Assembly: GCF_003344865.1 (NCBI RefSeq)
Contig: NZ_CP031166.1
Coordinates: forward strand, 186,001 to 250,000
Source of the DNA: Euzebya pacifica
GTDB taxonomy: Bacteria > Actinomycetota > Nitriliruptoria > Euzebyales > Euzebyaceae
Direction: 5' to 3'
Length of the DNA: 64,000 nucleotides
Shown here: piece after piece, positions 1 through 64,000 of the stretch
Position numbering within the stretch: the stretch's first letter is position 1
How the letters are laid out: the number at the start of each line of letters is the position of its first letter
Notes under the pieces: generated by a model
What the model saw: the letters and a program-made list of their open reading frames with translations, nothing else
What the model was told of the DNA's origin: nothing
The model's database searches: none
Program-made: the position numbers and the translations under genes

Positions 1-1
1 C

Positions 2-1879
2 ATCGAACGCTACTCGTCGCTGCCGGGCGCCTGGCATGCACCGGACCGGATCGTTGCCGGTCACCGCCGCCACGTCGGCCGCAGGTTCGTCCGACCCATC
101 ACCTTCGGGGAAGAACGGACCGAATGGGACGACTGGATCGGCACCCTGCCGGGAGACACCACCGGGATCCTGGTGCTGGGAGACCCCGGCTACGGCAAGT
201 CCACCCTCACCCGGTGGGAGACCGCCAGCCGGGCCGCAGAATCGCTCCGCGAACCCATCCCACCCAAGGGTGGGGTGCCGGTCCTGGTCACGTGCGCCGC
301 ACTGGTCGAACACCTCCCCTCCGACGGCAAGGGCGGCCTCCTCGGTCCCGCCCTGACCGCCCTGTACAACGACCACGTCGACCTCGATCCCACGTTCCAC
401 ACCTGGGCAACCTCCCACCCGGACCTTCTTTGCATCGTCCTGGACGCATTCGATGAGGTCGAACGCGGATGGGGCAAGATCGAAGGCGCCCTCGCTAAGG
501 AAACCGGGTTGGGCCGGATCATCGTCACCTCACGGCCCGTCGGGCGTCCCGATCGGTTCGCTGCCACCTCCGGTACCACGACGGTGAACCTCGCCCCCCT
601 GACCGCCGAACAGGCCGCAGGGATGATCAGCGACTGGTTCGCCAAACCGATCCGCACCGACGCGAACGGGCAGGCCCGGACAGCCACCCCCGATGAGGAT
701 GCCCTCGACGGCAGCCGGGCACGTGCCAGGGACCGACTGCTCATGGCCCTGGACGCCGAACCGCAACTCGCTTCACTCACCCGGATCCCGCTTTTTGCGG
801 TCCTCGCCTGCACCATCGTCGATCCGGCACGTGCCGGCGACACCACCCACCCCGGCTTCCCCTTCCACCGTGAGATGCCAGTCGGATGGGTGCCGCGAAA
901 CCGCACCGAACTGCTGTGGGCCGCCGTCATCGACCGGCTCTACGGCGTCGGCATCGACGGCGGCTACAACGCCCCCCGAGCTGACCTCCTCGACCGGCTC
1001 CTCCGCGACGCCGCCGCCATCGCCTTCCACATCTCCATCGGTAACAAGGGCAGGAACGACCCGCGCCGCAACCGCCGACTGCTCGACCACCACCTCCGCA
1101 CCACCCTTGGCGACCGAATCGCCGACACCGCCGGACTCCTGCTGCTCAAGGTCGGCGACGATGGCGGCTCGGGACTTCTGACCGAGAACCGGGAAAGCAT
1201 CGACTGGCTCCACAAGCAGGTCGGCGAGTACCTCACCGCCCACCACCTCGCTGCCAACCCCGACCTCCGCAACGGCACCGGGATCCAGGACCTCATCGAC
1301 AGCCCGGACCAGACGGAAGTCGTCCGTCTCCTCATCGGAGAACTCGCCCGGCTCCGCGACTCCTCATTCGAGGAACTGATCGAACGGATCGCCGACGGCC
1401 ACGACCTCGGGATGATGCACAGCCGACTGCTGTGGCGCGCACTCGGTGAACTTCCCGCCCCTCTCGCCGACGATCTGCGCCACCGCTACGCCCGCACCTA
1501 CATCCGCCGGCTCGAGGACGCTCGGACGTTCAATCCCGACAAGTCCGATCAGAACCAGATCATCCGCGAACTCGCCGACGTCGCCGAAGCCGTCGGTGCC
1601 ACGGAAACGGTCCGGCCATGGACTGCGGAACGCCAACCGCACCGCATCCGCGAGGAAGGACAGCTGCTCCTCGACCCCCAGGTCACCGTTGTGGACTGGC
1701 TGCGCACAACCGCACCCACCAACTTCGACACCGCCAACCCCAACGACATCGCCACGGTCATCGACGTCGTCAAGGCCTACCGCAAACTCCGGGCCGACGG
1801 CCAATGGGACGACACCAACGCGGTCGCCACCGAACTCGCCGCCATGGGCATCGACCCGTGGCTCGTCTGGACGGGCTGA
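2..1879 (+). CDS. NACHT/STAND-type NTPase, 3' part (runs off left edge)
   Basis: The frame is open from the window edge, so this is the C-terminal part of a longer protein. It carries a Walker A motif (GDPGYGKST, coded near 180), a Walker B motif with the acidic run typical of NACHT (CIVLDAFDEVERG, coded near 433) and a sensor-like strand (RIIVTSRPVG, near 520). The remaining ~400 residues are a helical region ending in WLVWTG. NACHT proteins are oligomerising signal ATPases; bacterial ones often act in anti-phage defence through an N-terminal effector, which here lies outside the window. It ends 100 bp before dnaE. NTPase class is fairly secure; a defence role is inference. Confidence 0.8.
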   Translation: MERYSSLPGAWHAPDRIVAGHRRHVGRRFVRPITFGEERTEWDDWIGTLPGDTTGILVLGDPGYGKSTLTRWETASRAAESLREPIPPKGGVPVLVTCAALVEHLPSDGKGGLLGPALTALYNDHVDLDPTFHTWATSHPDLLCIVLDAFDEVERGWGKIEGALAKETGLGRIIVTSRPVGRPDRFAATSGTTTVNLAPLTAEQAAGMISDWFAKPIRTDANGQARTATPDEDALDGSRARARDRLLMALDAEPQLASLTRIPLFAVLACTIVDPARAGDTTHPGFPFHREMPVGWVPRNRTELLWAAVIDRLYGVGIDGGYNAPRADLLDRLLRDAAAIAFHISIGNKGRNDPRRNRRLLDHHLRTTLGDRIADTAGLLLLKVGDDGGSGLLTENRESIDWLHKQVGEYLTAHHLAANPDLRNGTGIQDLIDSPDQTEVVRLLIGELARLRDSSFEELIERIADGHDLGMMHSRLLWRALGELPAPLADDLRHRYARTYIRRLEDARTFNPDKSDQNQIIRELADVAEAVGATETVRPWTAERQPHRIREEGQLLLDPQVTVVDWLRTTAPTNFDTANPNDIATVIDVVKAYRKLRADGQWDDTNAVATELAAMGIDPWLVWTG

Positions 1880-1932
1880 CAGGCCCACCCGCGCGGGCAT
1901 GTCGGCACCTGCCGCGACCATGGACCCGGCAC

Positions 1933-1938
1933 GGAATG
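1933..1938 (+). promoter_or_regulatory. GGAATG element upstream of dnaE
   Basis: GGAATG lies 41 nt before the dnaE ATG, with a GAGGAA Shine-Dalgarno in between. It is one of thirteen same-strand copies placed before genes in this window (see findings). A promoter role is inferred. Confidence 0.35.
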
Positions 1939-1979
1939 ACCGGGACACACCGTCCCGACCCGTGCCGAGGAACCCACCG

Positions 1980-4900
1980 ATGGCAGACCCGTTCGTCCAC
2001 CTCCACGTCCACACCGAGTACTCGATGCTGGACGGCAAAACCCGTGTCGGTGGACTCGTTGAGACCGTCGCCGCTGACGGTGCACCCGCCGTGGCCGCCT
2101 CCGACCACGGCAACCTGCACGCCTGGCCCGCTCTGTACAAGGCCGCCAAGGCCGCAGGCATCACCCCGATCCCGGCGATCGAAGCCTACGTCGCCCCGGA
2201 GGACCACCGGGTCAAGGCCAAGCAGGGCCCCTACAACGAGGCCTACTACCACCTGACCGTCCTCGCGACGTCCAATGTCGGGTTCGCCAACCTCGCCAAC
2301 ATGTCGTCCAAGTCATGGATCGACGGGTTCTACCGGAAGCCCCGCATCGACCTAGGGCTGCTGGAGACCCACTCCGAAGGACTCACCGTCCTGTCGGGCT
2401 GCCTCGGCGGGGAGGTCTGCCAGCACATCCTCCATGGCGACAAGGACGCCGCGCGCGAGACCCTTGACCGGTACGCCCAGACGTTCGGCGATGACCGGGT
2501 GTTCGTTGAGCTGATGGACCATGGGCTGCCCGACGACAAGATCGTCAACCCGGTCCTGGTCCGCCTCGCCAAGGACCTCGGGCTGCGGACCGTCGCCACC
2601 CAGGACTCCCACTACACCCACCCCGGGGACGCCGACTCCCACGACGCCCTCCTGTGCGTCGGGACAGCCTCCAAGGTCGCCGACGCCGACCGGTTCCGGT
2701 TCGACTCCCAGGAGTTCTGGGTCAAGCCGGCCGCCCAGATGCGCGCCCTGTTCGACGACTTCGCCCCCGACGCCTGCGACTCCACCCTGCTGATCGCAGA
2801 GATGGTCGACGTCGACATGCGCTATGGCCTGGACCTCCTCCCGGAGTTCCCCTGCGACGACGGCCACACCGCCCAGTCCCAGCTGCGCCGCGACGTCATG
2901 GATGGTGCCAAGCGGTTGTACGGCGACCCGTTGTCCGACGAGGTCCTGGAACGCATCGCCTACGAGCTGCGGGTCATCCACGACATGGGCTTCGATGACT
3001 ACTTCCTCATCGTCGCCGACTTCGTCCGCCACGCACGAGAGGTCGGCATCCGGGTGGGGCCGGGGCGCGGATCGGCCGCCGGCGCGATCGTTGCCTACAC
3101 CACCGGTATCACGCGGGTCGACCCGATCCGGCACGGCCTGATCTTCGAGCGGTTCCTCAACCCCGACCGCGTCTCCATGCCCGACATCGACATGGACTTC
3201 GACGACCGCCGACGCGGCGAGATGATCGAGTACTCCAAGGTCAAGTACGGCGTAGACCTGGTCGCCCAGATCGCCACCTACAGCCGGATGAAGGCCAAGC
3301 AGGCTATCAAGGACGCCGCACGGGTGCTGGACCTGCCCTACTCCGTCGGTGACCAACTGTCCAAGGCGTTCCCTCCCTCCAAGCAGGGCAACGACCCGAC
3401 GATCGCCGACGCCCGCGAGCACGAGCCGTTCACCACCGCGTTGGAGGGCATGGGGCCGGAGGCTGCCAAGGCGGTCGATCTCGCCGCGACGTGGGAGGGC
3501 AACGTCCGGGGCACCGGCGTGCACGCCGCCGGTGTGGTGATCGCCCCCAAGCCGCTGGCGACCCTGTCGACCCCGCTGATGGTCGATGACGACGGCAACG
3601 TCGTCACCCAGTGGGAGCTGAAGACCATCGAGCCGATGGGCTACCTCAAGATGGACTTCCTCGGGTTGCGGAACCTCACCATCATCTCCGACGCCGAGGA
3701 ACTCATCCGTCGCAACAAGGGCATCGACGTCGACATGGACGACCCAGCCCTGCTTGGCGAAATGGACGACGGCGCCGCCTACGACCTGCTGTGCCGCGGC
3801 GAGACCCTCGGCGTGTTCCAGCTGGACTCGCGCGGCATCCGCGATCTCGTGGTCCGCATGCAGCCCCGCCAGTTCGATGCCATCTCCGCTGCGCTGGCGT
3901 TGTACCGGCCCGGCCCGATGTCGATGGAGATGCACACCGAGTACGCCGACCGGTTGGCGGGACGCAAGCCGGTCCGCTACGACCACGAAGCGCTCGAGCC
4001 CATCCTTGGGGAAACCCTCGGAATCCTGACATATCAGGAGCAGGTGCAGCGGTGCGCCACGGACCTCGCCGGGTTCTCCGGCGGCCGGGCCGACACGCTC
4101 CGCAAGGCCGTCGGCAAGAAGCAGGCCGACCTGATGGCCGAGCTCGAACCGGAGTTCAAGGACGGCGTCACCACATCGGTCGACGGCGTCCTCGCCGACC
4201 GACTGTGGGACCTCATCGTCGGGTTCGCCCAGTACGGCTTCAACAAGGCCCACACCGTCTCCTACGGCATCGTCAGTTTTCAGACCGCCTGGTTGAAGGC
4301 CCACTACCCGACCGAGTACATGGCGGCGCTGCTCACCTCGGTTGCCAACAACAAGGACTCTCGGCCCGTCTACCTGGCGGAGAACCGGCGGATGGGCATC
4401 GAACTGCTGCCACCGTCGATCAACGCGTCGGTGGACGCGTTCGCCGCCGACGGCGACACCATCCGCTACGGCCTCGGGGCCATCAAGGGGATCGGGTCCT
4501 CGGTGGTGTCGGCGGTGGTCGCCGAACGCGACGCCAACGGCCCGTTCGCCGACTTTCACGACTTCGTCGCCCGGCTGTCGGCCAATTTCCCGTCTGTGCT
4601 CAACAGTGGCTCGGTGGAGGCGCTGGCGTCCTCCGGGGCGTTTGACCCGGTCGGCCACCCACGCAAGGGGCTCACCCAGGTCGCCGCCCAGATCCTCGAA
4701 GGTGCCGTGGCCAAGGCCAAGGCGGAGGCGGAGGGCCAGTTCTCGTTGTTCGACGCGCTCGGCGGCGGCGACGCGCCGGACACCAGCGACCGGGTGCTGG
4801 TCCCTGGGGGCGAGTACGACCAGACCCAGATGCGCCGGCTCGAACGAGAACTCCTCGGCGTCTACGTCTCCTCCCACCCCCTCGACGGACACCAGCACCG

Positions 4901-6254
4901 CATCGCCGCCCAGTCCGACCGGCAGATCGCCGACCTCCCCGAGCTCCGCGACGGCCATCCAGTCGTCATTGCCGGGATGATCTCCGCCGTCACCGGCAAG
5001 ACCACCCGCAAGGGCGACCCCTACGCCACCGCGGTCCTGGACGACACCACCGGCGAGGTCGACCTCACCATCTGGCCCAGGGCCTGGGCCAAGTCCCAGC
5101 CGCTGTGCACCGCCGACGCTCTCATCGTCGTCGAGGGCAAGTTGGAGAAGAACGACGACGGCATCAAGGTCCTCGTCGACCGGGTCCGCCCCTTCGACAC
5201 CACCATGGAAGTTCCCGAATCACCGGAGGTTGCCGCGATGGACACCCCCGACCCGCACCCGGACCCGGCCCCGGTCCCCGTCGCGAGCCGTCCGGCACCC
5301 GACGTCCCCATCGCCGGCGGCTCGGGCACCGACGCGCAACCCGCTGCCGTCGCCGTCGAGACGGCTGCGGCGCTGCCGGCCGGTTCGCCGGTCGCGGTCA
5401 TCGACGTGTCGCCGGCCGAAGCGCTCGCGGGCGGGTTCGGCCATGCGATTCGGTCGCTGATCGAACGGCATCCGGGCCACAAGTCGGTGCGGGTGCGGAT
5501 CAGTTCGCCGGGCCGTGTGACCACGATGAAGCTGCCGAAGGCCAAGTTCAGGGTGGACGACTCCAACGGTTGGTCCGCCGACCTCGCCGAAACCCTCGCC
5601 GGGCTGATCGCCGCTCCGGCAGCGACCGTCGACGGGACACCGGTCGACCCGTTCACCGGCGAACCCGACCCGACCGACGACCGCGGGCCGGCCACCAGCA
5701 CCCAGGTGATCGCCGACGCCGTCGAGACGGCCGGTGACGCCACGCCGGGCGGCGATGCCACCGTTGAGGCGGCCGGGCCGCAGGACACGGCCGAGGGCGA
5801 CCGGGTTGGGCCGGGGGAGTGGACCGACGGGCTGGACATCCCCGGCCCGGCCGAGGAGGACACGTCCGAGGAGGACGCTTCCGAGGAGACGCCACCCCCG
5901 GTCGAGCCACCCGATGACGGGCCCGAGCAGGAGTCCGCCGACCCCGCAGACACCGCCGAGTCACAGGACCAAGGAGGGGAACCGGAGCCGCCGGTCGAGG
6001 CCACCTTGGTCCCACGGACCGACGAGGAGCTCGCGCAGATCGACGCCGCCCGCGAACGGGTGCCCGCCGACGCGGCAGCGATCATCGGCATCGCCGCCGG
6101 GTTCGACATCGACCGTGACGTCGTCAAGGCGGTCGCTGAGGAGCACGGCCTGTTCACCAAGACCGCGATGGGCGACCCCGTCAGCCGGTCCCGACTGCTG
6201 CACCTCGTCCTCGACGAGGCCGCCAAGGGACGACGCGAGGAGACGGCCCGGTGA
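1980..6254 (+). CDS. dnaE: DNA polymerase III alpha subunit with extra C-terminal domain
   Basis: Replicative polymerase of 1424 residues, versus about 1170-1200 for typical actinobacterial DnaE1. The start is the ATG giving MADPFVHLHVHTEYS; the frame is open further upstream but overlaps the NTPase gene. The PHP domain (HLHVHTEYS) comes first. The palm carries the PDIDMDFDDRR and MDFLGLRNL aspartates. The fingers carry GPGRGSAAG and FAQYGFNKAHTVSYG. An HhH segment (GAIKGIGSS), a clamp-binding-like QFSLF near residue 920, an OB domain and the usual DnaE1 tail (to about 1210) follow. An acidic Pro/Asp/Glu linker containing VDPFTGEP then leads to an extra domain at about 1345-1424. That domain matches the C-terminus of the 41201-42091 protein. 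A methyltransferase gene overlaps its stop. All catalytic aspartates are present, so it is likely active. Confidence 0.95.
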   Translation: MADPFVHLHVHTEYSMLDGKTRVGGLVETVAADGAPAVAASDHGNLHAWPALYKAAKAAGITPIPAIEAYVAPEDHRVKAKQGPYNEAYYHLTVLATSNVGFANLANMSSKSWIDGFYRKPRIDLGLLETHSEGLTVLSGCLGGEVCQHILHGDKDAARETLDRYAQTFGDDRVFVELMDHGLPDDKIVNPVLVRLAKDLGLRTVATQDSHYTHPGDADSHDALLCVGTASKVADADRFRFDSQEFWVKPAAQMRALFDDFAPDACDSTLLIAEMVDVDMRYGLDLLPEFPCDDGHTAQSQLRRDVMDGAKRLYGDPLSDEVLERIAYELRVIHDMGFDDYFLIVADFVRHAREVGIRVGPGRGSAAGAIVAYTTGITRVDPIRHGLIFERFLNPDRVSMPDIDMDFDDRRRGEMIEYSKVKYGVDLVAQIATYSRMKAKQAIKDAARVLDLPYSVGDQLSKAFPPSKQGNDPTIADAREHEPFTTALEGMGPEAAKAVDLAATWEGNVRGTGVHAAGVVIAPKPLATLSTPLMVDDDGNVVTQWELKTIEPMGYLKMDFLGLRNLTIISDAEELIRRNKGIDVDMDDPALLGEMDDGAAYDLLCRGETLGVFQLDSRGIRDLVVRMQPRQFDAISAALALYRPGPMSMEMHTEYADRLAGRKPVRYDHEALEPILGETLGILTYQEQVQRCATDLAGFSGGRADTLRKAVGKKQADLMAELEPEFKDGVTTSVDGVLADRLWDLIVGFAQYGFNKAHTVSYGIVSFQTAWLKAHYPTEYMAALLTSVANNKDSRPVYLAENRRMGIELLPPSINASVDAFAADGDTIRYGLGAIKGIGSSVVSAVVAERDANGPFADFHDFVARLSANFPSVLNSGSVEALASSGAFDPVGHPRKGLTQVAAQILEGAVAKAKAEAEGQFSLFDALGGGDAPDTSDRVLVPGGEYDQTQMRRLERELLGVYVSSHPLDGHQHRIAAQSDRQIADLPELRDGHPVVIAGMISAVTGKTTRKGDPYATAVLDDTTGEVDLTIWPRAWAKSQPLCTADALIVVEGKLEKNDDGIKVLVDRVRPFDTTMEVPESPEVAAMDTPDPHPDPAPVPVASRPAPDVPIAGGSGTDAQPAAVAVETAAALPAGSPVAVIDVSPAEALAGGFGHAIRSLIERHPGHKSVRVRISSPGRVTTMKLPKAKFRVDDSNGWSADLAETLAGLIAAPAATVDGTPVDPFTGEPDPTDDRGPATSTQVIADAVETAGDATPGGDATVEAAGPQDTAEGDRVGPGEWTDGLDIPGPAEEDTSEEDASEETPPPVEPPDDGPEQESADPADTAESQDQGGEPEPPVEATLVPRTDEELAQIDAARERVPADAAAIIGIAAGFDIDRDVVKAVAEEHGLFTKTAMGDPVSRSRLLHLVLDEAAKGRREETAR

Positions 6255-6811
6255 CCGGACGGCAGGCGCTCCAGCCACGCCTGCAAGGCGTCGGGATGGG
6301 CCGTGACCAGCGGGGCGGATGGTCCACTGACGTGTGGCTCACCCCACCGGTGCTCCTCGACGCCCTCGGGCCGTTCGACCTCGACCCGTGCGCCCCGGCG
6401 GACCGTCCATGGGACACCGCCAACACCCACATCTGCCTGCCCGACGACGGACTGTCGGCCCACTGGCCCGCCGACGCGCGGGTGTGGCTCAACCCGCCCT
6501 ACGGCGACCAGACGTGGGTGTGGCTGCGACGGCTCGCCGACCACGGGCGCGGCACCGCGCTGGTGTTCGCCCGCACCGAAACAGCGGCGTTCCACCAAGA
6601 GGGCTGGCAGCGCGCCGACGCGATGCTGTTCCTTGAGGGGCGGGTCCGGTTCCACCGCATCGACGGGACCGTGTCACGAAAGGACGCCGGCGCACCGTCG
6701 GTGCTGATCGCCTACGGGCCAGCCGATGCCGAACGGCTCGCCGCCAGCGGGATCAACGGCCACTGGGTCGACCTGACCGCCGCCCGACGCGTCGGGGAGC
6801 AGGCCGCATGA
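6251..6811 (+). CDS. phage-type DNA N6-adenine methyltransferase, copy 1
   Basis: 186 residues. It resembles the phage DNA N-6-adenine-methyltransferase family (PF05869-like). Visible signatures are the N-terminal TDVWLTPP, a GPFDLDPC segment and the catalytic LNPPYG (a D/N-PPY motif IV), followed by ALVFARTET. The GTG start overlaps the dnaE stop (GTGA), so translation is probably coupled. A paralogue follows at 6891-7457 with the same motif order. No restriction endonuclease is adjacent, which points to a stand-alone methylase that marks or protects replicon DNA. Target sequence unknown. Confidence 0.85.
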   Translation: MTGRQALQPRLQGVGMGRDQRGGWSTDVWLTPPVLLDALGPFDLDPCAPADRPWDTANTHICLPDDGLSAHWPADARVWLNPPYGDQTWVWLRRLADHGRGTALVFARTETAAFHQEGWQRADAMLFLEGRVRFHRIDGTVSRKDAGAPSVLIAYGPADAERLAASGINGHWVDLTAARRVGEQAA

Positions 6812-6894
6812 CGCGCCGTGTGCTCACGGGGCGGCAGTCACGCCGACCCGTGCCCCCCGTTGCCGGCCGCGTCATCGCCGGGGGTGCCCGATGA
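6808..6894 (+). CDS. 28-residue basic small ORF bridging the two methyltransferase genes
   Basis: ATG at 6808 overlaps the stop of the upstream methyltransferase (ATGA), and its own TGA overlaps the ATG of the next methyltransferase. The peptide is Arg-rich (MTRRVLTGRQ at its start). It exactly fills the gap, so it may only carry ribosomes between the genes (translational coupling). No function recognised. A similar arrangement occurs at 31974-32033. Confidence 0.35.
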   Translation: MTRRVLTGRQSRRPVPPVAGRVIAGGAR

Positions 6895-7457
6895 CGGCCT
6901 ACCAGACTCCACTGGCCCTCAGCGTCCCGGTGGACGGTGGGATGGGCGGGCACCAGTCGGCGTCGAGCATCACCGACGTGTGGCTGACCCCTCCGGAGAT
7001 CATCGCGGCGCTCGGCCCGTTCGACCTCGATCCGTGCAGTCCCAACCCGAGGCCCTGGCCGACCGCGAAGCGGCACATCAGTCTTCCTGACGACGGGTTG
7101 ACCGCGGACTGGGCCGATGAGGAGTTCGTGTGGTGCAACCCGCCGTACGGGCCGCACACGTTCGCCTGGATGCACCGCCTCGCCTCACATCCCGCCGGCG
7201 GGATCGGACTCATCTTCGCGCGAACCGAAACCGCCGGATTCTTCGCGGAGGTGTGGGACAAGGCCGACGCCGTCCTGTTCCTCAAGGGCCGTCTGTACTT
7301 CCACCTGCCGGACGGCAGCCGCGCGCCGGCCAACTCGGGTGCACCCTCGGTGCTGATCGCCTACGGGGCCGAGGCGGTCCGCCGGCTTGACCGGAGCGGA
7401 CTCGATGGACGGCTCGTGCACCTCACCGCCGCAGGGCAGGCCGGCCTTGCGGCCTGA
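6891..7457 (+). CDS. phage-type DNA N6-adenine methyltransferase, copy 2
   Basis: 188 residues, paralogous to the 6251-6811 product: TDVWLTPPEI, GPFDLDPCSP, the catalytic CNPPYGP, LIFARTET and GAPSVLIAYG occur in the same order. The two copies are clearly diverged, so they may differ in target site or in expression. Last gene of the dnaE run; about 350 bp without a convincing gene follows. Methyltransferase class is secure; the site is unknown. Confidence 0.85.
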   Translation: MTAYQTPLALSVPVDGGMGGHQSASSITDVWLTPPEIIAALGPFDLDPCSPNPRPWPTAKRHISLPDDGLTADWADEEFVWCNPPYGPHTFAWMHRLASHPAGGIGLIFARTETAGFFAEVWDKADAVLFLKGRLYFHLPDGSRAPANSGAPSVLIAYGAEAVRRLDRSGLDGRLVHLTAAGQAGLAA

Positions 7458-7806
7458 GCCGGTGGGCGGGCGACCTTGCGGCGACGGTGGGTGTCATGAT
7501 CATGCGGTACGGTCCGTGACGTAGTCGCTGGTTTGGAACGTTGGGGTGGTTGTGCGCGTTGCCGTGGTCGTCGTCATGGTGTGGTCACTGCCCGTGGTTA
7601 GTACAGCGGCGCCGGGGCCGTGCAGGCCGCCAAGGTGTTGTGCCCGTCACGTTGTTGACACGAACCGTCGGATGGCCGGGGACATCCCATGCGACATCCC
7701 CCCGCTGACGCCCGTCACCCGCACGATGCCTTACGCACCAACCGCAAACTGGGTCCGATAGAACCGTCACGAACGTCATGAACGGTTAAGCCGTAACGGA
7801 GTCCGA
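7458..7806. other. intergenic region without a convincing gene
   Basis: About 350 bp. One 71-codon plus-strand frame crosses it (7546-7761), but it has no Shine-Dalgarno and an unusual composition, and I do not believe it. The 3' end carries a repeated operator-like site just before the HTH gene. Confidence 0.5.
7762..7787. promoter_or_regulatory. tandem/inverted repeat upstream of HTH gene
   Basis: Two head-to-tail 9-mers abut (CGTCACGAA at 7765-7773, CGTCATGAA at 7774-7782), framed by inverted arms AACCGT (7762-7767) and ACGGTT (7782-7787). The site ends 19 nt before the start of the HTH gene. This layout suits autoregulation; no binding evidence. Confidence 0.35.
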
Positions 7807-8145
7807 ATGGCCCGCACCTCCACAACCGAACAGGTCGCAGCGGCGTTGCACGTCAAGCCCGCGACGGTCCGCAAGTACGCGCGGGCCAACAAGCTGCCGT
7901 TCGACACCACGCCCGGCGGTCACCGACGGTTCGACGTCGAAGAGGCGGTCAGGGCCATCGCCGGAGATGATGACGGCGAACCTGCTGGCGGGTGGGAACT
8001 TCCCGACCCGGTCCCTTTCGTTCGTGTCCCACCTGTGTCCAGTCGAGTGACTGTGCAGACCGTCCAGGTCTCACCCGCGCCGGCGCGGGTGCTCGACGAC
8101 GCGGGTGTGCTGGAGGACTGGGCGACAGGCACGAGCGTTGTCTGA
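7807..8145 (+). CDS. MerR/excisionase-type helix-turn-helix protein
   Basis: 112 residues. The N-terminal helix-turn-helix (TTEQVAAALHVKPATVRKYA) is followed by a wing-like TPGGHRRFDVEE, the standard layout of MerR/excisionase-type DNA-binding domains. The C-terminal half is Pro/Val-rich and unrecognised. It could be a transcription regulator, recombination directionality factor or partition accessory. No integrase is nearby, so excision is not supported. The repeats at 7762-7787 are a plausible target. Confidence 0.7.
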   Translation: MARTSTTEQVAAALHVKPATVRKYARANKLPFDTTPGGHRRFDVEEAVRAIAGDDDGEPAGGWELPDPVPFVRVPPVSSRVTVQTVQVSPAPARVLDDAGVLEDWATGTSVV

Positions 8146-8148
8146 CTG

Positions 8149-8553
8149 GTGGGTGACCGCAACGGGGGCGTGACCGTGGAGTCCCTGACCATCGACGGCG
8201 ACCAGGCCCGGATCCGCACACGCGTTGAGCACCTGGCCACGATCATCGTGACGCAGACCTGCGACCTCGAGAACAGCAAGGTTGAGAACATCCTGGTCGC
8301 CCGAGTCCTCGCGTGGGCCCGCTTCGCGTTTGTGGGTGCGCGCAGGCAATCCGGTGTCGTGCGCTCCGACCCGAGGCCCAGTCCTCTGACGTCGGCTCAT
8401 CTCCGTAGGCCCACAATCACGACCTCGGCCCCATCTGCACCGGTCGCGTCAACAGCGAGCGCAAGGAGCATCTGGTGGTGCGGGCCGCTGCCCTCGGGAC
8501 GGCGACGCGAGCCGTTCCGGCGCTGCGGACGAGGTCAATGGAAGCTGTCATGA
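8149..8553 (+). pseudogene. probable decayed gene with a TQTCDLE segment
   Basis: A GTG-started frame begins 4 nt after the HTH gene. Its first ~55 residues look like a real protein (IIVTQTCDLENSKVENIL resembles the S/TQTCD strand of a conserved hypothetical family, from memory). The rest becomes Arg/Pro/Ser-rich and reads like non-coding DNA. No other frame clearly continues the family. Either a frameshifted remnant or a short unrelated gene. Confidence 0.35.
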
Positions 8554-8594
8554 GCGGCGGTCGTTGTCATCGGGCCCGAACTCCCGACGATCGG

Positions 8595-8624
8595 TTGCTA
8601 GCGATGTTAGCACTGGGGTAGGAT
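8595..8624 (+). promoter_or_regulatory. promoter with TGCTA-N7-TAGCA operator (site a)
   Basis: TTGCTA (8595-8600), 18 bp, then TAGGAT (8619-8624), which ends 6 nt before the ATG at 8631, so the transcript is probably leaderless. The palindrome TGCTA-N7-TAGCA (8596-8612) covers the -35 box and spacer. Same palindrome as at eight other sites in the window. Confidence 0.65.
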
Positions 8625-8630
8625 CTACCC

Positions 8631-9038
8631 ATGCCCACCCGAGACGACTACACTCTGCCCGCCGACGAGGCGTCCGCGCTCGCGACCAGCGCCGCCCGTC
8701 TCGATGAACGTCTCGATCGGATCATCGCTACCCTCGACCCGGCCCTCGCCGTGGCCGCGAGGCGGGTGACCGCAGCCGTTCGGATGCTGCCGGCGGGCGA
8801 CCGGGCACCCGAGTCGTTCCGGTCGTTCAGCGGTGACCTCGCGGAACCGTTCCGGCAGGAGGAGCCGGGCTGGCGCGACGACGGCGACGCGTTCATGGTC
8901 GAGGTCGCCTCCGGGAACCTCGCGACGCTGGCCGACGACTGGGCCCACGGCCGGCCCGACCCGGACGGCGACCCGTGGCCCAAGCGGCTCTCAGCGGTCA
9001 CCGGCGGACTCATCGCGTTGGACGGACGTCTGGGCTGA
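8631..9038 (+). CDS. unrecognised 135-residue protein under operator site a
   Basis: The ATG lies 6 nt after a TAGGAT -10 box, supporting this start without a Shine-Dalgarno. The N-terminal half is helical and Ala/Arg-rich; the C-terminal half has SGNLATLADDWAHGRPDPDG. Soluble, no membrane segment, no known motif. The TGCTA palindrome puts it under the same control as the other small operons. Function unknown. Confidence 0.7.
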   Translation: MPTRDDYTLPADEASALATSAARLDERLDRIIATLDPALAVAARRVTAAVRMLPAGDRAPESFRSFSGDLAEPFRQEEPGWRDDGDAFMVEVASGNLATLADDWAHGRPDPDGDPWPKRLSAVTGGLIALDGRLG

Positions 9039-9254
9039 GCCCCAGGACCCAGGCCCATGATCGCGTCGATGGCGACGTGCCGGGCGGCGGCTGGTGGCGG
9101 TGTGGGCATGAGGGTGGCGAACCGGGTTCATGTGCGGGCAGGGCCGGTTGGGGGGCGGCGGGACACGTGGTGTTCACCGGCCGGGTTCGGCGGATGTGAC
9201 GCCCCGGCCGCCCGGGTGCCGAGTGGGTGGGGTCGCGGCCGACCATGAGGGGTG

Positions 9255-9938
9255 ATGAGCGCGCTATCCGCTGAGTCTGCACGGGCCGGACATGACGACC
9301 CGGTCATCGTGCAGTCGGTGGAGATCGCCGATGCGTTGGCCCGCACGGTCACGACACGGGCGTTGATGCGGGCGTGCTTCCCGCGGGGGGACTGGCCGAC
9401 GGTGTGGAACACCTCCACGGGCACGGTGACTCGTCTGCCCGATGGCACGTGGCGGCCCGGTTCGTCCCCGACGACGCCCGGTGAGCAGTTCACGATCGGG
9501 TCCGCCCCGTTCAACGCACGGGTCCGATCCGACTGTGTGCTCGCGGTCCTGCTGAACTGGATGGTGTCGGCTACCGACGGAGTGCTGGCCGAGGACCTCC
9601 AACAGGCCGCCGTGGACGGGGCGGGTCCGCTCGGCCAGTTGCTGGCGGTCACGTCCCACCGGGCCCGGATGGCGTTGCCCGACGACGGCATCGAGTTGTA
9701 CCGGGTCGCGCCGGCCGGAACGCCGATGTGGCCGCTGCTGTCATGGACCTCCCAGAAGCGGGTCGCCAAGTTGCGTGCCCGCGCCTACCGGGACCAGGGA
9801 CTGGTGCCGCTGGTGATGCGCAGCATCGTGCCGGTGGACCGAATCATGGGCAGCTACCGGACCGGACTGGGGTCCCCCGGGGAGTTCGAGTACGTCACCA
9901 GCACCGTCGATGCCGTTCGTGCGCTCGGTCCGGGGTGA
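9255..9938 (+). CDS. putative ADP-ribosyltransferase (R-S-ExE class)
   Basis: 227 residues; ATG at 9255 preferred over the GTG 3 nt earlier. The C-terminal third shows the three-part signature of arginine-type ARTs in order: R in IELYR (R150), an STS-like LSWTS (163-166) and an ExE motif in GEFEYV (E210, E212), with IVPVDRIM between, as in phage ARTs. Such enzymes move ADP-ribose from NAD+ to host proteins. The N-terminal 140 residues are unrecognised. It lies 43 nt before a Cys-tagged gene and a tagged acetyltransferase, and two further candidate ARTs lie at 33846 and 60126. The call rests on motif reading only. Confidence 0.6.
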   Translation: MSALSAESARAGHDDPVIVQSVEIADALARTVTTRALMRACFPRGDWPTVWNTSTGTVTRLPDGTWRPGSSPTTPGEQFTIGSAPFNARVRSDCVLAVLLNWMVSATDGVLAEDLQQAAVDGAGPLGQLLAVTSHRARMALPDDGIELYRVAPAGTPMWPLLSWTSQKRVAKLRARAYRDQGLVPLVMRSIVPVDRIMGSYRTGLGSPGEFEYVTSTVDAVRALGPG

Positions 9939-9981
9939 TACAGAGGATGCAGATGCAGATGACTACCGAGAAGGGCCACTG

Positions 9982-10833
9982 ATGGCGACCAAGACGTGTG
10001 GCAAGCCGACCGCGTCCGGTGGACGCTGCCAGAAGCCGATCGGTCCCGCAGGGACCTGCGGTGCCGATCACAAGGCACCCATGGCGGTGGCTGAGGTCGC
10101 CACCGCCAACGGTGTCGCCGCGCTCGCCGACCCGTTCGCGGGTGGCCGCTACCCGCGTGAGCCCTCCGGCCCTTCCGGGAGCTTCGACACCGGCGTCATC
10201 GAGGTGACGCCAGGCGACCGCGCCGCGTCAATCGCTGAACGGTACGGGGTGGCGCTCAACAGCGAGCACCGCGGCCCCCAGACCGGCTACCACGTCGACG
10301 TGTCCCACCTGACCCACGACCAGGTCGCCGGTGCGCTCACCCGCAACATCCACGGCAACGTCGAGGTCCACACCGGCGGCGACGACAGCGTGTTCATGGT
10401 CGGCGACTACGACGCCATCGTCGCAACCGCACACGCCGCCACAGCGGAGGTGCACGCCGACCGGGGACTGCGTGACGCCGACACCGCCGCCCATCTCGAA
10501 ACGGCTGCTGAGAACGCCAGGTTCGTCGGGGACGTCGGTGCCGTCGGCCGGACCACCCTGCCGGCGACCGCCAAGACCACCGGGGCTGCGTCGCTGTTCA
10601 AGCAGCGGTTCCCCATCGGCACCCGCATGGAGATCGACGCCGGCGACGGAGCCGCCCCCATCATCGGGACGATGGCACGGGGTACCGGCGACTACTACGT
10701 GGACGGCAAGCCTGGCCCGGTGATCGTGGTGACGATGACCGATGACGACGGCGCCAGCTTCAGCGTCCAGCTCGACAAGCCGTCGCGTCTGACCTCACCG
10801 ACCTGGCAGGTCCGCGAACTCTCCAACGCCTGA
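9982..10833 (+). CDS. Cys-tagged protein of unknown function (tag plus DPF)
   Basis: 283 residues from ATG 9982, chosen because the Cys module begins at once and GAGAAGGG lies upstream. Residues 6-30 form the C..T..GG.C....G..G.C...H module (CGKPT ... CGADH). An Ala/Val linker leads to ADPF (D50-P51-F52). The body has an alpha/beta region, then a C-terminal beta-rich domain (GTRMEIDAGDGAAP, GPVIVVTMTDDDG). Not recognised. It sits between a putative ART and a tagged GNAT gene with 1 bp spacing to the latter, so the three probably act together. Confidence 0.8.
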   Translation: MATKTCGKPTASGGRCQKPIGPAGTCGADHKAPMAVAEVATANGVAALADPFAGGRYPREPSGPSGSFDTGVIEVTPGDRAASIAERYGVALNSEHRGPQTGYHVDVSHLTHDQVAGALTRNIHGNVEVHTGGDDSVFMVGDYDAIVATAHAATAEVHADRGLRDADTAAHLETAAENARFVGDVGAVGRTTLPATAKTTGAASLFKQRFPIGTRMEIDAGDGAAPIIGTMARGTGDYYVDGKPGPVIVVTMTDDDGASFSVQLDKPSRLTSPTWQVRELSNA

Positions 10834-10834
10834 G

Positions 10835-11479
10835 GTGGCCCGCCGCTGCGGGAAACCGACCCGAGGCGGCGGCCGTTGCACCAAGAAGGTCGGGCAGGCC
10901 GGCCGGTGCGGCGCCGAGCATGCCGGGCAGGGGCCGCCTGTCACCGCCGCACGGGTCCACAATGGTGTGGTGACCGCTGATCCGTTCGCCCTGCCAGACA
11001 GGTCCGGGCCCACCCTCGGTCCGTTGGAGGACCTCACCCGCCGATGGGCGGACGAGGGGGTGCGCATCGACATGTTGCACCGTGACGGTGAACCAACCGC
11101 CGTGCTGTCCAGGATCGCCGTCGATGCCGATCGGCGCGGCCAAGGACTCGCGGACACGGCCATGACCGAACTCACCGGATGGGCCGACAGCCACGGGATC
11201 ACCCTGGCTCTCACGGCATCGGGGGACTTCGGTGCCTCACCACGCCGGCTGCGGGACTGGTACGGCCGGCACGGGTTCGTGCCGAACCGGGGTACCGACC
11301 ACCGGGTCACCGAATCGATGGTCCGACCCCACCCCGAGGAACGGCCCGCACCACCTGCGGCACGGCCGGCGACAGCGGCGGAGTCGGAGGCGGCGCTGCT
11401 GGCCGAGCTCGACACGAAGGTTGCCGACGGGCGGATGAGCGCAGCGGAGGCCGACGCGATCCGGGCGATGCTCACCTGA
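10835..11479 (+). CDS. Cys-tagged GNAT-family acetyltransferase
   Basis: 214 residues; the GTG start is 1 nt after the previous stop. The tag fills residues 5-29 (CGKPT ... CGAEH) and ADPF lies at 48-51. A GNAT fold follows: the acetyl-CoA loop is VDADRRGQGLADTAM (R100-G104), then WADSHGITLAL and WYGRHGFVPN, the usual C-terminal motif. The last ~50 residues are a Pro-rich stretch and a short helix. GNATs acetylate proteins, small molecules or toxins; the substrate is unknown. The pairing of this tag with a modifying enzyme repeats at 22223 and 33846. Confidence 0.85.
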   Translation: MARRCGKPTRGGGRCTKKVGQAGRCGAEHAGQGPPVTAARVHNGVVTADPFALPDRSGPTLGPLEDLTRRWADEGVRIDMLHRDGEPTAVLSRIAVDADRRGQGLADTAMTELTGWADSHGITLALTASGDFGASPRRLRDWYGRHGFVPNRGTDHRVTESMVRPHPEERPAPPAARPATAAESEAALLAELDTKVADGRMSAAEADAIRAMLT

Positions 11480-11735
11480 CAGTGTCGCATCCTTCGCCTG
11501 TGTGGGCGTTCGCTTGCCTGCGCCCGCCATGGGGGTTCGGACACACGACGGTTCGCCTTGACGTCCCCATGGTTCGTACTCCGCTGGCTTTCCCGTGTGC
11601 GCGGAACAGCAACAGGGTCGGCGGGTTCAGGTAAGGTCCCGTCGCTTTCGATGCGGGGTGTACAGACGCCGGGCTCGGCCTCTCCCTGCCTCCGCTTGCT
11701 CCCGCCGCCCGAAAAACCGCAGACAGGACTCCCGC

Positions 11736-14700
11736 ATGCCCACGCCGGCTCCCTCCCGGTTCCGCCGCAAGCCCTTAGTCTTGGTCATCGCCTTGACCGT
11801 CGGTCTGATGCTGCTGCCGACCCCCGTGGTTGCCCAACCAGAGGACCGTTCGGTTGAGCTGGTCCGGTTTGCCGGGGCCACGCGGGTCGAGACCGCCACG
11901 CTGATCGCCGGCGCCGATCCGGCCGCGACCGGTGCCGGGTTCGGCAACGACAACGTCCTGGTCGCCCGCGCCGACGGGTTCGCTGACGGGTTGGCCGGCG
12001 CCTACCTCGCCGGGATCCTCAACGCCCCGGTCCTGCTGACCCACCAAGCGTCCGTCGCCCCGGAACTGCAGCAGTTCCTCGCCGCCGCGTCGCCCACTGG
12101 ACGGACCGTGATCGGTGGGCCGGCCGCCGTCGGAGAGCAGGCCGCCGACGGGTTGGCCGCCACCGGCCGGGTGGAGGGACCCAACCGGTTCGCCACCGCG
12201 GCCCGACTCGCGAGGGCGCTGCCACGCGACGGCAACCGCAGCGACACGGTCCTGCTGGCCTCCGGGGAGAACTGGCCCGACGCGCTGGCAGCAGGGACGA
12301 TCAGCGCGGCGGCGTCCGTCCCGCTGCTCCTCACGGGACGCGACACCCTGCCAACGGAGACCCGCGAAGTCCTCGAGGCGTTGTCACCCGCCAGGGTTGT
12401 CCTCGTCGGAGGCCCATCGGCGGTGACCGACCAGGTCGCGGAAGCCGTCGCCGGGATCGCCCCGGTCCAACGAATCGCCGGTGACACCCGCTTCGCAACC
12501 GCCGCGGCCGTCGCCGAGCTCGCGGTGGAGGAGTTCGGGTTCGCCGCGACGCAGTTCAACGTCGCCTCCGGCGAGTCCTTCGCCGACGCCCTTGCCCTTG
12601 CGGCCTTCGCCGGACAGACCTCCCCGCGCCCCACCCCACTCCTGCTCAGCCCCGCTGCTGCAGCCGCCCCCGCAACGACGCGGTTCATCAGCGGCCACGC
12701 CGACTGCGGCACCCGACGGGTTGTCATCGCCGGAGGCACGTCGGCGATCAGCGACGCCGCCGCCAACGACCTGTTCAACGCCGTCGGGCAACAGCCGGCC
12801 TGTCCGGATGCGGGCGACCCCGAGATCACCGTGACCATGCCCGACGGCACCCCCGTGGCCGACGGGGCGGTGGTGGCCGTCGACGACAACGACGGCTACA
12901 TCACCCTCACCGGGACCGTTGACCACCCGCATGTGGAACGGGTCACCATCACCCACCTCAACGCCGCCGATTTCGCAGACAACTACGTCGGCTACACCGC
13001 CAACCGGCAGGTCGGCTCCCTCAACGCCGCCCGCGACGCCCTGCTCGACGACAACGGCCAGTGGAAAGCCCCCCTGCTGATGACCTCACCCGGTGAGTAC
13101 CTGATCGCCGTCGACGTCACCGTCATACCCCGTGCCGTCAAACGAGTCGTGTTCACCATCGATTTCGACGCCGACCCCCACGACCCCGAATGCAACTGCC
13201 AGTACCGCATCGACGACATCCTGGTCGTGGACAACCTCGACGGCCTCCACATGGCCTACGGCGACGACGGCCGGGGCACCGTCCCCACGGCCATCCGGCT
13301 GTCCTACCCCGAGGCCGCACCCGGCAGCGACCGCGACATCGTTCGCGACGCGCTCGAGGAGGTGTTCATCCAGGCCAACTCCGAAACGTCCCCTGACTTG
13401 GAACATCCCGACCGGCCCGTTCTGCTGGTCACCGGCCCGGATGTGCCCGACGAGGACGCGTTCATGGTGCTGGCCGAGTACGCCAGCGACATCTCCAACA
13501 TCGGCAGCCCCGCCACCCTTGAAATCACCCTCCGTCCGGTCACCCCGGAAGAGGTGTTCGCCGAAGCCGACTTCTCCGGCGACGCCGGAACCCTGCAGCC
13601 GTTGGCGGACCCCGACGCCCTCGAACCGCGGGGCGAGACCGGCTGCGGCGCCGACGTCGACCTCGCCGTCGGTCGGGCCGGTGTCGGCTGCGCCGCGCAC
13701 TTGGACGAGACCGTCCTGGCGACCCTGGCCGACACCGACCCGGCGGACCCAGATGACGACAACGGCGACGCCGGGGAACGCCCCTCCCGCGTCGACCTGT
13801 CCGGCACGCTGGAAGGCGGGTTCGATCTGGAGTTCGGCGCAACCATCGGCATGGACTTCGACCTGACGATCCGTCCGTTCTCGTCCCTCCGCCCCGGCCT
13901 CAGAAGCGGCCTGATCGAACGGTTCGCCGCGACCACCTACGGCGAGGCCTACGCGGCGGCTGAAGCATCCATCGACGGGACGGTGGACGGAACCATCTGC
14001 CCCGACGACGAGGACGTCGCGGGCCGCACGACCTGCGGGCTGCTCGGACCGCGGGCCGCCCGGTTCGGGTTCACCATCCGTCCCCATCCGCTGTTGTTCC
14101 TCCGGATCCAGGTCGATGACATCTACGCCCAGATGTCGGCATCCCTCGAGGGGACCATCAGCGCCGGCGCGGAGGCCCGTGCCGGCTGGGAGTTCGGGTT
14201 CGAGTGCGACAAGGGGGGCTGCCGTCCGGTCAACGACACGGGCACCGACCTGACCGCCCGCGCCACCGACGTGGCGTTCGCCGGCGAGTTCGACGCATGG
14301 ATCGGTCCCAGGATCGTCATTTCGCCCTACGGCAGCGGGGTGGGTGTGTGGGCCCGCCCGGAGATCCACTTCACTGCCGAGGCAGGAACCGGGCAGGACC
14401 CAACCGTCACAGGCGGCGTCCGGGCCAACTGGGGACTCAGCAGCGGCTTCCTCGACGACGTCATCGGCACCGACAACCTCGAGTTCGCCACCGTGCCCAT
14501 CTGGACGTTCTCGATCTGGCCCCGCTCGTCCTCGGACTTCACCTTCGTTGCCCTGCCCAATGCATGCCGCGCGATTGACCTTGACATGGCCGGCGGCCAG
14601 GTCCTGATCGACGCCAGCGCCGATTGCCACGGCGTGGATCCTCTTGACCTCCTCATCCTTGACGCCTCGGACGGGTCGGTCACGGCCACCATTCCCCTTT

Positions 14701-15530
14701 CCCGAGAGATCCCGTCAAGGGACGCCCGCGGCATCTGGGGTGCGGCGTTCACCAACGACGGCAACTTCGTGGTGGCAGCCACGGAGATATATCTCGGGAA
14801 CGGTCCGGAGTATCGTGCCTTTGTGTACGACATCGCCGCGGACGTCCTCATCGACGTAACAGAGGAGTTCGACGCGAAGATCGGGTCCGCCGGCGACATC
14901 TTCATCGGTACTTGGGGGCACGAAGCGATGGCAGATGACCACACTGTCGTGTTCATGACCGAGGACGGAACACCGGTCTTCTTCGACGTCGCCGCTCGTG
15001 AAGTCGTCTCTCGAATCACACTCGGTGACACCGATGAATGGATCGGAGAATCCTGCGCGATCTCACCGAACGGCAACCACCTCCTCACAGAAGACAGGAT
15101 CATCGACATGAGGACGGGCAACACCACCATCCTCCCCACGCTGCCGGGGCATGTCGCACAATGCGCGATGGCCGACGATGGATCGGTTGCGCTCAGGGTT
15201 GTCACGCGTGTCGACTTCGAGCCTGTCGTTCATATATGGGAACGCGACGGTGCTCCCGACACCACACCCCTCCCTGTGGGCGAGTTCGCCTCAGAGCTGA
15301 CTGCCGATGGTGCTCACATCGTCGGGTGCTGCTCGGACCGGCCGGGCTTGGTGGACTGGCGGTCCGGCGAGGTCCTCGAAGCCCGCATCGACGGCTTCAT
15401 CTTCGAGGAGTTGTGGCCCTGGGACGCCGCCGGCAATGGCGGGATGGCCTACGGATGGTCCGACGCTGCCTCGTCGTACGGGGTGGCACTTCTGAGCGCG
15501 GACGCGTTCCAGCCGACGAGCAACGACTGA
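11736..15530 (+). CDS. exported cell-wall-binding-repeat protein with C-terminal beta-propeller
   Basis: 1264 residues. The start at ATG 11736 gives a clean signal peptide (basic RFRRK, hydrophobic VLVIALTVGLMLL, cleavage near VVAQP). The next ~330 residues are cell wall-binding type 2 repeats (PF04122-like): RFAGATRVETA, VEGPNRFATAARLA and QRIAGDTRFATAAAVA, each with a VLLT or VVIGG-type strand. The middle (about 380-970) is beta-rich and Asp/Cys-containing, unrecognised. The last ~300 residues read as beta-propeller blades (LDLLILDASDGSV, SPNGNHLLTEDRIIDM, GLVDWRSGEVLE). Probably surface-attached. A hairpin terminator follows the stop. Confidence 0.85.
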   Translation: MPTPAPSRFRRKPLVLVIALTVGLMLLPTPVVAQPEDRSVELVRFAGATRVETATLIAGADPAATGAGFGNDNVLVARADGFADGLAGAYLAGILNAPVLLTHQASVAPELQQFLAAASPTGRTVIGGPAAVGEQAADGLAATGRVEGPNRFATAARLARALPRDGNRSDTVLLASGENWPDALAAGTISAAASVPLLLTGRDTLPTETREVLEALSPARVVLVGGPSAVTDQVAEAVAGIAPVQRIAGDTRFATAAAVAELAVEEFGFAATQFNVASGESFADALALAAFAGQTSPRPTPLLLSPAAAAAPATTRFISGHADCGTRRVVIAGGTSAISDAAANDLFNAVGQQPACPDAGDPEITVTMPDGTPVADGAVVAVDDNDGYITLTGTVDHPHVERVTITHLNAADFADNYVGYTANRQVGSLNAARDALLDDNGQWKAPLLMTSPGEYLIAVDVTVIPRAVKRVVFTIDFDADPHDPECNCQYRIDDILVVDNLDGLHMAYGDDGRGTVPTAIRLSYPEAAPGSDRDIVRDALEEVFIQANSETSPDLEHPDRPVLLVTGPDVPDEDAFMVLAEYASDISNIGSPATLEITLRPVTPEEVFAEADFSGDAGTLQPLADPDALEPRGETGCGADVDLAVGRAGVGCAAHLDETVLATLADTDPADPDDDNGDAGERPSRVDLSGTLEGGFDLEFGATIGMDFDLTIRPFSSLRPGLRSGLIERFAATTYGEAYAAAEASIDGTVDGTICPDDEDVAGRTTCGLLGPRAARFGFTIRPHPLLFLRIQVDDIYAQMSASLEGTISAGAEARAGWEFGFECDKGGCRPVNDTGTDLTARATDVAFAGEFDAWIGPRIVISPYGSGVGVWARPEIHFTAEAGTGQDPTVTGGVRANWGLSSGFLDDVIGTDNLEFATVPIWTFSIWPRSSSDFTFVALPNACRAIDLDMAGGQVLIDASADCHGVDPLDLLILDASDGSVTATIPLSREIPSRDARGIWGAAFTNDGNFVVAATEIYLGNGPEYRAFVYDIAADVLIDVTEEFDAKIGSAGDIFIGTWGHEAMADDHTVVFMTEDGTPVFFDVAAREVVSRITLGDTDEWIGESCAISPNGNHLLTEDRIIDMRTGNTTILPTLPGHVAQCAMADDGSVALRVVTRVDFEPVVHIWERDGAPDTTPLPVGEFASELTADGAHIVGCCSDRPGLVDWRSGEVLEARIDGFIFEELWPWDAAGNGGMAYGWSDAASSYGVALLSADAFQPTSND

Positions 15531-15544
15531 CGGCCGGACTTGGG

Positions 15545-15571
15545 GTGTGTTGCCTCAACGTGGCGACACAC
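15545..15571. terminator. hairpin between convergent genes
   Basis: GTGTGTTGCC (15545-15554) pairs with GGCGACACAC (15562-15571), one G-T wobble, 7-nt loop. It lies between convergent stops at 15530 and 15584. No U-tract on either side, so it may be a bidirectional intrinsic-like hairpin. Confidence 0.5.
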
Positions 15572-15583
15572 GGCAACTGGCGG

Positions 15584-16762
15584 TCAGCGGGGGGCGGGAA
15601 GCACCCGGACCCGCTCCCGCCCGCTGTGCACGGTCCCGCCGACATGGGTGGGGGCGATCCAGTTGCGGCGGTACTGGGTGGGGCCGTCGCGCGGGCCGAT
15701 GCGGGAGCGTCGCCAGTGGCCACGACGGGTGTGCGGCGACACCTTCCGGCCCGTGGGCTTGGTGGCGGGGTCGGCCGGCGTCATGGCGGTGCGGGCGTGG
15801 GTCAGGTCGATCACGTTGACCGTCCCGAAGCCGCGCGCCAGAGCCTTGCGGAACTGCGACTTGCGGACCCGTTTGCGCCACGCCTTGCCCTGCTGCTCCT
15901 CGGCCGGAGGGAGCGGCCCGTGGCCGTCGTCAGCCGGCCGGGTCCAGTCTCCCCAGGCGACCGCTGCGGCGCAGGTGGCGACCAGGCCGCCGAGGGTGGC
16001 GTGGGAGGCCCTGCCCGGAAGTGCGCCCCGGATGGTGTCGAGGTCCCATGGTGGCGGGTCGCCGGGTTGCGGCGGGATCGCGATGATCCAGTCGATCCAG
16101 TCGGAGATGCCGGTCCCGTCGGGCCCGGCCGAGATCGTCACACCGGTGATGGAGCACCCCCGTTCCCCGAGGAGGTGCGGCATCGACCGGCCACCCGCAC
16201 CGAACGTCGCCTCCCACCGGGTGGTGTCACCCACCGACGGCGGATCGGGCCAGACCGCAAGGTCATCAGGGACCCGCAGGTCATCACCGAACCAGACCGT
16301 CACATGGTCGTGACCCAGACGGATGTCGGACATGTCCTCAGCCGACGGCGGATCGGACTCAAGCACCGCAGCGGCGGTGCCGTCCGACGCCGGCACGAAG
16401 TACGGCTCGGCCGTGGCGAGACGTGCGGCCATGCCGACTGACAAACCGGGCGCGGGTCCCAGCCTGCCGGACTCCTGGGCCGCGATGACCGGGGCAATCA
16501 GGCTGTTGACCACGATGGAACGCAGCACCGGCACGTCACCCGGAAGGTGCGGGGCGGGATCGGCACGTCCCGGACCCCACCGGTCCTTCTGGAGCATCTG
16601 GACGCCATGGTCGGCCGCCAACACGGGCAGCAGTGAACGGAACACCCCAGCGAAGTCAGCCTCGGCAGGCACCCGTCCTGCGTCGATGGCGGCGGTGACG
16701 AAGTCGTCGCCATCAGCGAACGTGGTCGGGCCACCGGTGGTGGTCGGAGACGGTCCGGTCAC
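15584..16762 (-). CDS. unrecognised 392-residue protein paired with an ATPase
   Basis: The GTG start overlaps the stop of the upstream ATPase gene (GTGA), so the two are a coupled unit. The long central part (about 20-290) is not recognised. The C-terminus is very basic with a characteristic run (GFGTVNVIDLTHAR, then TGRKVSPHTRRGHWRR), a style of tail I recall from actinobacterial plasmid and phage proteins. Net positive charge suggests nucleic-acid contact. Function unknown; the context says it works with the 16759-17925 ATPase. Confidence 0.75.
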   Translation of the reverse strand: MTGPSPTTTGGPTTFADGDDFVTAAIDAGRVPAEADFAGVFRSLLPVLAADHGVQMLQKDRWGPGRADPAPHLPGDVPVLRSIVVNSLIAPVIAAQESGRLGPAPGLSVGMAARLATAEPYFVPASDGTAAAVLESDPPSAEDMSDIRLGHDHVTVWFGDDLRVPDDLAVWPDPPSVGDTTRWEATFGAGGRSMPHLLGERGCSITGVTISAGPDGTGISDWIDWIIAIPPQPGDPPPWDLDTIRGALPGRASHATLGGLVATCAAAVAWGDWTRPADDGHGPLPPAEEQQGKAWRKRVRKSQFRKALARGFGTVNVIDLTHARTAMTPADPATKPTGRKVSPHTRRGHWRRSRIGPRDGPTQYRRNWIAPTHVGGTVHSGRERVRVLPAPR

Positions 16763-17925
16763 TGGTCTGCTCCGTTCCGGTCGATCCAGTCCGCGAACCC
16801 CGGCACCGAGAAGGCGAGCCGGCCCCGTGCCGGGACGAACACCAAGCCGCTGTCGAGGAGCTCCTGGCGGACGGGAGAGTACTGGCCGCTGGTGAACCCG
16901 GTTGCGGCCAGCAGGTCTGCGGTGGAGGCGTGCCCGCCGGCCCGTGCCAGCGCGGCCACCAGGTGACGGGCCCGCCCGGTCGGGATCCGCTTGGCCCGGT
17001 TCAGCATGAACCGGTCGGTGCGTTGCGACACCCGATCGCGGGCCGCCGGCAGGGACTCGGGGCCGATGCGCACCCGGTCTGTGGCTGACAGCCACAACGC
17101 CCACCCCCACAACTGCACGAAGAACGGGTAGCCGCCGCTGTCACGAGCCACGGTCTCCACCACCGTGTCGTCGACCGTGACCCCGTGGTTGTCGAACGGG
17201 GCCCTGATTGCCTCCGCCACCCCGGCGGTGCCGAGCATCCCGAGTTCGACGGTGTCGAGCCGTTCGGTGTAGGTCTGGCCCTCCGCACGGAGCGCGTCGG
17301 TGGCCCCGGGGAGGCCGGCGGCGATGAGCCCCACCGGATGGGCCTCCTGTGCCGCGTAGTGGACTGCTCGCATGAGCGGGCGGAACAGCGCGTCCTCGGC
17401 CTCCTGGACCTCATCGACGGTGAGCAGGACCCCGCGTCCGGCGGCTGCGGCGGTGGCGGCGAGCGCGGTCATGATCTCCTCGACGGTGCTGGTGGCCGGT
17501 CGACGGTCATCCAGTGACACCTCGATGCCGGACGGCCCGAGCTTCAGCCCGTCGACGCGGGCGATGAGTCGGCGGACCGCCCGGCGGCCCGCGATGGCGT
17601 CGGCGGCTGATATGAGCCGGTTGATGGTGACCGCTGGGTCGGCGGGGCCCCGGTCGGCCTCGAGGTGGACGCACACGACGCCGGCGTCGTTGGCGTGGCG
17701 GCGGGCATAGGCCATGAGGGCGGTCTTGCCGACGCCGCGGACACCGCGGATCAACAGGAAGTCGGGGTCGCCGCCGCCGGCGAGGACGTCGATGATGACC
17801 TTGGCCGCCCCGAGGGCCCCTTCGCGGCCGCCGAACGCCGGCGGCACCCGGCCGATCCCCGGACGGAACGGGTTGTCGGCCGCGCTGAGCACCGGGTTGC
17901 CTGCCTGCTTGAACGGATCGGGCAC
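16759..17925 (-). CDS. AAA-family ATP-binding protein
   Basis: 388 residues from GTG 17925. Walker A is RGVRGVGKTAL (about residue 46-56), Walker B is VLLTVDEVQEAED, and an R-containing sensor region follows (LIAAGLPGATDAL). The C-terminal ~100 residues form a winged-helix-like domain (RARHLVAALARAGGHASTAD). This is the layout of AAA_16/Orc1-Cdc6-like switch ATPases, common in mobile elements and conflict systems. It overlaps the unknown 15584-16762 gene by 4 nt and is divergent from 18028. The N-terminus (MPDPFKQAGNPVL) has DPF but no Cys module. Confidence 0.8.
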   Translation of the reverse strand: MPDPFKQAGNPVLSAADNPFRPGIGRVPPAFGGREGALGAAKVIIDVLAGGGDPDFLLIRGVRGVGKTALMAYARRHANDAGVVCVHLEADRGPADPAVTINRLISAADAIAGRRAVRRLIARVDGLKLGPSGIEVSLDDRRPATSTVEEIMTALAATAAAAGRGVLLTVDEVQEAEDALFRPLMRAVHYAAQEAHPVGLIAAGLPGATDALRAEGQTYTERLDTVELGMLGTAGVAEAIRAPFDNHGVTVDDTVVETVARDSGGYPFFVQLWGWALWLSATDRVRIGPESLPAARDRVSQRTDRFMLNRAKRIPTGRARHLVAALARAGGHASTADLLAATGFTSGQYSPVRQELLDSGLVFVPARGRLAFSVPGFADWIDRNGADQ

Positions 17926-17940
17926 ACCCGACTCCTAACG

Positions 17941-17980
17941 TTTCATAGGGACCCTAGAAATCATAGACGAACATAGTCCG
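17941..17980. promoter_or_regulatory. divergent promoter/operator region with CATAG repeats
   Basis: Between divergent genes at 17925 and 18028. CATAG occurs three times (17944, 17962, 17972) and TAGGG-A-CCCTA is an 11-bp palindrome (17946-17956). On the minus strand TATGAT (17959-17964) is a good -10 for the ATPase gene; no clear -35. Confidence 0.35.
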
Positions 17981-17990
17981 GGCCCGGGGC

Positions 17991-17996
17991 GGAATG
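17991..17996 (+). promoter_or_regulatory. GGAATG element upstream of 18028 gene
   Basis: Located 31 nt before the ATG, with an AGGAGAGG Shine-Dalgarno in the interval. Second-class spacing of the GGAATG series. Confidence 0.35.
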
Positions 17997-18027
17997 GCAT
18001 CTGTGACCACCGACCACAGGAGAGGCC

Positions 18028-18417
18028 ATGCAGCGAACGACCGTGAAGGTGCGGCGACGGGACGGGCGGATCCATGTGGACTACGGCGACCCCCACGGCG
18101 CACGGGCGACCGTCTCGCCGATGGAGACCGCCCTGGCGGTGGAGGTCGAACGGCTGGCCGCCGGCGGTGGCGAGCCGCGCGACGCGGTTGCCGACGCACG
18201 GATGCGCCGCGAGGCCGACGTCCTGCGACGAACGTTGGACGCCGAACGTCGCAGGGCCGTCGCCGCGTGCCTGGATGCGGACATCCTCAGCGTCGCCCTG
18301 ACCGACCTGCTGGCGGCCGTCGGAGCGGGGGACCGGGCGGCCGTCCGGGGTGCCGTCGCCGATGCCGTGGAACTGCTCGGCGCGATCGCCCCGGTGGGGG
18401 TGGCGTCCGCCGCTTGA
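18028..18417 (+). CDS. unrecognised 129-residue protein
   Basis: Good Shine-Dalgarno (ACAGGAGAGG) before ATG 18028. The N-terminus is a short basic beta region (TVKVRRRDGRIHVDYG); the rest is charged then Ala-rich helices that could form a coiled coil (READVLRRTLDAERRRAVAA). Single-gene unit, convergent with the small minus-strand run. Function unknown. Confidence 0.7.
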   Translation: MQRTTVKVRRRDGRIHVDYGDPHGARATVSPMETALAVEVERLAAGGGEPRDAVADARMRREADVLRRTLDAERRRAVAACLDADILSVALTDLLAAVGAGDRAAVRGAVADAVELLGAIAPVGVASAA

Positions 18418-18421
18418 GCGG

Positions 18422-18655
18422 TCAGCGTGGGCCGCTGCGCACGGGCCACACCGTGACTCCGGAGATCGTGTCGCTGATCGAGACGATCTCGTGCTCCGGC
18501 ACCGCCGTCGTGGCCTTGGCCCAGTTGGTCACAGTCAGCGCCGACCCGTCGGGCTCGGTGCGCACGACCCCCTCGACGATGGTGCCGTCCGCCATGGCGA
18601 CGTCGCTGGCGATCCCGCTCCGGGCGCGCAGCACCTCGGTCGCCGTTGCGGTCAC
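18422..18655 (-). CDS. unrecognised 77-residue protein, last gene of a five-gene run
   Basis: The GTG at 18655 overlaps the stop of the upstream coiled-coil gene (GTGA). The protein is a small beta-rich domain (VAMADGTIVEGVVRTEPDG, then ALTVTNW). No motif recognised. Probably expressed from the TGCTA promoter at 20335-20371 with the genes upstream. Confidence 0.6.
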   Translation of the reverse strand: MTATATEVLRARSGIASDVAMADGTIVEGVVRTEPDGSALTVTNWAKATTAVPEHEIVSISDTISGVTVWPVRSGPR

Positions 18656-18837
18656 GCCCCGCCCCCGTCGGGGTCCGTGCCGGCCAGTTCGGCCTCGAGG
18701 GCGGCGACCCTTGCATCGGCGCGTCGTCGCGCCGCCCGGCCGTTGGCCTCGGAGAGCTCGGCGCGGGCACGGGCCAGTTCGCCGCGGAGTCGCAGCCACC
18801 GGGCGGCCGGTGTCTCGTCGGCGCGGTCGTTCATCAT
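18652..18837 (-). CDS. small coiled-coil protein (61 residues)
   Basis: Almost wholly helical and charged: WLRLRGELARARAELSEAN, then RRRADARVAALEAEL, with heptad-like spacing. Two adjacent ATGs (18837, 18834) are possible starts. It overlaps the next gene by 4 nt. Function unknown. Confidence 0.6.
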   Translation of the reverse strand: MMNDRADETPAARWLRLRGELARARAELSEANGRAARRRADARVAALEAELAGTDPDGGGA

Positions 18838-18878
18838 GCCCAGTGTCGGGGTTGGCGGCGACGTTGCGGTGGAGGCGG

Positions 18879-19145
18879 TCAGCCCGTGGGGACGATCCAG
18901 GCACCCACCGGCGTCGCCATCGCCTCGGCGACCACGGTGTCGGCGTCGCCGGTCATGACGCTGTCGGTGTCGACGGTGACGAGGAGGAACGGTCCGAGCC
19001 GTCCGGCCCGTCGCAGCGCCGCGACGGCACCCAGCACTCGGGGGCCCCTGCGGGCGGGCATGCCGGCGCGCAGGAGCCGGCCGGCGATGACCGCCGTGCC
19101 CTTCGCGGGGGCCACCGGTGCGCCGGGGCGGGTCGCGGCGGTCAC
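18879..19145 (-). CDS. unrecognised 88-residue protein
   Basis: The GTG at 19145 overlaps the preceding stop (GTGA). A basic N-terminal half is followed by a hydrophobic strand (PFLLVTVDTDSVMTG) and GAWIVPTG at the end. No recognised motif. Middle of the minus-strand run. Confidence 0.6.
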   Translation of the reverse strand: MTAATRPGAPVAPAKGTAVIAGRLLRAGMPARRGPRVLGAVAALRRAGRLGPFLLVTVDTDSVMTGDADTVVAEAMATPVGAWIVPTG

Positions 19146-19816
19146 GCCATCACCGGCTCGACGGAGCGGTCGACACGGGCGAAGTTGGCCCTGCCGACCC
19201 CCACGAGCGCGTCGCGGTCAAGGGCGTTGCGGGCCGGGCCGGGCAGCATCGGGTCGGCGGGGGAGGGCGTGACGTCGTCGTTGAGGGCGGCGGCGAACCC
19301 GTCGGGCAGGTCGGCGAGGGTGCCGTCCGGCAGCACGGCGACGATCTCGCTGTCGCCTCCGCAGCCGGCCTCGTCCACGAAGTCCCACACGCAGGCGAGG
19401 GCCCAGCCGGGGGTGTGGCTGGCGACGACCGCTGCCAGTGCGTTGATGTCGTTGTCGGTGTAGCCGTCGACGAACATGCCGGACAGGTCGCGGGCGACCT
19501 GGTTGATCGGGTTGTCGCGGCGGGCGAGTGGCGGCAGCAGCGACGGGTCGACGTAGTCGGGGTCGTTGGTGGGGTGGCCGGTCAGGTAGGGCGCCGCAGG
19601 GTCGAAGGCGGCCCGTGCCGCGTCGATGTTGGCCTGCGGGGCCTGCTGGTCGACCAGGTTGGGGATCCAGTTCTGGACGTCGTTGAGCGGGAGGGCGACG
19701 GCGGTGCCGTCGTAGCAGGTCCGGGCGACCGCTTGGGCCTGCTGTCGGGTGGGGTAGGGGCCGAAGGCGCAGGGGTTGTCGCCGCCGGGGTCGGTGATCA
19801 GGACGATGTAGCTCAT
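19142..19816 (-). CDS. unrecognised 224-residue protein
   Basis: The ATG at 19816 has a GAAGGG Shine-Dalgarno. The N-terminus (MSYIVLITDPGGDNPCAFGPY) resembles short actinobacterial proteins that start with a hydrophobic strand and a tyrosine-rich loop. The rest is acidic, with VDGYTDNDINALAAVVASH and FVDEAGCGGDSEIVAVLPDG. Soluble and acidic, no known domain. It overlaps the 18879 gene downstream by 4 nt. Confidence 0.65.
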   Translation of the reverse strand: MSYIVLITDPGGDNPCAFGPYPTRQQAQAVARTCYDGTAVALPLNDVQNWIPNLVDQQAPQANIDAARAAFDPAAPYLTGHPTNDPDYVDPSLLPPLARRDNPINQVARDLSGMFVDGYTDNDINALAAVVASHTPGWALACVWDFVDEAGCGGDSEIVAVLPDGTLADLPDGFAAALNDDVTPSPADPMLPGPARNALDRDALVGVGRANFARVDRSVEPVMA

Positions 19817-19832
19817 GGTGTGCCCTTCGGGG

Positions 19833-20306
19833 TCAGACGGTGGGGGAGTCCATGTCGGTGGCGGCGCGACGGATGCCCTCGGCGATGACCTGCGCCATGT
19901 CGGGGGTGACCTCGATGACGATGCGGCCGTTGCTGGTGCGGGCGGTCGCGTCGTTGTCGGCGAAGATGGCCATGCGGTGGAACGCGCCCGTCGGGTCGGC
20001 GGTGTCCGGCGAGATCCAACCGGCGTCCTCGAAGGCGTTGATCACCGCTTCGCGGGCCGCGTCAGCAGCGACGTCGGCCATGTAGGTCTCCCAGGTGTCG
20101 ATGAACTGGGAGGTGCGGACGGTCATGGCCCCGTCGGCGGTGATGACGTCCCACCGGTCGGTCGTCCGGCCGTCGTCGCGGATGCGTCCGATGACCATGG
20201 CGCGGATCTCGACGAAGTCGTCGATGCCGCCGTCGTCGGCTTTGCGCGTGTGGTCGGGGACCTTGACCGCGTAGACGCCGTCGGTCCTGATGTCCTTGAT
20301 CTTCAT
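19833..20306 (-). CDS. unrecognised 157-residue protein, first gene of minus-strand run
   Basis: ATG at 20306 preferred: the GGGAGGGG Shine-Dalgarno sits about 10 nt upstream, whereas the in-frame GTG at 20315 is too close to it. The N-terminal beta region (MKIKDIRTDGVYAVKVPDH) is followed by an alpha/beta body with DGRTTDRWDVITADG and a C-terminal helix. First gene after the TGCTA-overlapped promoter. Function unknown. Confidence 0.65.
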   Translation of the reverse strand: MKIKDIRTDGVYAVKVPDHTRKADDGGIDDFVEIRAMVIGRIRDDGRTTDRWDVITADGAMTVRTSQFIDTWETYMADVAADAAREAVINAFEDAGWISPDTADPTGAFHRMAIFADNDATARTSNGRIVIEVTPDMAQVIAEGIRRAATDMDSPTV

Positions 20307-20334
20307 CACTTCCACCCCTCCCGGAGCAACGTAG

Positions 20335-20371
20335 TGCTAGGAACCGTAGCATGACGGACGCCATGCGTCAA
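20335..20371 (-). promoter_or_regulatory. minus-strand promoter with TGCTA-N7-TAGCA operator (site b)
   Basis: Read on the minus strand: TTGACG (20371-20366), 17 bp, TACGGT (20348-20343). The palindrome at 20335-20351 covers the -10 box. It drives the 20306-18422 run. Its centre lies 42 bp from that of site c, about four helical turns. Confidence 0.7.
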
Positions 20372-20375
20372 AGTA

Positions 20376-20405
20376 TTGCTACAAGTGCTAGCACTATGGC
20401 ACGAT
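20376..20405 (+). promoter_or_regulatory. plus-strand promoter with TGCTA-N7-TAGCA operator (site c)
   Basis: TTGCTA (20376-20381), 18 bp, CACGAT (20400-20405), then 6 nt to ATG 20412. Geometry matches site a and again predicts a leaderless transcript. Palindrome at 20377-20393 with TAGCACTA extending its right arm. Confidence 0.6.
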
Positions 20406-20411
20406 GGGGGT

Positions 20412-20804
20412 ATGAGCGACCTCCCTGCGACGACCCCCGAAGTCATCGAAACCATCCCGGTCGACGCCGACATGAGCGACTCCTACACATTCGCGCTCAT
20501 CGGACGGGTCAACGGCACCGACGCCCTCGTCGGCACCCACACGACCTACTGCCAACCCGACTACGGCATCGACCACTGGGACGGCGGCATGGCCATCGCC
20601 GACTACGCACCCGGGGAGATCGTCGCACGCGGCTTCGGGTGGCAGGACGGGCACTTCGCCGACTCCTGCGACGACAACGGCGACGGCACCCACACCGTGG
20701 TCTGGACCGACTACGACGACGACACCGAGCACGCCATGCGCCTGCCGGTGGCCGTCGACGGGGTCATCTTCGTCACCCTCGACGCCCGCCGGCTGGCCCC
20801 GTGA
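20412..20804 (+). CDS. unrecognised acidic 130-residue protein
   Basis: ATG 20412 follows a -10-like CACGAT by 6 nt; no Shine-Dalgarno, fitting leaderless translation. Strongly acidic (DSCDDNGDGTHTVVWTDYDD), beta-rich, no membrane segment. DNA-mimic proteins are one possible reading of such acidity, but nothing else supports it. The next gene overlaps its stop. Confidence 0.7.
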   Translation: MSDLPATTPEVIETIPVDADMSDSYTFALIGRVNGTDALVGTHTTYCQPDYGIDHWDGGMAIADYAPGEIVARGFGWQDGHFADSCDDNGDGTHTVVWTDYDDDTEHAMRLPVAVDGVIFVTLDARRLAP

Positions 20805-21292
20805 CCCGACGGCCGATCCCGGACGGCTGGACCGACCTCGGCGACGGCGTCCCGTGGCCAGCCACGCCCTACACGGCCGGCGACCCCTCAACAGCACGAC
20901 GTGTCGTGATCCGACCCGCCGGACGCGACCACGAGCACCTCGCGGTCTGGCTGCACGGTGCCGACGTCACCGATCGGCACGACGGCCGGCTGCTGGTGAC
21001 GCTGTACCACCCGACGCTGCGCGACAACGACGGCAAGGCCGTCCTGCTCGCCATCGCCGCGATCACCCCGACCTCCCGGCGGTGGCGAGGCGCAGGGTTC
21101 ACCGCCCACGGGATGCTCGACGGACTCAGGGTGTGGAGCCCTCAGGAGGCCCAGGCCGCCGCAGCCGACGCCGAATGGCTGTGGCTTCCCGCCCACGGCC
21201 CCGGACCCGACGACGCACTGAACGACCAGCCGTTGATCGGCCCGTCGGTCCGCAACGTCATGTTCGCCAACGTCCACGTCACGACCCGCTGA
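20801..21292 (+). CDS. unrecognised 163-residue protein
   Basis: The GTG at 20801 overlaps the preceding stop (GTGA). Features include DGWTDLGDGVPWPATPY at the N-terminus, RRVVIRPAGRDHEHLAVWL and a Trp-rich AEWLWLPAHG near the end. Soluble alpha/beta protein without a known motif. Co-expressed with the acidic protein from site c. Confidence 0.65.
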   Translation: MTRRPIPDGWTDLGDGVPWPATPYTAGDPSTARRVVIRPAGRDHEHLAVWLHGADVTDRHDGRLLVTLYHPTLRDNDGKAVLLAIAAITPTSRRWRGAGFTAHGMLDGLRVWSPQEAQAAAADAEWLWLPAHGPGPDDALNDQPLIGPSVRNVMFANVHVTTR

Positions 21293-21388
21293 GGCCATCG
21301 GTGCCGACCGACCCCGACGCGCAACTCGCCGGCCTCCGCCGCCCGCGCCGAACGGATCCTCCCCGACGGGCCCCCGCCGGGACACCGG

Positions 21389-22054
21389 TCAGCCGGGGTG
21401 GTCCTGGGGGTTGTCGCGACGGGCCGCGAGCTCGGCTGCCAGAGCCGGTCCGACACCGTCGACGGCGGCCAGGTCCTCATCGGTGGCGAGCAGGAACACC
21501 ATCGCCGTCGGGAACGCCGCGACCACCCGTTCCCGCTTGGCCGGGCCGAGTCCCCTGACACCATCGAGCAGGGTGTCGAGGTCAGCGGCGACGTGGCCCC
21601 TGAGCCGGGTCAGGCGCGCCCGCCCCATCCCCTTGATGGCCAGCATCCGGTCGTCGGGTGCCTGACGGATGGCCTCGCGGGTGGGGAAGTCGGCGAGCAC
21701 CCTGTCACCGATTGCCCTGCCGACCGCTTTGCGGACCACGGCCTCGAGGACGTCGTCGACGGTGTCCACGGCCGTTTCGAGGGGTTCCGGTGCCGGGACG
21801 TCGGTCTGTCCGCAGCCGGGGCAGACGTGCATGGAACCTGCCCGCAGCATCACCTCCCCGCAGGCAAGGCACACCGGAGCAGGCTGTGAACGACCGGCCG
21901 GCACGGTCGCCATGGGCGACTTGGATGGTCTCGGCGTCGCCGCAGGAGCGACCACTGCCCGTGTGGATCGCTTCCCGTCCGTGGTCGACACGAACGTGGC
22001 CCACACCCATCTGAGCGCGGCGGCACCGGTCAGGAACATCAGCAGTCGCTTCAT
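21389..22054 (-). CDS. membrane-anchored zinc-ribbon / helix-hairpin-helix protein
   Basis: 221 residues. The N-terminus is a short hydrophobic anchor (LLMFLTGAAALRWVWATFV). A zinc ribbon follows (CLACGEVML, then CPGCG). The C-terminal ~100 residues hold two helix-hairpin-helix units (AIKGMGRARLTRLRG and VRGLGPAKRERV, then VDGVGPALAAELAAR), as in UvrC/ERCC4-type DNA-binding modules. It may tether or bind branched DNA at the membrane. Divergent from the tagged ADP-ribosylglycohydrolase gene. An internal start that drops the anchor is possible. Confidence 0.75.
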   Translation of the reverse strand: MKRLLMFLTGAAALRWVWATFVSTTDGKRSTRAVVAPAATPRPSKSPMATVPAGRSQPAPVCLACGEVMLRAGSMHVCPGCGQTDVPAPEPLETAVDTVDDVLEAVVRKAVGRAIGDRVLADFPTREAIRQAPDDRMLAIKGMGRARLTRLRGHVAADLDTLLDGVRGLGPAKRERVVAAFPTAMVFLLATDEDLAAVDGVGPALAAELAARRDNPQDHPG

Positions 22055-22208
22055 GGCGGGCGATGGTAGGGCGGAAGTGGACCGACACCGCCCGGGGCCG
22101 CCTGTGGGATGGCCCCGACAGGCGAGGAGCCAGCCAGTGCCCACGCGACACCCGAATGGACGAACGTTGCCCGTCGTCCCCGGCGTGCACCCGCCTGAAC
22201 GATCTTCT

Positions 22209-22214
22209 GGAATG
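22209..22214 (+). promoter_or_regulatory. GGAATG element 8 nt before 22223 start
   Basis: GGAATG-N8-ATG with no Shine-Dalgarno, the leaderless-like spacing class also seen at 28165, 32591, 33832 and 38378. Confidence 0.4.
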
Positions 22215-22222
22215 ACCCGCCC

Positions 22223-23452
22223 ATGAGCACCCAACGAAGCCTGTTCGGTCGGATCACCGACACCGTCCGCCCATCCCGCGCACGGGCACGCGACCGACGC
22301 GACCGGATCGCCGGAGCATTGCTCGGCGTCCATGTCGGTGACAGCCTGGGGGCGACCCATGAGTTCGCGTCCGGGCCGAACACCGGGGAGCAGACCCGCG
22401 ACATCGTCGGCGGCGGGACGTTCCGGTGGGAAGCTGGCCAGCCGACCGACGACACCGACCTCACCCTTGCGGTGATGCGGGCCCACCTGGCCCATCCCGA
22501 TGATGACGATGCGATGGTGCGTGACGCCGCTGATCGGATGGTCGCGTGGATGGAGTCCGGTCCGCGCGACATCGGCGGGACCACCCGCAAGACGCTTGGT
22601 GCGGTGAGGAACGGCGTCCCGCTCGGTCAGACGGGGGCCACCCACGAGCACAGCGCAGCCAACGGGTCGTTGATGCGGTGCATCCCCACTGGTGCGTTGA
22701 TCGCCGACCCCGCCCGACGGCGGGTCGTCACCGACATGGTGGGCGGAATCACGCACGGCTTGCCGGTGTGCCGGGACAGCTGCATCGTCTACAACGACGT
22801 GGTTGCCGCCCTCGTTGACGGCGCGGACTTCGAGGACGCCGTCCGCGATGCCGTTTCTGACCCGCGCATCGCCATCGAGGTCCGCGACGCGGTCTTCGAT
22901 GTGTTGTCGGCAGGTCCCGACGGGCCACCGCCGGTGGAGTACGGCCAGAAGCAGGGATGGGTGCTCGGCAGCCTCCGCACGGCAGTGTGGGCGGGGCTGC
23001 AGCCCGATGGTGAGCAGGCGTTGATCGAGGTGGCCAACGCCGGCGGTGACGCCGACACCAACGGCGCGATCGCCGGCGGGTTGATCGGTGCCCGTGATGG
23101 CATGTCGGCGCTGCCCGAGCGATGGTTGGACACGATCTGGCACCACGACGAGATGGTCGATGCCGCTGCGGTGTTCGCCGACCGCCGAGAGCGGGAGGGC
23201 AGGGCCTTGCGCCGACGGGACCGGGTGGACCGGCCTGGTCGCGGGGATCGGGGCGGGGTGGGGTCGGCAGGCGGTCCCTACGGGGCGGATGCGTCGCGTC
23301 GGTGCGGTGCCGCGACCAGGGCGGGGGGGAGGTGCCAGCAGCGGATCGCCAACGGCACATGCCCCCACCACGGGAGTATCGGTGGCCCTTCACGGGGCAC
23401 TCCGAGAAGGGTCGCGGCGCGCGCGGCGATCAGGGACCCGTTCGTCCCGTAG
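22223..23452 (+). CDS. ADP-ribosylglycohydrolase with C-terminal Cys tag and terminal DPF
   Basis: 409 residues. Residues ~28-315 are an ADP-ribosylglycohydrolase (DraG/ARH) domain: AGALLGVHVGDSLGATHEF, the metal-binding PTDDTD (75-79), ANGSLMRCIPTG and GGDADTNGAIAG (274-285). All metal ligands look intact. These enzymes remove ADP-ribose from proteins. A Gly/Arg linker leads to the Cys module at 361-383 (CGAAT ... CPHH), and the protein ends in RDPFVP. So the tag and DPF that are N-terminal elsewhere are C-terminal here. The enzyme could reverse or limit the ADP-ribosylation made by the ART genes. It converges with the EAL gene (22-bp overlap). Confidence 0.88.
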   Translation: MSTQRSLFGRITDTVRPSRARARDRRDRIAGALLGVHVGDSLGATHEFASGPNTGEQTRDIVGGGTFRWEAGQPTDDTDLTLAVMRAHLAHPDDDDAMVRDAADRMVAWMESGPRDIGGTTRKTLGAVRNGVPLGQTGATHEHSAANGSLMRCIPTGALIADPARRRVVTDMVGGITHGLPVCRDSCIVYNDVVAALVDGADFEDAVRDAVSDPRIAIEVRDAVFDVLSAGPDGPPPVEYGQKQGWVLGSLRTAVWAGLQPDGEQALIEVANAGGDADTNGAIAGGLIGARDGMSALPERWLDTIWHHDEMVDAAAVFADRREREGRALRRRDRVDRPGRGDRGGVGSAGGPYGADASRRCGAATRAGGRCQQRIANGTCPHHGSIGGPSRGTPRRVAARAAIRDPFVP

Positions 23453-25481
23453 GGCCGTGGGCGGCGGCTGCGTCGGTGGGGAACTGGCCGAGTTCGGCGA
23501 CGAGGCCGGAGATCCGGTCGGGAGGAGCGGGGCGGGCGATGCCGAAGCCTTGCAGCATGTCGACGCCGAGGAGGCGCAGGGCCTCTCGTTCGCCGTCGTG
23601 CTCGACACCTTCTGCGGTGACCGACAGGCCCAGGTCATGGGCGAGTCTGACGAGGTGGGTGAGGACGACACGGGCGGGTCGGTCGGTGTGGACGTTGGTG
23701 ACGAGCGCCCGGTCGAGCTTGATGGTGTCGAAGGGGAACCGGGTGATGCGGGCGAGGGAGGACTGGCCGGTGCCGAAGTCGTCCACCGCGGACCGGCACC
23801 CAAACTCCCGGAGCCGCTCCAACGTCTTGGTTGTGGTGACCGGGTCGAGGATGGCCGACTCCTCAGTCATCTCGATGACGATCCGCGACAGCGGGACCTC
23901 GTGACGGGCCGACGCGGCGACGAGTGACTGCTCAAGGTCGGGTTGGGTGAGATCGGAGGGTGCCACGTTGATGTTGGCCGACAGGATGAGCCCGTCCCGG
24001 GCCCACAGGGCGAGGTCGGCCATGACCCGGTCGACCATGGCTGCGGTCAGGGCGGAATCCATCCCCATGCGTCGCACGAGCGGCAGGAGCTTGCCGGGGG
24101 TAACCAGCTCGTCACGGTCGTACCACCGAGCGAGTGCCTCCACGGCAACCACCCGGCCGGTGAAGGCCTCCACAATGGGTTGGTAGTACGCGTCGATGCC
24201 GCCGGAGCGGATCGCGTCGAACAGCCTGGTGGTCCTGGCGAGCGCTTCGGCGTCGGTGGCGTTGGGTTCGGCGTTGATCGTGATGGCGCCGGGTCCCGCC
24301 CCCAGTGCGGCTTCGGCCCGGACCAGCCGGTCCCCGCGGTCGCTCCGCGTGTCGTCGGGGTGGGGGGCGGCGACGCCGATCTCGGCCTGCAGCACCACGG
24401 GGATGCCCATCACCGTCCACCGGCGCGTGAGTTCCTCGCGCATCCGCACGGCATGGAGCCTGGGGTCGGCCAGACAGATGGTGGCCAGGATGTCGGGCGC
24501 CACTCGTCCGGTGAACATCGACGGGTTGAGCGTCTCGAATACCCCGGCGACTTCTTGCAGGACGGCGTCGGCGAACCCGTCCCCGAGGGCTTCGCGGCAT
24601 CCGTCGAGCCCGTGGAGTCGCACGACCATGGTGGTGGCGTCGGGGTGGTCGAGCTCGGAGGTCTCGGCGATGAATCCGTTGCGGGACCGCAGTCTGGTCG
24701 TCGCGTCGGTGGCGACCGCACGGGAGTAGTCGTTGGCGCGTGCGGTGACGAACGACAGCGCGATGATGGCCGGTAGCGCTGCGGGGAGCACGGTGGGGTG
24801 GGTCATGGCCACGGCCAAGAGCAGGGCACCGGTGCTGGCCGAGGTGAGGATGCCGAGCGCTGGGATGTTGCCGGACAGTTCGGTGAAGCGGGTGCGTTTC
24901 CCGGTGGCCGCCCTGCTGATCGTGGAGGACACGAGGCCGCCCAGGAGGTCGGCAAGGACCACGCCAAGGACGAGTCCGACGAAGGGTGCTCCGGTCCGGG
25001 CGGCGATCATGGCGGCGACGATTCCGCCCAGGCCGGCCTGAACGATGGTGACGGCGGCGTTGACGAGGGTCCGCAGGGTCCCCACGCGCCTGGTCAGCGG
25101 GACGCTCGGGTGCGGGTTGGCGATTGCGCCGATCAGTTGCCCGGTCCCACCGATGATCCCGATGAGTGCCAGTCCGACCGTCGGGTTGAGCATGGTGGCG
25201 GTTACATAGCCCGCGCTGGACAGCGAGTACATCGTGTCGCGCTGCCGGACGGGGAAGGCATCGAGAGCCGCCCCGAGGAACAGCAGGAGCAGGGGGCCGA
25301 CGATCGGTCCTGTCGCCTCGGGAAGCCTGATGGCAGCCGGGACGGCGAGCGCAGCGGCAGCGATCATCGCCACCGCGACGATGACGGCGAAGGTCGGGGT
25401 GGTCGGACGTTGCGGCAGTCCCGTCAGCCGTGCGGCGACCGCGACGAACCGGCCCCTCCTGTCGCCGCGCGAATCGCTCAT
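23430..25481 (-). CDS. membrane EAL-domain c-di-GMP phosphodiesterase with degenerate GGDEF
   Basis: About 683 residues from ATG 25481 (GAGGCAGG upstream); ATG 25499 is an alternative. The first ~250 residues hold about eight hydrophobic helices. A GGDEF-like domain without the GGDEF signature follows. The EAL domain has VEALARW, SANINVAPSDL, IVIEMTEES, VDDFGTGQSSL, TIKLDRAL and TAEGVE, so all metal and base residues of active phosphodiesterases appear present. It should lower c-di-GMP and affect motility, adhesion or signalling. A LexA box lies about 80 bp upstream. Confidence 0.85.
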   Translation of the reverse strand: MSDSRGDRRGRFVAVAARLTGLPQRPTTPTFAVIVAVAMIAAAALAVPAAIRLPEATGPIVGPLLLLFLGAALDAFPVRQRDTMYSLSSAGYVTATMLNPTVGLALIGIIGGTGQLIGAIANPHPSVPLTRRVGTLRTLVNAAVTIVQAGLGGIVAAMIAARTGAPFVGLVLGVVLADLLGGLVSSTISRAATGKRTRFTELSGNIPALGILTSASTGALLLAVAMTHPTVLPAALPAIIALSFVTARANDYSRAVATDATTRLRSRNGFIAETSELDHPDATTMVVRLHGLDGCREALGDGFADAVLQEVAGVFETLNPSMFTGRVAPDILATICLADPRLHAVRMREELTRRWTVMGIPVVLQAEIGVAAPHPDDTRSDRGDRLVRAEAALGAGPGAITINAEPNATDAEALARTTRLFDAIRSGGIDAYYQPIVEAFTGRVVAVEALARWYDRDELVTPGKLLPLVRRMGMDSALTAAMVDRVMADLALWARDGLILSANINVAPSDLTQPDLEQSLVAASARHEVPLSRIVIEMTEESAILDPVTTTKTLERLREFGCRSAVDDFGTGQSSLARITRFPFDTIKLDRALVTNVHTDRPARVVLTHLVRLAHDLGLSVTAEGVEHDGEREALRLLGVDMLQGFGIARPAPPDRISGLVAELGQFPTDAAAAHGPTGRTGP

Positions 25482-25562
25482 TGCACCAGCCTGCCTCATG
25501 CCGACGACGGCGCGACACAGCCCCGTCCGGTGTCACACCGCAGGCCTACGATTCCCCTTGTA

Positions 25563-25578
25563 TCGAACATGTGTTCGA
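25563..25578. promoter_or_regulatory. LexA (SOS) box
   Basis: TCGAACATGTGTTCGA is a perfect 16-bp palindrome that fits the Gram-positive/actinobacterial LexA consensus (CGAAC-N4-GTTCG). It sits between the divergent EAL gene (start 25481) and cell-wall-binding gene (start 25751), 38 bp upstream of the palindrome at site i. Confidence 0.75.
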
Positions 25579-25600
25579 TGCAGGATATCCCCATATTGGA

Positions 25601-25638
25601 TTGCGCCCAACGCAACACAATCGCTACGATAATTAGCA
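25601..25638 (+). promoter_or_regulatory. promoter with CGCTA-N7-TAGCA operator (site i)
   Basis: TTGCGC (25601-25606), 18 bp, TACGAT (25625-25630). The palindrome (25622-25638) has one mismatch in the left arm. The leader to the ATG at 25751 is long (about 110 nt). Confidence 0.55.
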
Positions 25639-25750
25639 CACTTGGTTCGGCGGTCGCAACCAAAGCCGAACCGCCCCGTCTGAATCGTCCCGGTCGCGCG
25701 GGATCCGGGCGGGACGTGTGCGCCCATCACCCGTCGACAGGACACGCACC

Positions 25751-27766
25751 ATGACCCGACCCCTCGTCCACCCACCCCTCATGGCGGCAACGGCATCCCT
25801 CGCGCTGCTCGCAACCGTCCTCACCGCCACGCTCGCCACAGCCGCGCCGGCGTCGGCGTCGGCCAACGAGTCCGACCTGACCATCACCTACTTGTCCGGC
25901 GGAGCCGCCGACGCTGCGGTCTACCGGGCGTCCTGCGGCGAGCAGACCCTCGTCGGCGCGGGCAGCGGAACCGCCGACGCGATCCGCCAACACCTGGTCA
26001 ACACCGGCGACACCCACCTCGACCACATGGTCATCGGCAACAGCGGCCTCGACCACACCGGCGACGCCGCAACACTGATCGCCGACGGCACCATCACGAT
26101 CGGCAGCCACGTCGACGGGTTCCTCTCGCCCGAAGACGGCACCACGGCCGCCTACGCGGACTACTGGACCGCCTCCCGCAACGCCGCTCACCGCATCGTC
26201 GACATCGGCGACACCATCGCCATGTGCGACGCGACGGTCGCCATCACCGTCGTGTCGGCCGGCCACGACGGGACAGCCGCCGACGGCACACCGGTGACCA
26301 CCCCCGACGACCGGGGCCTGTGCCTGCTCATCGAGTCAGCCACCGGGTTCCGCGCGGCCACGTGCGGCGACATCGCCGGGACCGACACACCCGACCGGGC
26401 CGACGTGGAAACCCCCGCGTCCAACACCATCGCCACCACCGGCCTCCTCACCACACCAGGCCCCGTCGACGTCGTCACCGTCAACGACCGGGGCGGCTGG
26501 TTCAGCAGCAACCGGCAGTGGGTCGACGGCCTCGTCCGCCGTACCACGGCCACCAACCCCACGGCCGTGCCCGTCGCCGTCGTGCAGTCCGGCCCCGACG
26601 GGTTCGGCCACGTCCACCCCGCCGTCAGGGGACGCTACGACGCCGCCGGTGCCGACTGGTGGCAGACCCTCAACGACGGCACCACCGACGCTCCCGAGGG
26701 CACCGACCTCGACGGCACCGTCACCGTCACCGTCACCAGCAACGGCTTCACCGTCACGGGCGACGCCACCGGACGCACAACCAGCAGCGGGTTCGTCGGC
26801 GGGACACCGGGCACCGATCCGATCCCGTCCGGCACCGTGAACGTGATCCTCGCCACCGACCCGGTCGGCCACGCCATCGACGTCTCGCGCTCCCGTTACC
26901 CCGACGGCCGACGCCCCGCCCACGTCGTGCTCGCCTCCACCCGGTCCTTCGCCGATGCGCTCGCCGGAACGAGCCTGCTCGGCGACGGCCCACTGCTGTT
27001 CACCACCCCCGACCGGCTGGACCCCGCCACGGAGTCGGAGATCGACCGGCTCATGCCCGACGGCGGCACCGTGTACGTCCTCGGCGGCACCGCCGCGGTC
27101 GCGGTCACCCCCGACCCCGGCCGTCACGACGTGATCCGCCTCGCCGGGGCGGACCGGATCGGCACCGCCGCCGCGATCGCCGCCGCCGTCGCCGCGTCCC
27201 GTCCCGCCCCGACCGTCCCCTTGATCGCCCGTGCCTACGGCGACGGTGCCACCGGGTGGGCCGACTCCGTCGCCGCAGGCGGCTACGCGGCGCACAGCCG
27301 CTCACCGGTACTGCTCGTCGGAGCCAGCCTCCCCGAGGCCGTGGCCAACCACATCGACCGGTTCGACGTCACCACGGTCCGTGTCCTCGGCGGCCCCTCG
27401 GCCGTGCCCGACTCCGTCAGCGACGCCCTCGCCGCCCTCGGCGTCGCCGTGGAGCGGCACGCCGGACCGGACCGGTCGGCCACCGCGACAGCCGTGCAGG
27501 ACGACCTGTGGGGGCAGCCCAGCGGCGACCGGTACGTGATCGATGGCTGGACCGAGCAGGCGTGGGCCACCGGGATGGTCGTCGCGGGCCTGTCGGCCGA
27601 CCGCAAGGCACCCGTGCTCCTCACCTCACCCGACGCGCTGCCCGACGCCACCGCCGTATCGATCCGTTCCGCCACCGGCGCCGTCGACGCCGTCGGCCCG
27701 TTCACCGCCGAACAGGCCGACCGGCTCGCCGAGGTCATCGGGGCACAGGTGGCAGCACGCACCTGA
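25751..27766 (+). CDS. exported protein: MBL-like domain plus cell-wall-binding repeats
   Basis: 671 residues. The signal peptide is MTRPLVHPPLMAATASLALL to the ASASA region. Residues ~40-280 resemble a ComEC-type metallo-beta-lactamase fold (a CGEQTLVGAGSG strand-loop, then DHMVIGNSGLDHTGDAATLI), but the usual H-x-H-x-D-H is reduced, so catalysis is doubtful. The C-terminal ~300 residues are type-2 cell-wall-binding repeats (DVSRSRYPDGRRPAHVVLA, IRLAGADRIGTAAAI, ERHAGPDRSATATAV), partly degenerate. Probably wall-attached. A LexA box and operator site i lie upstream, suggesting damage-linked or replicon-linked expression. Confidence 0.8.
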   Translation: MTRPLVHPPLMAATASLALLATVLTATLATAAPASASANESDLTITYLSGGAADAAVYRASCGEQTLVGAGSGTADAIRQHLVNTGDTHLDHMVIGNSGLDHTGDAATLIADGTITIGSHVDGFLSPEDGTTAAYADYWTASRNAAHRIVDIGDTIAMCDATVAITVVSAGHDGTAADGTPVTTPDDRGLCLLIESATGFRAATCGDIAGTDTPDRADVETPASNTIATTGLLTTPGPVDVVTVNDRGGWFSSNRQWVDGLVRRTTATNPTAVPVAVVQSGPDGFGHVHPAVRGRYDAAGADWWQTLNDGTTDAPEGTDLDGTVTVTVTSNGFTVTGDATGRTTSSGFVGGTPGTDPIPSGTVNVILATDPVGHAIDVSRSRYPDGRRPAHVVLASTRSFADALAGTSLLGDGPLLFTTPDRLDPATESEIDRLMPDGGTVYVLGGTAAVAVTPDPGRHDVIRLAGADRIGTAAAIAAAVAASRPAPTVPLIARAYGDGATGWADSVAAGGYAAHSRSPVLLVGASLPEAVANHIDRFDVTTVRVLGGPSAVPDSVSDALAALGVAVERHAGPDRSATATAVQDDLWGQPSGDRYVIDGWTEQAWATGMVVAGLSADRKAPVLLTSPDALPDATAVSIRSATGAVDAVGPFTAEQADRLAEVIGAQVAART

Positions 27767-27870
27767 CCACCGCAGGACGGTCCGGCCCCGACGGCTTCCA
27801 GGCCACCCGTCGGGGACCGGGCCACCCGGGCAGACTGGACGCGTCGGTGGCGTCGACGACGATCAGGGGC

Positions 27871-28182
27871 ATGAACAACGCCACGACCGAGCGCCCGCTC
27901 CGCATGACCCCACCGGAGGTCGCCGAGGTCATCGGCGTCGTGGCCGAAGCACGCAGCGTCGGGCTTGCGGTCCCCGCCACCGCCCGACTGCTCGAGGGGT
28001 CGTTCACGATCGCCGATCTCGCCGAGGCGCACCTCGAACTCGAGGACGTCCGCCGCCGCCGCCTCCCTGGCAAGGCGGGCCCCGCGGTGTACGGACGTGC
28101 TCGCGTCGCGGCACTGCGGGCCCAGCTCGTCCTGTGTCCCGACACCGCCCCGCCGCCTGAGGCCGGAATGGGCCATCCATGA
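27871..28182 (+). CDS. unrecognised 103-residue helical protein
   Basis: ATG 27871 follows TCAGGGGC. Helical: LRMTPPEVAEVIGVVAEARS and then AEAHLELEDVRRRRLPGKAG. Its stop overlaps the next start (ATGA), so it is co-translated with the SDPM protein. Function unknown. Confidence 0.65.
   Translation: MNNATTERPLRMTPPEVAEVIGVVAEARSVGLAVPATARLLEGSFTIADLAEAHLELEDVRRRRLPGKAGPAVYGRARVAALRAQLVLCPDTAPPPEAGMGHP
28165..28170 (+). promoter_or_regulatory. GGAATG element 8 nt before 28179 start
   Basis: GGAATG-N8-ATG inside the 3' end of the previous gene. Same exact spacing as the elements at 22209, 32591, 33832 and 38378. Confidence 0.35.
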
Positions 28183-28643
28183 GCACATGGGCGGTCGGCA
28201 GCAACCAGCACAAGAAGGTCCCGGCGGCCACGCAACCGCCGGTGGCCGCACCGCACGCCGCAGCGGCGGCCGGTTCCGACCCGATGTCGACGTCGGCGGG
28301 ACGACAGGGACGCATCGAGGCCAGGAACCGCCTGAACGAGGCCATCGACGCGCTGTCCGGTGGCAATGAGGACGCCGTCCTCGCGACCTTGCACGCCGCC
28401 GATGACGCCGACCATGCCCTGGGCGCGGCGGCGGCCCACTACCCACCGGACGGGACCGTGGAGTGCATGGCCGGCGGGCCCGGTCCGCCGCTGGAACGGG
28501 CGGCCATCCACCTGCGCGCCGCAGCCGGGCACCTGCGCGGCCGGTCGGGCATGGACGACCACGACAAGGCGTCGGCGCTGCTGTCGGCTCGGGCACGGAT
28601 CGGTGCCGCCCGCGAGCTCCTCGCCCCGCTGATCGGCGGATGA
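28179..28643 (+). CDS. helical protein with SDPM motif, no Cys module
   Basis: 154 residues. The N-terminus is Ala/Pro-rich and leads to GSDPM (D34), like the SDPM of the Cys-tagged 38392 product. After it both proteins show a similar helix (RNRLNEAIDALSGG here, GDRLDAAVTVLSGS there). The rest is Ala-rich helix with LERAAIHLRAAAGHLRG. It looks like a tag-family member that lost, or never had, the Cys part. Function unknown. Confidence 0.7.
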   Translation: MSTWAVGSNQHKKVPAATQPPVAAPHAAAAAGSDPMSTSAGRQGRIEARNRLNEAIDALSGGNEDAVLATLHAADDADHALGAAAAHYPPDGTVECMAGGPGPPLERAAIHLRAAAGHLRGRSGMDDHDKASALLSARARIGAARELLAPLIGG

Positions 28644-28656
28644 CGACCCCATCCAC

Positions 28657-28693
28657 TTGACCCCCAAGAACCTTAGTGCTAAGATCCATAGCA
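28657..28693 (+). promoter_or_regulatory. promoter with TGCTA-N7-TAGCA operator (site d)
   Basis: TTGACC (28657-28662), 17 bp, TAAGAT (28680-28685). The palindrome (28677-28693) covers the -10 box. It drives the small-gene run 28729-32481. The leader has GGGAAGGGA. Confidence 0.75.
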
Positions 28694-28728
28694 CAACGAC
28701 AGCGATCCGGTTCGGGAAGGGACGGGAC

Positions 28729-28989
28729 ATGCACCTCAACGCCACCCCCATCGCGGGGACCTACGCCATCGGCGGCACCGACACGCTCCTGCGACTGCCG
28801 GCGACCACCGCCAACGCGGCCCCCGGCGACACCATCGTCTACAGGGGGCAACGGCAGGTCGCCACCGGCACCGACGCCGACGGCAACCTCCACACCACCG
28901 GCCCGTCACTACAGGCCGGCACCCCGATCATCCTGCTCGCCGCCGCCGTCCCCAACACCATCCCCACCGACTGGATGGCGACCCTGTGA
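28729..28989 (+). CDS. unrecognised 86-residue protein, first gene of small-gene run
   Basis: ATG 28729 with GGGAAGGGACGGGAC upstream. Beta-rich (GTYAIGGTDTLLRLPATTA, then GDTIVYRGQRQVATG). It resembles small actinophage-type beta proteins in composition only. Directly downstream of promoter d. Function unknown. Confidence 0.65.
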   Translation: MHLNATPIAGTYAIGGTDTLLRLPATTANAAPGDTIVYRGQRQVATGTDADGNLHTTGPSLQAGTPIILLAAAVPNTIPTDWMATL

Positions 28990-29252
28990 CCGCCGACGAA
29001 CTCGCCACCAAGGTCGCCACCGGCACCCCCAACGAGATCATGGCCTCCAACGCCCGGATGCTCCGCGACCTCGCCGACGCCTTCGACCGGGGCATCGACC
29101 CCACCCGTCCCGTCACCCCGCAGATCATCGAGCTGGTCAACAAGACCGCCAACCTGCTCCCGTCCCTCGTCCTCGGCAACCTCACCGAACTCGCCGTCAA
29201 CGCCGACCAGATCCTCGGCCACCTCGCACCCGCAGGAGCAGACGATGCCTGA
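28986..29252 (+). CDS. unrecognised 88-residue helical protein
   Basis: GTG 28986 overlaps the previous stop (GTGA). Helical and acidic: MASNARMLRDLADAFDRG, then PQIIELVNKTANLLPSL. Overlaps the next gene by 8 nt. Function unknown. Confidence 0.6.
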   Translation: MTADELATKVATGTPNEIMASNARMLRDLADAFDRGIDPTRPVTPQIIELVNKTANLLPSLVLGNLTELAVNADQILGHLAPAGADDA

Positions 29253-29847
29253 CACCACCGCGACCGACGCGACCCAGGCCCACACCGACCTGTCCGCAGC
29301 CGACCTGCGCGACTGGATCGTCGACTACGTCACCACCGAGGCCGGCGACCCGGAGACCCTGCACGGCCGCGGCGGGTGGGTCGACAAGGACGGCGTCAAG
29401 TGGGCCGCCGCCAAGGCCTTCGGCGTCACCGGATACGTCGGCGGGCGGGGGTTCCCCCAGACCGACCGGGACCGACTCAACGGACGCGTCGACCGGGCCG
29501 TCAAGCGACTCGCCGACGACGGTGCGTTGATCGTGGCCACCAAGGCCCACCCGCCGCCCGGACTGCCCGACGGCCCCGTGGACGCCTACGGCGACAACGC
29601 GGGCCGTCCACGCCACAACAACGGCACCCTCATCACCACCCCGGAGGTGCTGACCGACGCCATAGCGGCCAAGCGGACCGCCGACCGGCGCGACCGGGAC
29701 GCACGCGAACGCGCGGCCACCCTCGCCCGCACCGTCGCCACCGCCGTCGGGTTGGACCAGCCGCCCCGCGTCACCGTCCTGCGCGACGGCTCGGTCCGCC
29801 TCGAACTCACCGCAGCCCAGGTCGCCGTTGCACTCGGGGAGGAGTAG
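29245..29847 (+). CDS. unrecognised 200-residue protein, possibly winged-helix
   Basis: ATG 29245 preceded by GCAGGAG. Residues ~18-95 (LRDWIVDYVTTEAG, then VDRAVKRLADDGALIVATKA) have a helix pattern and a strand pair that suit a winged-helix domain. The middle is Gly/Pro-rich; a charged helix (RTADRRDRDARERAATLA) precedes a short beta hairpin at the end. DNA binding is a guess. Confidence 0.6.
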   Translation: MPDTTATDATQAHTDLSAADLRDWIVDYVTTEAGDPETLHGRGGWVDKDGVKWAAAKAFGVTGYVGGRGFPQTDRDRLNGRVDRAVKRLADDGALIVATKAHPPPGLPDGPVDAYGDNAGRPRHNNGTLITTPEVLTDAIAAKRTADRRDRDARERAATLARTVATAVGLDQPPRVTVLRDGSVRLELTAAQVAVALGEE

Positions 29848-29850
29848 CCG

Positions 29851-30036
29851 ATGCCGACTGCGCCCAACAGCACCGGGGTGTTCTTCGCCGGTGCCACCGA
29901 CCGATCCGGCACCCACGGCAACCGCTGCCCCAGAACCGGACCCACCGACCGCGGCCATGCGGCCATCGAGACCAACGACGTCGTGCTCGCCGCCCCGGCC
30001 GCCACCGAACGACTCACCGCACAGGAGACCCCGTGA
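29851..30036 (+). CDS. unrecognised 61-residue protein
   Basis: ATG 29851 with GGGGAGGAG 11 nt upstream. Low-complexity, no motif; one Cys. Its stop overlaps the next GTG (GTGA). Kept because of the good ribosome site and tight packing. Confidence 0.5.
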   Translation: MPTAPNSTGVFFAGATDRSGTHGNRCPRTGPTDRGHAAIETNDVVLAAPAATERLTAQETP

Positions 30037-30452
30037 AACGCGCCCCGATGCATCCACACCCGCCCGGCCTGGACCTGGTCGACAACGGCCCCTTCTGGAT
30101 CCGCGTCATGGACCACGAGGGCGGCGAACCCAACGGTGCCGCCAACGTCTTTGAGGGCCACACCACCTTCACCGCAACCCCGCTGCCGTACCGCAAGGCA
30201 TGGGGGCACCGCTACGAGGTCACCATCGACGCCTGCCCGTGGCTCAACCCGTTCCTCGCCCGCGTCGGGCCCGGTTCGATGTTCACCGAGTACCGCGACG
30301 GCCAGGACACCATCGAGGTGGGGGAGCGGTACTACGTCGAACTGCTCGACCGCAAGGGCACCAAGGACACCGTCCCGACCGCCAGCGAACTCGAGGCCGC
30401 GATCCTCAAGGGACTCGCCCCCCACGGCATCACCGCCATCACCTTCGGCTGA
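30033..30452 (+). CDS. unrecognised 139-residue protein
   Basis: GTG 30033 (ACAGGAGACCCC upstream). Alpha/beta with aromatic residues: NGPFWIRVMDHEGGEP, PYRKAWGHRYEVTIDACPW, EVGERYYVELLDRKG. A compact soluble domain; no family recognised. Middle of the run from promoter d. Confidence 0.65.
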   Translation: MKRAPMHPHPPGLDLVDNGPFWIRVMDHEGGEPNGAANVFEGHTTFTATPLPYRKAWGHRYEVTIDACPWLNPFLARVGPGSMFTEYRDGQDTIEVGERYYVELLDRKGTKDTVPTASELEAAILKGLAPHGITAITFG

Positions 30453-30464
30453 GGACCACCCCCC

Positions 30465-30842
30465 ATGACCACCATCGCCATGCCACCCGCAGCCGCGCCC
30501 TCCGGCGCCCCGACCATCACCTGGCAGCCCACCGCCGACGGGACCGGGGAGCAGGCACCGCTCGGCCGGCACCCGTGGCTGCCGGCCACCTCCACCTTGG
30601 ACCTCGTGGTCTTCGACAGCGACAACGGAGGGACCGGCTGGGCGATCGTGTCCGTCGACCCGCAGGGCCGGCGATCCACCCTGAACGCGTTCGGTCGCGA
30701 CTGGGATGGCACCGCCGACACGATCACTGATGCCAAGGACTTGGCCGTTGCCGCCTACGACGCGTTGATGAATTTGCCGTTGTGGGCGCTGCGCGACCAG
30801 GCCGTCGTCACCGGCGACCACCGCGCGACCGGAGGGGCCTGA
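30465..30842 (+). CDS. unrecognised 125-residue protein
   Basis: ATG 30465, weak Shine-Dalgarno (GAGGACC). After a Pro/Ala leader, a domain with STLDLVVFDSDNGGTGWAIV, SVDPQGRRSTLNAFGRDW and TDAKDLAVAAYDALM resembles short 'XRE-less' plasmid proteins only in general. Overlaps the next ATG by 1 nt. Confidence 0.6.
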   Translation: MTTIAMPPAAAPSGAPTITWQPTADGTGEQAPLGRHPWLPATSTLDLVVFDSDNGGTGWAIVSVDPQGRRSTLNAFGRDWDGTADTITDAKDLAVAAYDALMNLPLWALRDQAVVTGDHRATGGA

Positions 30843-31351
30843 TGCTCAACATGCTCTCCGACCGTGAGGCCGATGCCCTCGCGGCCGTCCGCGACGCCCT
30901 CCCCGAGCCGTACCAGACGTTGCGGCTCCCCACCACGACCAACGAATGGCACCTCGACTGGGCCTACCTCGTCGCCGTCGTCGTCCCCGACCCCGACCGT
31001 GACTACCGGCCGATCATCGAACCCGACGACGACGAGCTCGTCACGATCGGCCGGTACCTGGACCACCGCCGCAACGAGCTGTTCGCCAACCCCGACCGCA
31101 TCCGCGACCAGCGTCCGTTGGACGTCGACACGACCGTCAACACCATCGTGCTGGCCAAGCGGAAGGACGGCGGTTGGTGCTTCAAGCGCGCCTCACACCG
31201 GTCCGGCATGTGGCCGTACTTCAACGACCCCGACCGCCCCCCGATGGACTTGGATGCCCTCCTTGACCTCATCGAGGGTGACGGCAGCACAGGGGAGCGC
31301 TGGCAGGCCCACAAAGGCACTCACCCGCTTGTGGGGGCCGACGTCCGATGA
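30842..31351 (+). CDS. unrecognised 169-residue acidic protein
   Basis: TGATG overlap with the preceding gene. Features: LSDREADALAAVRDALPEP, a hydrophobic strand (WAYLVAVVVPDPDRDY), VNTIVLAKRKDGGW and a Trp/Arg-rich FKRASHRSGMWPY. Alpha/beta, soluble. Overlaps the next gene (ATGA). Function unknown. Confidence 0.65.
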   Translation: MLNMLSDREADALAAVRDALPEPYQTLRLPTTTNEWHLDWAYLVAVVVPDPDRDYRPIIEPDDDELVTIGRYLDHRRNELFANPDRIRDQRPLDVDTTVNTIVLAKRKDGGWCFKRASHRSGMWPYFNDPDRPPMDLDALLDLIEGDGSTGERWQAHKGTHPLVGADVR

Positions 31352-31977
31352 CCGTCGCCTCCGACATCGCGGACCGCCTGTCCAACAGCCACGAGACGTT
31401 CTGGGGCACCCGGTCGTTCGTCACCGTCGCCATCCCGAACCTGCTGTACCCGACCCCGCCGCCACCCGGCGACCGCATCACGGCCCTGCTCAACGACGGG
31501 TGGGAGGACAACGGTGCGGGCTTCCAGCGGCCGGTCCCGGACCGTCCCGACCGCACCGAGCACATCCTCATCGTCCCCTACGTCAACCATCCGCCCGAGC
31601 CATCCCGGACCATCGTTGCACCCGACCCGTCCGACACGGTGCGTCTCGACGCTCCCGAACCTGCGCTCGTCGACGAGGTCGTGGCGCGTGCCGACTGGGT
31701 CAACACCCACGTGCACCTGTCGCCGACCAGTGGCAACCGGGCCATCGGCGCACCCGAGTCCACCGCGATCCTCGATGGCCTCCCCGACTGGTTCGACGCC
31801 TACGCCGACGCGGTGTTCTGGGCCAAGACCCAGTACGCCGACTTCACCGCAGACGCCGTCGAAGTGACCTTCTCCGTCAAGCAGCAGCACCGCGACGACC
31901 TCGCCAAGGCGGTCACCCGCCTGCTCGACACCGACGACCGGATCACCCTCGTCGACCGTCCCGCCACGACGCCATGA
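31348..31977 (+). CDS. unrecognised 209-residue protein
   Basis: ATGA overlap at the start. It has HETFWGTRSFVTVAIPNLLY, FQRPVPDRPDRTEHILIVPY and DWFDAYADAVFWAKTQYAD. The C-terminal part (VEVTFSVKQQHRDDLAKAV) is helical. No recognised family. Confidence 0.65.
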   Translation: MTVASDIADRLSNSHETFWGTRSFVTVAIPNLLYPTPPPPGDRITALLNDGWEDNGAGFQRPVPDRPDRTEHILIVPYVNHPPEPSRTIVAPDPSDTVRLDAPEPALVDEVVARADWVNTHVHLSPTSGNRAIGAPESTAILDGLPDWFDAYADAVFWAKTQYADFTADAVEVTFSVKQQHRDDLAKAVTRLLDTDDRITLVDRPATTP

Positions 31978-32033
31978 CGATCACCCGGGCACCCCGGCCG
32001 CCGCGCACCCCCGCATCATCGGAAACCCCATGA
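31974..32033 (+). CDS. 19-residue ORF bridging two genes
   Basis: ATG overlaps the previous stop and TGA overlaps the next ATG (ATGA at both ends). The peptide is Pro/Arg-rich. Same geometry as 6808-6894; probably a coupling device rather than a functional peptide. Confidence 0.3.
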   Translation: MTITRAPRPPRTPASSETP

Positions 32034-32263
32034 GCACCGACAACTACCGGGCCGCCCACCGGCTCATCCGCGACCACGGCTTCGTCGTGACCGGAACCAG
32101 CCGCCGGGAGACGGCCACGCTCGACCTGCCCGACGGCAACCGGGCGACCATCATCAGTGACGTCGTCAAGGGCCGGCTGACCTCCTGCGCCATCAGCGGA
32201 CAGGGGTGTGTTGCCCTCTCGATCCTCACCGACCGACTCGACCGCACCAAGGAGAGCCAGTGA
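32030..32263 (+). CDS. unrecognised 77-residue protein
   Basis: ATG 32030. Compact alpha/beta: AAHRLIRDHGFVVTGTSRRE, then ATLDLPDGNRATIIS, SCAISGQGCVALSILTDRL. Could be a small nucleic-acid-binding or inhibitor protein; nothing specific. Overlaps the next GTG (GTGA). Confidence 0.6.
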   Translation: MSTDNYRAAHRLIRDHGFVVTGTSRRETATLDLPDGNRATIISDVVKGRLTSCAISGQGCVALSILTDRLDRTKESQ

Positions 32264-32481
32264 CCGCCGCCCCGACCGCACCCGCCACCATCGACCAGGT
32301 CGATCACACAGCCGGATGCGACTCGTGCGGCGTCGGACTGGGCGGCGTCCCGATCCGCCTCGCCGACCACCTCGTCCTCCTTGTGTCCGGCCGCCGCCTG
32401 TACATCTGCAACACCCACAAGGCCGCCCATGGCCACGCCATGGTCGCGCAGGGCGCGGCGATCATCCCGATCGACCGGTGA
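32260..32481 (+). CDS. small putative zinc-binding protein (73 residues)
   Basis: GTG 32260 with AGGAGAG before it. CDSCG and a later CNTHKAAHGH give a CxxC...CxxH pattern that could bind zinc. Between them is an ordered beta segment (HLVLLVSGRRLYI). Last gene of the promoter-d run. Confidence 0.6.
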   Translation: MTAAPTAPATIDQVDHTAGCDSCGVGLGGVPIRLADHLVLLVSGRRLYICNTHKAAHGHAMVAQGAAIIPIDR

Positions 32482-32590
32482 TCGGAACGGCCTGGTCATG
32501 AGCGCGCACGGGGCGCAGCCCTCACTTCCGTTCTCTGCTGAGGGCCCCGCCCCATCGGCTGGTTGCATCCGTGCCACGGCACCTCGACCC

Positions 32591-32596
32591 GGAATG
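32591..32596 (+). promoter_or_regulatory. GGAATG element 8 nt before 32605 start
   Basis: GGAATG-N8-ATG. Here the interval includes GGAGG, so a leadered reading is also possible. Confidence 0.35.
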
Positions 32597-32604
32597 GCGG
32601 AGGC

Positions 32605-32853
32605 ATGACCGCACACTGGGAGACCCCGTCCGGCAGGCCCAGCCCTTGGGATGGCGTGGAGTTCCACCCCGACGAGGCCGACCGGTGGTCCGCTGCCGGG
32701 TTCACGGCCGCCGCTGCCACCGCATGGTTCGACGCCGGGTTCGACTCTCCGGACGAGGCTGCGGACTGGGCAGACGCCGGCATCGACCCCGACACGGCGA
32801 TGGGCTTGGCCGCGACGGGTGCCTCACCGAGCCGCCCCGCCCGCACCGCCTGA
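32605..32853 (+). CDS. short protein of Trp/Ala-Gly helical repeats
   Basis: 82 residues from ATG 32605. The body is three short repeats of the type W..AGF....A..W (DRWSAAGFTAAAATAW, FDAGFDSPDEAADW, ADAGIDPDTAMGL). The same repeat style is in the products at 42322, 44616 and 61748, so this may be a stand-alone unit of that family. Converges with the 32824-33738 gene (30-bp overlap). Confidence 0.6.
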   Translation: MTAHWETPSGRPSPWDGVEFHPDEADRWSAAGFTAAAATAWFDAGFDSPDEAADWADAGIDPDTAMGLAATGASPSRPARTA

Positions 32854-33738
32854 CCCGTCAACGGGCCGCTGGCGGCGCAAGTGCAGAGGGGGCAGGGGTC
32901 GCCCGGTTGGTCCCTGGGCCGGGCTCATGCCCATCGAGCCCGAGGGCGACCCGATCGCCCACTCCCGCACTGATGCGGGCATGGGGGCCTCCGTATCGTC
33001 CCACCAAGCGTCGAGCTCCTCCTGCTGCCGCCTCTCGTCGGCCTCGGCCTGGAGTCGGGCTTCTACAACGAGTTCCCGTGACCGCACAGCGGCGTCAGGG
33101 ACGGCGAAGACCACATCGGCGCGGTTGGTGAAGTTGCCGTCAGCGATCGGCACCAGCCCGTTGGCGAACCACGCGAATGGTTTGACGCCGCGCTCGATCT
33201 CACCGTCGGCCACTAGGGTTCGCAAGGCATATGCCTGCCGTTGCTTGGTGACCACGAAGGGACCGAACACACAGCCCAGAACGCCGCTGATATCGGAGTC
33301 TGGCACCCATCCGCTGGAGGCCCATGCGTCGAAGGGCAGTCCCTCGAGGGCCGCCCGGCCACCGCGGACGACCTGGTGCACGAACCTGCGGCGCTCCGCG
33401 GGTGTCGGCTCGTAGGGGCCGAGAGGCAGGTCATCGGGGACATCGGGGGTGTCCAGGCCGAGCCGGACCATCAGGCGCCTGTCGTTGGCAAGGACGACAT
33501 CGATCGGTTGGCCGTCAAGGACCATGTGACGGACCACCGCGATCGCCGTGTCGCGGTCGACCTGCGGTGCCTTGCGTTCGTGCTCGGCGCGGGACTCCTC
33601 GGACCACCTGCTTCCCCCCATCGGGCCCTGGGAGACGGGCACCCATCCGCCCTCCTCGCCCGTCGCAGAGATCAGCGAAAGGCTCCACAGGGTTTCGGCG
33701 GTCTCCGCGATGCTCAGCTGTCCATCCGGTGTCGTCAT
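32824..33738 (-). CDS. unrecognised 304-residue protein
   Basis: ATG 33738 gives MTTPDGQLSIAETAETLW. A TATCCT box ends 7 nt upstream on the minus strand and there is no Shine-Dalgarno, so a leaderless transcript is likely. Alpha/beta body with DRDTAIAVVRHMVLDGQ, ERRRFVHQVVRGGRAALEG and GCVFGPFVVTKQRQAYALR, then a charged helix and a Pro/Arg tail. No known domain. Divergent from the tagged ART gene at 33846. Confidence 0.65.
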   Translation of the reverse strand: MTTPDGQLSIAETAETLWSLSLISATGEEGGWVPVSQGPMGGSRWSEESRAEHERKAPQVDRDTAIAVVRHMVLDGQPIDVVLANDRRLMVRLGLDTPDVPDDLPLGPYEPTPAERRRFVHQVVRGGRAALEGLPFDAWASSGWVPDSDISGVLGCVFGPFVVTKQRQAYALRTLVADGEIERGVKPFAWFANGLVPIADGNFTNRADVVFAVPDAAVRSRELVVEARLQAEADERRQQEELDAWWDDTEAPMPASVREWAIGSPSGSMGMSPAQGPTGRPLPPLHLRRQRPVDGSGGAGGAAR

Positions 33739-33831
33739 GGACAGGAGGATACGGAATAGCCGTTCTGCACCGTTTGGGGTTGCACAACGGCCGGGCGCAC
33801 CCGGGGCTGGCCATGCCGCCGGGGCGGCAGC

Positions 33832-33837
33832 GGAATG
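33832..33837 (+). promoter_or_regulatory. GGAATG element 8 nt before 33846 start
   Basis: GGAATG-N8-ATG without a clear Shine-Dalgarno, before a tagged ART gene. Confidence 0.4.
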
Positions 33838-33845
33838 ACCGGGGC

Positions 33846-34922
33846 ATGCGAACTGCCACCGCACCGTCCGCGCCGGCTGTCGTCTGCGGGTTCCGTGGAT
33901 GCGGCCACCTGGTGCGCAGACGCGGCGACTGCGGTGGCCGTCAGTGCCCCCGCAGCATCGGTGCCGAGCTCGTCCGCCATGCCGAACTCGGTGACGACAC
34001 CGGACTGCTGGCCCAGGCCTTCAACGACCCCTTCACCCCGCCGAACATCACCGCCGCGCCGGCAACGGGTGGGACCAGCGGGTCGCTGACCAGCCCCGAG
34101 GCGATGGCCGCCATGATCACGGCCGGCTACGACGACGATGACGGTGACCGCCGTGCCGTGGTCGACACCGCCGCAACCCTCGAAGCGGCCATCCGCAGCA
34201 TCCCCACGGCCGCCCTGATCGACGCCGCATGGGCCGACACCCCCCTTGCCGCCGCACTGGCCGACGGCCCAGGCGACGGCACCTCCGGCTTCTGGACACG
34301 CACCGCTTGGGGTGAATGGACCCGCCACCCCGGCGGTTCGGCCGAACCCGACGACCCCGGCACGGTCGTGTTCCACCCCGGCGACACCAAGGACCTGCGT
34401 GCCCTGTCCCGCCAGGTCCGACGCGACGCGGTCCACCGGCTCGTCCAGTTGTGGGCCGTAGACCCCACCGGCCACCCGCAGACCCGCGCAATGCAACGCA
34501 TCGCCGCCGACGCCATGGCGCGCGACCCGCGCGGGTTCACCCCCGACCCGGCCCTGACCGGCCGGGACAAGGTGTACGCCGAACTCCTCGCCGCGCAGTA
34601 CGACCACACCCAACGGTGGCTTGCTGACCGGGGAATCGAATGGGTCACGCTGCACCGCGGAGAATCCGCCACCGGCCGGGGCTACCGGCGCCACCCGATG
34701 GCGTCGTGGACCACCGAGGAATGGGTGGCCGACTGGCATGCGACCGGCAGCCTCAGCAGCGGTGGCACCCCCGGCTCCGAACGGGTGGCCACCGCCGACA
34801 TCCCGGCCCGCGACATCATGTCGGTGCCGACCACCGGGATGGGCACGATGACGGAGTACGAGGTTGTCGTTCTGTCCCGCGTCCGTCCCGACCGGGCCGC
34901 CGTCAGCGGGCGTGCCGCATGA
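33846..34922 (+). CDS. Cys-tagged putative ADP-ribosyltransferase
   Basis: 358 residues. ATG 33846 chosen because the tag begins there, though the frame is open upstream. Residues 14-34 are a divergent Cys module (CGFRGCGH ... CGGRQC) and NDPFTPP follows at 60-66. The C-terminal half carries R-S-ExE: TLHRGES (R271), ASWTTE (S287) and TEYEVVV (E337, E339), with IPARDIMSVP between. QYDHTQRWLADRGI before the R motif matches QYAHTQRQFAERGI in the 60126 product, so these two are paralogues. Predicted activity: mono-ADP-ribosylation of a protein target from NAD+. No signal peptide. Confidence 0.75.
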   Translation: MRTATAPSAPAVVCGFRGCGHLVRRRGDCGGRQCPRSIGAELVRHAELGDDTGLLAQAFNDPFTPPNITAAPATGGTSGSLTSPEAMAAMITAGYDDDDGDRRAVVDTAATLEAAIRSIPTAALIDAAWADTPLAAALADGPGDGTSGFWTRTAWGEWTRHPGGSAEPDDPGTVVFHPGDTKDLRALSRQVRRDAVHRLVQLWAVDPTGHPQTRAMQRIAADAMARDPRGFTPDPALTGRDKVYAELLAAQYDHTQRWLADRGIEWVTLHRGESATGRGYRRHPMASWTTEEWVADWHATGSLSSGGTPGSERVATADIPARDIMSVPTTGMGTMTEYEVVVLSRVRPDRAAVSGRAA

Positions 34923-35192
34923 CCGCCTCCAACGGTCCCGCACCGTTCCGTTGAAGGCCCACCGGGCAGCACCCGTACCGATGAGTCCCGGCTGCGGACG
35001 TCCCGTGACGCTATTGAGGAACATCGCCGGATGGGCGCCGCAGCGGCGGTCGCGATCGGCAGGCCATGACCGTTCGTAGGTCAGACGCCGGGCAGAGTTG
35101 CTGGCCGACGCCTGACCGGTCGGCTGGTGGTGTTGGGCGGAGCCCACGCGTTCGCGCGTGAACGATGCCGCAACGGTCGACCATGCAGGGGC
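34923..35192. other. intergenic region, no gene supported
   Basis: 270 bp with no convincing ORF or promoter; composition is like the neighbouring genes. I see nothing specific in it. Confidence 0.4.
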
Positions 35193-35411
35193 ATGGACAC
35201 CAACGAACGAAGCCGACCGGCACGTCATGGGGTCCCGGCGCCCGCGTCGGGCCTCCGCAATGCCGACGGGTCACCGGTGACCACCGTGCGACAGCTCGTC
35301 GGCCTGATCGAGCCGATGACGGTCGAAGCGTGGCTGGCCACGACCTCGGCTGCCAACCCGCACCCCGACCTGACCCGAGACCTTGTCGTGCGGGGGTTCC
35401 TCGCCGGGTGA
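35193..35411 (+). CDS. unrecognised 72-residue protein
   Basis: ATG 35193 behind GCAGGGGC. Helical C-terminal half (RQLVGLIEPMTVEAWLATTS). No motif. Modest support from length and codon pattern only. Confidence 0.45.
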   Translation: MDTNERSRPARHGVPAPASGLRNADGSPVTTVRQLVGLIEPMTVEAWLATTSAANPHPDLTRDLVVRGFLAG

Positions 35412-35484
35412 CCGGGCAGGGCCGGAGCCGCCGGAAACCCTTGCGGGGACTGCGGTTTTGGTTGTCGCCCAGCCCACATTCACC

Positions 35485-35521
35485 TTGATCCGAACATCCC
35501 TAAATGCTAATATAAATAGCA
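35485..35521 (+). promoter_or_regulatory. promoter with TGCTA-N7-TAGCA operator (site e)
   Basis: TTGATC (35485-35490), 17 bp, TAATAT (35508-35513). Palindrome 35505-35521 covers the -10. The leader has GGGAAGGGACAG before ATG 35550, very like the leader after site d. Confidence 0.75.
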
Positions 35522-35549
35522 GTACGGAGGTGTTCGGGAAGGGACAGAA

Positions 35550-35840
35550 ATGCTCATGGGGACAACACCCACGATGTGCGTGGAAGGCCAGATCATCACC
35601 GCCCAGCGCACCGACACCGACACCGTCATCGACATGGTCGGCACCTACACCTCCGACCCCCAGGGCGCGGTCCACACCATCACCGTCGCCGTCCCCATGC
35701 GCAACGGCGACCACGCCACCATCAACCGATGGGCAGCCGCCGCCGCAGCCGTCCGCCTCTACGCCGACGACACCGGCCGCGTCCTCTGCCTGCAAGGCAA
35801 CGGGATCCTGTGGCCCCGCCCCCACCCCGTTACCGCCTAA
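35550..35840 (+). CDS. unrecognised 96-residue protein under operator site e
   Basis: ATG 35550; an in-frame ATG at 35556 is possible. Beta-rich, with GQIITAQRTDTDTVIDMVG, AVHTITVAVPMRNGDH and DDTGRVLCLQGNGILW. Small soluble domain, not recognised. Confidence 0.65.
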   Translation: MLMGTTPTMCVEGQIITAQRTDTDTVIDMVGTYTSDPQGAVHTITVAVPMRNGDHATINRWAAAAAAVRLYADDTGRVLCLQGNGILWPRPHPVTA

Positions 35841-35949
35841 GAACCCGGGGACGTCTCGCGACGACGCCCGAGACGTTGCGGTGCAACACCCCGCCACCCC
35901 GGACGCTCAACGTCGGCCCAACCATCCCGGCAACGAACCCTCCCGAAGC

Positions 35950-35955
35950 GGAATG
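35950..35955 (+). promoter_or_regulatory. GGAATG element upstream of 35995 gene
   Basis: 39 nt before the ATG with CTAGGAGA in the interval; second-class spacing. Confidence 0.3.
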
Positions 35956-35994
35956 GACACCACGCCAGTCCGAACCCCCGCTAGGAGACCCCCG

Positions 35995-36435
35995 ATGCCA
36001 ACCGCCCTCCCGGTCCGCACCGACCGGGTCGTGGTCGTCACCGACGCCCCGCCCGCCTCAGCCGTCAGCCTCGGCCCCGCCGCCGCCATCCTCGCGGAGG
36101 TCGCGTCCAACCAAGCCGTCTTCGGGCACGTCTTCGGCATCCCCGTCTGGCAGCTCCGCCGCATCCTCGCCCAGGCCGCGATCGACGCGACCATCGCCCG
36201 TCGTGTCGCGTTCGTCTGCGCGGCCGCCATGCTCGACGCCACCATTGCGCCCGACCGTCCCGGCACCCTCGCCCAGCGCGCCATCGCCGGTCTGGACGCC
36301 ATGCCCGTCGACCACCCCGCCGCCATCACCGTCGCACTGATCGTCGGCGCCGACCCCGACCTCGAGCACGCCGTTGCCCACGCCGCCCGCAAGCTCCCCG
36401 CCTGGATTGCCGACTGGACCGGAACGGGCCGCTGA
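35995..36435 (+). CDS. unrecognised 146-residue Ala-rich helical protein
   Basis: ATG 35995 with CTAGGAGACC. Mostly helical (AAAILAEVASNQAVFGHVFG, WQLRRILAQAAIDATIARR). A few hydrophobic stretches are too broken for confident membrane helices. No known family. Confidence 0.6.
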   Translation: MPTALPVRTDRVVVVTDAPPASAVSLGPAAAILAEVASNQAVFGHVFGIPVWQLRRILAQAAIDATIARRVAFVCAAAMLDATIAPDRPGTLAQRAIAGLDAMPVDHPAAITVALIVGADPDLEHAVAHAARKLPAWIADWTGTGR

Positions 36436-36607
36436 ACACCCCCACCGCAGCGGCTCAACCCCCCTGTGCTTCCTCCACGGACTCGTCACCACCGCCCACG
36501 CCGCATTCGTCGTGGTCGGAGCGGGTCTGCTGCTGATCGTGATCGACGCCGGCGTGCACGGCCAGGCAGCAGCCATGGGAGCCATCGCCGTCGTCCTGCT
36601 CGGCTGA
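36374..36607 (+). CDS. possible small two-helix membrane protein
   Basis: The TTG start at 36374 overlaps the end of the previous gene by about 60 nt; no better start is in frame. The useful part is the C-terminal 45 residues: two hydrophobic helices (AAFVVVGAGLLLIVIDAGV and AAAMGAIAVVLLG) with a short loop. The clear hydrophobic pattern is the only support. Confidence 0.4.
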   Translation: MPTPPASSPPGLPTGPERAAEHPHRSGSTPLCFLHGLVTTAHAAFVVVGAGLLLIVIDAGVHGQAAAMGAIAVVLLG

Positions 36608-36707
36608 CCGGCCCCGGGGCCTTCGCCGCCCAACATGACGCCGCAGCGCGGAACACCGGGCCCGCCGGTCCACCATCCGGAACGGAAACCCCGACCCGGA
36701 GAACGCC

Positions 36708-38318
36708 ATGCACGCCGCCACCGCCAACCTCTACGAGGTCCTCGGTGTGCCCCAAGACGCCGATGCCGACACGATCAAGAAGGCCTACCGGTCCGCCGCA
36801 CGGACCTCCCATCCCGACACCGGCGGCGACGAGGAGACCTTCAAGGCCATCGGTGAGGCCTACCGGGTCCTGTCCAACCCGTTGCTGCGGCGCGAGCACG
36901 ACCGTGCCCTCGCGCACCCCCTGCACGACGCACCCGGCCCCGACCCGGCAACTGGCACCGACGGCTGGGAGGACCCCCACGCCGACCAGTGGGACGACGT
37001 GCCCACCAGCGACCCGCAGGACGCATGGGACGACGTGCCCGTCGACGACGTCTGGGAGGACGCATGGGACGACATCGGCCCGTCTACCGGCCCCGATCCG
37101 CAACAGACCTGGTCCTCCGGCGGCAACCCCTGCTCGATCGGCAACCCTGGGGGCAGCACCGTTGCCCAGGCGCTGCTGGACCGGCTGCCCTCCACCGCGT
37201 TCGTGTTCCACCACGTCATCGCCGGCGGACTCCGCAGCCGCGTCGACCACGTCGTTGTCCATCGCGACAGCATCCTGCTCGTCCACGACCGCACCTGGCC
37301 GTCGGGAACCCACACCCTCCACGGCGAAACCGCCCACCTCGACGGACGCCGCAACCGCAGCAGCGACCCCGGACGCACAATCGCTGCCGACACCGCCCTG
37401 CTCGCAGACCTCCCCGTTGACCAGCAGTGGACGATCAACAGCATGATCGCCGTCACCCCCGCCGGCACCGGCCCCATGGACCTCACCGGATGGCACCACC
37501 CTGCCACCACCGCCGTCCCCATCGGCCTGTTCGCCGACGCCGTCACCGCATGGGCAGCCGAACGGGCCGCAGGGCCTGCCAGCCCGGCAGTCATCGACCA
37601 TCTCGCCACCCGGACCCGACGGTCCCGCACCGTCACCCACGACTTGCCGGTCGCGCCACGCACACCCCGCAAGGCCTTCACCGGGCTCGGCCGAACAGCC
37701 GACCGGATCATCGCGGCAGCCACCACCACCGGCCTCGCCATCGCCACCGCGGCCTTCGCGCTCCTGTGGTTCATCCCGCTGCTGACGACCAGCGACCCGT
37801 TCGCCGCGCTGCCCACCGGATGGCAAGCCGCCTACGCCGGCCTCGGACTCGCCCTTGCCGCACGTGTCCGCCGCAACCCGACAGCACCCACCGACACGCT
37901 CCCGCCGGTCGACATTGCGCACGCCGCCCACCCGACCAGCAAACGCACCGACCCAACCGACTGGCTGATCAGCCGATCCGTCATGCTCGCCGCCGCGGTC
38001 CCCGCAGTCAGATGGGCCGCGGAACGGTTCCCGTTCGGCCTCGGCCCGACCGCCACCGGACCACTGCTCACCTCATCCCGGTTCGCCGCCGCCCTCCTCA
38101 CCGCAACCACCGCACTCCTGCTCGCCAGGGCCATCCTGCGGCCAGGGACATCTGCGGCCGCCTGGGCTGCGGTGATGTCAGCACCGGCCCACCGGTGGCC
38201 CATGACGCTCAACGCCCTCAGGTGGCACGCCCACACCGCACCGGTGCACACAGCCGTCAGCCGGCTCGACACCCACCCCGACAGCCGCGCGACGGCCGCA
38301 GCGATCCGGTCGTCATGA
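36708..38318 (+). CDS. membrane protein with N-terminal J domain and NERD-like region
   Basis: 536 residues. Residues 7-70 are a J domain (NLYEVLGVPQDADADTIKKA, HPDTGGDEETF), with the HPD that stimulates Hsp70 ATPase. An acidic Trp/Asp linker with DDVPxxD repeats follows. Residues ~150-230 resemble a NERD-type domain (STVAQALLDRLPSTAFVF, RVDHVVVHRDSILLVHDRTW), although the usual Lys is Arg. Two to four hydrophobic helices (LAIATAAFALLWFIPLL; SRFAAALLTATTALLLA) lie in the C-terminal half. It could recruit the host DnaK to a membrane complex. No DnaK gene is nearby. Confidence 0.75.
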   Translation: MHAATANLYEVLGVPQDADADTIKKAYRSAARTSHPDTGGDEETFKAIGEAYRVLSNPLLRREHDRALAHPLHDAPGPDPATGTDGWEDPHADQWDDVPTSDPQDAWDDVPVDDVWEDAWDDIGPSTGPDPQQTWSSGGNPCSIGNPGGSTVAQALLDRLPSTAFVFHHVIAGGLRSRVDHVVVHRDSILLVHDRTWPSGTHTLHGETAHLDGRRNRSSDPGRTIAADTALLADLPVDQQWTINSMIAVTPAGTGPMDLTGWHHPATTAVPIGLFADAVTAWAAERAAGPASPAVIDHLATRTRRSRTVTHDLPVAPRTPRKAFTGLGRTADRIIAAATTTGLAIATAAFALLWFIPLLTTSDPFAALPTGWQAAYAGLGLALAARVRRNPTAPTDTLPPVDIAHAAHPTSKRTDPTDWLISRSVMLAAAVPAVRWAAERFPFGLGPTATGPLLTSSRFAAALLTATTALLLARAILRPGTSAAAWAAVMSAPAHRWPMTLNALRWHAHTAPVHTAVSRLDTHPDSRATAAAIRSS

Positions 38319-38377
38319 CCGAACCCCGTCGTCAAGGTGTCCGAGCCCGGGCAGTAGCGCCGTCGCCACCTGCGGGT

Positions 38378-38383
38378 GGAATG
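38378..38383 (+). promoter_or_regulatory. GGAATG element 8 nt before 38392 start
   Basis: GGAATG-N8-ATG before a Cys-tagged gene, no Shine-Dalgarno. Confidence 0.4.
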
Positions 38384-38391
38384 GGAACGGC

Positions 38392-39123
38392 ATGAACAAC
38401 AGCCAATGCGGAGCAGCGACGGGTACCGGCCGCCCGTGCACCCAGCCGGTGACCATGGCCGGACACTGCGCAGCCGGACATCCGGCGCGATCCCGTCCCG
38501 CAACCACAACCGCAACCATGCGGGCATCCGCGACGTCGGTTGCTGCCTCGGACCCGATGACGGAACCCGCAGCCGGCCTGTCGCCCACCCAGATCGGCGA
38601 CCGGCTCGACGCTGCCGTCACCGTGCTGTCCGGGTCGACGGATGGTGAATGGGTCAGCGATGACTACGACCTGACCGCCGCCGACTGCCGCAAGACCCTC
38701 GACGAACTCGCACCACTGGACGGCCAGATCGGCAAGGACAGCGTCCCAACCGGGCTGGCCGACGATGCGCTGGCCGACCTCACCATCCGCGAACTGGTCC
38801 AGCATGCCCACCTGAACCTGACCAGCGCCGCCCACCGTGTGCGCCGCGACGGGTTCGCCGACGACCGGGCCACACAAGAACGTGTCGCGTGGGAACGCAA
38901 CCGCGCCAAGGCCTTCCTGACCGCTGCCGTGATCGCCGATTCCGCCCACGCCCACGGGCAGAAGCTCAACCGGATGGGCGGAGGGGCTGACGGTGGCGGG
39001 TGGACCAACCGGGGCGAGATCGCCACGTCCACCTCCCGTGCGCTGGGCCGCACGGCCACCGACGGTGAGACCAGCCAGTGGGCTTTGCGTGTCGCCGCCT
39101 GCGGTGTCACGGTCAGGAGTTGA
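38392..39123 (+). CDS. Cys-tagged helical protein (tag plus SDPM)
   Basis: 243 residues. Tag at 6-30 (CGAAT ... CAAGH), Thr/Ala linker, then ASDPM (D54). The body is helical: GDRLDAAVTVLSGS, TIRELVQHAHLNLTSAAH and ERVAWERNRAKAFLTAAVIA. It resembles the body of the 28179 product near the SDPM motif. No catalytic motif seen; it may be structural or a binding protein. Followed 4 nt later by a Cys-rich small gene. Confidence 0.78.
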   Translation: MNNSQCGAATGTGRPCTQPVTMAGHCAAGHPARSRPATTTATMRASATSVAASDPMTEPAAGLSPTQIGDRLDAAVTVLSGSTDGEWVSDDYDLTAADCRKTLDELAPLDGQIGKDSVPTGLADDALADLTIRELVQHAHLNLTSAAHRVRRDGFADDRATQERVAWERNRAKAFLTAAVIADSAHAHGQKLNRMGGGADGGGWTNRGEIATSTSRALGRTATDGETSQWALRVAACGVTVRS

Positions 39124-39127
39124 GCAG

Positions 39128-39442
39128 GTGGGCAGGTCCAAGAAGGAGTCACCGTCGTCCGTGGCCATCGACCTGCCCGCCGACCTGACCGACATCCCGT
39201 TGCGGAACATGCGGTCGGGGTTCTGTTCCGACCCGTCCGCAACCCACGGGCACGACCAATGCGACCCGGTGGTGGTGAACAGGGGCGGGTCCGACAAACT
39301 TCTTCGCTGCCCTTGTGACTGCCATGAATGGCTTTGGGCGGCCGCGCCGTCGTCACGCGTGAACGCGTCGGCGACCATCCGGTCACTGATGGGCTACGAC
39401 GCCGCTCCGGGCACCCAACGGGCACTCGACCTGGCATCCTGA
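39128..39442 (+). CDS. small Cys-rich protein (104 residues)
   Basis: GTG 39128 just after the tagged gene (GAGCAG before it). The central segment (FCSDPSATHGHDQCDP, then LLRCPCDCHEWLW) has five Cys and several His in a pattern that could bind one or two zinc ions. It resembles short actinobacterial 'CxCxCH' proteins. Start uncertain. Converges with 39455-40399. Confidence 0.6.
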   Translation: MGRSKKESPSSVAIDLPADLTDIPLRNMRSGFCSDPSATHGHDQCDPVVVNRGGSDKLLRCPCDCHEWLWAAAPSSRVNASATIRSLMGYDAAPGTQRALDLAS

Positions 39443-39454
39443 CGGCCTCAAGGG

Positions 39455-40399
39455 TCAGGTCGAGGACGTCGGGTCCCGCGTCACGTCAAACGATGCGGTC
39501 CCTGAACCCGACGACACGACGTGGCACACCAGCTCCAACCGGCGTGACTCGCCCTGCTCCATCGGATCAAGACGGGTGACCGCGCCGCCCGCGACCGGCT
39601 GCCAGCGGTCATCAACCGGTGTCAGGTGCAGCGGCAACGACGCCACGACCGTGACCGGTCCGCATCGGCGGGAGGCCTTCGCGGTGGCGGCCAGGGTCAC
39701 CCTGCCGCCGACGACGCCGGCCGGGGCGGGTTCGGGGCGGACGGTCACGACGGGGAACGGGTCCACCGCAACGGTCGGAGCCTGAGCCGTCACGAGCAGC
39801 GGCAGTGGTGGGGGGAGCAGCGATGAGGGGATCTCCACGTCGTTGGCGTTCAACGCCGACACGACCCGGACGACGGTGGGGCGCGGTACGGAGATCGCGA
39901 CGTTCTTCGGTGCCCAGGGCGGAAGGTCGTCCACGGTGACGGGCAGCACCAACCCCTCCACGGCGAGGCCCACCCGGCGGATCGGATGGTCGGAGACGTT
40001 GAGCAGGCCAATGGCGACCGTGCCGTCGGGTGGGGCCGGTGGTTCCCCGATCCGCATGGCCGGCGTCTGGATGGTTGGGGCGTCGACCTCTTCCGCCTGG
40101 TCCACCAGGCCCTCGGGCCCGTGGATCTGCAACCCGGGGAGTGGTTCGAGGTCCTCGGGGCGGTGCGCGGATATACGCAGCGTGATCGGCAGGAGGTCCG
40201 CGGGCGGGTCGCCGCGGTACTCCACGGCGTCACGGCTGGCGTAGGCCCATCCGTCGCAATCAGCGGGGTCGAACTCCCATCCCATCGACAGTGGCTGTAC
40301 GGCTTTGCTGCCCCCGGTCGGGTACCACAGAAGACGGCAGCGGGCGCCCGCAACGGGGGTGTCGAGCAGCCGGATGTCCTGGGGCGCGGGAAGTGTCAC
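39455..40399 (-). CDS. unrecognised 314-residue beta-rich protein
   Basis: GTG 40399. Repeated beta-strand/Pro segments: IGLLNVSDHPIRRVGLAVEG, APKNVAISVPRPTVVRVV, GGRVTLAATAKASRRCGPVT. These look like immunoglobulin-like or jelly-roll sandwiches. No signal peptide or lipobox. Pro-rich stretch PPPLPLLV in the middle. Could be a structural or binding protein; family unknown. Confidence 0.65.
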   Translation of the reverse strand: MTLPAPQDIRLLDTPVAGARCRLLWYPTGGSKAVQPLSMGWEFDPADCDGWAYASRDAVEYRGDPPADLLPITLRISAHRPEDLEPLPGLQIHGPEGLVDQAEEVDAPTIQTPAMRIGEPPAPPDGTVAIGLLNVSDHPIRRVGLAVEGLVLPVTVDDLPPWAPKNVAISVPRPTVVRVVSALNANDVEIPSSLLPPPLPLLVTAQAPTVAVDPFPVVTVRPEPAPAGVVGGRVTLAATAKASRRCGPVTVVASLPLHLTPVDDRWQPVAGGAVTRLDPMEQGESRRLELVCHVVSSGSGTASFDVTRDPTSST

Positions 40400-40503
40400 G
40401 TCCGTTCATGGTCACAGACGGCGACGACTCGGCAGCATCTGTCCGGTCCGACGTCCCACCCGACATCCACACTGGCCTCCCCGCCCCCGTTGCCGGTCGG
40501 TCC

Positions 40504-40509
40504 GGAATG
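40504..40509 (+). promoter_or_regulatory. GGAATG element upstream of 40543 gene
   Basis: 33 nt before ATG 40543, with GAGAGGAGAG in the interval. Confidence 0.3.
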
Positions 40510-40542
40510 GGAGGGGTACCCGCCGAGCACGAGAGGAGAGCC

Positions 40543-41037
40543 ATGCACCCCATCAACGTCGACCACCTGGCCTCCCACCACGGCATCCAGTACTTCCGGG
40601 AGTTCGTGCGTGGCCTGCCGGTGACCGCCGGCGGGCCGTCCCGCGCGTTCCTGCACATCCGGGCGGAACGAACCGATGGGGAGGTCACGACCCTGGTCCG
40701 GCGCTCGTGGCGGCTCCCGGTCGGCAACCCCGACCAGCTCGACTGGACGCTTGCGGTGCAGGCCGCAACGGCCGGGGTCAACGGGGACCGGATCGTGTGG
40801 GTCGCCGCCCACGTCGACGACCCCTCCGAGGGCGGCCTCGCCGACGTCCGGGTCTCCTCCCACCTGACCGCCACGGCCGACGGGATGACCGGCAGGCGGA
40901 TGCCGTACCGGGTGCTGCGCGTCACCGATGACGGTCCGGTGCTGGTGTGGAGCGACACCGGGGTGATCGTCCCCCGACGTCGGCTCCGGGCCGCCGAACA
41001 CGTCCTGGGCAACTTCATCGGCGAACCCACCCCCTGA
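40543..41037 (+). CDS. unrecognised 164-residue protein
   Basis: ATG 40543 with a strong GAGAGGAGAG; the in-frame ATG at 40507 lies inside the GGAATG element and is less likely. Alpha/beta: FREFVRGLPVTAGGPSRAFL, TTLVRRSWRLPVGNPDQLDW, VWVAAHVDDPSEGGLADVRV. No recognised motif. Confidence 0.65.
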   Translation: MHPINVDHLASHHGIQYFREFVRGLPVTAGGPSRAFLHIRAERTDGEVTTLVRRSWRLPVGNPDQLDWTLAVQAATAGVNGDRIVWVAAHVDDPSEGGLADVRVSSHLTATADGMTGRRMPYRVLRVTDDGPVLVWSDTGVIVPRRRLRAAEHVLGNFIGEPTP

Positions 41038-41080
41038 GCCGGGCCCGGCGCGAGTGCGTGCGACGAGATCGCGCTGACCC

Positions 41081-41117
41081 TTGCCGACATCGCTGTCATG
41101 TGCTATCGTTCTTAGCA
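41081..41117 (+). promoter_or_regulatory. promoter with TGCTA-N7-TAGCA operator (site f)
   Basis: TTGCCG (41081-41086), 17 bp, TATCGT (41104-41109); palindrome 41101-41117. A GGAATG element (41156-41161) follows in the same leader, so the 41201 gene may respond to both signals. Confidence 0.7.
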
Positions 41118-41155
41118 GTTGAGGTGGATGGGTGTCACACCCTCATGAGAACCTC

Positions 41156-41161
41156 GGAATG
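41156..41161 (+). promoter_or_regulatory. GGAATG element upstream of 41201 gene
   Basis: 39 nt before ATG 41201 with GCGGAGGA in the interval; second-class spacing. Confidence 0.3.
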
Positions 41162-41200
41162 ACAACCCCCACCACACGCACGAGACGCGCGGAGGACCCC

Positions 41201-42091
41201 ATGAGCAACGACACCATCGACCCGGCCCTGCTGACCGCAGCCGCCATCGGCGCCGTCGGCCCGGCCAAGGGCGGCATCTCCTACGGGTGGAAGCTCGACG
41301 TCATGGACGCCGCCGCCGAACTCCTCGGGTTCGTCGGCTACGACATGGCCAACCTGCTCGAGTGCGTCCAGTTCAACGGCATCCTCCGCAAGGTCGACAT
41401 CAGCCCCGGCGGTGCTGGCTCCGGTGCCGGCAAGGGCCGCCTGCGCCTCTACATCGAGTCGGAGAACGTCGACCGGGGCGACACCAAGGCCGGCGAGATC
41501 CAGACCATCGCCTCCCACTTCGCCACCTCCGTGGCCGGCAAGCGGATGCAGGCCAAGGCCAACGCCCTCATCGGCCACAGGGTCCGCGTGTTCAAGCAGG
41601 CCGACGAGATCAAGGAGGGGGAGCACGCCGGACGCAAGACCTGGGTCGTCGTGGCCCTCGTCGACCGGGGGCCCGAGGGCGGCTACGGCAACACCGCCGA
41701 CGCGGCCCCGCCCGTCGAGCAGGCACAGACCAACCCCAAGCCGGCGTCCGTGACCGCCGCCCCGGCGCCCGTCGCGGAGGCCGCGCCCGAACCGGCCGGA
41801 AAGACCGCACCCGCGCAGGCCGCCCCCGCGCAGGCTGCTACTGCCAACGACGCCCGCAACGACGTCCCGACCACCGGCAAGGCGATCGTCGCCAAGGCCG
41901 AGCAGACCCTGTCGCTGGACCGCGCGACCGTCGTGTCCATCGCCGAGGCCGCCGACCTGTTCAACAAGACCGCCATGGCCGACCCCGCCAAGCGCGCCGA
42001 ACTGTGGGGCCTGCTGTGCGACCACGCCGCAGCCCAGGTCACCGAGGAGGCCGAGGCCGCCCTGCGGCAGCCCGAGGACGCCGTCTTCTAG
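41201..42091 (+). CDS. possible ssDNA-binding-like protein sharing DnaE's C-terminal module
   Basis: 296 residues; ATG 41201 has GGAGGA 4 nt upstream (two earlier in-frame starts lack one). Residues ~15-165 form an alpha/beta domain with OB-like strands (GRLRLYIESENV, HRVRVFKQADEI, KTWVVVALVDRG); the OB reading is tentative. A Pro/Ala/Gln linker follows. Residues ~235-285 (LDRATVVSIAEAADLFNKTA) match the DnaE C-terminus (IDRDVVKAVAEEHGLFTKTA) and continue in register through AM.DP..R..L. The end, QPEDAVF, is acidic with a terminal Phe, like SSB tails. Strong terminators follow. Probably part of the same replisome as DnaE. Confidence 0.7.
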   Translation: MSNDTIDPALLTAAAIGAVGPAKGGISYGWKLDVMDAAAELLGFVGYDMANLLECVQFNGILRKVDISPGGAGSGAGKGRLRLYIESENVDRGDTKAGEIQTIASHFATSVAGKRMQAKANALIGHRVRVFKQADEIKEGEHAGRKTWVVVALVDRGPEGGYGNTADAAPPVEQAQTNPKPASVTAAPAPVAEAAPEPAGKTAPAQAAPAQAATANDARNDVPTTGKAIVAKAEQTLSLDRATVVSIAEAADLFNKTAMADPAKRAELWGLLCDHAAAQVTEEAEAALRQPEDAVF

Positions 42092-42104
42092 CCGCCACGA
42101 CCCC

Positions 42105-42133
42105 GTGGGCGGACCCCCTTCCCGTCCGCCCAC
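42105..42133 (+). terminator. hairpin 1 after 41201 gene
   Basis: GTGGGCGGAC (42105-42114) pairs with GTCCGCCCAC (42124-42133), perfect 10-bp stem, 9-nt loop. Confidence 0.6.
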
Positions 42134-42138
42134 ACCCC

Positions 42139-42186
42139 CACGACGCCCCGCCGGCACCCTTCCCAACCCGCCGGCGGGGCGTCGTG
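42139..42186 (+). terminator. hairpin 2 after 41201 gene, long GC stem
   Basis: A perfect 17-bp inverted repeat (42139-42155 with 42170-42186) with a 14-nt loop. No U-tract, typical of actinobacterial terminators. Two hairpins in tandem suggest strong insulation of this transcript. Confidence 0.7.
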
Positions 42187-42227
42187 CCGCCTCCGGACGG
42201 TTGGACCAGCACCGATGATGCGACACA

Positions 42228-42245
42228 GTGGTCTGTACGGACCAC
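42228..42245. promoter_or_regulatory. 18-bp palindrome upstream of 42322 gene
   Basis: GTGGTC-TGTACG-GACCAC; perfect apart from the two bases that flank the central GTAC. About 77 bp before the GTG at 42322. Unlike the TGCTA sites; candidate operator for another regulator. Confidence 0.35.
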
Positions 42246-42321
42246 CATTCAGAACGACGTGACATGACGACGGCGACGGACCACGATCAACACCCGACAC
42301 GAGGAGTGTGAAGGAAGGCCG

Positions 42322-42969
42322 GTGTTGGGCCAGCACGACGCGACCCGAACCTGCGGATACACCACCGCAGACGGCTTGGCATGTCCGGAACCGGCCCGTC
42401 CCGGCGAAACCCGGTGCGCCGAGCACGCCCCGGAACGGTGGACCACCGGAGGACTGCTCGGCCTCACCGACCTCGACATCCGCATCCTTCGCTCCCAGGG
42501 CATCACCCCGGAGCAGGTCGCTGCCTACCCCCGCCACCTCGTGCCGTCATCGATCCGCGACCTCGTCGAAGCCGGAATCGGACCCGAGCGCGCCCAAGGA
42601 TGGCCGCAGCGGTTCACCTTCGGCAGTGAGCTGGTCGCGATGATCACCGCCGGGCTGGACCCGGCCACCGCCGACCCCTACCCGGAACGGTTCTCCGGAT
42701 CGGAGATCGTGGAGCTCCACCGGGCCGGCCTCACACCTTCCGCAGCCGACAACTGGCCCGTCCGATTCGACGGCCACGACATCGCCTATCTCGCCGCCAA
42801 ACGGCTGCCGCCCCGCTACTGCGACGCCTACCCCGACTGGATGGCCCCCTCCGTCATCGCCCGACTCCACAGCGTCGGTGTCACCCCCGAGGTCATCGCG
42901 GGCACCGCTGACATGTGGACCGAAGCGATGTCAGAGGACGAAATCGAACAGTTCCTGTCGCTGCTATGA
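42322..42969 (+). CDS. Cys-module protein with six 25-residue helical repeats
   Basis: 215 residues; GTG 42322 behind GAAGGAAGG. The Cys module is at 11-34 (CGYTT ... CAEH), but no DPF follows. Residues ~45-210 are about six 25-residue repeats of the pattern I..L...GI.PE.A..YP.RF (VPSSIRDLVEAGIGPERA, TFGSELVAMITAGLDPATA, SGSEIVELHRAGLTPSAA). They should stack as an alpha-solenoid binding scaffold. Related W/A-G repeats are in the 32605, 44616 and 61748 products. Partner unknown. Confidence 0.75.
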   Translation: MLGQHDATRTCGYTTADGLACPEPARPGETRCAEHAPERWTTGGLLGLTDLDIRILRSQGITPEQVAAYPRHLVPSSIRDLVEAGIGPERAQGWPQRFTFGSELVAMITAGLDPATADPYPERFSGSEIVELHRAGLTPSAADNWPVRFDGHDIAYLAAKRLPPRYCDAYPDWMAPSVIARLHSVGVTPEVIAGTADMWTEAMSEDEIEQFLSLL

Positions 42970-43023
42970 CCTCGACGGCGAACGGGCGTTCCCGCACCCC
43001 CGCGGGGCTACGGTGGGCCTCAC

Positions 43024-43536
43024 ATGGATGAAGTACGGACCGCAATGACCGCGACGATCAAGACGATCGGCTCGATCGCCGATCCCGTCGACGCCCAGGC
43101 CGACGCGCGGGACTGGTCGACCGCTGCCGGGTCCTACATCGAACGGTTCGGCGACGTGCGCCGCAAGGCCATCGCCGCCAAGGTCGCAGGGTCCAACCGC
43201 ACACAGGTCGCCCGTGTCCTCGGGATGTCACGCCAACGCGTCTCCCAGATCCTCAACGGCGGCGGATGGCCGCCCGCACCCGGCAAGCGACCCAAGAACG
43301 AACCGCTGATCGCCGCGCTTGACGCCCACCTCGAGCGCGTCACCGCCATCGAGGACCCCGTCGCACGGGTGAAGGAGTGTGCGCAGGCCATCGAGGTGCT
43401 GGTGTCGTTCCAGAAGGCCCTGCGGGTCACCCGCAGTCGGTGCATCGACTACGTCACAAGGGAACACTCCTACCGCGAGGCCGCCGGCATGTTCGACATG
43501 CCCCACCAGCGCGTCCACCGGTACGCCGCCGCGTGA
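43024..43536 (+). CDS. DNA-binding protein with two helix-turn-helix segments
   Basis: 170 residues. ATG 43024 lies 9 nt after TACGGT; a later ATG (43045) is possible. The first HTH is NRTQVARVLGMSRQRVSQIL, with the sharp Q-R-V-S-Q recognition helix; the C-terminal SYREAAGMFDMPHQRVHRYA looks like a second. The linker is helical. It could be a repressor or partition-type protein and is one candidate for the regulator of the TGCTA sites. It lies upstream of the CpaE-like ATPase gene. Confidence 0.7.
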   Translation: MDEVRTAMTATIKTIGSIADPVDAQADARDWSTAAGSYIERFGDVRRKAIAAKVAGSNRTQVARVLGMSRQRVSQILNGGGWPPAPGKRPKNEPLIAALDAHLERVTAIEDPVARVKECAQAIEVLVSFQKALRVTRSRCIDYVTREHSYREAAGMFDMPHQRVHRYAAA

Positions 43537-43572
43537 CCAGCCCGGGCGGCACCGTCCCGGTCGGGGCCGACC

Positions 43573-43590
43573 ATCAACAGCGATGTTGAT
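43573..43590. promoter_or_regulatory. inverted repeat at the start of the CpaE-like gene
   Basis: ATCAAC-N6-GTTGAT straddles the start codon at 43583. Could be an operator or an mRNA hairpin over the start; short, so low confidence. Confidence 0.25.
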
Positions 43591-44245
43591 CGCTGTTGCC
43601 TCGCTGCGAGGAAGCCCCGGTGCGACCACCGTGGCGCTCGCTGCTGCCGACCTCGCCACCGCCAACGGCTACGTCATCGTTGTCGACGCCGACGGGGACG
43701 GCTCGCTGCTCGCCCACGGCTACGGCCAAGGCCTTGACGGATGGGCCCGGACCGACGGCGCCGACGACCCCGCAGTCCACGGCACCGCCAGGACCTCCGG
43801 CGCCGTGGTTCTCGCCGGCCCGGTGCTCCCGGTCGAGATGCCACCGGTGGTGACCGCTGCGACCGGCCCGCTGCAGCGGGTGTCGCGTGCCGGCGTCACC
43901 GTCGTCGTCGACTGCGGCCGCATCGGCGGCCCCTCCGCCGGACTGTTCCACACCGCTGACCGGCGCCTGCTGCTCGTCCGCGACCTCCCACCACACGTGG
44001 AGTCCGTAACCGCCCTGCTGGACGGGCGCAACGGCGTCGCCGAGGTGCTGCGGGTCGGCCCCAAGGGCCGGTTGCCCGACGACCCCCAGACCGCCGAACT
44101 GGTGATGGGTGACGACTGCCCACCGCAGATGCTGCGGTCATCGCCGCTGGGACGTGCGATCGCGTCGGTCCTTGCCGATACAGGGGTGGAGATGCCCGAA
44201 TCGGACCGGCCCGCCTGGGCCGAAGCGCAGGGAGCGATCGCGTGA
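43583..44245 (+). CDS. CpaE/MinD-like ATPase
   Basis: 220 residues from ATG 43583. A deviant Walker A (LRGSPGATTVALAAA) near residue 8 and VIVVDADGDGSLL match ParA/MinD/CpaE-type ATPases; the SRAGVTVVVDCGRIG strand is the Walker B region. The signature Lys before the P-loop is not obvious, as in CpaE. The next gene is a receiver-domain protein overlapping by 4 nt, again reminiscent of CpaE, which carries a receiver-like domain. A role in positioning or secretion is inference. Confidence 0.7.
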   Translation: MLIAVASLRGSPGATTVALAAADLATANGYVIVVDADGDGSLLAHGYGQGLDGWARTDGADDPAVHGTARTSGAVVLAGPVLPVEMPPVVTAATGPLQRVSRAGVTVVVDCGRIGGPSAGLFHTADRRLLLVRDLPPHVESVTALLDGRNGVAEVLRVGPKGRLPDDPQTAELVMGDDCPPQMLRSSPLGRAIASVLADTGVEMPESDRPAWAEAQGAIA

Positions 44246-44619
44246 GCCACCACATCCTCGTCGTCGACGACGAACCGTCGGTGCGGGGCGTCGTGGAGGC
44301 CGTGCTGTTCGCCGACGGGTTCGACGTCACCACCGTCAGGGACGGCGAGGAGGCGCTGGATGCCATGGAGGAGCGGCTTCCCGACGCCGTTGTCCTTGAC
44401 CTGATGATGCCGGCGATGACCGGATGGGAGGTCCTCGACGAGATCCGCCGCGACCCGCGCCACCAGCACAGCCGGGTGCCGGTCCTGGTGCTCACCGCCA
44501 AGGCCACCGACTGGGACCGTGACCGGACCACCGCCGCCGACCACTTCATGTCCAAGCCGTTCGAGCCCGACGAACTGGTCCAGACCCTCACGCGGCTGAT
44601 CGCCGCGAAGGCCTCCTAG
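44242..44619 (+). CDS. single-domain response regulator (CheY-like)
   Basis: 125 residues; GTG 44242 overlaps the previous stop. A complete receiver domain: acidic pair in LVVDDEPS, phospho-acceptor Asp in VVLDLMMP, Thr in VLVLTAKA and Lys in SKPFEPDE. No output domain, so it signals by protein contact, probably with the co-translated CpaE-like ATPase. No histidine kinase in the window. Confidence 0.85.
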   Translation: MSHHILVVDDEPSVRGVVEAVLFADGFDVTTVRDGEEALDAMEERLPDAVVLDLMMPAMTGWEVLDEIRRDPRHQHSRVPVLVLTAKATDWDRDRTTAADHFMSKPFEPDELVQTLTRLIAAKAS

Positions 44620-45593
44620 CCGTCGGCGGCCCGGCGGGCGACCGGCCGGATCCGGGCGAACAGCCGCTCTGCCAGCCCGAACCTGCCAACCGGTTCCGTC
44701 CCCAGCCCCACGGCGAGATGGCGGCACGTCGCAACGACCGCCGGGTCGATGTGGTCGGTGGCCTCGGCCACTGCTGACACCGGGAACCCCTCCTCGTTCG
44801 CTGCGACGGTGACCGCCTTAACGATCCGCGCGGAGCGGGGAGACTCGTCCGACGCGAGGAACGCCAGCACCCGGTCGACGGCGTCGTCCAGCCGGTCCTG
44901 CGCGAGCGGGGGCCTGACACCGGCGTCGTGGTAGTCGTGGGCGTCCTGCGGGTGCCACACGCCATGGTGGACCCATTTGGCGGCCCGTTGCGGTGTCGCG
45001 CCGGCGTCCTCCCACGCCTGGACGGCCGTCAGGACAACCGGGTGGGACAGGGACGCCGGCAACGACCAACGTGACCGCAGCCGGGAGGCGTGCCGGATGG
45101 TTCGGGGCCGCCGCACCGCGATGTCGACGAAGGTTGCGGTGTCGCGGGCCAGTGTCGGCCGGTCGATCGCCAGCGACCCGGCGGTCATGAGCACGTCACC
45201 GACTGCCCACAGGAAGTCCTCCGACATGGTGTCGAGGTCCTCGGCCAGGAAGTCCGCCGCGTGGGCCGCGAGCTCCCGTGCGGTCAGGGACGGGTCGACA
45301 AGCGCGAGTGCGGCGAGGGACTCAGCCCGTTCCTCCCGCAGCGGTCGTCCTGCTGCCCGTGCGGTCGCGGCCCATCCACGCGCATGGCGTCCGTGCGGGT
45401 CGTTCAGGAGTGCCGCATGGGTTGACAGTGCAGGGCCGAGGAACAGGTGCAGGAGGTCGGGGACCCGGTCGGTGGAAGGGCCGTGCTCGATCCACCGTTC
45501 CATGAGTCGGGTAGAGATGGCGGGAGCGGCCCAGTCTGCGTCCCAGGGGAGGATGTCGCCGCCGTGCTCGGCCGGGTCGTAGCCCGTGACCAT
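44616..45593 (-). CDS. 325-residue protein with W/A-G helical repeats
   Basis: ATG 45593 with GGAGGAGG. Helical throughout. Residues ~205-245 (AVQAWEDAGATPQRAAKWVH, HGVWHPQDAHDYHDAGV) match the C-terminal segment of the 61748 product (AWDDLGMTQPEAAVW, GYHPQDAAALTDLG). Likely a scaffold or binding protein. It converges with the receiver gene (4-bp overlap) and is driven by operator site g. Function unknown. Confidence 0.7.
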   Translation of the reverse strand: MVTGYDPAEHGGDILPWDADWAAPAISTRLMERWIEHGPSTDRVPDLLHLFLGPALSTHAALLNDPHGRHARGWAATARAAGRPLREERAESLAALALVDPSLTARELAAHAADFLAEDLDTMSEDFLWAVGDVLMTAGSLAIDRPTLARDTATFVDIAVRRPRTIRHASRLRSRWSLPASLSHPVVLTAVQAWEDAGATPQRAAKWVHHGVWHPQDAHDYHDAGVRPPLAQDRLDDAVDRVLAFLASDESPRSARIVKAVTVAANEEGFPVSAVAEATDHIDPAVVATCRHLAVGLGTEPVGRFGLAERLFARIRPVARRAADG

Positions 45594-45622
45594 CCGTTCT
45601 ACCTCCTCCCAGAACCCCGTAG

Positions 45623-45639
45623 TGCTCGCTATCGTAGCA
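45623..45639 (-). promoter_or_regulatory. minus-strand -10 with TGCTA-type operator (site g)
   Basis: On the minus strand TACGAT (45636-45631) lies within the palindrome TGCTA-N7-GAGCA (one mismatch). Upstream -35 match is weak. The leader carries GGAGGAGG before ATG 45593. Confidence 0.6.
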
Positions 45640-45654
45640 CAAAAGGGCAATTGT

Positions 45655-45660
45655 CCGGAA
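45655..45660 (+). promoter_or_regulatory. GGAATG element in the 45593/45730 divergent region
   Basis: Located 69 nt before ATG 45730, the weakest case of the series because of the long interval. Confidence 0.2.
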
Positions 45661-45729
45661 TGTGATGTTGGGATCACCATCCGTCACGCGGCTTCGACAG
45701 CCCTCCGCGCTCGGGTAGTGATTGCCCTG

Positions 45730-46083
45730 ATGGACTACGACACCAAACCGGCATGGCTCGTATTCGCTGTGGCCCTGACGACCGCCATGTTCGCCTTGGG
45801 GGTCCCCGAGCTGTGGGCGGAGGCCCGTGCCGGCACGGTCCTTATGGTCGAACCCGTCATGATGGCAGCGGTCGCCATTGGCCTTGCCATGGTTCCCACA
45901 GCCGTGGCATGGATGGCATGCGCAGCGTTCGGCACCTACACCCCCGACCTGTTGCCCGATGAGCTCGAACGGGCGATGCGGCCCGATGTCGCCGTGGAAC
46001 CGACGGCCGTCGCCAGGCTCCGCGGGTTCAACGTCGTGACCTCGGGAACCCCGCTGCCGCCCTCCCTTCGCGTGACCGACTGA
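45730..46083 (+). CDS. small membrane protein
   Basis: 117 residues from ATG 45730; the GTG at 45718 is in frame. Two hydrophobic helices (AWLVFAVALTTAMFALGV and VMMAAVAIGLAMVPTAVAWM) and a C-terminal soluble tail with PDELERAMRPDVAVEP. A TTCGAC/TAGTGA promoter-like pair with 17-bp spacing precedes it, ending 5-6 nt upstream, consistent with a leaderless transcript. Function unknown. Confidence 0.55.
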   Translation: MDYDTKPAWLVFAVALTTAMFALGVPELWAEARAGTVLMVEPVMMAAVAIGLAMVPTAVAWMACAAFGTYTPDLLPDELERAMRPDVAVEPTAVARLRGFNVVTSGTPLPPSLRVTD

Positions 46084-46102
46084 CCCCGGGGCGGCCGCCT
46101 CC

Positions 46103-46108
46103 GGAATG
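46103..46108 (+). promoter_or_regulatory. GGAATG element upstream of 46144 gene
   Basis: 35 nt before the TTG start with CCCCGGAGG in the interval. Same 35-nt spacing as before the tagged gene at 59224. Confidence 0.35.
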
Positions 46109-46143
46109 GACGGGGTGAACCCACCCCCCGGAGGCCGGTCCAG

Positions 46144-48483
46144 TTGCCCAGAACACGCACACGCTGCTTGGCGCCCACCACCGATGGCGGCGCCTGCATG
46201 CGTCACACCACCGGCGGCCGCTGCCACCAGCACCGCAGCAGCGCGTCGCGCAACGGCAGCGCAGACGCCACGGCCAGCCGTGCCGCAGCCTCCGACCCGT
46301 TCACCAGCGGGACCGTCGGCCTCCGCGACCTGCCCGCACAAGCCGCCGGCGACCCGTTCCACGGCTCGGCGCTGAAGATGTCAGGGGTCACCACCGTCTG
46401 CACCGGCCCGGGATGTGCAGCCAACACCACCGCACGCGACGGGCTGTGCGCCTCGTGCCACTCCAACGGCAACGCACCCGGTCCCGACACGCCCGGCTAC
46501 CAGGACCTGATCCACGACGGCATGGCACTCACCGCCTGCACCCATGGAGGATGCGGCCGGCCAACCCGGTCCCGGACCGGGGTGTGCATCAAGCACCGAG
46601 GCGTACACGGGCCATCCTCAACGGACCGTGCCGACGGGCTTCCGCAACGGTCCGCCGCAGCGGAGCGCGACATCCTGAACGACCGTGAACCACGGCTGAT
46701 CGACCTGATCGGCAGCGGCCCGCAGCTCGGCCTCGCCGCCCGTGGCAGCGACCAGCACCGCAGGGACATCCGCACCCGCGATGTGAAGGCCTGGTGCATC
46801 GGCGGCAGCGACGACGACCCCTGCCCCAACACCACCAAGTCCACCACCGGCCGGTGCGGCGGCCACCGGCCACCCGCCTACGGCTCCATCTGCATCGGCA
46901 TCACCACCGGTGGTCAACGCTGCCGCCGGTCGGTCTGGGGCCGACCGACGTGCGACCAGCACCGCGACGGCGACACGGTCCTGACCACCGACACCCACCT
47001 GTGCACCGCGATCGCCCACTCGGGGAAACGCTGCACCAAGACCGCCGCCGACGGCACCGTCACCTGCTACCTGCACGCCCACTGGTCCGACCCCGACGCC
47101 GACGCCGCCGGCCACCTCGCCGGCACCTCCCAGGCCAACCCCGACCACGACGGACGCGTCACCGGCGGCATCGGACGGTGGAAGACCCGCCAGGCATCCG
47201 CCAAGGCCCCCCAGTCATTCCCACGGGACCGTCGCAAGGCCTCTGGTGCCCAACGTGCCCGAACGGCCCCCAAGGCCCCCAAGGCGGGCTTCCGCAGCTA
47301 CGCCCACGCCAACGACGCCGTTGTCGGTCCCGCCGCCGCCAAGGAGAACCTCCCCGCCGTTGAGCACCTCCGAGGCCGCAAGATCGTCTTCGTCGACATG
47401 GACGGCACGGTCTACGACTCGTGGCACTGCTGCTCCAAGAAGGACAACAGCCTCGTCGGCAACGACGAGTGTCGCCACATCCGCACCGACACCGTCGAGG
47501 CGATCAAGCAGACGATCGCTGACAACACCGGCCCAGACGGGATCCCCCCTGTTCCCGTCGCGCTCACCTGGCGGGCTGGATGCGAGACGGTGACCCGTGA
47601 ATGGCTCGGCCACCTCGCCGCCGAGACCGGCCTTGAGATCACCGACGTGTTCCTCCCCGGCTCCTCCCAGGACATCGCTGGACTCGCCATGCCGCGCAAC
47701 AAGGGCGGGGGGGTGGACCACCAGGCCAACCGCACCCAGTGGGGCGGAGGCCAGGTCGCGTTCAAGGCCCGTGAGATCGAGAGCCTCCTCGATGTCCTCG
47801 GGATCGTCCCGGTCGGCCACTTCGAGGACAACGCCGACGTGCTCAAGATGAGCGAGGGGAAGGGCACCGGCCACATCCATCACGTCCCCCGGCTCGTCAC
47901 CATCGAGAAGCACGAATGGGACGCCGGCTACCTGGGGGCGCCCAAGCCGAAGTACGGCTCGGGGTCATGGGGCGGTGGCCGGTCGAACTGCGAGGTCTGC
48001 AACAACCCGTTCGACGGCGTCAACGTCCGCAAGTCCGACGCCGACCGGTGGCGCTGCACCGACTGCGTCGCCTCGGTCGGCACCTGGGCGGAGGAGCAGA
48101 AGGCCAAACGTGCCTCCCGCAAGGCCGCAGCGAAGGACAACGGGATCGGCAAGGCCCGCAAGATCGTTCCCCCAGCCGACCCGTTCACCCCCGTGCCCGA
48201 CGACGACTACTCCGCCGGCAACCACTGCACCTCCTGCGGCACGCCCGTGGGCGGCCACCCCGGCCAGTGGGCCGTCTGCGACGACTGCGACTACGCCACG
48301 ACCGGGGCCGACGGCGCAGAGATCGTCGAGGGCTCAGACCTGTGGCTCGACACCGGCGGCGAGATGGAGGAGGTCACGGTGATGATGGCCGACGACGGCA
48401 CCGACTCGGTCGCGGTCAAGCGGCGCAGCGACGGCGAGATGCTGTTCGTCGACGCCGAGGACCTCCACTCAACCCCCTTCTAA
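46144..48483 (+). CDS. six-module Cys protein with HAD-like phosphatase domain and zinc ribbons
   Basis: 779 residues; TTG 46144 chosen for the GGAGG and because the first Cys module starts at residue 8. Module 1 (CLAPT ... CHQH) is followed by ASDPFTS (D51), and a second DPF is near 70. Five more Cys modules follow to about residue 320 (e.g. CIGITTGGQRC, CTAIAHSGKRC). Residues ~410-600 resemble a HAD hydrolase: VFVDMDGTVYDSW (D418, D420) and GHFEDNADVL as the metal motif. The C-terminus has CxxC pairs (CEVCN ... CTDC, CTSCG ... CDDC) separated by ADPFTPVP, and an acidic end. It may be a phosphatase or polynucleotide-end enzyme held by multiple zinc modules; substrate unknown. Confidence 0.75.
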   Translation: MPRTRTRCLAPTTDGGACMRHTTGGRCHQHRSSASRNGSADATASRAAASDPFTSGTVGLRDLPAQAAGDPFHGSALKMSGVTTVCTGPGCAANTTARDGLCASCHSNGNAPGPDTPGYQDLIHDGMALTACTHGGCGRPTRSRTGVCIKHRGVHGPSSTDRADGLPQRSAAAERDILNDREPRLIDLIGSGPQLGLAARGSDQHRRDIRTRDVKAWCIGGSDDDPCPNTTKSTTGRCGGHRPPAYGSICIGITTGGQRCRRSVWGRPTCDQHRDGDTVLTTDTHLCTAIAHSGKRCTKTAADGTVTCYLHAHWSDPDADAAGHLAGTSQANPDHDGRVTGGIGRWKTRQASAKAPQSFPRDRRKASGAQRARTAPKAPKAGFRSYAHANDAVVGPAAAKENLPAVEHLRGRKIVFVDMDGTVYDSWHCCSKKDNSLVGNDECRHIRTDTVEAIKQTIADNTGPDGIPPVPVALTWRAGCETVTREWLGHLAAETGLEITDVFLPGSSQDIAGLAMPRNKGGGVDHQANRTQWGGGQVAFKAREIESLLDVLGIVPVGHFEDNADVLKMSEGKGTGHIHHVPRLVTIEKHEWDAGYLGAPKPKYGSGSWGGGRSNCEVCNNPFDGVNVRKSDADRWRCTDCVASVGTWAEEQKAKRASRKAAAKDNGIGKARKIVPPADPFTPVPDDDYSAGNHCTSCGTPVGGHPGQWAVCDDCDYATTGADGAEIVEGSDLWLDTGGEMEEVTVMMADDGTDSVAVKRRSDGEMLFVDAEDLHSTPF

Positions 48484-48822
48484 GGAGTCCGGGTCCGTCG
48501 GGGCCTTGTGATCGCGCAGGATCCGTTCGGCCTCAGCAACGATGCGGTCGTCGTGAGCGGCCTGCTCGGCGGTCACCTCATCGAACAGGCTGGCGCCGCG
48601 GATCGTCTCCTCCGACGCGAACGCGGACCTCACGGCCCACAGGGCGGCAACGACCACAGCACCGGCGATGACGGCGCCGCCTGCGGACACGAACGCCGCG
48701 AGTGCGGACGCCTTGGAAGGGTGTGTGATCGCCTCGGCGACACGCGCCGGGGTGGCGTCAAGCGTGACGACAACGGCAGCTGTGACCGCGAACGCGGTCA
48801 GCAGGGCAAGACGTTCGTTCAT
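48469..48822 (-). CDS. small membrane protein (117 residues)
   Basis: ATG 48822. Hydrophobic helix 1 ALLTAFAVTAAVVVTL and helix 2 AGGAVIAGAVVVAALWAV, then a charged C-terminal helix (FDEVTAEQAAHDDRIVAEAE). Holin-like in size, but nothing supports that role. Converges with the 46144 gene (15-bp overlap). Confidence 0.65.
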   Translation of the reverse strand: MNERLALLTAFAVTAAVVVTLDATPARVAEAITHPSKASALAAFVSAGGAVIAGAVVVAALWAVRSAFASEETIRGASLFDEVTAEQAAHDDRIVAEAERILRDHKAPTDPDSLEGG

Positions 48823-48925
48823 CGGACCTGATGGTCGTCCGGGACCCAGTTGCAGGTCAGACGTCGATGCCTGTCGCGGGGCGGACGAGGCAGCCGTCGG
48901 GCGCTCAGTTCCCTGTGCAGCAGGG

Positions 48926-51616
48926 TCAGGACCGGGACGTCATCCGGTCGAACGCCGCGACTGCCCCGCTGATCGCCCTGGCGTAGCCGTTGATCGACGG
49001 TTGCCAGGCCGCCTGCCACGGCACGCCGAGATCGCCCAGGATCGGTCGGACGGTCCGGCCGAATGTCGTGCGCATCAACCGCAGCACCACTGCGGCGTCG
49101 GGGACGTTGGTGCCGGAACGGCGGGACAAGGCCTTGCACCAGTCCGGCCACCGCGGGTCCCATCCGGACTGCCATTCGACCTCCACGGCCACCCCAGTGT
49201 GTTCTGTGGCGATGGCGGCGGCTTTCCGGACCCGTTCGTGGTCCGCGTCCTTGCCGCCGATGAACAGCACCCGGACGGGCCTGTCGAGCGCCGCCAGTCG
49301 TGCGGCCATCCCGTCGACGGTCTCCTCGACCCTGACTGCCCGACGCATCGCATCCAGGTCGAACCCGTTGGCCCCGTAGCGGTCGACCAGCTCCAACAGG
49401 TCCTCTGGGTCGGCCTCGTGTCCGGGGTGGTCCACGTGCCGCCAGAACGCCTTGTGGGCGGCTGCGGCCGCAAGTTCGGGTTCGCCGCGAGCGACACGGA
49501 GTGCGATCCGTTGGGCGTCGACGTCGTCGCTGCCGAGGTGGGCGCGGAGGGTGTCGTCGTTGTCGAGCAGTTCCAGCCAGGTGGCGGCGACCTTGGCGTC
49601 GTCGCAGTCGATGGCGGCGTCGGCGGCGAGTGCGACGAGGTCGTCGTAGCGTCCGTCGGGGCACTGGCCCGAACGCAGGACCGATTCGGCGAGGTCGAAC
49701 GTCTCGGTTGCGGTCAGTCCGGGGGCGTCGATGAGCCCCAGGGCGGTCGGGATGCTGCCGGTCACGCCGTCGTCGACGGCCAGCAGGACGCAGCCGACGA
49801 AGGGGGCTCGGGTGGCTGCGTTGGCAAGGCACCAGGTCAGGAACGGCCCTGCGGCGCGTTGGCTGGCCGGTCCGCCGAGCACCAGCCCTTCGGCGACACC
49901 GACGAGCAGGTCGGTCGGGGGCTGCCAGCCAGCGTCGACGGCTCGGCTGAGGTGCCGGATTGCGTCGCGTGCGTTGGCAGCAGACCGGAGCGCAGCGATG
50001 CCGCGGTGGCCGGCCGCCTCCGCCGGCAGGTGGGTGCCGGCGAGCGCCGGGTGGCTGTCGAGGGCCGACACGGCCACATCCAGGGCAGCGTCGGCTCGCC
50101 GGTGGTCACCCGCGGCGAACGCGGCGTACCCGGCGAGCAGCGCCGCGACCGGATGCCCCGGGGCGTGCACGAGTGCGTCGTCGAGCTCGCCGGTGTGACT
50201 GGCGAGCAGGTCGGTGACGACGTTGTCGCCGTCGGCGATGGGGGAGGGGACATCCTCGACGAACCGCAGGTCCGTGGCGCACAGGACCCGTTGGACGGCG
50301 ACGTCTGCGGTGGCGGCCGACCGGATGTCTGTGGGGAGGCTGTTGAGGACGTCGGTGGCGGCGTCGAAGTCGCCGGCGGCGCGGAGCGTGGAGGCGAGCA
50401 CGACCCCCAACTGGGCGGTCGTGTCGGGATCAACGAGCCCGTCTGCATGGCCGATGGCGGCCTCGACGAGCCGGCGGGCGTCGGCGATGTCGCGCCGGCT
50501 GACCAGGACCGTGGCGCGGGTGGCGTACCGCTTGATGGTGGTGCCGCCGCCATCGAAGGCGTCACGACGCTCCGCCAGCATCTCGGCTGCCAACGCAATG
50601 GTGTCCTCCCCGTCAAGGAGTGCTTCGCAGACCGCTGCGGTGACGTCGGCACCGGCGACCCGGTCAGCGATCACCCCTCGGACGAGGTCGGTGCGGCCGG
50701 TGGCCTCCGCGAGGAGTGTGGCGGTGTCGCCAGCGCGTCGGGCACCGACGAGCCTGCCGATCATCCACCAGTGCCGCCGTTCGTCGTTGGCACCGGTGGA
50801 GCTGGGGTCGTGGGCGGGTTGTTCCTCGGCCTGTGCATCGATGCCGGACACGAACCCGGAGTGGAACCACGACCTGGCACGGTCAGGGGTGGAGAGGATG
50901 AGTTCGTCGGTCTGGCGGACCAGGTCGGCCCTGCTCAGCGCCTTCTCCGCTCCGATGGCCGATCCAACGGCTGCCCGGATGAGGGTGCGGTCCAGCGGGG
51001 TGAACAGCGACGCGCCGGTCAGCGGAGTGGTGACACCTTCTCCGGGGTCGTCCTGGCCGGCGTCGACGGTCTGGCCCTGCTGGTCGGCGATGAGGGTGGC
51101 GTCGTGCCCCGGCAGCTGGTCGGGCACTCCGGTCCCCGGGGCACAGCCGGTCAGGATGCGGCGCAGGTGGCCGTCGTCGGGATCGGCGTAGCCGTCCAGC
51201 ATCGCTTGGGACATCGGGGTTGCGGGCACGTCGATCATTGCGATGGAGGCGACCAGCACGACCGCTGCTTGCCAGCCGTACTTCTCCGTGGTCGCCCGCA
51301 CGGCGGTGTCGAACTCCTCGGCCGTCGGATTGTTGGCGGCCTCTGGCCCGATGACGGTGCGGGCGTGCTCGACCATCGGATTGACCAGCACCTGGCACAT
51401 CAGTGGTAGGTCGTCGTCCGGTAGTCGTGCCAGCAGGGTCCGAACGTGCTTGGGGGCACCGCCGGACACGTACTTGGGGTCGACCCTGACGCCGAGCTGG
51501 CGCAGCAGGTTTCGGACGCCGGGGTTGCGGCCGTCGCGCAGCAGTTCTCGGGCGGGCCCGTCGGGCATCGCGAGGATCGCGGCTCGCAGGACAGGGGCTG
51601 GTTGGGTGTGCATCAC
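48926..51616 (-). CDS. TPR-like protein with C-terminal DUF2325-like domain (ATPase partner)
   Basis: 896 residues; GTG 51616 overlaps the stop of the 1952-residue gene (GTGA), so the two are a coupled pair. The N-terminal ~170 residues are unrecognised. The middle is a long Ala-rich alpha-solenoid ([20 protein letters not shown]), TPR-like in spacing. The C-terminal ~120 residues ([20 protein letters not shown], then [13 protein letters not shown] and [20 protein letters not shown]) resemble DUF2325, a Rossmann-like domain common in conflict proteins. It probably acts as sensor or effector with the large ATPase. Function inferred from context. Confidence 0.75.
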
Positions 51617-54600
51617 TGTCCGCTCCGCCGGTAGTGGTTCCAGAGTCGCCCAAGGGCGCCGCAGGGCCGCAGGGCACCGTCATCGGTGATGGTGACGGCT
51701 TGCATGAGTGCGAGCCGTTCGATGGCGTGGTCAACGACGGTGGTGCCGCCGAAGTCCTCTGCGAAGGCTCGCAGGTCAGCCGGTGTCAGGGTTGTCGGCG
51801 GGTCGGTCGTGCCGAAGTCGATGGTGAACTCCAGCAGCAGCCCCCACACGTCGAGGTGGGTGTCGTCGAGCCGGTCCATGCCGACGGCCCGCAGGAACCG
51901 GTTTGCGTCGTCGGTGCTTGCGTACAGCGTCTGGGTGACGCGGGCGGCGGCGTCCACGAGTCGGATGGACTCGCGCAGGTGCATGTCAACGGAGCGTTGC
52001 AGCAGCAGCGGCCAGCCGCCGGTCATCCGGTGCAGTTCGGTGGCGTCGGCGGCGTCGACGGCGGCCTCGATGTTGGCTGTCCACGTCCGCACTGCGTCCG
52101 GTCCGAGACGCTTGGCGGTCATCAGGTCCACGGCAACGCCAAGGGACTTCTCGAGGCGGGCTCGGCCCTCGACCCAGTCCAGCGCCGAGGGGTCCATGGA
52201 GACCACGGCGCAGACCGAGCCGGCATGGTCGGTCTGCAGCATCTGGTGGGCGTTGACGATCGCGGCGTCGATGGCAGCAGCGTCGGAGCCGGTGACGTCG
52301 CCGATGACGATCCGGTGCTTGTCGGTGGCCGCTTCGGGGATCCTTGGGTCGGCCCGCGTCAGGTCCCGCGCCTTGGTGTCGACCCCGGGGCGCGCCTCGG
52401 TTTCCTGTTCGAGTTGAGCGGTGAGGTGGCTGCCGCCCAGTGCCGGGGAGGTGAAGATGGCCACGACCCGGTCCGGTCCCGGTGCGGTCAGCCGGGAGGT
52501 CTGCGCAAACGACAGTGGTGCGACGGCGGTCCGGTCGGACTTCAGGTAGACCCGGTCGTGCTCGGGGTTGTAGCCGACGTCGCGGCTGCGGCTGGCTGCG
52601 GTGGCGAGTTCGGACTCCAACCGTCCGCGGTCACCCAGCATCCGGGTGACGTTGGGCGACCGCATCCGGTAGCGGCCGTCGGTGGACCCGGCGAGGAGTC
52701 CGAGGCCGACCATCTCGTCGAGGAGGACCTTGAACTCGTCGGGGAGGGTGTCCTCGTCGACGGCGAAGTGGTCGGGTGCCCGCTCCACGGCGATCTGGCG
52801 GAGGTCGTCGGCGGTGACGGCGGCACCCATGCCGTGGCGCAGGTCCAGCAGCGCCAGGGAGTAGGCGATCACCCCGTACCGGGGGTCGAGGTCGATGGTG
52901 AGCTTGTACTTCTCCTCTGCGGAGTCGGCGAATGCCTTGGATGCCCACACCTGCTCGACGTCGGACTCCGTGATCTGCCATGGCGGCCCGCCGGTGCCGC
53001 GCGTGGCGACCATGTGGCTGACCAGCTTCTCACCGAGGGTCTGGACCAGCGCCGGATGCATGTTGGCGTAGGTGACCATGAGGTCGGCGACGCCGCCGTC
53101 CAGGACGTAGCCGAGGGAAGCGAGGGGCCTGGTGATCAGCCGGTGCGCTTCGTTGGGGGTCAGCCCCCCGAGGCTGATCGGGGTGCCGAGCTGGGTGAAC
53201 GGGTTGTTGGGGTCGCGGGCGAACCGTTGGACCCTGTGGGTGCCGGCCAGCACGAACTTGCAGCGGCCATCGGTCTGGTCCATGACCTGCCGCATGGCGG
53301 TGACGACGGGGAAGTCCTCGGGCCGGTCGGCGTTGAGCAGGTGGTCGGTTTCGTCGAGCAGCACCAGCAGTCGCCTGGACGGGTTGGCGTCGAGCCATTC
53401 ACGGATGCCCGTCTCGACGTTGCGGGCGGCGTCGCCGCCGGTTGGGACGGCCACGTCGCTGCGCCGCAGCTCGTGGGCGATCTCGTCCCACACCGCCGAT
53501 GCGGGTTCGTTCTTCCCGACGTTGCGGACGTCCCGATACACCGCCACGGAGTCATCGGAGGCCGCCTCGAACCGCCGGCGGGCGGTGTGCAGCAGGGAGG
53601 ACTTGCCGAGCTGCCGTCCGCCCGAGACCAGCGGGGCACCGTCGGGCCGCATCAGCTGGGCGAGTTCGGAGTCGCGGCCGACGAACACCTCAGGCGGCAC
53701 GATGCTGCCCTTGCCGCGGAACGGCGACACCGCTGACCACGGCAGGGCCAGCCGCAGGGTGTCGCCCCACGTGAGCGAGGGGACCGAGAGGGCCATGGCC
53801 ACTGCCGGCAGGTCCAGCAGCGCGTAGGGGTGGTCGCTGGTCGCGGTGGCTGCCATCCGGTTGCGGACCGCCTTGGACACGGTGCCGGCGTAGACGACGA
53901 TCAGGGGCCGGTCGACGGTGAGGGACCGGATGATGTCGTTGAGCGCCTCGGCGGTCTTGACGTTGCCCTTGACCATGGCGATCCGGTAGGACCCACTGGC
54001 GGAGGAGCCGTACTGGGGGACTGCCGCCCCGAACTGGGCGGCGCCGGTCACCTCGAAGGTGTCGTAGTGGGCGGAGGACTGCCGTCCCTTGGACAGCGTG
54101 GTCTGGGTGGTGAGCCCAAGGCCAGCGAGCAGTGTCCTGATGCCGCCGGTGTCGGCGCGACGGTCCGCAACCCACTCGACCATGACGTCAGCGGCACGCG
54201 ACAGGGCCGGGTCGGGGAACGACAGGCCGGCCCACTTGCTTCCCGACTCGATGGCTTGGGGGAGCCCACGCGGGTCGGTTTGGGGGTCGAACCCGTCGAG
54301 GAACCCGATGAACCGTTCGATGAGCGGATCGAGTTCGGCGGCGTCGGTGTCGACCAGTCGGCTGTCGGGCGTCCCGGACGCAAGGATTTCGTCGGCCACC
54401 GCGGTTCGTCCCGCCAGCGCAGCGGCGCGGGCGGCGTCCCGAGCCCCTTCGGGCAGCGTGGCATCGATGCGATCCAACGTCCGGCTGATCGCCCGTTCAC
54501 GCGCGTCGGCGAGCCGCCGCTCGAGCCGGACCAGCCGCCGCCTGGCCGCTCCCGGCGCCGTGGCGGGGTCGGCACCTTCCAGCAGAGCGGTGGCATCGGC

Positions 54601-57471
54601 AGCGGCGGCGTCGTCAGTGCCGAACCAGCCCTGCCGTCGGGCGGTGGACAGCATCGTGCGCATTCGGTCGCGCTCGTCGGCGAGCCGATCGTGCTCGGCG
54701 GCCAGCCGGGACTCCCGGACTGCCCGCAACGTCTCGGCGGTGTCGGGATCGGCCGTTTCGATCAGCGACAGCAGGGCTGCGGTTTCGCCGAGGTGTCCGA
54801 GTTCCATCCGTCGTTCGTAGGCGGCGACCAGGTCGGTGGGGGCGTGCCCCACCGATTCGAGCAGCGGGTCGAGGAGTTCCTCGACGGTGAGGCCGTCCTC
54901 GGGCCGGTGGGTGTCGTCCAGCGGCAGGGTGGTGAGCAGGAGGTCTTCCCCGAGGACCTTGGCGCGGGTCGGTTCGGCACCCTTGATGCGGGTGCCGTCG
55001 GTCACCGTTGACACGGCACCGGTGACCGCCGGCCAGACGACGTCGACGATCCAGCCGTTGCCGTCGCCTGCGGCGTGTCCGAGTTCGTCGTGCATGCGGT
55101 CCAGCGAGTCGTTGAGGACGGCGCGGAGGGTGTCGGCGACCTCGACCAGGTGGTCGCGGTCAGCCCGTTCGTTGGCGGGGATGGCGTCGAGCCAGTCACG
55201 GACGATGTCCATGCACTGCTCGGCCCAGGCCATGAGTCGTTCCCGTGCCCCGTACAGGATCGGGTCCGGCAGTTTCGGTCCGCGGTTGTGGACCCGGTCG
55301 ATCAGTCGGTCCAGGCCAACCCTCTCGGCTTCCGCGAGGGCGGCGGCGACCTCGTTGGCCTTCTCGCGTCGGTCGGCTGCGACGGGCCGCAGCAGCGCCA
55401 TCAGCCAGCCGTCGTCGCCGTCGCTCATCCAGGTCCGCCAGACCGCTGTTGATGCCCCGTGCTTGATCGTGCGGTCCTTGCCGCCCCGGACTCGTGCTGC
55501 GGCTTCGCGTGCGGCGTCGACGGCTGCGGTGTCATCGGGGGGGCCGAGGACTTCCACGGGACCGTCGGAGCCGACCATCAGCCCCTGCTGGGCGGCGATG
55601 ATCACGGCGTTGAGGATCCGGTTGGTCGCCCGCATGCCCTCCGTTGCGTCGGCCACCTGGCGGGCGAAGTGGTTGGTGCGCCAGGGGGAGATCATGCAGG
55701 CGCGGAGTGCCGCAGCGATGGTGAGGACCCTTGCCTCGGCGTCGCCGAGGAGGACGTCGGGTGGGGTGAGCGGCACTGCGGCGTCGAACGCGGTTGCCAT
55801 GGGCCCCTCGGACCGGCGCATGGCTCGCGCGATCGTGAACAACCGGACGGCGCCGGACAGGGCCTCGAAGTGGGTGCCGGGATGGACTCGCTCGGCTGCG
55901 TCGGCGGTCGCGGCGGCGGAGGCGAACCGGCCGGCTCGCAGGTAGGCGTGAACGGCCTCGTCAAGAGTGGCGGCGTCGTGCCGGTCAGCCACTGACGGCC
56001 GCGTTGCCTCAGGCTCGGGCTCAGGTTCGGGCTCGGGTTCCGGTTCGGGCTCGGGTTCCGGTTCGGGCTCCGGTTCCGGTTCGGGTTCCGGTTCCGGTTC
56101 GGGCTCGGGTTCCGGTTCCGGTTCGGGTTCCGGTTCGGGCTCGGGTTCCGGTTCCGGTTCGGGTTCCGGTTCCGGTTCGGGCTCCGGTTCCGGTTCGGGC
56201 TCCGGTTCCGGTTCCGGTTCGGGCTCCGGTTCCGGTTCGGGCTCAGGTTCCGGTTCCGGTTCGGGGTCGGGCTGCGGTTCGGGCTCGGCCGTGGGTTCGG
56301 GGGCGTCGTCGGTGAAGTGGAGCAAGGCTGGCCCGTGCACCGCCAGGAGGAACTGGTCGACCTCGTCGGGCAGGCCAGCGCGGAACTGTCCGACCGCGGC
56401 GGGGGAGCGGTCGCCGTCCAACCACTCGAGCACTGCCAGCAACGCATCGCGGTGCGGCGTGTCGGGATCGGCTGCCGCGTCGCGCAGCGCGGCTGCAACC
56501 GTGTCCGCCGGTGGCTCGCCGACCAGCGTCGCGTACCGCTCCAGCGGGTCGACCGACCCGCGCTCGTCCAGTCGCCGCGCCCAGCTGACCAGCAACTGCT
56601 TGGCCTCCTCCGACCCGAACCCGTCCTCGGCCGGGTCGGGATCGGGATCGAACCGGTCGTCCTCGGCCATGGCCGTCGCGATCGCTTCCCACGCCAGCGC
56701 CGCGACCACCGTGGCCTGCGCCGCCGCGGCTGCTACCTGCCGAAGCCTGTCGGGATCCTCTGCCGTCATCAGCAGGCTGGCGTGTGCACGCGTGTAGGCA
56801 TCCGCAACGAGCCACGCGAGGACGGTTCCGTGCTCGTTGCCATCGAAGGGGTTCTCATCGCTGTCGCCACTCAGGAAGTCCTGTACCTGCTCGCTGAGGT
56901 CCAGCAGCGACGAGGCCAGGACCGCCGCCGGCTGGTCGGGCTCTCCGCCGAGCATTCGCACCAGCAGGTCCGAGGGGTCCTCGTCCAGAACCACAAGCTC
57001 CGGGTCGACCTCGGTCTGCCATGGGACGTCGTCGTGCCGAAGCAGCGCCAGCGCCATGGCCGACCGTGCACGAACCACGTCGGCGAGCAGCAGCAGCCTG
57101 GTGGTGCCGATGCCGTGCTCCGCGCAGAACACCTCTGCGGCCTCCCGCACGGCGGCGAGGCCGCCACCCTGGTCCATCGCCTCGGCGAAGTCCGGATGGA
57201 TGTCGTTGAGCGCCACGGCGAAGTTGTGCAGCGCGCGGCCCCACCGTTCCTGATAGCGCCTCGACGACAGCCTGGTGAGCACCGACCCCTTGATCGCCGG
57301 CCTCTCGATGAGCATCTCCGCTGTCGCACGGCGCACCTCGTCCGGCATCGTGCCCAGGGCCGCGTCGGCCGTCTCCACTGGCAGGTCCGCCAAGTGCGGA
57401 TGCAGCATCCGGCCGATCCGGTCGTAGTCATCGGGGGTGGGGCCCCCACAGGTGCACGTCGCTCTCGTCAT
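51613..57471 (-). CDS. giant ATPase with (Glu-Pro)n rod
   Basis: 1952 residues. ATG 57471 starts [10 protein letters not shown]. Residues ~1-395 are a helical region; ~403-488 are an uninterrupted (EP)n run; ~490-1230 are long helices and a possible nuclease-like or regulatory part. The ATPase has Walker A ([15 protein letters not shown], ~1282) and Walker B ([12 protein letters not shown], ~1370), then a winged-helix-like region. The last ~500 residues are mixed and unrecognised. The GGRxLGKTSLL-type P-loop is typical of STAND-like ATPases in bacterial conflict systems. It forms a coupled unit with the DUF2325-like gene, so a two-gene defence system is a fair hypothesis. Promoter unclear. 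Confidence 0.78.
56009..56264 (-). repeat. 6-bp coding repeat encoding (Glu-Pro) about 42 times
   Basis: Units of GAGCCC/GAACCG/GAACCC type give an unbroken EP run inside the giant ATPase. The opposite strand reads as Gly-Ser in long frames, which are shadows. Such (EP)n segments form stiff extended rods. The 6-bp period lets copy number change without frameshift. Confidence 0.9.
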
Positions 57472-57875
57472 CGCCTGACATCATTGCGGGTGGGCGCGAC
57501 ATTGGTCGGGAGGAAAAGGAACACGGCTCTTGAAATTGTCCCTTCACACGCGCCCTGGCGGACCCTCGGCAAGCGCCAGTCGGGAGGGTCGAGGCGGTGA
57601 TGAAGGCCCCACGAACGCGGCCCCCTGACGGACCTGCGACTGCGGCCGACCCAACTGCAGGATCAGCATGCCGTCGGTGAGGGAACATTCGACCCACCGC
57701 CCGCCCCAAGCCACCGCTCGAGCACGTCGAGCCCGCGTGGCCGGGTGATGCCATGGCCGCTCACGCCCGCCCACGCCAACGCCGACCAGACAGTCCACAT
57801 CGCTGAGCAGCCGTCCTCCCCGCACCCCATCTTGCGTGCGCAACGAGAGTCGCTTGGGCCGGGGCGACTTCCCGG
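57472..57875. other. intergenic region between giant ATPase and small membrane genes
   Basis: About 400 bp. Short frames exist on both strands but none has a ribosome site or credible composition. It should hold the minus-strand promoter of the giant gene; I cannot identify a clear one. Confidence 0.4.
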
Positions 57876-58160
57876 TCAGCCGTCCACGTCGAGGCGGACG
57901 GCGGCGACAGCCGTGTGTGGGTGGCGTTGCGCCTGTCGGGTTGGCGGGGCAACCCGGCGGCGGTGGCCGCGGCCGGTCCCAACCGGGACATCCACCCGAA
58001 ATGATCGGGCGAAACCGCGCAGGTCCTCACGGGCCGTCCGGCAGAGCTCACGTGACGCGGGGGAGAGAAGCAGGTGGCGGAACGCGCCGCCGACGAGGGC
58101 GAGGAGCGCGAGCTGGACGACGGTGGTGGCCAGGCGCACCGTCAACGGGTCCGGGCCCAT
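57876..58160 (-). CDS. small membrane-anchored protein (94 residues)
   Basis: ATG 58160 overlaps the stop of the upstream gene (TGATG). One hydrophobic helix near the N-terminus (LATTVVQLALLALVGGAF) and a basic C-terminal tail rich in Arg/His. Second gene of a two-gene unit driven by operator site h. Confidence 0.6.
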   Translation of the reverse strand: MGPDPLTVRLATTVVQLALLALVGGAFRHLLLSPASRELCRTAREDLRGFARSFRVDVPVGTGRGHRRRVAPPTRQAQRHPHTAVAAVRLDVDG

Positions 58161-58480
58161 CAGACGCTCGCGGTGGTGGCGGCGGTGCGTGGGCGGCCGG
58201 TGACCCATGCGGCACTGGTGGCCAGCAGGGGCAGGAGCAGCGGCCCGGTGCCAACGACGGCGGAGAAGGCCGTCATGCCGGCGGCGCCGGCGGCGAGGGT
58301 GCAGAGGCCGCCGACGGCGGGGGCGGAGCCGATCGCTGCGAGGGAGCGCTTGATGAGCTTGAGGGCGTAGATGACGGCGGCGACGGAGGCGATGAAGCCG
58401 AACGGCCCCGGCACGACGGAGAAGATGAGGGCGACGGCGAGTCGCGCGGCTGCCGAGGAGATGGCGGTGTCGGTGATCAT
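58160..58480 (-). CDS. small hydrophobic membrane protein (106 residues)
   Basis: ATG 58480 with GGAAGGGAAG upstream. Two to three hydrophobic segments: RLAVALIFSVVPGPFGFIAS, GLCTLAAGAAGMTAFSAVVG and LLLPLLATSAAWV. No known family. First gene after site h. Confidence 0.65.
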   Translation of the reverse strand: MITDTAISSAAARLAVALIFSVVPGPFGFIASVAAVIYALKLIKRSLAAIGSAPAVGGLCTLAAGAAGMTAFSAVVGTGPLLLPLLATSAAWVTGRPRTAATTASV

Positions 58481-58500
58481 TTCCCACTTCCCTTCCAGTG

Positions 58501-58540
58501 TAGTGCTACGTATCGTAGCACTATGTTGCTGGGGGGTCAA
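58501..58540 (-). promoter_or_regulatory. promoter with the longest TGCTA operator (site h)
   Basis: Minus strand: TTGACC (58540-58535), 17 bp, TACGAT (58517-58512). The palindrome extends to TAGTGCTACG-TAT-CGTAGCACTA (58501-58523), a perfect 23-bp inverted repeat, the best candidate for the full operator. Confidence 0.8.
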
Positions 58541-58543
58541 GGG

Positions 58544-59137
58544 TCAGGCGGGGGCGAGGGGCTCCCGTCCGCTCATGTCGAGGTCCGCCATCCACATCCG
58601 CAGGTCCGACATGCCCCCACCGGCCTTGCGGCGGGTTGCGATCACGGCCACGCCCTGACGGGTCGCGGCCCGCAGCCACACCGGCATGTCCTCCAGGTCG
58701 GCGAACCGGTCGATCCCCTCAACGACGAACACGCGGGTCGACTGCTCCTCCATCCACCGCATCAACGTCGACCACTTCTCCCGGCCCCACCGCTTGGGCT
58801 GCTTGCCGAGCCAGCCGTAGGCCATCTCCGGCAACTGCCCGCCTCGAGCGCCGTCACGGACCCGCAGCCACACCACCGGCCCCGCGCCGTAGTCGTTCAT
58901 CCCCGCATAGGAGGACACGAACGCCCACAGCAGCTCGGTGGCCGCACGCCCGCCGGTGATCAGGAACCCCGCGCCGTGCCCGCCAAGGGCCCCCTGGTAG
59001 GCCGCGTCGTGCATCGACTGCATCGCCCACCCCAACCACCGGTCCTCCTCGCATGCCCCCGTGACCAGGCCCTCGACGACCATCGGCAGAACGTCGAAGC
59101 GCCACTGCCCCAACGCGTCGCCGTTCCACTCCTCCAC
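58544..59137 (-). CDS. ATPase-like protein with degenerate P-loop
   Basis: About 197 residues from GTG 59137; the true start is uncertain and could be nearer 59200. The sequence LITGGRAATELLWAFVSS occupies the P-loop position of a DnaA/DnaC-like ATPase but lacks GxGK[ST]. The later VFVVEGIDRFADLEDMP and GVAVIATRRKAGG resemble Walker B and sensor 1. It may be an inactive ATPase, such as a loader or adaptor. Divergent from the tagged gene at 59224. Confidence 0.55.
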   Translation of the reverse strand: MEEWNGDALGQWRFDVLPMVVEGLVTGACEEDRWLGWAMQSMHDAAYQGALGGHGAGFLITGGRAATELLWAFVSSYAGMNDYGAGPVVWLRVRDGARGGQLPEMAYGWLGKQPKRWGREKWSTLMRWMEEQSTRVFVVEGIDRFADLEDMPVWLRAATRQGVAVIATRRKAGGGMSDLRMWMADLDMSGREPLAPA

Positions 59138-59182
59138 ACGCTGGATGGTCGTCCCGGACCTGCCCCGGGCGCAGCACGACCC

Positions 59183-59188
59183 GGAATG
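59183..59188 (+). promoter_or_regulatory. GGAATG element upstream of 59224 gene
   Basis: 35 nt before ATG 59224, with CAGGGGA in the interval. Confidence 0.35.
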
Positions 59189-59223
59189 ACCGCATCGACC
59201 CGACACCACACCAGGGGACTCCG

Positions 59224-60123
59224 ATGCCAGGACACAAGTGCAACAAGCCGACCCATGGCGGCACGCCCTGCCAGAACCCGGTGGCGGCACCGGGGGCCAC
59301 GTGCGGGGCATCTCACCCCAAGGCCGGCCAGGCGACCGTCAACGTGCCCGCTGCGTCCACGGCCGCAGCCGCTGCCGACCCGTTCGCCGTGACGGACTTC
59401 GACTCGATCGTCGCCGGCTTCGACGGCCCGGCCACCGAGTCCCTCCGCGACGAGGCCGACACCGAGACCCGCAACCACGTCAAGGCTGCCGCCAAGAGCC
59501 TCGGTGGCCGGTTCCCCACCCCCAGCCACGCCTGGGGCAGCGCCAACCAGGCGGTCACCGCGTCCATGGCCATGCTGTCGGGCGCCAAGGACATGCCGAT
59601 CCCCGAGCAGATCGCCCGTCTCGAGGGCGCCGCCCACAACCTGCTCGTGGCCGCCGCGGTCATGCGTGCGGTGCCCGCCAGCGGCAACGGCGATCCCGGC
59701 GACACCGACGCGGCGCACAGCAGCGTCGCAGCGGCCCTCGCTTCCGCGACCGAGCACGGCACCCTGTCGCTGGACCCCGACAACGACAACGTCCGCACGG
59801 CCCGCGCCTACGCCCGGAAACTGGCGGTCGACGCCATGCAGGGCCTCGACACGGCCAACCCGACCCAGACGTCGGCGGAGGCCGCCGACCGGTTCCGGCA
59901 GGCCGCCCAGTGGCTCACCAGGGGCGTCGCGGTCATCAAGAACCGCGACAACGACGCCCACCAGGCCAAGAAGCTCGGGGCGGGCGGACTCGCGCTCCCG
60001 GCCATCGGCAGCAACCAGATCCTCGAAACGCCCGAGGAGGCCCAGGACAACGCGATGGCGTTCTACCTGAGCGGAGCAGCCGACGGTGCCGATGACTGGC
60101 TCAAGGGCATGGACGGCGAGTAG
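59224..60123 (+). CDS. Cys-tagged helical protein (tag plus DPF)
   Basis: 299 residues. Tag at 6-31 (CNKPT ... CGASH), Ala-rich linker, ADPF at 51-54. The body is helical: HVKAAAKSLGGRFPTPSH, QIARLEGAAHNLLVAAAVM, ARAYARKLAVDAMQGL. Two residues after its stop the third ART gene starts, so the two are co-expressed; this may be an ART accessory or target-binding protein. No catalytic motif seen. Confidence 0.78.
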   Translation: MPGHKCNKPTHGGTPCQNPVAAPGATCGASHPKAGQATVNVPAASTAAAAADPFAVTDFDSIVAGFDGPATESLRDEADTETRNHVKAAAKSLGGRFPTPSHAWGSANQAVTASMAMLSGAKDMPIPEQIARLEGAAHNLLVAAAVMRAVPASGNGDPGDTDAAHSSVAAALASATEHGTLSLDPDNDNVRTARAYARKLAVDAMQGLDTANPTQTSAEAADRFRQAAQWLTRGVAVIKNRDNDAHQAKKLGAGGLALPAIGSNQILETPEEAQDNAMAFYLSGAADGADDWLKGMDGE

Positions 60124-60125
60124 CG

Positions 60126-61280
60126 ATGGGGATCCGGCGGGCCCACTCGCGCACCCTGCCCGACGGGCGAACCATCCGGGTCCGCGCCGCCGTCGTCCCC
60201 GACGCCGCCGTCGCCGTGATCGACAGCCACCGGACCGTCACCGCCTCGATCGTCGCCGCCGACCCCCTCTCGGCTCCCCCGAAGCAGACGCTGGTTCCCG
60301 ATGAGGTCACGCGGGGACGGAGGGCCATTGCGTCACGTCCCCTGCGTCCCGGTGGGACCAGGGCGACCGCTCGCGTCGGTGACCTGTCGACCAACCCCGC
60401 AGGGCTCTCGGAGGTCGCCGACCTCCTGGCCGAACGGTTCCACGACGACCCCGCGCTCACGGCCCTGCTCGCCGAACGGTTCCCCTCCGCCGACCCGGTC
60501 ACGGTCGCCCACTCCCTGGTCGAGGCCGTCGACGAGGCCTGGGTGGAAACGGCCGTCAACAACCCGTTGTCCGACGCCGTGCAACGCTCGATCAGCAGGG
60601 TGTTCGACCCACCCGTGCCAACCGGCCCCACCTCCGGCGGGGACGGGTCGTGGCCCAACACCACCGGGATGCGCGAACTCGGGGGGGCGCTTGGCCGCAC
60701 CAACGACCCCTCCGGCCACGACGACCTGCTGCGCGAGGCCGAACCGCTGATCGACGCCTACGTGCAGACCCAGTACGCCCACACCCAACGGCAGTTCGCC
60801 GAGCGCGGCATCACCCACCTGCGGTTGTACCGGGGCATGCGGTGGGACGCCACCTCCGGCCATCCCGCCGTGGACGTGGCACGACGCCGGCTCGGTGCGA
60901 ACCTGACCGCTGACAGCACCGAACGGGTCGACTCCAACGCGGCATCCTCGTGGACGCTGGACGTCCACACCGCCGAGTGGTTCGCCGGGATGGGCGAACC
61001 GTGGCCGAGCGACGGCCTGCAGTCCTACGGCCAGCTCGTTGATGCCGTCGTCCCCGCCGAATCGGTCTGGTCGGTCCCGGCGACCGGCCCTGGGGACGCA
61101 CGGGAGGCCGAAGCGATCGTCATCGGCGCTGCCGGGACGGTCAAGTCGACATGGGCCGAACTGGATGACGACGCCGGCCTGCCCGATGACGACTGGTGGG
61201 ACAACGGCCCCGACGACGCCTACATGCAGTCCGCATGGGACGGTACCGATGACGCCTGGGAACCCAACGACCTGTGGTGA
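60126..61280 (+). CDS. putative ADP-ribosyltransferase with DPL motif
   Basis: 384 residues from ATG 60126. No Cys module, but the N-terminal linker ends in AADPLSAP (D46), matching the register of the tagged proteins. R-S-ExE signature: LRLYRGM (R236), ASSWTLD (S275) and REAEAIVIG (E327, E329), with VVPAESVWSVP between. The segment QYAHTQRQFAERGI links it to the 33846 ART. The C-terminus is acidic and Trp-rich. Likely a protein mono-ADP-ribosyltransferase; may work with the tagged protein upstream. Confidence 0.72.
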   Translation: MGIRRAHSRTLPDGRTIRVRAAVVPDAAVAVIDSHRTVTASIVAADPLSAPPKQTLVPDEVTRGRRAIASRPLRPGGTRATARVGDLSTNPAGLSEVADLLAERFHDDPALTALLAERFPSADPVTVAHSLVEAVDEAWVETAVNNPLSDAVQRSISRVFDPPVPTGPTSGGDGSWPNTTGMRELGGALGRTNDPSGHDDLLREAEPLIDAYVQTQYAHTQRQFAERGITHLRLYRGMRWDATSGHPAVDVARRRLGANLTADSTERVDSNAASSWTLDVHTAEWFAGMGEPWPSDGLQSYGQLVDAVVPAESVWSVPATGPGDAREAEAIVIGAAGTVKSTWAELDDDAGLPDDDWWDNGPDDAYMQSAWDGTDDAWEPNDLW

Positions 61281-61314
61281 CCGTCTGTCGGTCCACCGTG
61301 GGACCATCACCGCG

Positions 61315-61698
61315 ATGACCGACCCCAGCCACACCCCGGCCTCCCAGGACGACCTCGACCTGATCGCCGCCGACGTCCTCTCCCGGCACCACCCCGACAC
61401 GCTCCTGACCGACCGCTGCGTCCAATGCACCCCTTATGGCCACTTCGACCATCCGATCGAACCGGTCCCGTGGCCATGCCCGACCGCACGGGCCGCGATG
61501 CGGGCAGCCCCGACCATCCAGCCGACCGGACCGTCAACGTCCCGTGCGACCATGGTGCCCATGAGCGACACCGACCGGCCCGACCCCACCGACGACGCCC
61601 CGATCAACCTCGACGGCGGCGGCAACGCCGACTGGTTGCGGATCACCGCAGAACAGCGACGCCGGCAGGCGCAGACCCCCCCGGAGGACAAGAAGTGA
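61315..61698 (+). CDS. small protein with CxxC motif
   Basis: 127 residues from ATG 61315. The N-terminal domain has TDRCVQCTPYGHFDHP and PWPCPT, a pattern recalled from short actinobacterial proteins of unknown role. The C-terminal part is a hydrophilic linker and short helix (DWLRITAEQRRRQAQ). An internal start at 61564 would give a 45-residue product. Not recognised. Confidence 0.55.
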   Translation: MTDPSHTPASQDDLDLIAADVLSRHHPDTLLTDRCVQCTPYGHFDHPIEPVPWPCPTARAAMRAAPTIQPTGPSTSRATMVPMSDTDRPDPTDDAPINLDGGGNADWLRITAEQRRRQAQTPPEDKK

Positions 61699-61747
61699 TC
61701 CGCCCGTCGGGCCGCGACGCAACGGACGTCCGCACCGCCCACTGACG

Positions 61748-62533
61748 ATGCCGCCAACGCCGGTGAACTGGCCAGCCCTGCTCGGCCGGGTCGCGCCGCA
61801 CCGCACCATCAACGCCGCGTTCGGGTCGGCCGCCGAATGGGCGATCGTCGGCACCACCCCGGACCTCGCCGGCGAGTTCGGACCCATCGACGGACTCCGG
61901 TCGATCCTCGTGGCCAACCGGGCCGCACGCGCCCACGCCGACGCCGTCCGCGCCGCCATCGATGACGCCGCATGGACGGAGACGCTCAACGCGATCGTGC
62001 CGATGGCCCAAGTCGGCGGCGACCCGTGGGACGCCTACTGCGCGATCGTTGCCGACCACGCCCCCGGGGCCGACCCGGCAGGAGTGCCAGTCCCCGTCCG
62101 GCTGCTGTGGGAGGCGCTCCACGAGATCGACACCACCATCGCCTGCCTGCCCAACGACTGGCCGGGCGTCCACACCTACGGCAACCCCCACGTCCAGGAC
62201 CTCACCGACGACACCGCCGCATGGGACGACACCTGGGGCACCCGATGGGGCCACACCCTGGACCTGATGACCGCCTGGGACGACCTGGGCATGACCCAAC
62301 CCGAAGCGGCCGTGTGGTCCTCCCGCGGCTACCACCCGCAGGACGCCGCAGCCCTCACCGACCTCGGCCACGACACCGACAGCACACTCCTCGACGAATG
62401 GGAAGCGCTGCCAGACCGGCCGCACCTGAACCTGTGGGGCGCCGCCTGCCCCAACCTGACCCGACCGGTCGACGTGCTCCGCCGCGCAGGATGCCCCGCC
62501 CCGTGGCGCTCCGCATTCCGCCTCGCCCACTGA
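61748..62533 (+). CDS. 261-residue protein with W/A-G helical repeats
   Basis: ATG 61748. N-terminal half helical (FGSAAEWAIVGTTPDLAGEF, RAARAHADAVRAAIDDAAW). The C-terminal region has LMTAWDDLGMTQPEAAVW and GYHPQDAAALTDLGHD, matching the repeats of the 44616 protein, and ends in a Cys/Trp-containing segment. Likely a binding scaffold. Function unknown. Confidence 0.65.
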   Translation: MPPTPVNWPALLGRVAPHRTINAAFGSAAEWAIVGTTPDLAGEFGPIDGLRSILVANRAARAHADAVRAAIDDAAWTETLNAIVPMAQVGGDPWDAYCAIVADHAPGADPAGVPVPVRLLWEALHEIDTTIACLPNDWPGVHTYGNPHVQDLTDDTAAWDDTWGTRWGHTLDLMTAWDDLGMTQPEAAVWSSRGYHPQDAAALTDLGHDTDSTLLDEWEALPDRPHLNLWGAACPNLTRPVDVLRRAGCPAPWRSAFRLAH

Positions 62534-62569
62534 CCCGGCTCTTGTGCAGCGCGGGGCCGTCCACCTCGT

Positions 62570-62584
62570 CCGCTACCGTAGCGG
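62570..62584 (+). promoter_or_regulatory. palindromic -10 region before lipoprotein gene
   Basis: CCGCTA-CCG-TAGCGG; TACCGT (62574-62579) is a good -10 ending 7 nt before ATG 62587, so the transcript is probably leaderless. Related in form to the TGCTA sites, but with a 3-bp spacer; possibly a different operator. Confidence 0.45.
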
Positions 62585-62586
62585 CC

Positions 62587-63729
62587 ATGCAGTTCTCGTT
62601 GTCGTGGGTCGCCGCCCTCGTCGTTGCCGTCTCACTCCTCGCAGGCTGCACCGCCACCGACCCCGACGAACAGACCATCGCCGCAACCGATGTCGTGACC
62701 GAACCGTCGGGCGACCCTCCGGTTGAGGCCTGCGTCGAGACGGTCCTTTCCGACATCGCCGTCCTCCTGTCGGGCGGTGACGCCAGCTGGACCGAGACTG
62801 CGTTCATATACGGCGACGATGCCCGCACAGTCGTCCTCATGGGTCTGATGGAGGCAGTTGACGTCCACGTCGCACAAGGTCGGGCTGCGGCCCTGGCCCT
62901 CGCGCAGGATGTCGTCACCCCCGAGTGCCAGGCAGTTGTCGCTGGCCTCCCGTCCCCCTCGACCTGGTGGACGATCGCCGGCGACCACGATCAGGCCTGT
63001 GCGGACGAGGTCATCGAACTCGTCCACGACGACCTGCGAACCGGACAACTCGACGGTGCCGCCGTCATCCGTGACGTGGCAGGCAGCCAGGCCGGCCAGG
63101 ACTACACGACCGCGCGGCTGGCGGCCTCCGCCATCAGGGCCGACTTCGGCCTGCACGCCGCCATCTGGAGCGAACCAGTCGTCCGGTTCGTCGTCGCCAT
63201 GTGCGGCGGGACGGTCTTCCCACCGACCGGGACAGACGCCGCTGCTCCGCCACCCGCCCCTGTCCCGGCCACCGTGCCCGATCCGCCGCCGGTCCCACCT
63301 GCACCGGCCGACATCGACGGCATGGGTTCAGCCGGGGACGGACGGTACGTCCACGTCGGGCTGGGCTGCGGGGACATGACCGGCGAGCTCGTCCTCGAGG
63401 ACGGCACCGGTGTCCTGCCAGACGGCGGGACCGCCACGGTCGCCGACGTCGTAACGGGTGACGTCGACGGGGTCGAGGGGCCGGCGGAGGTCGTTGTCGT
63501 CACCTGCAACCCCGGCGGTAACGTCGAGTTCGACGTCGTACTCGTCTACGACGCCCACGGCGTCCAGGTCGGCGGGACGATCGCTGGGCCGCTGGTCGGG
63601 GTGGTGGACGGCGCCGTGATCACCGCCTCCGTTGTCCACGCCGATTCCGACCCGGTGTGCTGTCCGTCGTTGACCGAGGATGTCCCCTGGGTCCTCCACG
63701 GGAACGAGTGGGTCCGTCAGGGGCCATGA
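62587..63729 (+). CDS. lipoprotein of unknown function
   Basis: 380 residues. Lipobox LLAGC at the end of a hydrophobic signal peptide (WVAALVVAVSLLAGC). Residues ~30-210 are helical with several Cys (EACVETVLSDIAVLLSGG, CADEVIELVHDDLRTG). A Pro-rich hinge (PPPAPVPATVPDPPPVP) follows. The C-terminal beta domain (GLGCGDMTGELVLEDG, VVTCNPGGNVEFDVVLVYD) has Cys pairs that may form disulphides outside the membrane. Surface-anchored; no known family. Confidence 0.75.
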   Translation: MQFSLSWVAALVVAVSLLAGCTATDPDEQTIAATDVVTEPSGDPPVEACVETVLSDIAVLLSGGDASWTETAFIYGDDARTVVLMGLMEAVDVHVAQGRAAALALAQDVVTPECQAVVAGLPSPSTWWTIAGDHDQACADEVIELVHDDLRTGQLDGAAVIRDVAGSQAGQDYTTARLAASAIRADFGLHAAIWSEPVVRFVVAMCGGTVFPPTGTDAAAPPPAPVPATVPDPPPVPPAPADIDGMGSAGDGRYVHVGLGCGDMTGELVLEDGTGVLPDGGTATVADVVTGDVDGVEGPAEVVVVTCNPGGNVEFDVVLVYDAHGVQVGGTIAGPLVGVVDGAVITASVVHADSDPVCCPSLTEDVPWVLHGNEWVRQGP

Positions 63730-63746
63730 AGGCGACGCGGTGTTGC

Positions 63747-63977
63747 TCAGGACACGTCGATGACGAGGTCGTGGCGGCGAAGCCACGAGTTGACCGCACC
63801 CGCTGACACGCCGAGGCGAACGGCGATCTGCCGGGCCGTGCGACCCTCGCTGACCTGGGTGTACATCCAGTCCCCGTCGGCCAGGAGTTCCCGTGCCCGG
63901 CGACGCCGTTCCATGTGCTGGGCAGACGTCATCCGGACGGCACGGGGGATCGGACCTCGGGTTCGTGTGGTACTCAT
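63747..63977 (-). CDS. small helix-turn-helix protein
   Basis: 76 residues from ATG 63977. A basic N-terminus, then a clear HTH: SEGRTARQIAVRLGVSAGAV followed by NSWLRRHDL, of the Hin/homeodomain-like type. No other domain. Another candidate for the small regulator acting at the repeated operators; converges with the lipoprotein gene. Confidence 0.7.
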   Translation of the reverse strand: MSTTRTRGPIPRAVRMTSAQHMERRRRARELLADGDWMYTQVSEGRTARQIAVRLGVSAGAVNSWLRRHDLVIDVS

Positions 63978-64000
63978 CGGTTCTGATGGTCAGAGGTACC

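Follow-up and report, generated by a model that had tools for sequence, protein, structure and literature searches.

Short terminal signals common to unrelated cargo are known from the internal proteins of phage T4, where they serve capsid targeting. For eCIS, N-terminal loading signals that are likewise short, terminal and common to unrelated cargo are described (PMC11495950). Iyer et al. 2017 (PMC5512222) proposed that an N-terminal ArdC "header" couples proteins to conjugative delivery, and start-associated sequences were reported for cluster K mycobacteriophages (PMC3203893). In a limited open-access literature search we found no account of a plasmid marking dozens of unrelated proteins with a single short tag.

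The DNA analysed here (the window, 64,000 nucleotides) corresponds to positions 186001–250000 of a 571,580-bp contig, hereafter C2, in a genome of two contigs (6.37 Mb), the other of which, the ten times larger 5.8-Mb chromosome, is designated C1. About 35 mostly unrelated proteins of C2 share a tag composed of a Cys3-His module, a flexible linker and a DPF or DPM motif. Its likeness to the ArdC-N headers of polyvalent proteins (PMC5512222) would lie in one module coupling many effectors to mobile-element delivery; in contrast to these headers, the tag is about 50 residues long and sits at either end of separate, mostly single-domain proteins, and no ArdC-N match was found among the tagged proteins of C2. 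Unlike capsid-targeting and eCIS loading signals it also occurs C-terminally, and no capsid, portal, terminase or contractile-system family is among the Pfam and PHROG matches listed for the large C2 proteins (at least 380 aa). The HGGxSTG domain (NCBIfam HGG_STG, NF041373) has a cysteine module of the same CxxxTRxGxxC..C..HG type, but most C2 tags do not match this model, and the linker and DPF part is absent from it. With cluster K mycobacteriophages C2 has in common an element repeated at gene starts across one genome; here, however, this is GGAATG (or GCCGCACACA on related Micrococcales plasmids), with an 8-nt spacing and a tie to tagged genes.

In one member of the DraG/ADP-ribosylhydrolase family (PF03747) the tag stands at the C-terminus. 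The gene, its parts and its neighbour are located in the window as follows.

22209..22214, plus strand: start-linked element GGAATG, with exactly 8 nt between it and the hydrolase ATG, common to tagged C2 genes
22223..23452, plus strand: gene of the C-terminally tagged ADP-ribosylglycohydrolase (DraG/ARH type), 409 aa (translation, PF03747, 2woc)
22313..23122, plus strand: catalytic domain, residues 31–300, with TDDT, NGSLMR and GGDADTNGA aligned to DraG 2woc (PF03747)
23123..23302, plus strand: last part of the hydrolase core, then a spacer rich in Arg and Gly, residues 301–360 (homologue alignments)
23303..23371, plus strand: Cys3-His module CGAATRAGGRCQQRIANGTCPHH, residues 361–383, presumed zinc site (translation, tag profile)
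23372..23434, plus strand: 21-residue linker (linker lengths across the replicon)
23435..23449, plus strand: DPF motif (405–407) and last residues DPFVP before the stop (translation)
23430..25499, minus strand: convergent gene sharing 23 bases with the 3′ end of the hydrolase gene

PF03747 matches residues 31–300 over the whole profile (1–287 of 287; E 1.5e-58, 199 bits against a cut-off of 26.2). The closest solved structure, DraG 2woc, aligns with residues 26–305 (E 3.2e-30) with the TDDT, NG-xMR and GGDADT motifs matched, the first and the last of these being metal-site motifs. The score is below the equivalog cut-offs of DraG TIGR02662 and Tri1 NF041672. Judging by these alignments the protein is an intact ADP-ribosylglycohydrolase, as the first-pass annotation had named it, and removal of ADP-ribose is predicted. 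Beyond the family fold it has a tail of 94 residues with the Cys3-His module, the linker, DPF, VP and the stop. Homologues align up to about residue 305–320, those of phages and plasmids, among the matches listed, no further than about residue 318; an untagged paralogue (C2:62748, 46% identity) ends once the hydrolase core is complete, and the Cys-His module is absent from all 20 non-self homologues examined. The tail is therefore regarded as an addition. No relatives of the hydrolase were found in viral contigs, nor any recognisable homologue on three related plasmids fetched (W01, W02 and W03, see below); since no tagged homologue was found, the tag of the hydrolase itself is judged from its sequence match.

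This match is exact with respect to the positions given earlier for the module (361–383) and for DPF (405–407 of 409). The tail fits the pattern C-x(6-9)-C-x(5-15)-C-x(2-5)-H with three Cys and one His, and its DPF lies 21 residues past the His, the family range being 17–25. A profile built from 29 N-terminal tags, with the hydrolase tag left out, finds the tail in the six-frame replicon set with E 2.5e-6 and the tail of a second protein, C2:112015-113001, with E 0.009, the best match in residue-shuffled frames having E 0.06. Similarity of the hydrolase module to HGG_STG is weak (E 0.19, 11.5 bits against the curated cut-off of 29), and its linker is richer in Arg than most others. Codon bias of the gene is weak from residue 316 on; the tag part scores −0.23, where the 1st percentile of gene windows lies at −0.15, and N-terminal tags are also low (−0.26 to 0.28), so that the hydrolase tag is at the bottom of their range. 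Since the tag is C-terminal rather than N-terminal both here and in C2:112015-113001, position was not taken as defining the family. Overall, the C-terminal piece is probably a genuine portable tag and not a relic.

The second C-terminally tagged protein ends with DPMG. Both C-terminal copies keep the order of parts and stop 1–2 residues after DPx (DPFVP, DPMG), and their sequences, ANGTCPHHGSIG in the hydrolase tail and ASGKCPDHGTIG in C2:112015-113001, are alike (E 8.7e-4). The latter tag lies in a strongly coding frame, with a codon score of 0.21, the two remaining forward frames scoring −0.85 and −0.27. Homologues of C2:112015-113001 on three Micrococcales megaplasmids of about 400 kb end in a tag peculiar to those plasmids, ..GSFASYxHxEPTFRL or ..GQYTYRSHGEPTFRL: on pACHL01 and pPA-B-2242 the end reads RGKTTAASNRGSFASYxHxEPTFRL, and on the zg-Y1110 plasmid RGHNGHAGQYTYRSHGEPTFRL. 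On ordinary plasmids, namely those of Dietzia, Thioalkalivibrio and Rhodococcus, the tail is missing because the homologous proteins are already at their end. Because the ..EPTFRL C-terminus of the W01 homologue matches the N-terminal tag profile of these plasmids (GGQFA profile) weakly, with E 0.1–0.4, its identity as a tag is deduced from position, conservation in three plasmids and the GxF-x-H-x-EP core. The first-pass annotation had suggested that the tag works from either terminus like a portable docking signal and had proposed a comparison of homologues in related elements. Carried out on C2:112015-113001 in place of the hydrolase, this comparison supports portability between the termini, as does the very existence of a second C-terminal tag; that the tag docks to something we infer.

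For the family as a whole, 541 genes were called on C2 by a simple codon-based method. The profile made from 31 tags gave 35 matches on C2 and none convincing on C1, where the analysis was confined to profile and pattern searches, and a regular expression for module, linker and DPx gave 34 matches on C2 versus 0–2 in shuffled frames. Since the set was partly picked by the DP[FM] pattern, invariance of DP in the alignment is not independent evidence. The module-only profile, which makes no use of DPx, is free of this dependence: it found 19 matches on C2, one of them a fragment, and all 18 others have DPF or DPM 17–25 residues past the His (chance about 0.8% each). Linkers of 17–25 residues are, as a group, rich in Ala, Thr and Ser (32% Ala, 15% Thr) with Asp plus Glu at 1.7% versus 12.9% in the proteome. 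Pfam matched none of the 31 tags. In a partial structure model the module reached a pLDDT of about 72–78 and the linker about 50; no PDB fold matched this model, comparison of the tag profile with PDB gave nothing meaningful, and the whole hydrolase modelled without alignment (pLDDT 39) was unusable. The tag is mostly N-terminal and at least twice C-terminal on C2. The bodies attached to it include GNAT (4), NUDIX, PD-(D/E)XK, poly(A)/CCA polymerase-like, GmrSD_N, Arr-like, pentapeptide, YunG and ADP-ribosylglycohydrolase proteins. N-terminally tagged proteins of the window are the following.

9982..10833, plus strand: tagged protein (MATKTCGKPTASGGRCQKPIGPAGTCGADH..ADPF; regular expression, tag profile)
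10835..11479, plus strand: tagged protein, presumably GNAT-like by our own assignment, four tagged proteins matching GNAT models (CGKPTRGGGRCTKKVGQAGRCGAEH..ADPF; tag profile)
38392..39123, plus strand: tagged protein (CGAATGTGRPC..ASDPM; tag profile)
46144..48483, plus strand: tagged multi-Cys-cluster protein with a part that we take to be HAD-like from our reading of the motif VFVDMDGTVYD (CLAPTTDGGAC..ASDPF; tag profile)
59224..60123, plus strand: tagged protein (CNKPTHGGTPC..AADPF; tag profile)

GGAATG occurs within 80 nt upstream of 23 of 35 tagged and 27 of 506 untagged genes (p 2.8e-18). Among 31 aligned sites 20 are exactly 8 nt before ATG, one is at 9 nt and ten are at 32–44 nt; CGGAATG-N7-CATG is found 16 times on C2 and once on C1, the element being almost lacking at chromosomal gene starts. 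It may possibly be a leaderless promoter, and its sharing by tagged genes suggests co-expression of the tagged cargo. W01 and W03 carry the GCCGCACACA element 93 and 117 times, respectively (expected 1.7 and 1.5), and where ATG follows closely the spacing is most often 8 nt; by this repetition and spacing it is the analogous element of the related Micrococcales plasmids. In the hydrolase gene GGAATG, 8 nt before ATG, supports the choice of the start codon. What makes this gene informative is that the leader is at its 5′ end and the tag at its 3′ end: the two are separable, and the tag can be considered apart from the promoter.

The VirB4-like ATPase of C2 has full-length homologues (24–27% identity) on seven related MEGAPLASMIDS (Micrococcales plasmids, 375–567 kb), and the kinship of C2 with these megaplasmids is suggested by proteins of low identity (24–34%). 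The Cys tag is absent from the five related Micrococcales plasmids examined. A blind search for sets of genes whose products resemble each other over the first 75 residues and have unrelated bodies was made on C2 and on pACHL01 (NC_011879; W01), Curtobacterium pS16 (W02) and an Arthrobacter caoxuetaonis plasmid (NZ_CP099467; W03). On C2 the Cys tag came out as the top group with 27 members; the other three gave a different N-terminal tag, with 49 members on W01, 62, more diverse, on W02 and 30 on W03. W01 and W03 have the approximate consensus R-x-P-x-G-x-P-x-G-G-Q-F-A-x3-H-x-E-P-x-V-x-L, which contains no cysteines. A query with this GGQFA tag matched 5 of 72,556 plasmid records, all five among the seven with full-length VirB4-like homologues, and no phage record. 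Its codon pattern picked out two GGQFA-tagged genes on a single 52-kb contig of IMG/VR classed as viral, IMGVR_UViG_3300036820_000646, which may be a fragment of a GGQFA-type megaplasmid. For the C2-type tag, genomes of the order and of the phylum gave at most 1–3 weak matches each, a codon pattern matching 7 true C2 tags revealed no true tag in IMG/VR or in 84,980 species genomes, and tblastn of one C2 tag against plasmids and phages returned chance matches only. C2 is the only replicon of its type known here, and none of the collections searched yielded a relative of its tag.

In three body families both C2 and the related plasmids carry a tag at the matching terminus, which for one family is the C-terminus. 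On C2 the poly(A)/CCA polymerase-like protein bears the Cys tag N-terminally, and on W01 and W03 it has the GGQFA tag at that end. The GmrSD_N protein carries an N-terminal tag on C2 as well as on W02, and among the bodies compared between C2 and the related plasmids none was seen with its tags at opposite ends. The same body carrying another tag at the same end indicates that the tag sequence is replicon-specific and exchangeable and that the tagged end is kept. Both types close with an acidic residue and Pro followed, directly or after one residue, by a hydrophobic one (DP[FM] versus EPx[VIF]xL), an observation that is no more than suggestive.

Probably, the tag is a replicon-encoded, position-tolerant sorting or docking signal. 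It would act as an address label bound from either terminus by a putative replicon-specific receptor, which would bring the cargo, including the ADP-ribose-removing hydrolase, to one common place; co-expression of the cargo would be provided by the start-linked DNA element. This place could be the transfer apparatus of the replicon or the site of its replication and expression. The second tag type, being free of cysteines, makes recognition a more likely common function than metal chemistry or binding of nucleic acids. Points against the docking tag are the weak codon bias of the hydrolase tail, the lack of a tag on hydrolase homologues, the weak profile match of the W01 C-terminus, the low identity of the proteins linking the replicons and a tag presence that is not constant between homologues: PD-(D/E)XK and GNAT homologues are untagged on other plasmids, and a 690-aa protein is tagged on W01 and W03 and untagged on C2. 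Tentatively, one can go further and suppose that giant actinobacterial plasmids have a sorting code, each with its own tag on about 6–10% of the proteome at either end, with tags exchanged, cargo kept and joint delivery to the recipient cell or to a plasmid-built compartment. If the tag sorts proteins, this would be a replicon-specific address system, directly testable via a reporter with about 50 added residues, and sequence alone would suffice to list what is tagged on giant plasmids of this poorly understood class.

Two versions of the docking tag, differing in destination, are its sub-cases, and their likelihood is not to be added to that of the docking tag itself. The tag may recruit proteins to a T4SS-like machinery, so that they travel with the DNA and act early in the recipient, where the hydrolase would undo ADP-ribosylation. 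This version is possible but doubtful. C2 carries a VirB4-like ATPase and an SLT_3/M23 cell-wall hydrolase, the plasmid records matching the GGQFA query all belong to those with the full-length ATPase, and the tagged GNAT, NUDIX, Arr-like, ADP-ribosylglycohydrolase, PD-(D/E)XK and GmrSD_N proteins resemble early-acting conflict proteins, in parallel with the ArdC "header" proposal (PMC5512222). However, no relaxase or coupling protein was identified on C2, and the five related plasmids inspected are typed non-mobilizable by PLSDB. Signals of conjugative T4SS are, moreover, usually C-terminal or internal, unlike the mainly N-terminal C2 tag.

Somewhat less likely still is that the tag concentrates its cargo at a replisome or transcription site belonging to the replicon. 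Genes for Pol III alpha, clamp, DnaG primase, DnaB, ligase, class II RNR and SSB are all present on C2, the first being located in the window.

1980..6254, plus strand: DNA polymerase III alpha subunit of the replicon, 34% identical over 1092 aa to a homologue on Curtobacterium pS16

Possession of this subunit by both C2 and pS16 is in line with such a local factory, as is the replicon-specific start element used by tagged genes. DPx is not known to match a clamp- or SSB-binding motif, which argues against it, and although the C2 SSB ends with DDGDPF, N-terminal tags have no free C-terminal Phe, which SSB tips need. Mimicry of the SSB tip by DPF was set aside because N-terminal tags lack the free carboxylate. 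The SSB itself is encoded at C2:318416-318823 (minus strand), and other SSBs of the genome end in the usual D-x-PF tip. The DnaB-type helicase (C2:545635-548952, minus strand) contains intein splicing and LAGLIDADG domains. Thy1, type I-E Cas3/Cse1 pieces, a pilus ATPase and T2SSF genes are also present on C2.

That the module is merely a zinc knuckle tethering enzymes to DNA or RNA, with DPx incidental, is improbable: 6 of 31 tags do match HGG_STG (best E 2.9e-5), but the spacing of DPx is conserved and homologues bear a cysteine-free tag instead. Even less credit can be given to a propeptide or export leader cleaved at A-x-A|DPF. Residues before DPF are indeed small, with Ala at −3 in 20 of 31 tags and Ala, Thr or Ser at −1 in most, yet 30 of 31 linkers have no hydrophobic core at a cut-off of 2.0 over 12 residues (median maximum hydropathy 0.92), and cleavage in the two C-terminal copies would take off only 4–5 residues. 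A Sec-type export signal is unlikely, and the earlier statement that the hydrolase speaks against an N-terminal export signal or a start-linked propeptide agrees with the single linker reaching 2.0 and with the C-terminal copies ending so close to DPx. Copying of promoter, start and first 50 codons as one block with no protein function is hardly plausible as well. It would account for the co-occurrence of tag and GGAATG leader and for the clustering of tagged genes (12 neighbour pairs at less than 2.5 kb versus 5.4 expected, p 0.0015), but the hydrolase gene begins with the leader and finishes with the tag, conservation of the C-terminal tag extends to other plasmids, and Cys, His, DPx and the acid-free linker are kept while the sequences diverge. 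Least probable of all is an accident in which read-through or a frameshift joined the hydrolase to the beginning of a tagged gene next to it, the frameshifted start of another gene having been raised in the first-pass annotation: the weak codon bias of the hydrolase tail would fit it, but the next gene is convergent and overlapping, leaving no room for a decayed tagged gene downstream, the homologues lack the tail, and a second, conserved C-terminal tag exists that also stops just past DPx. This convergent gene we take, from our own reading of the sequence, to be GGDEF/EAL-like; an EAL domain was among the families matched in a domain scan of the batch including its region.

Several other C2 proteins contain parts of the tag. 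In window 42322-42969 a Cys-His module is found near the protein start with neither linker nor DPF, and the module thus exists outside the tag as well. Proteins at window 28179-28643, C2:251769-252842 (minus strand), C2:153551-154111 and C2:511018-511641 have the linker and DPM or DPL preceded by another module, of the HTRxDPATGRxxPVRAHxVR type, or by none, and the upstream module may be exchangeable. In C2:461825-462666 (minus strand) and window 33846-34922 an alternate four-Cys module (CGxxGCxH..CGxRxCP) is followed by linker and DPF; one of these proteins looks like a DEDD-type exonuclease. An N-terminally tagged protein at C2:324226-325452 (minus strand) has a chain end that is exactly ..HATDPF. 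The tagged Arr-like ADP-ribosyltransferase at C2:126047-126622 (plus strand; Arr-ms E 1.5e-5, PDB 2hw2 weak with E 0.03) is a possible writer to the tagged hydrolase as eraser.
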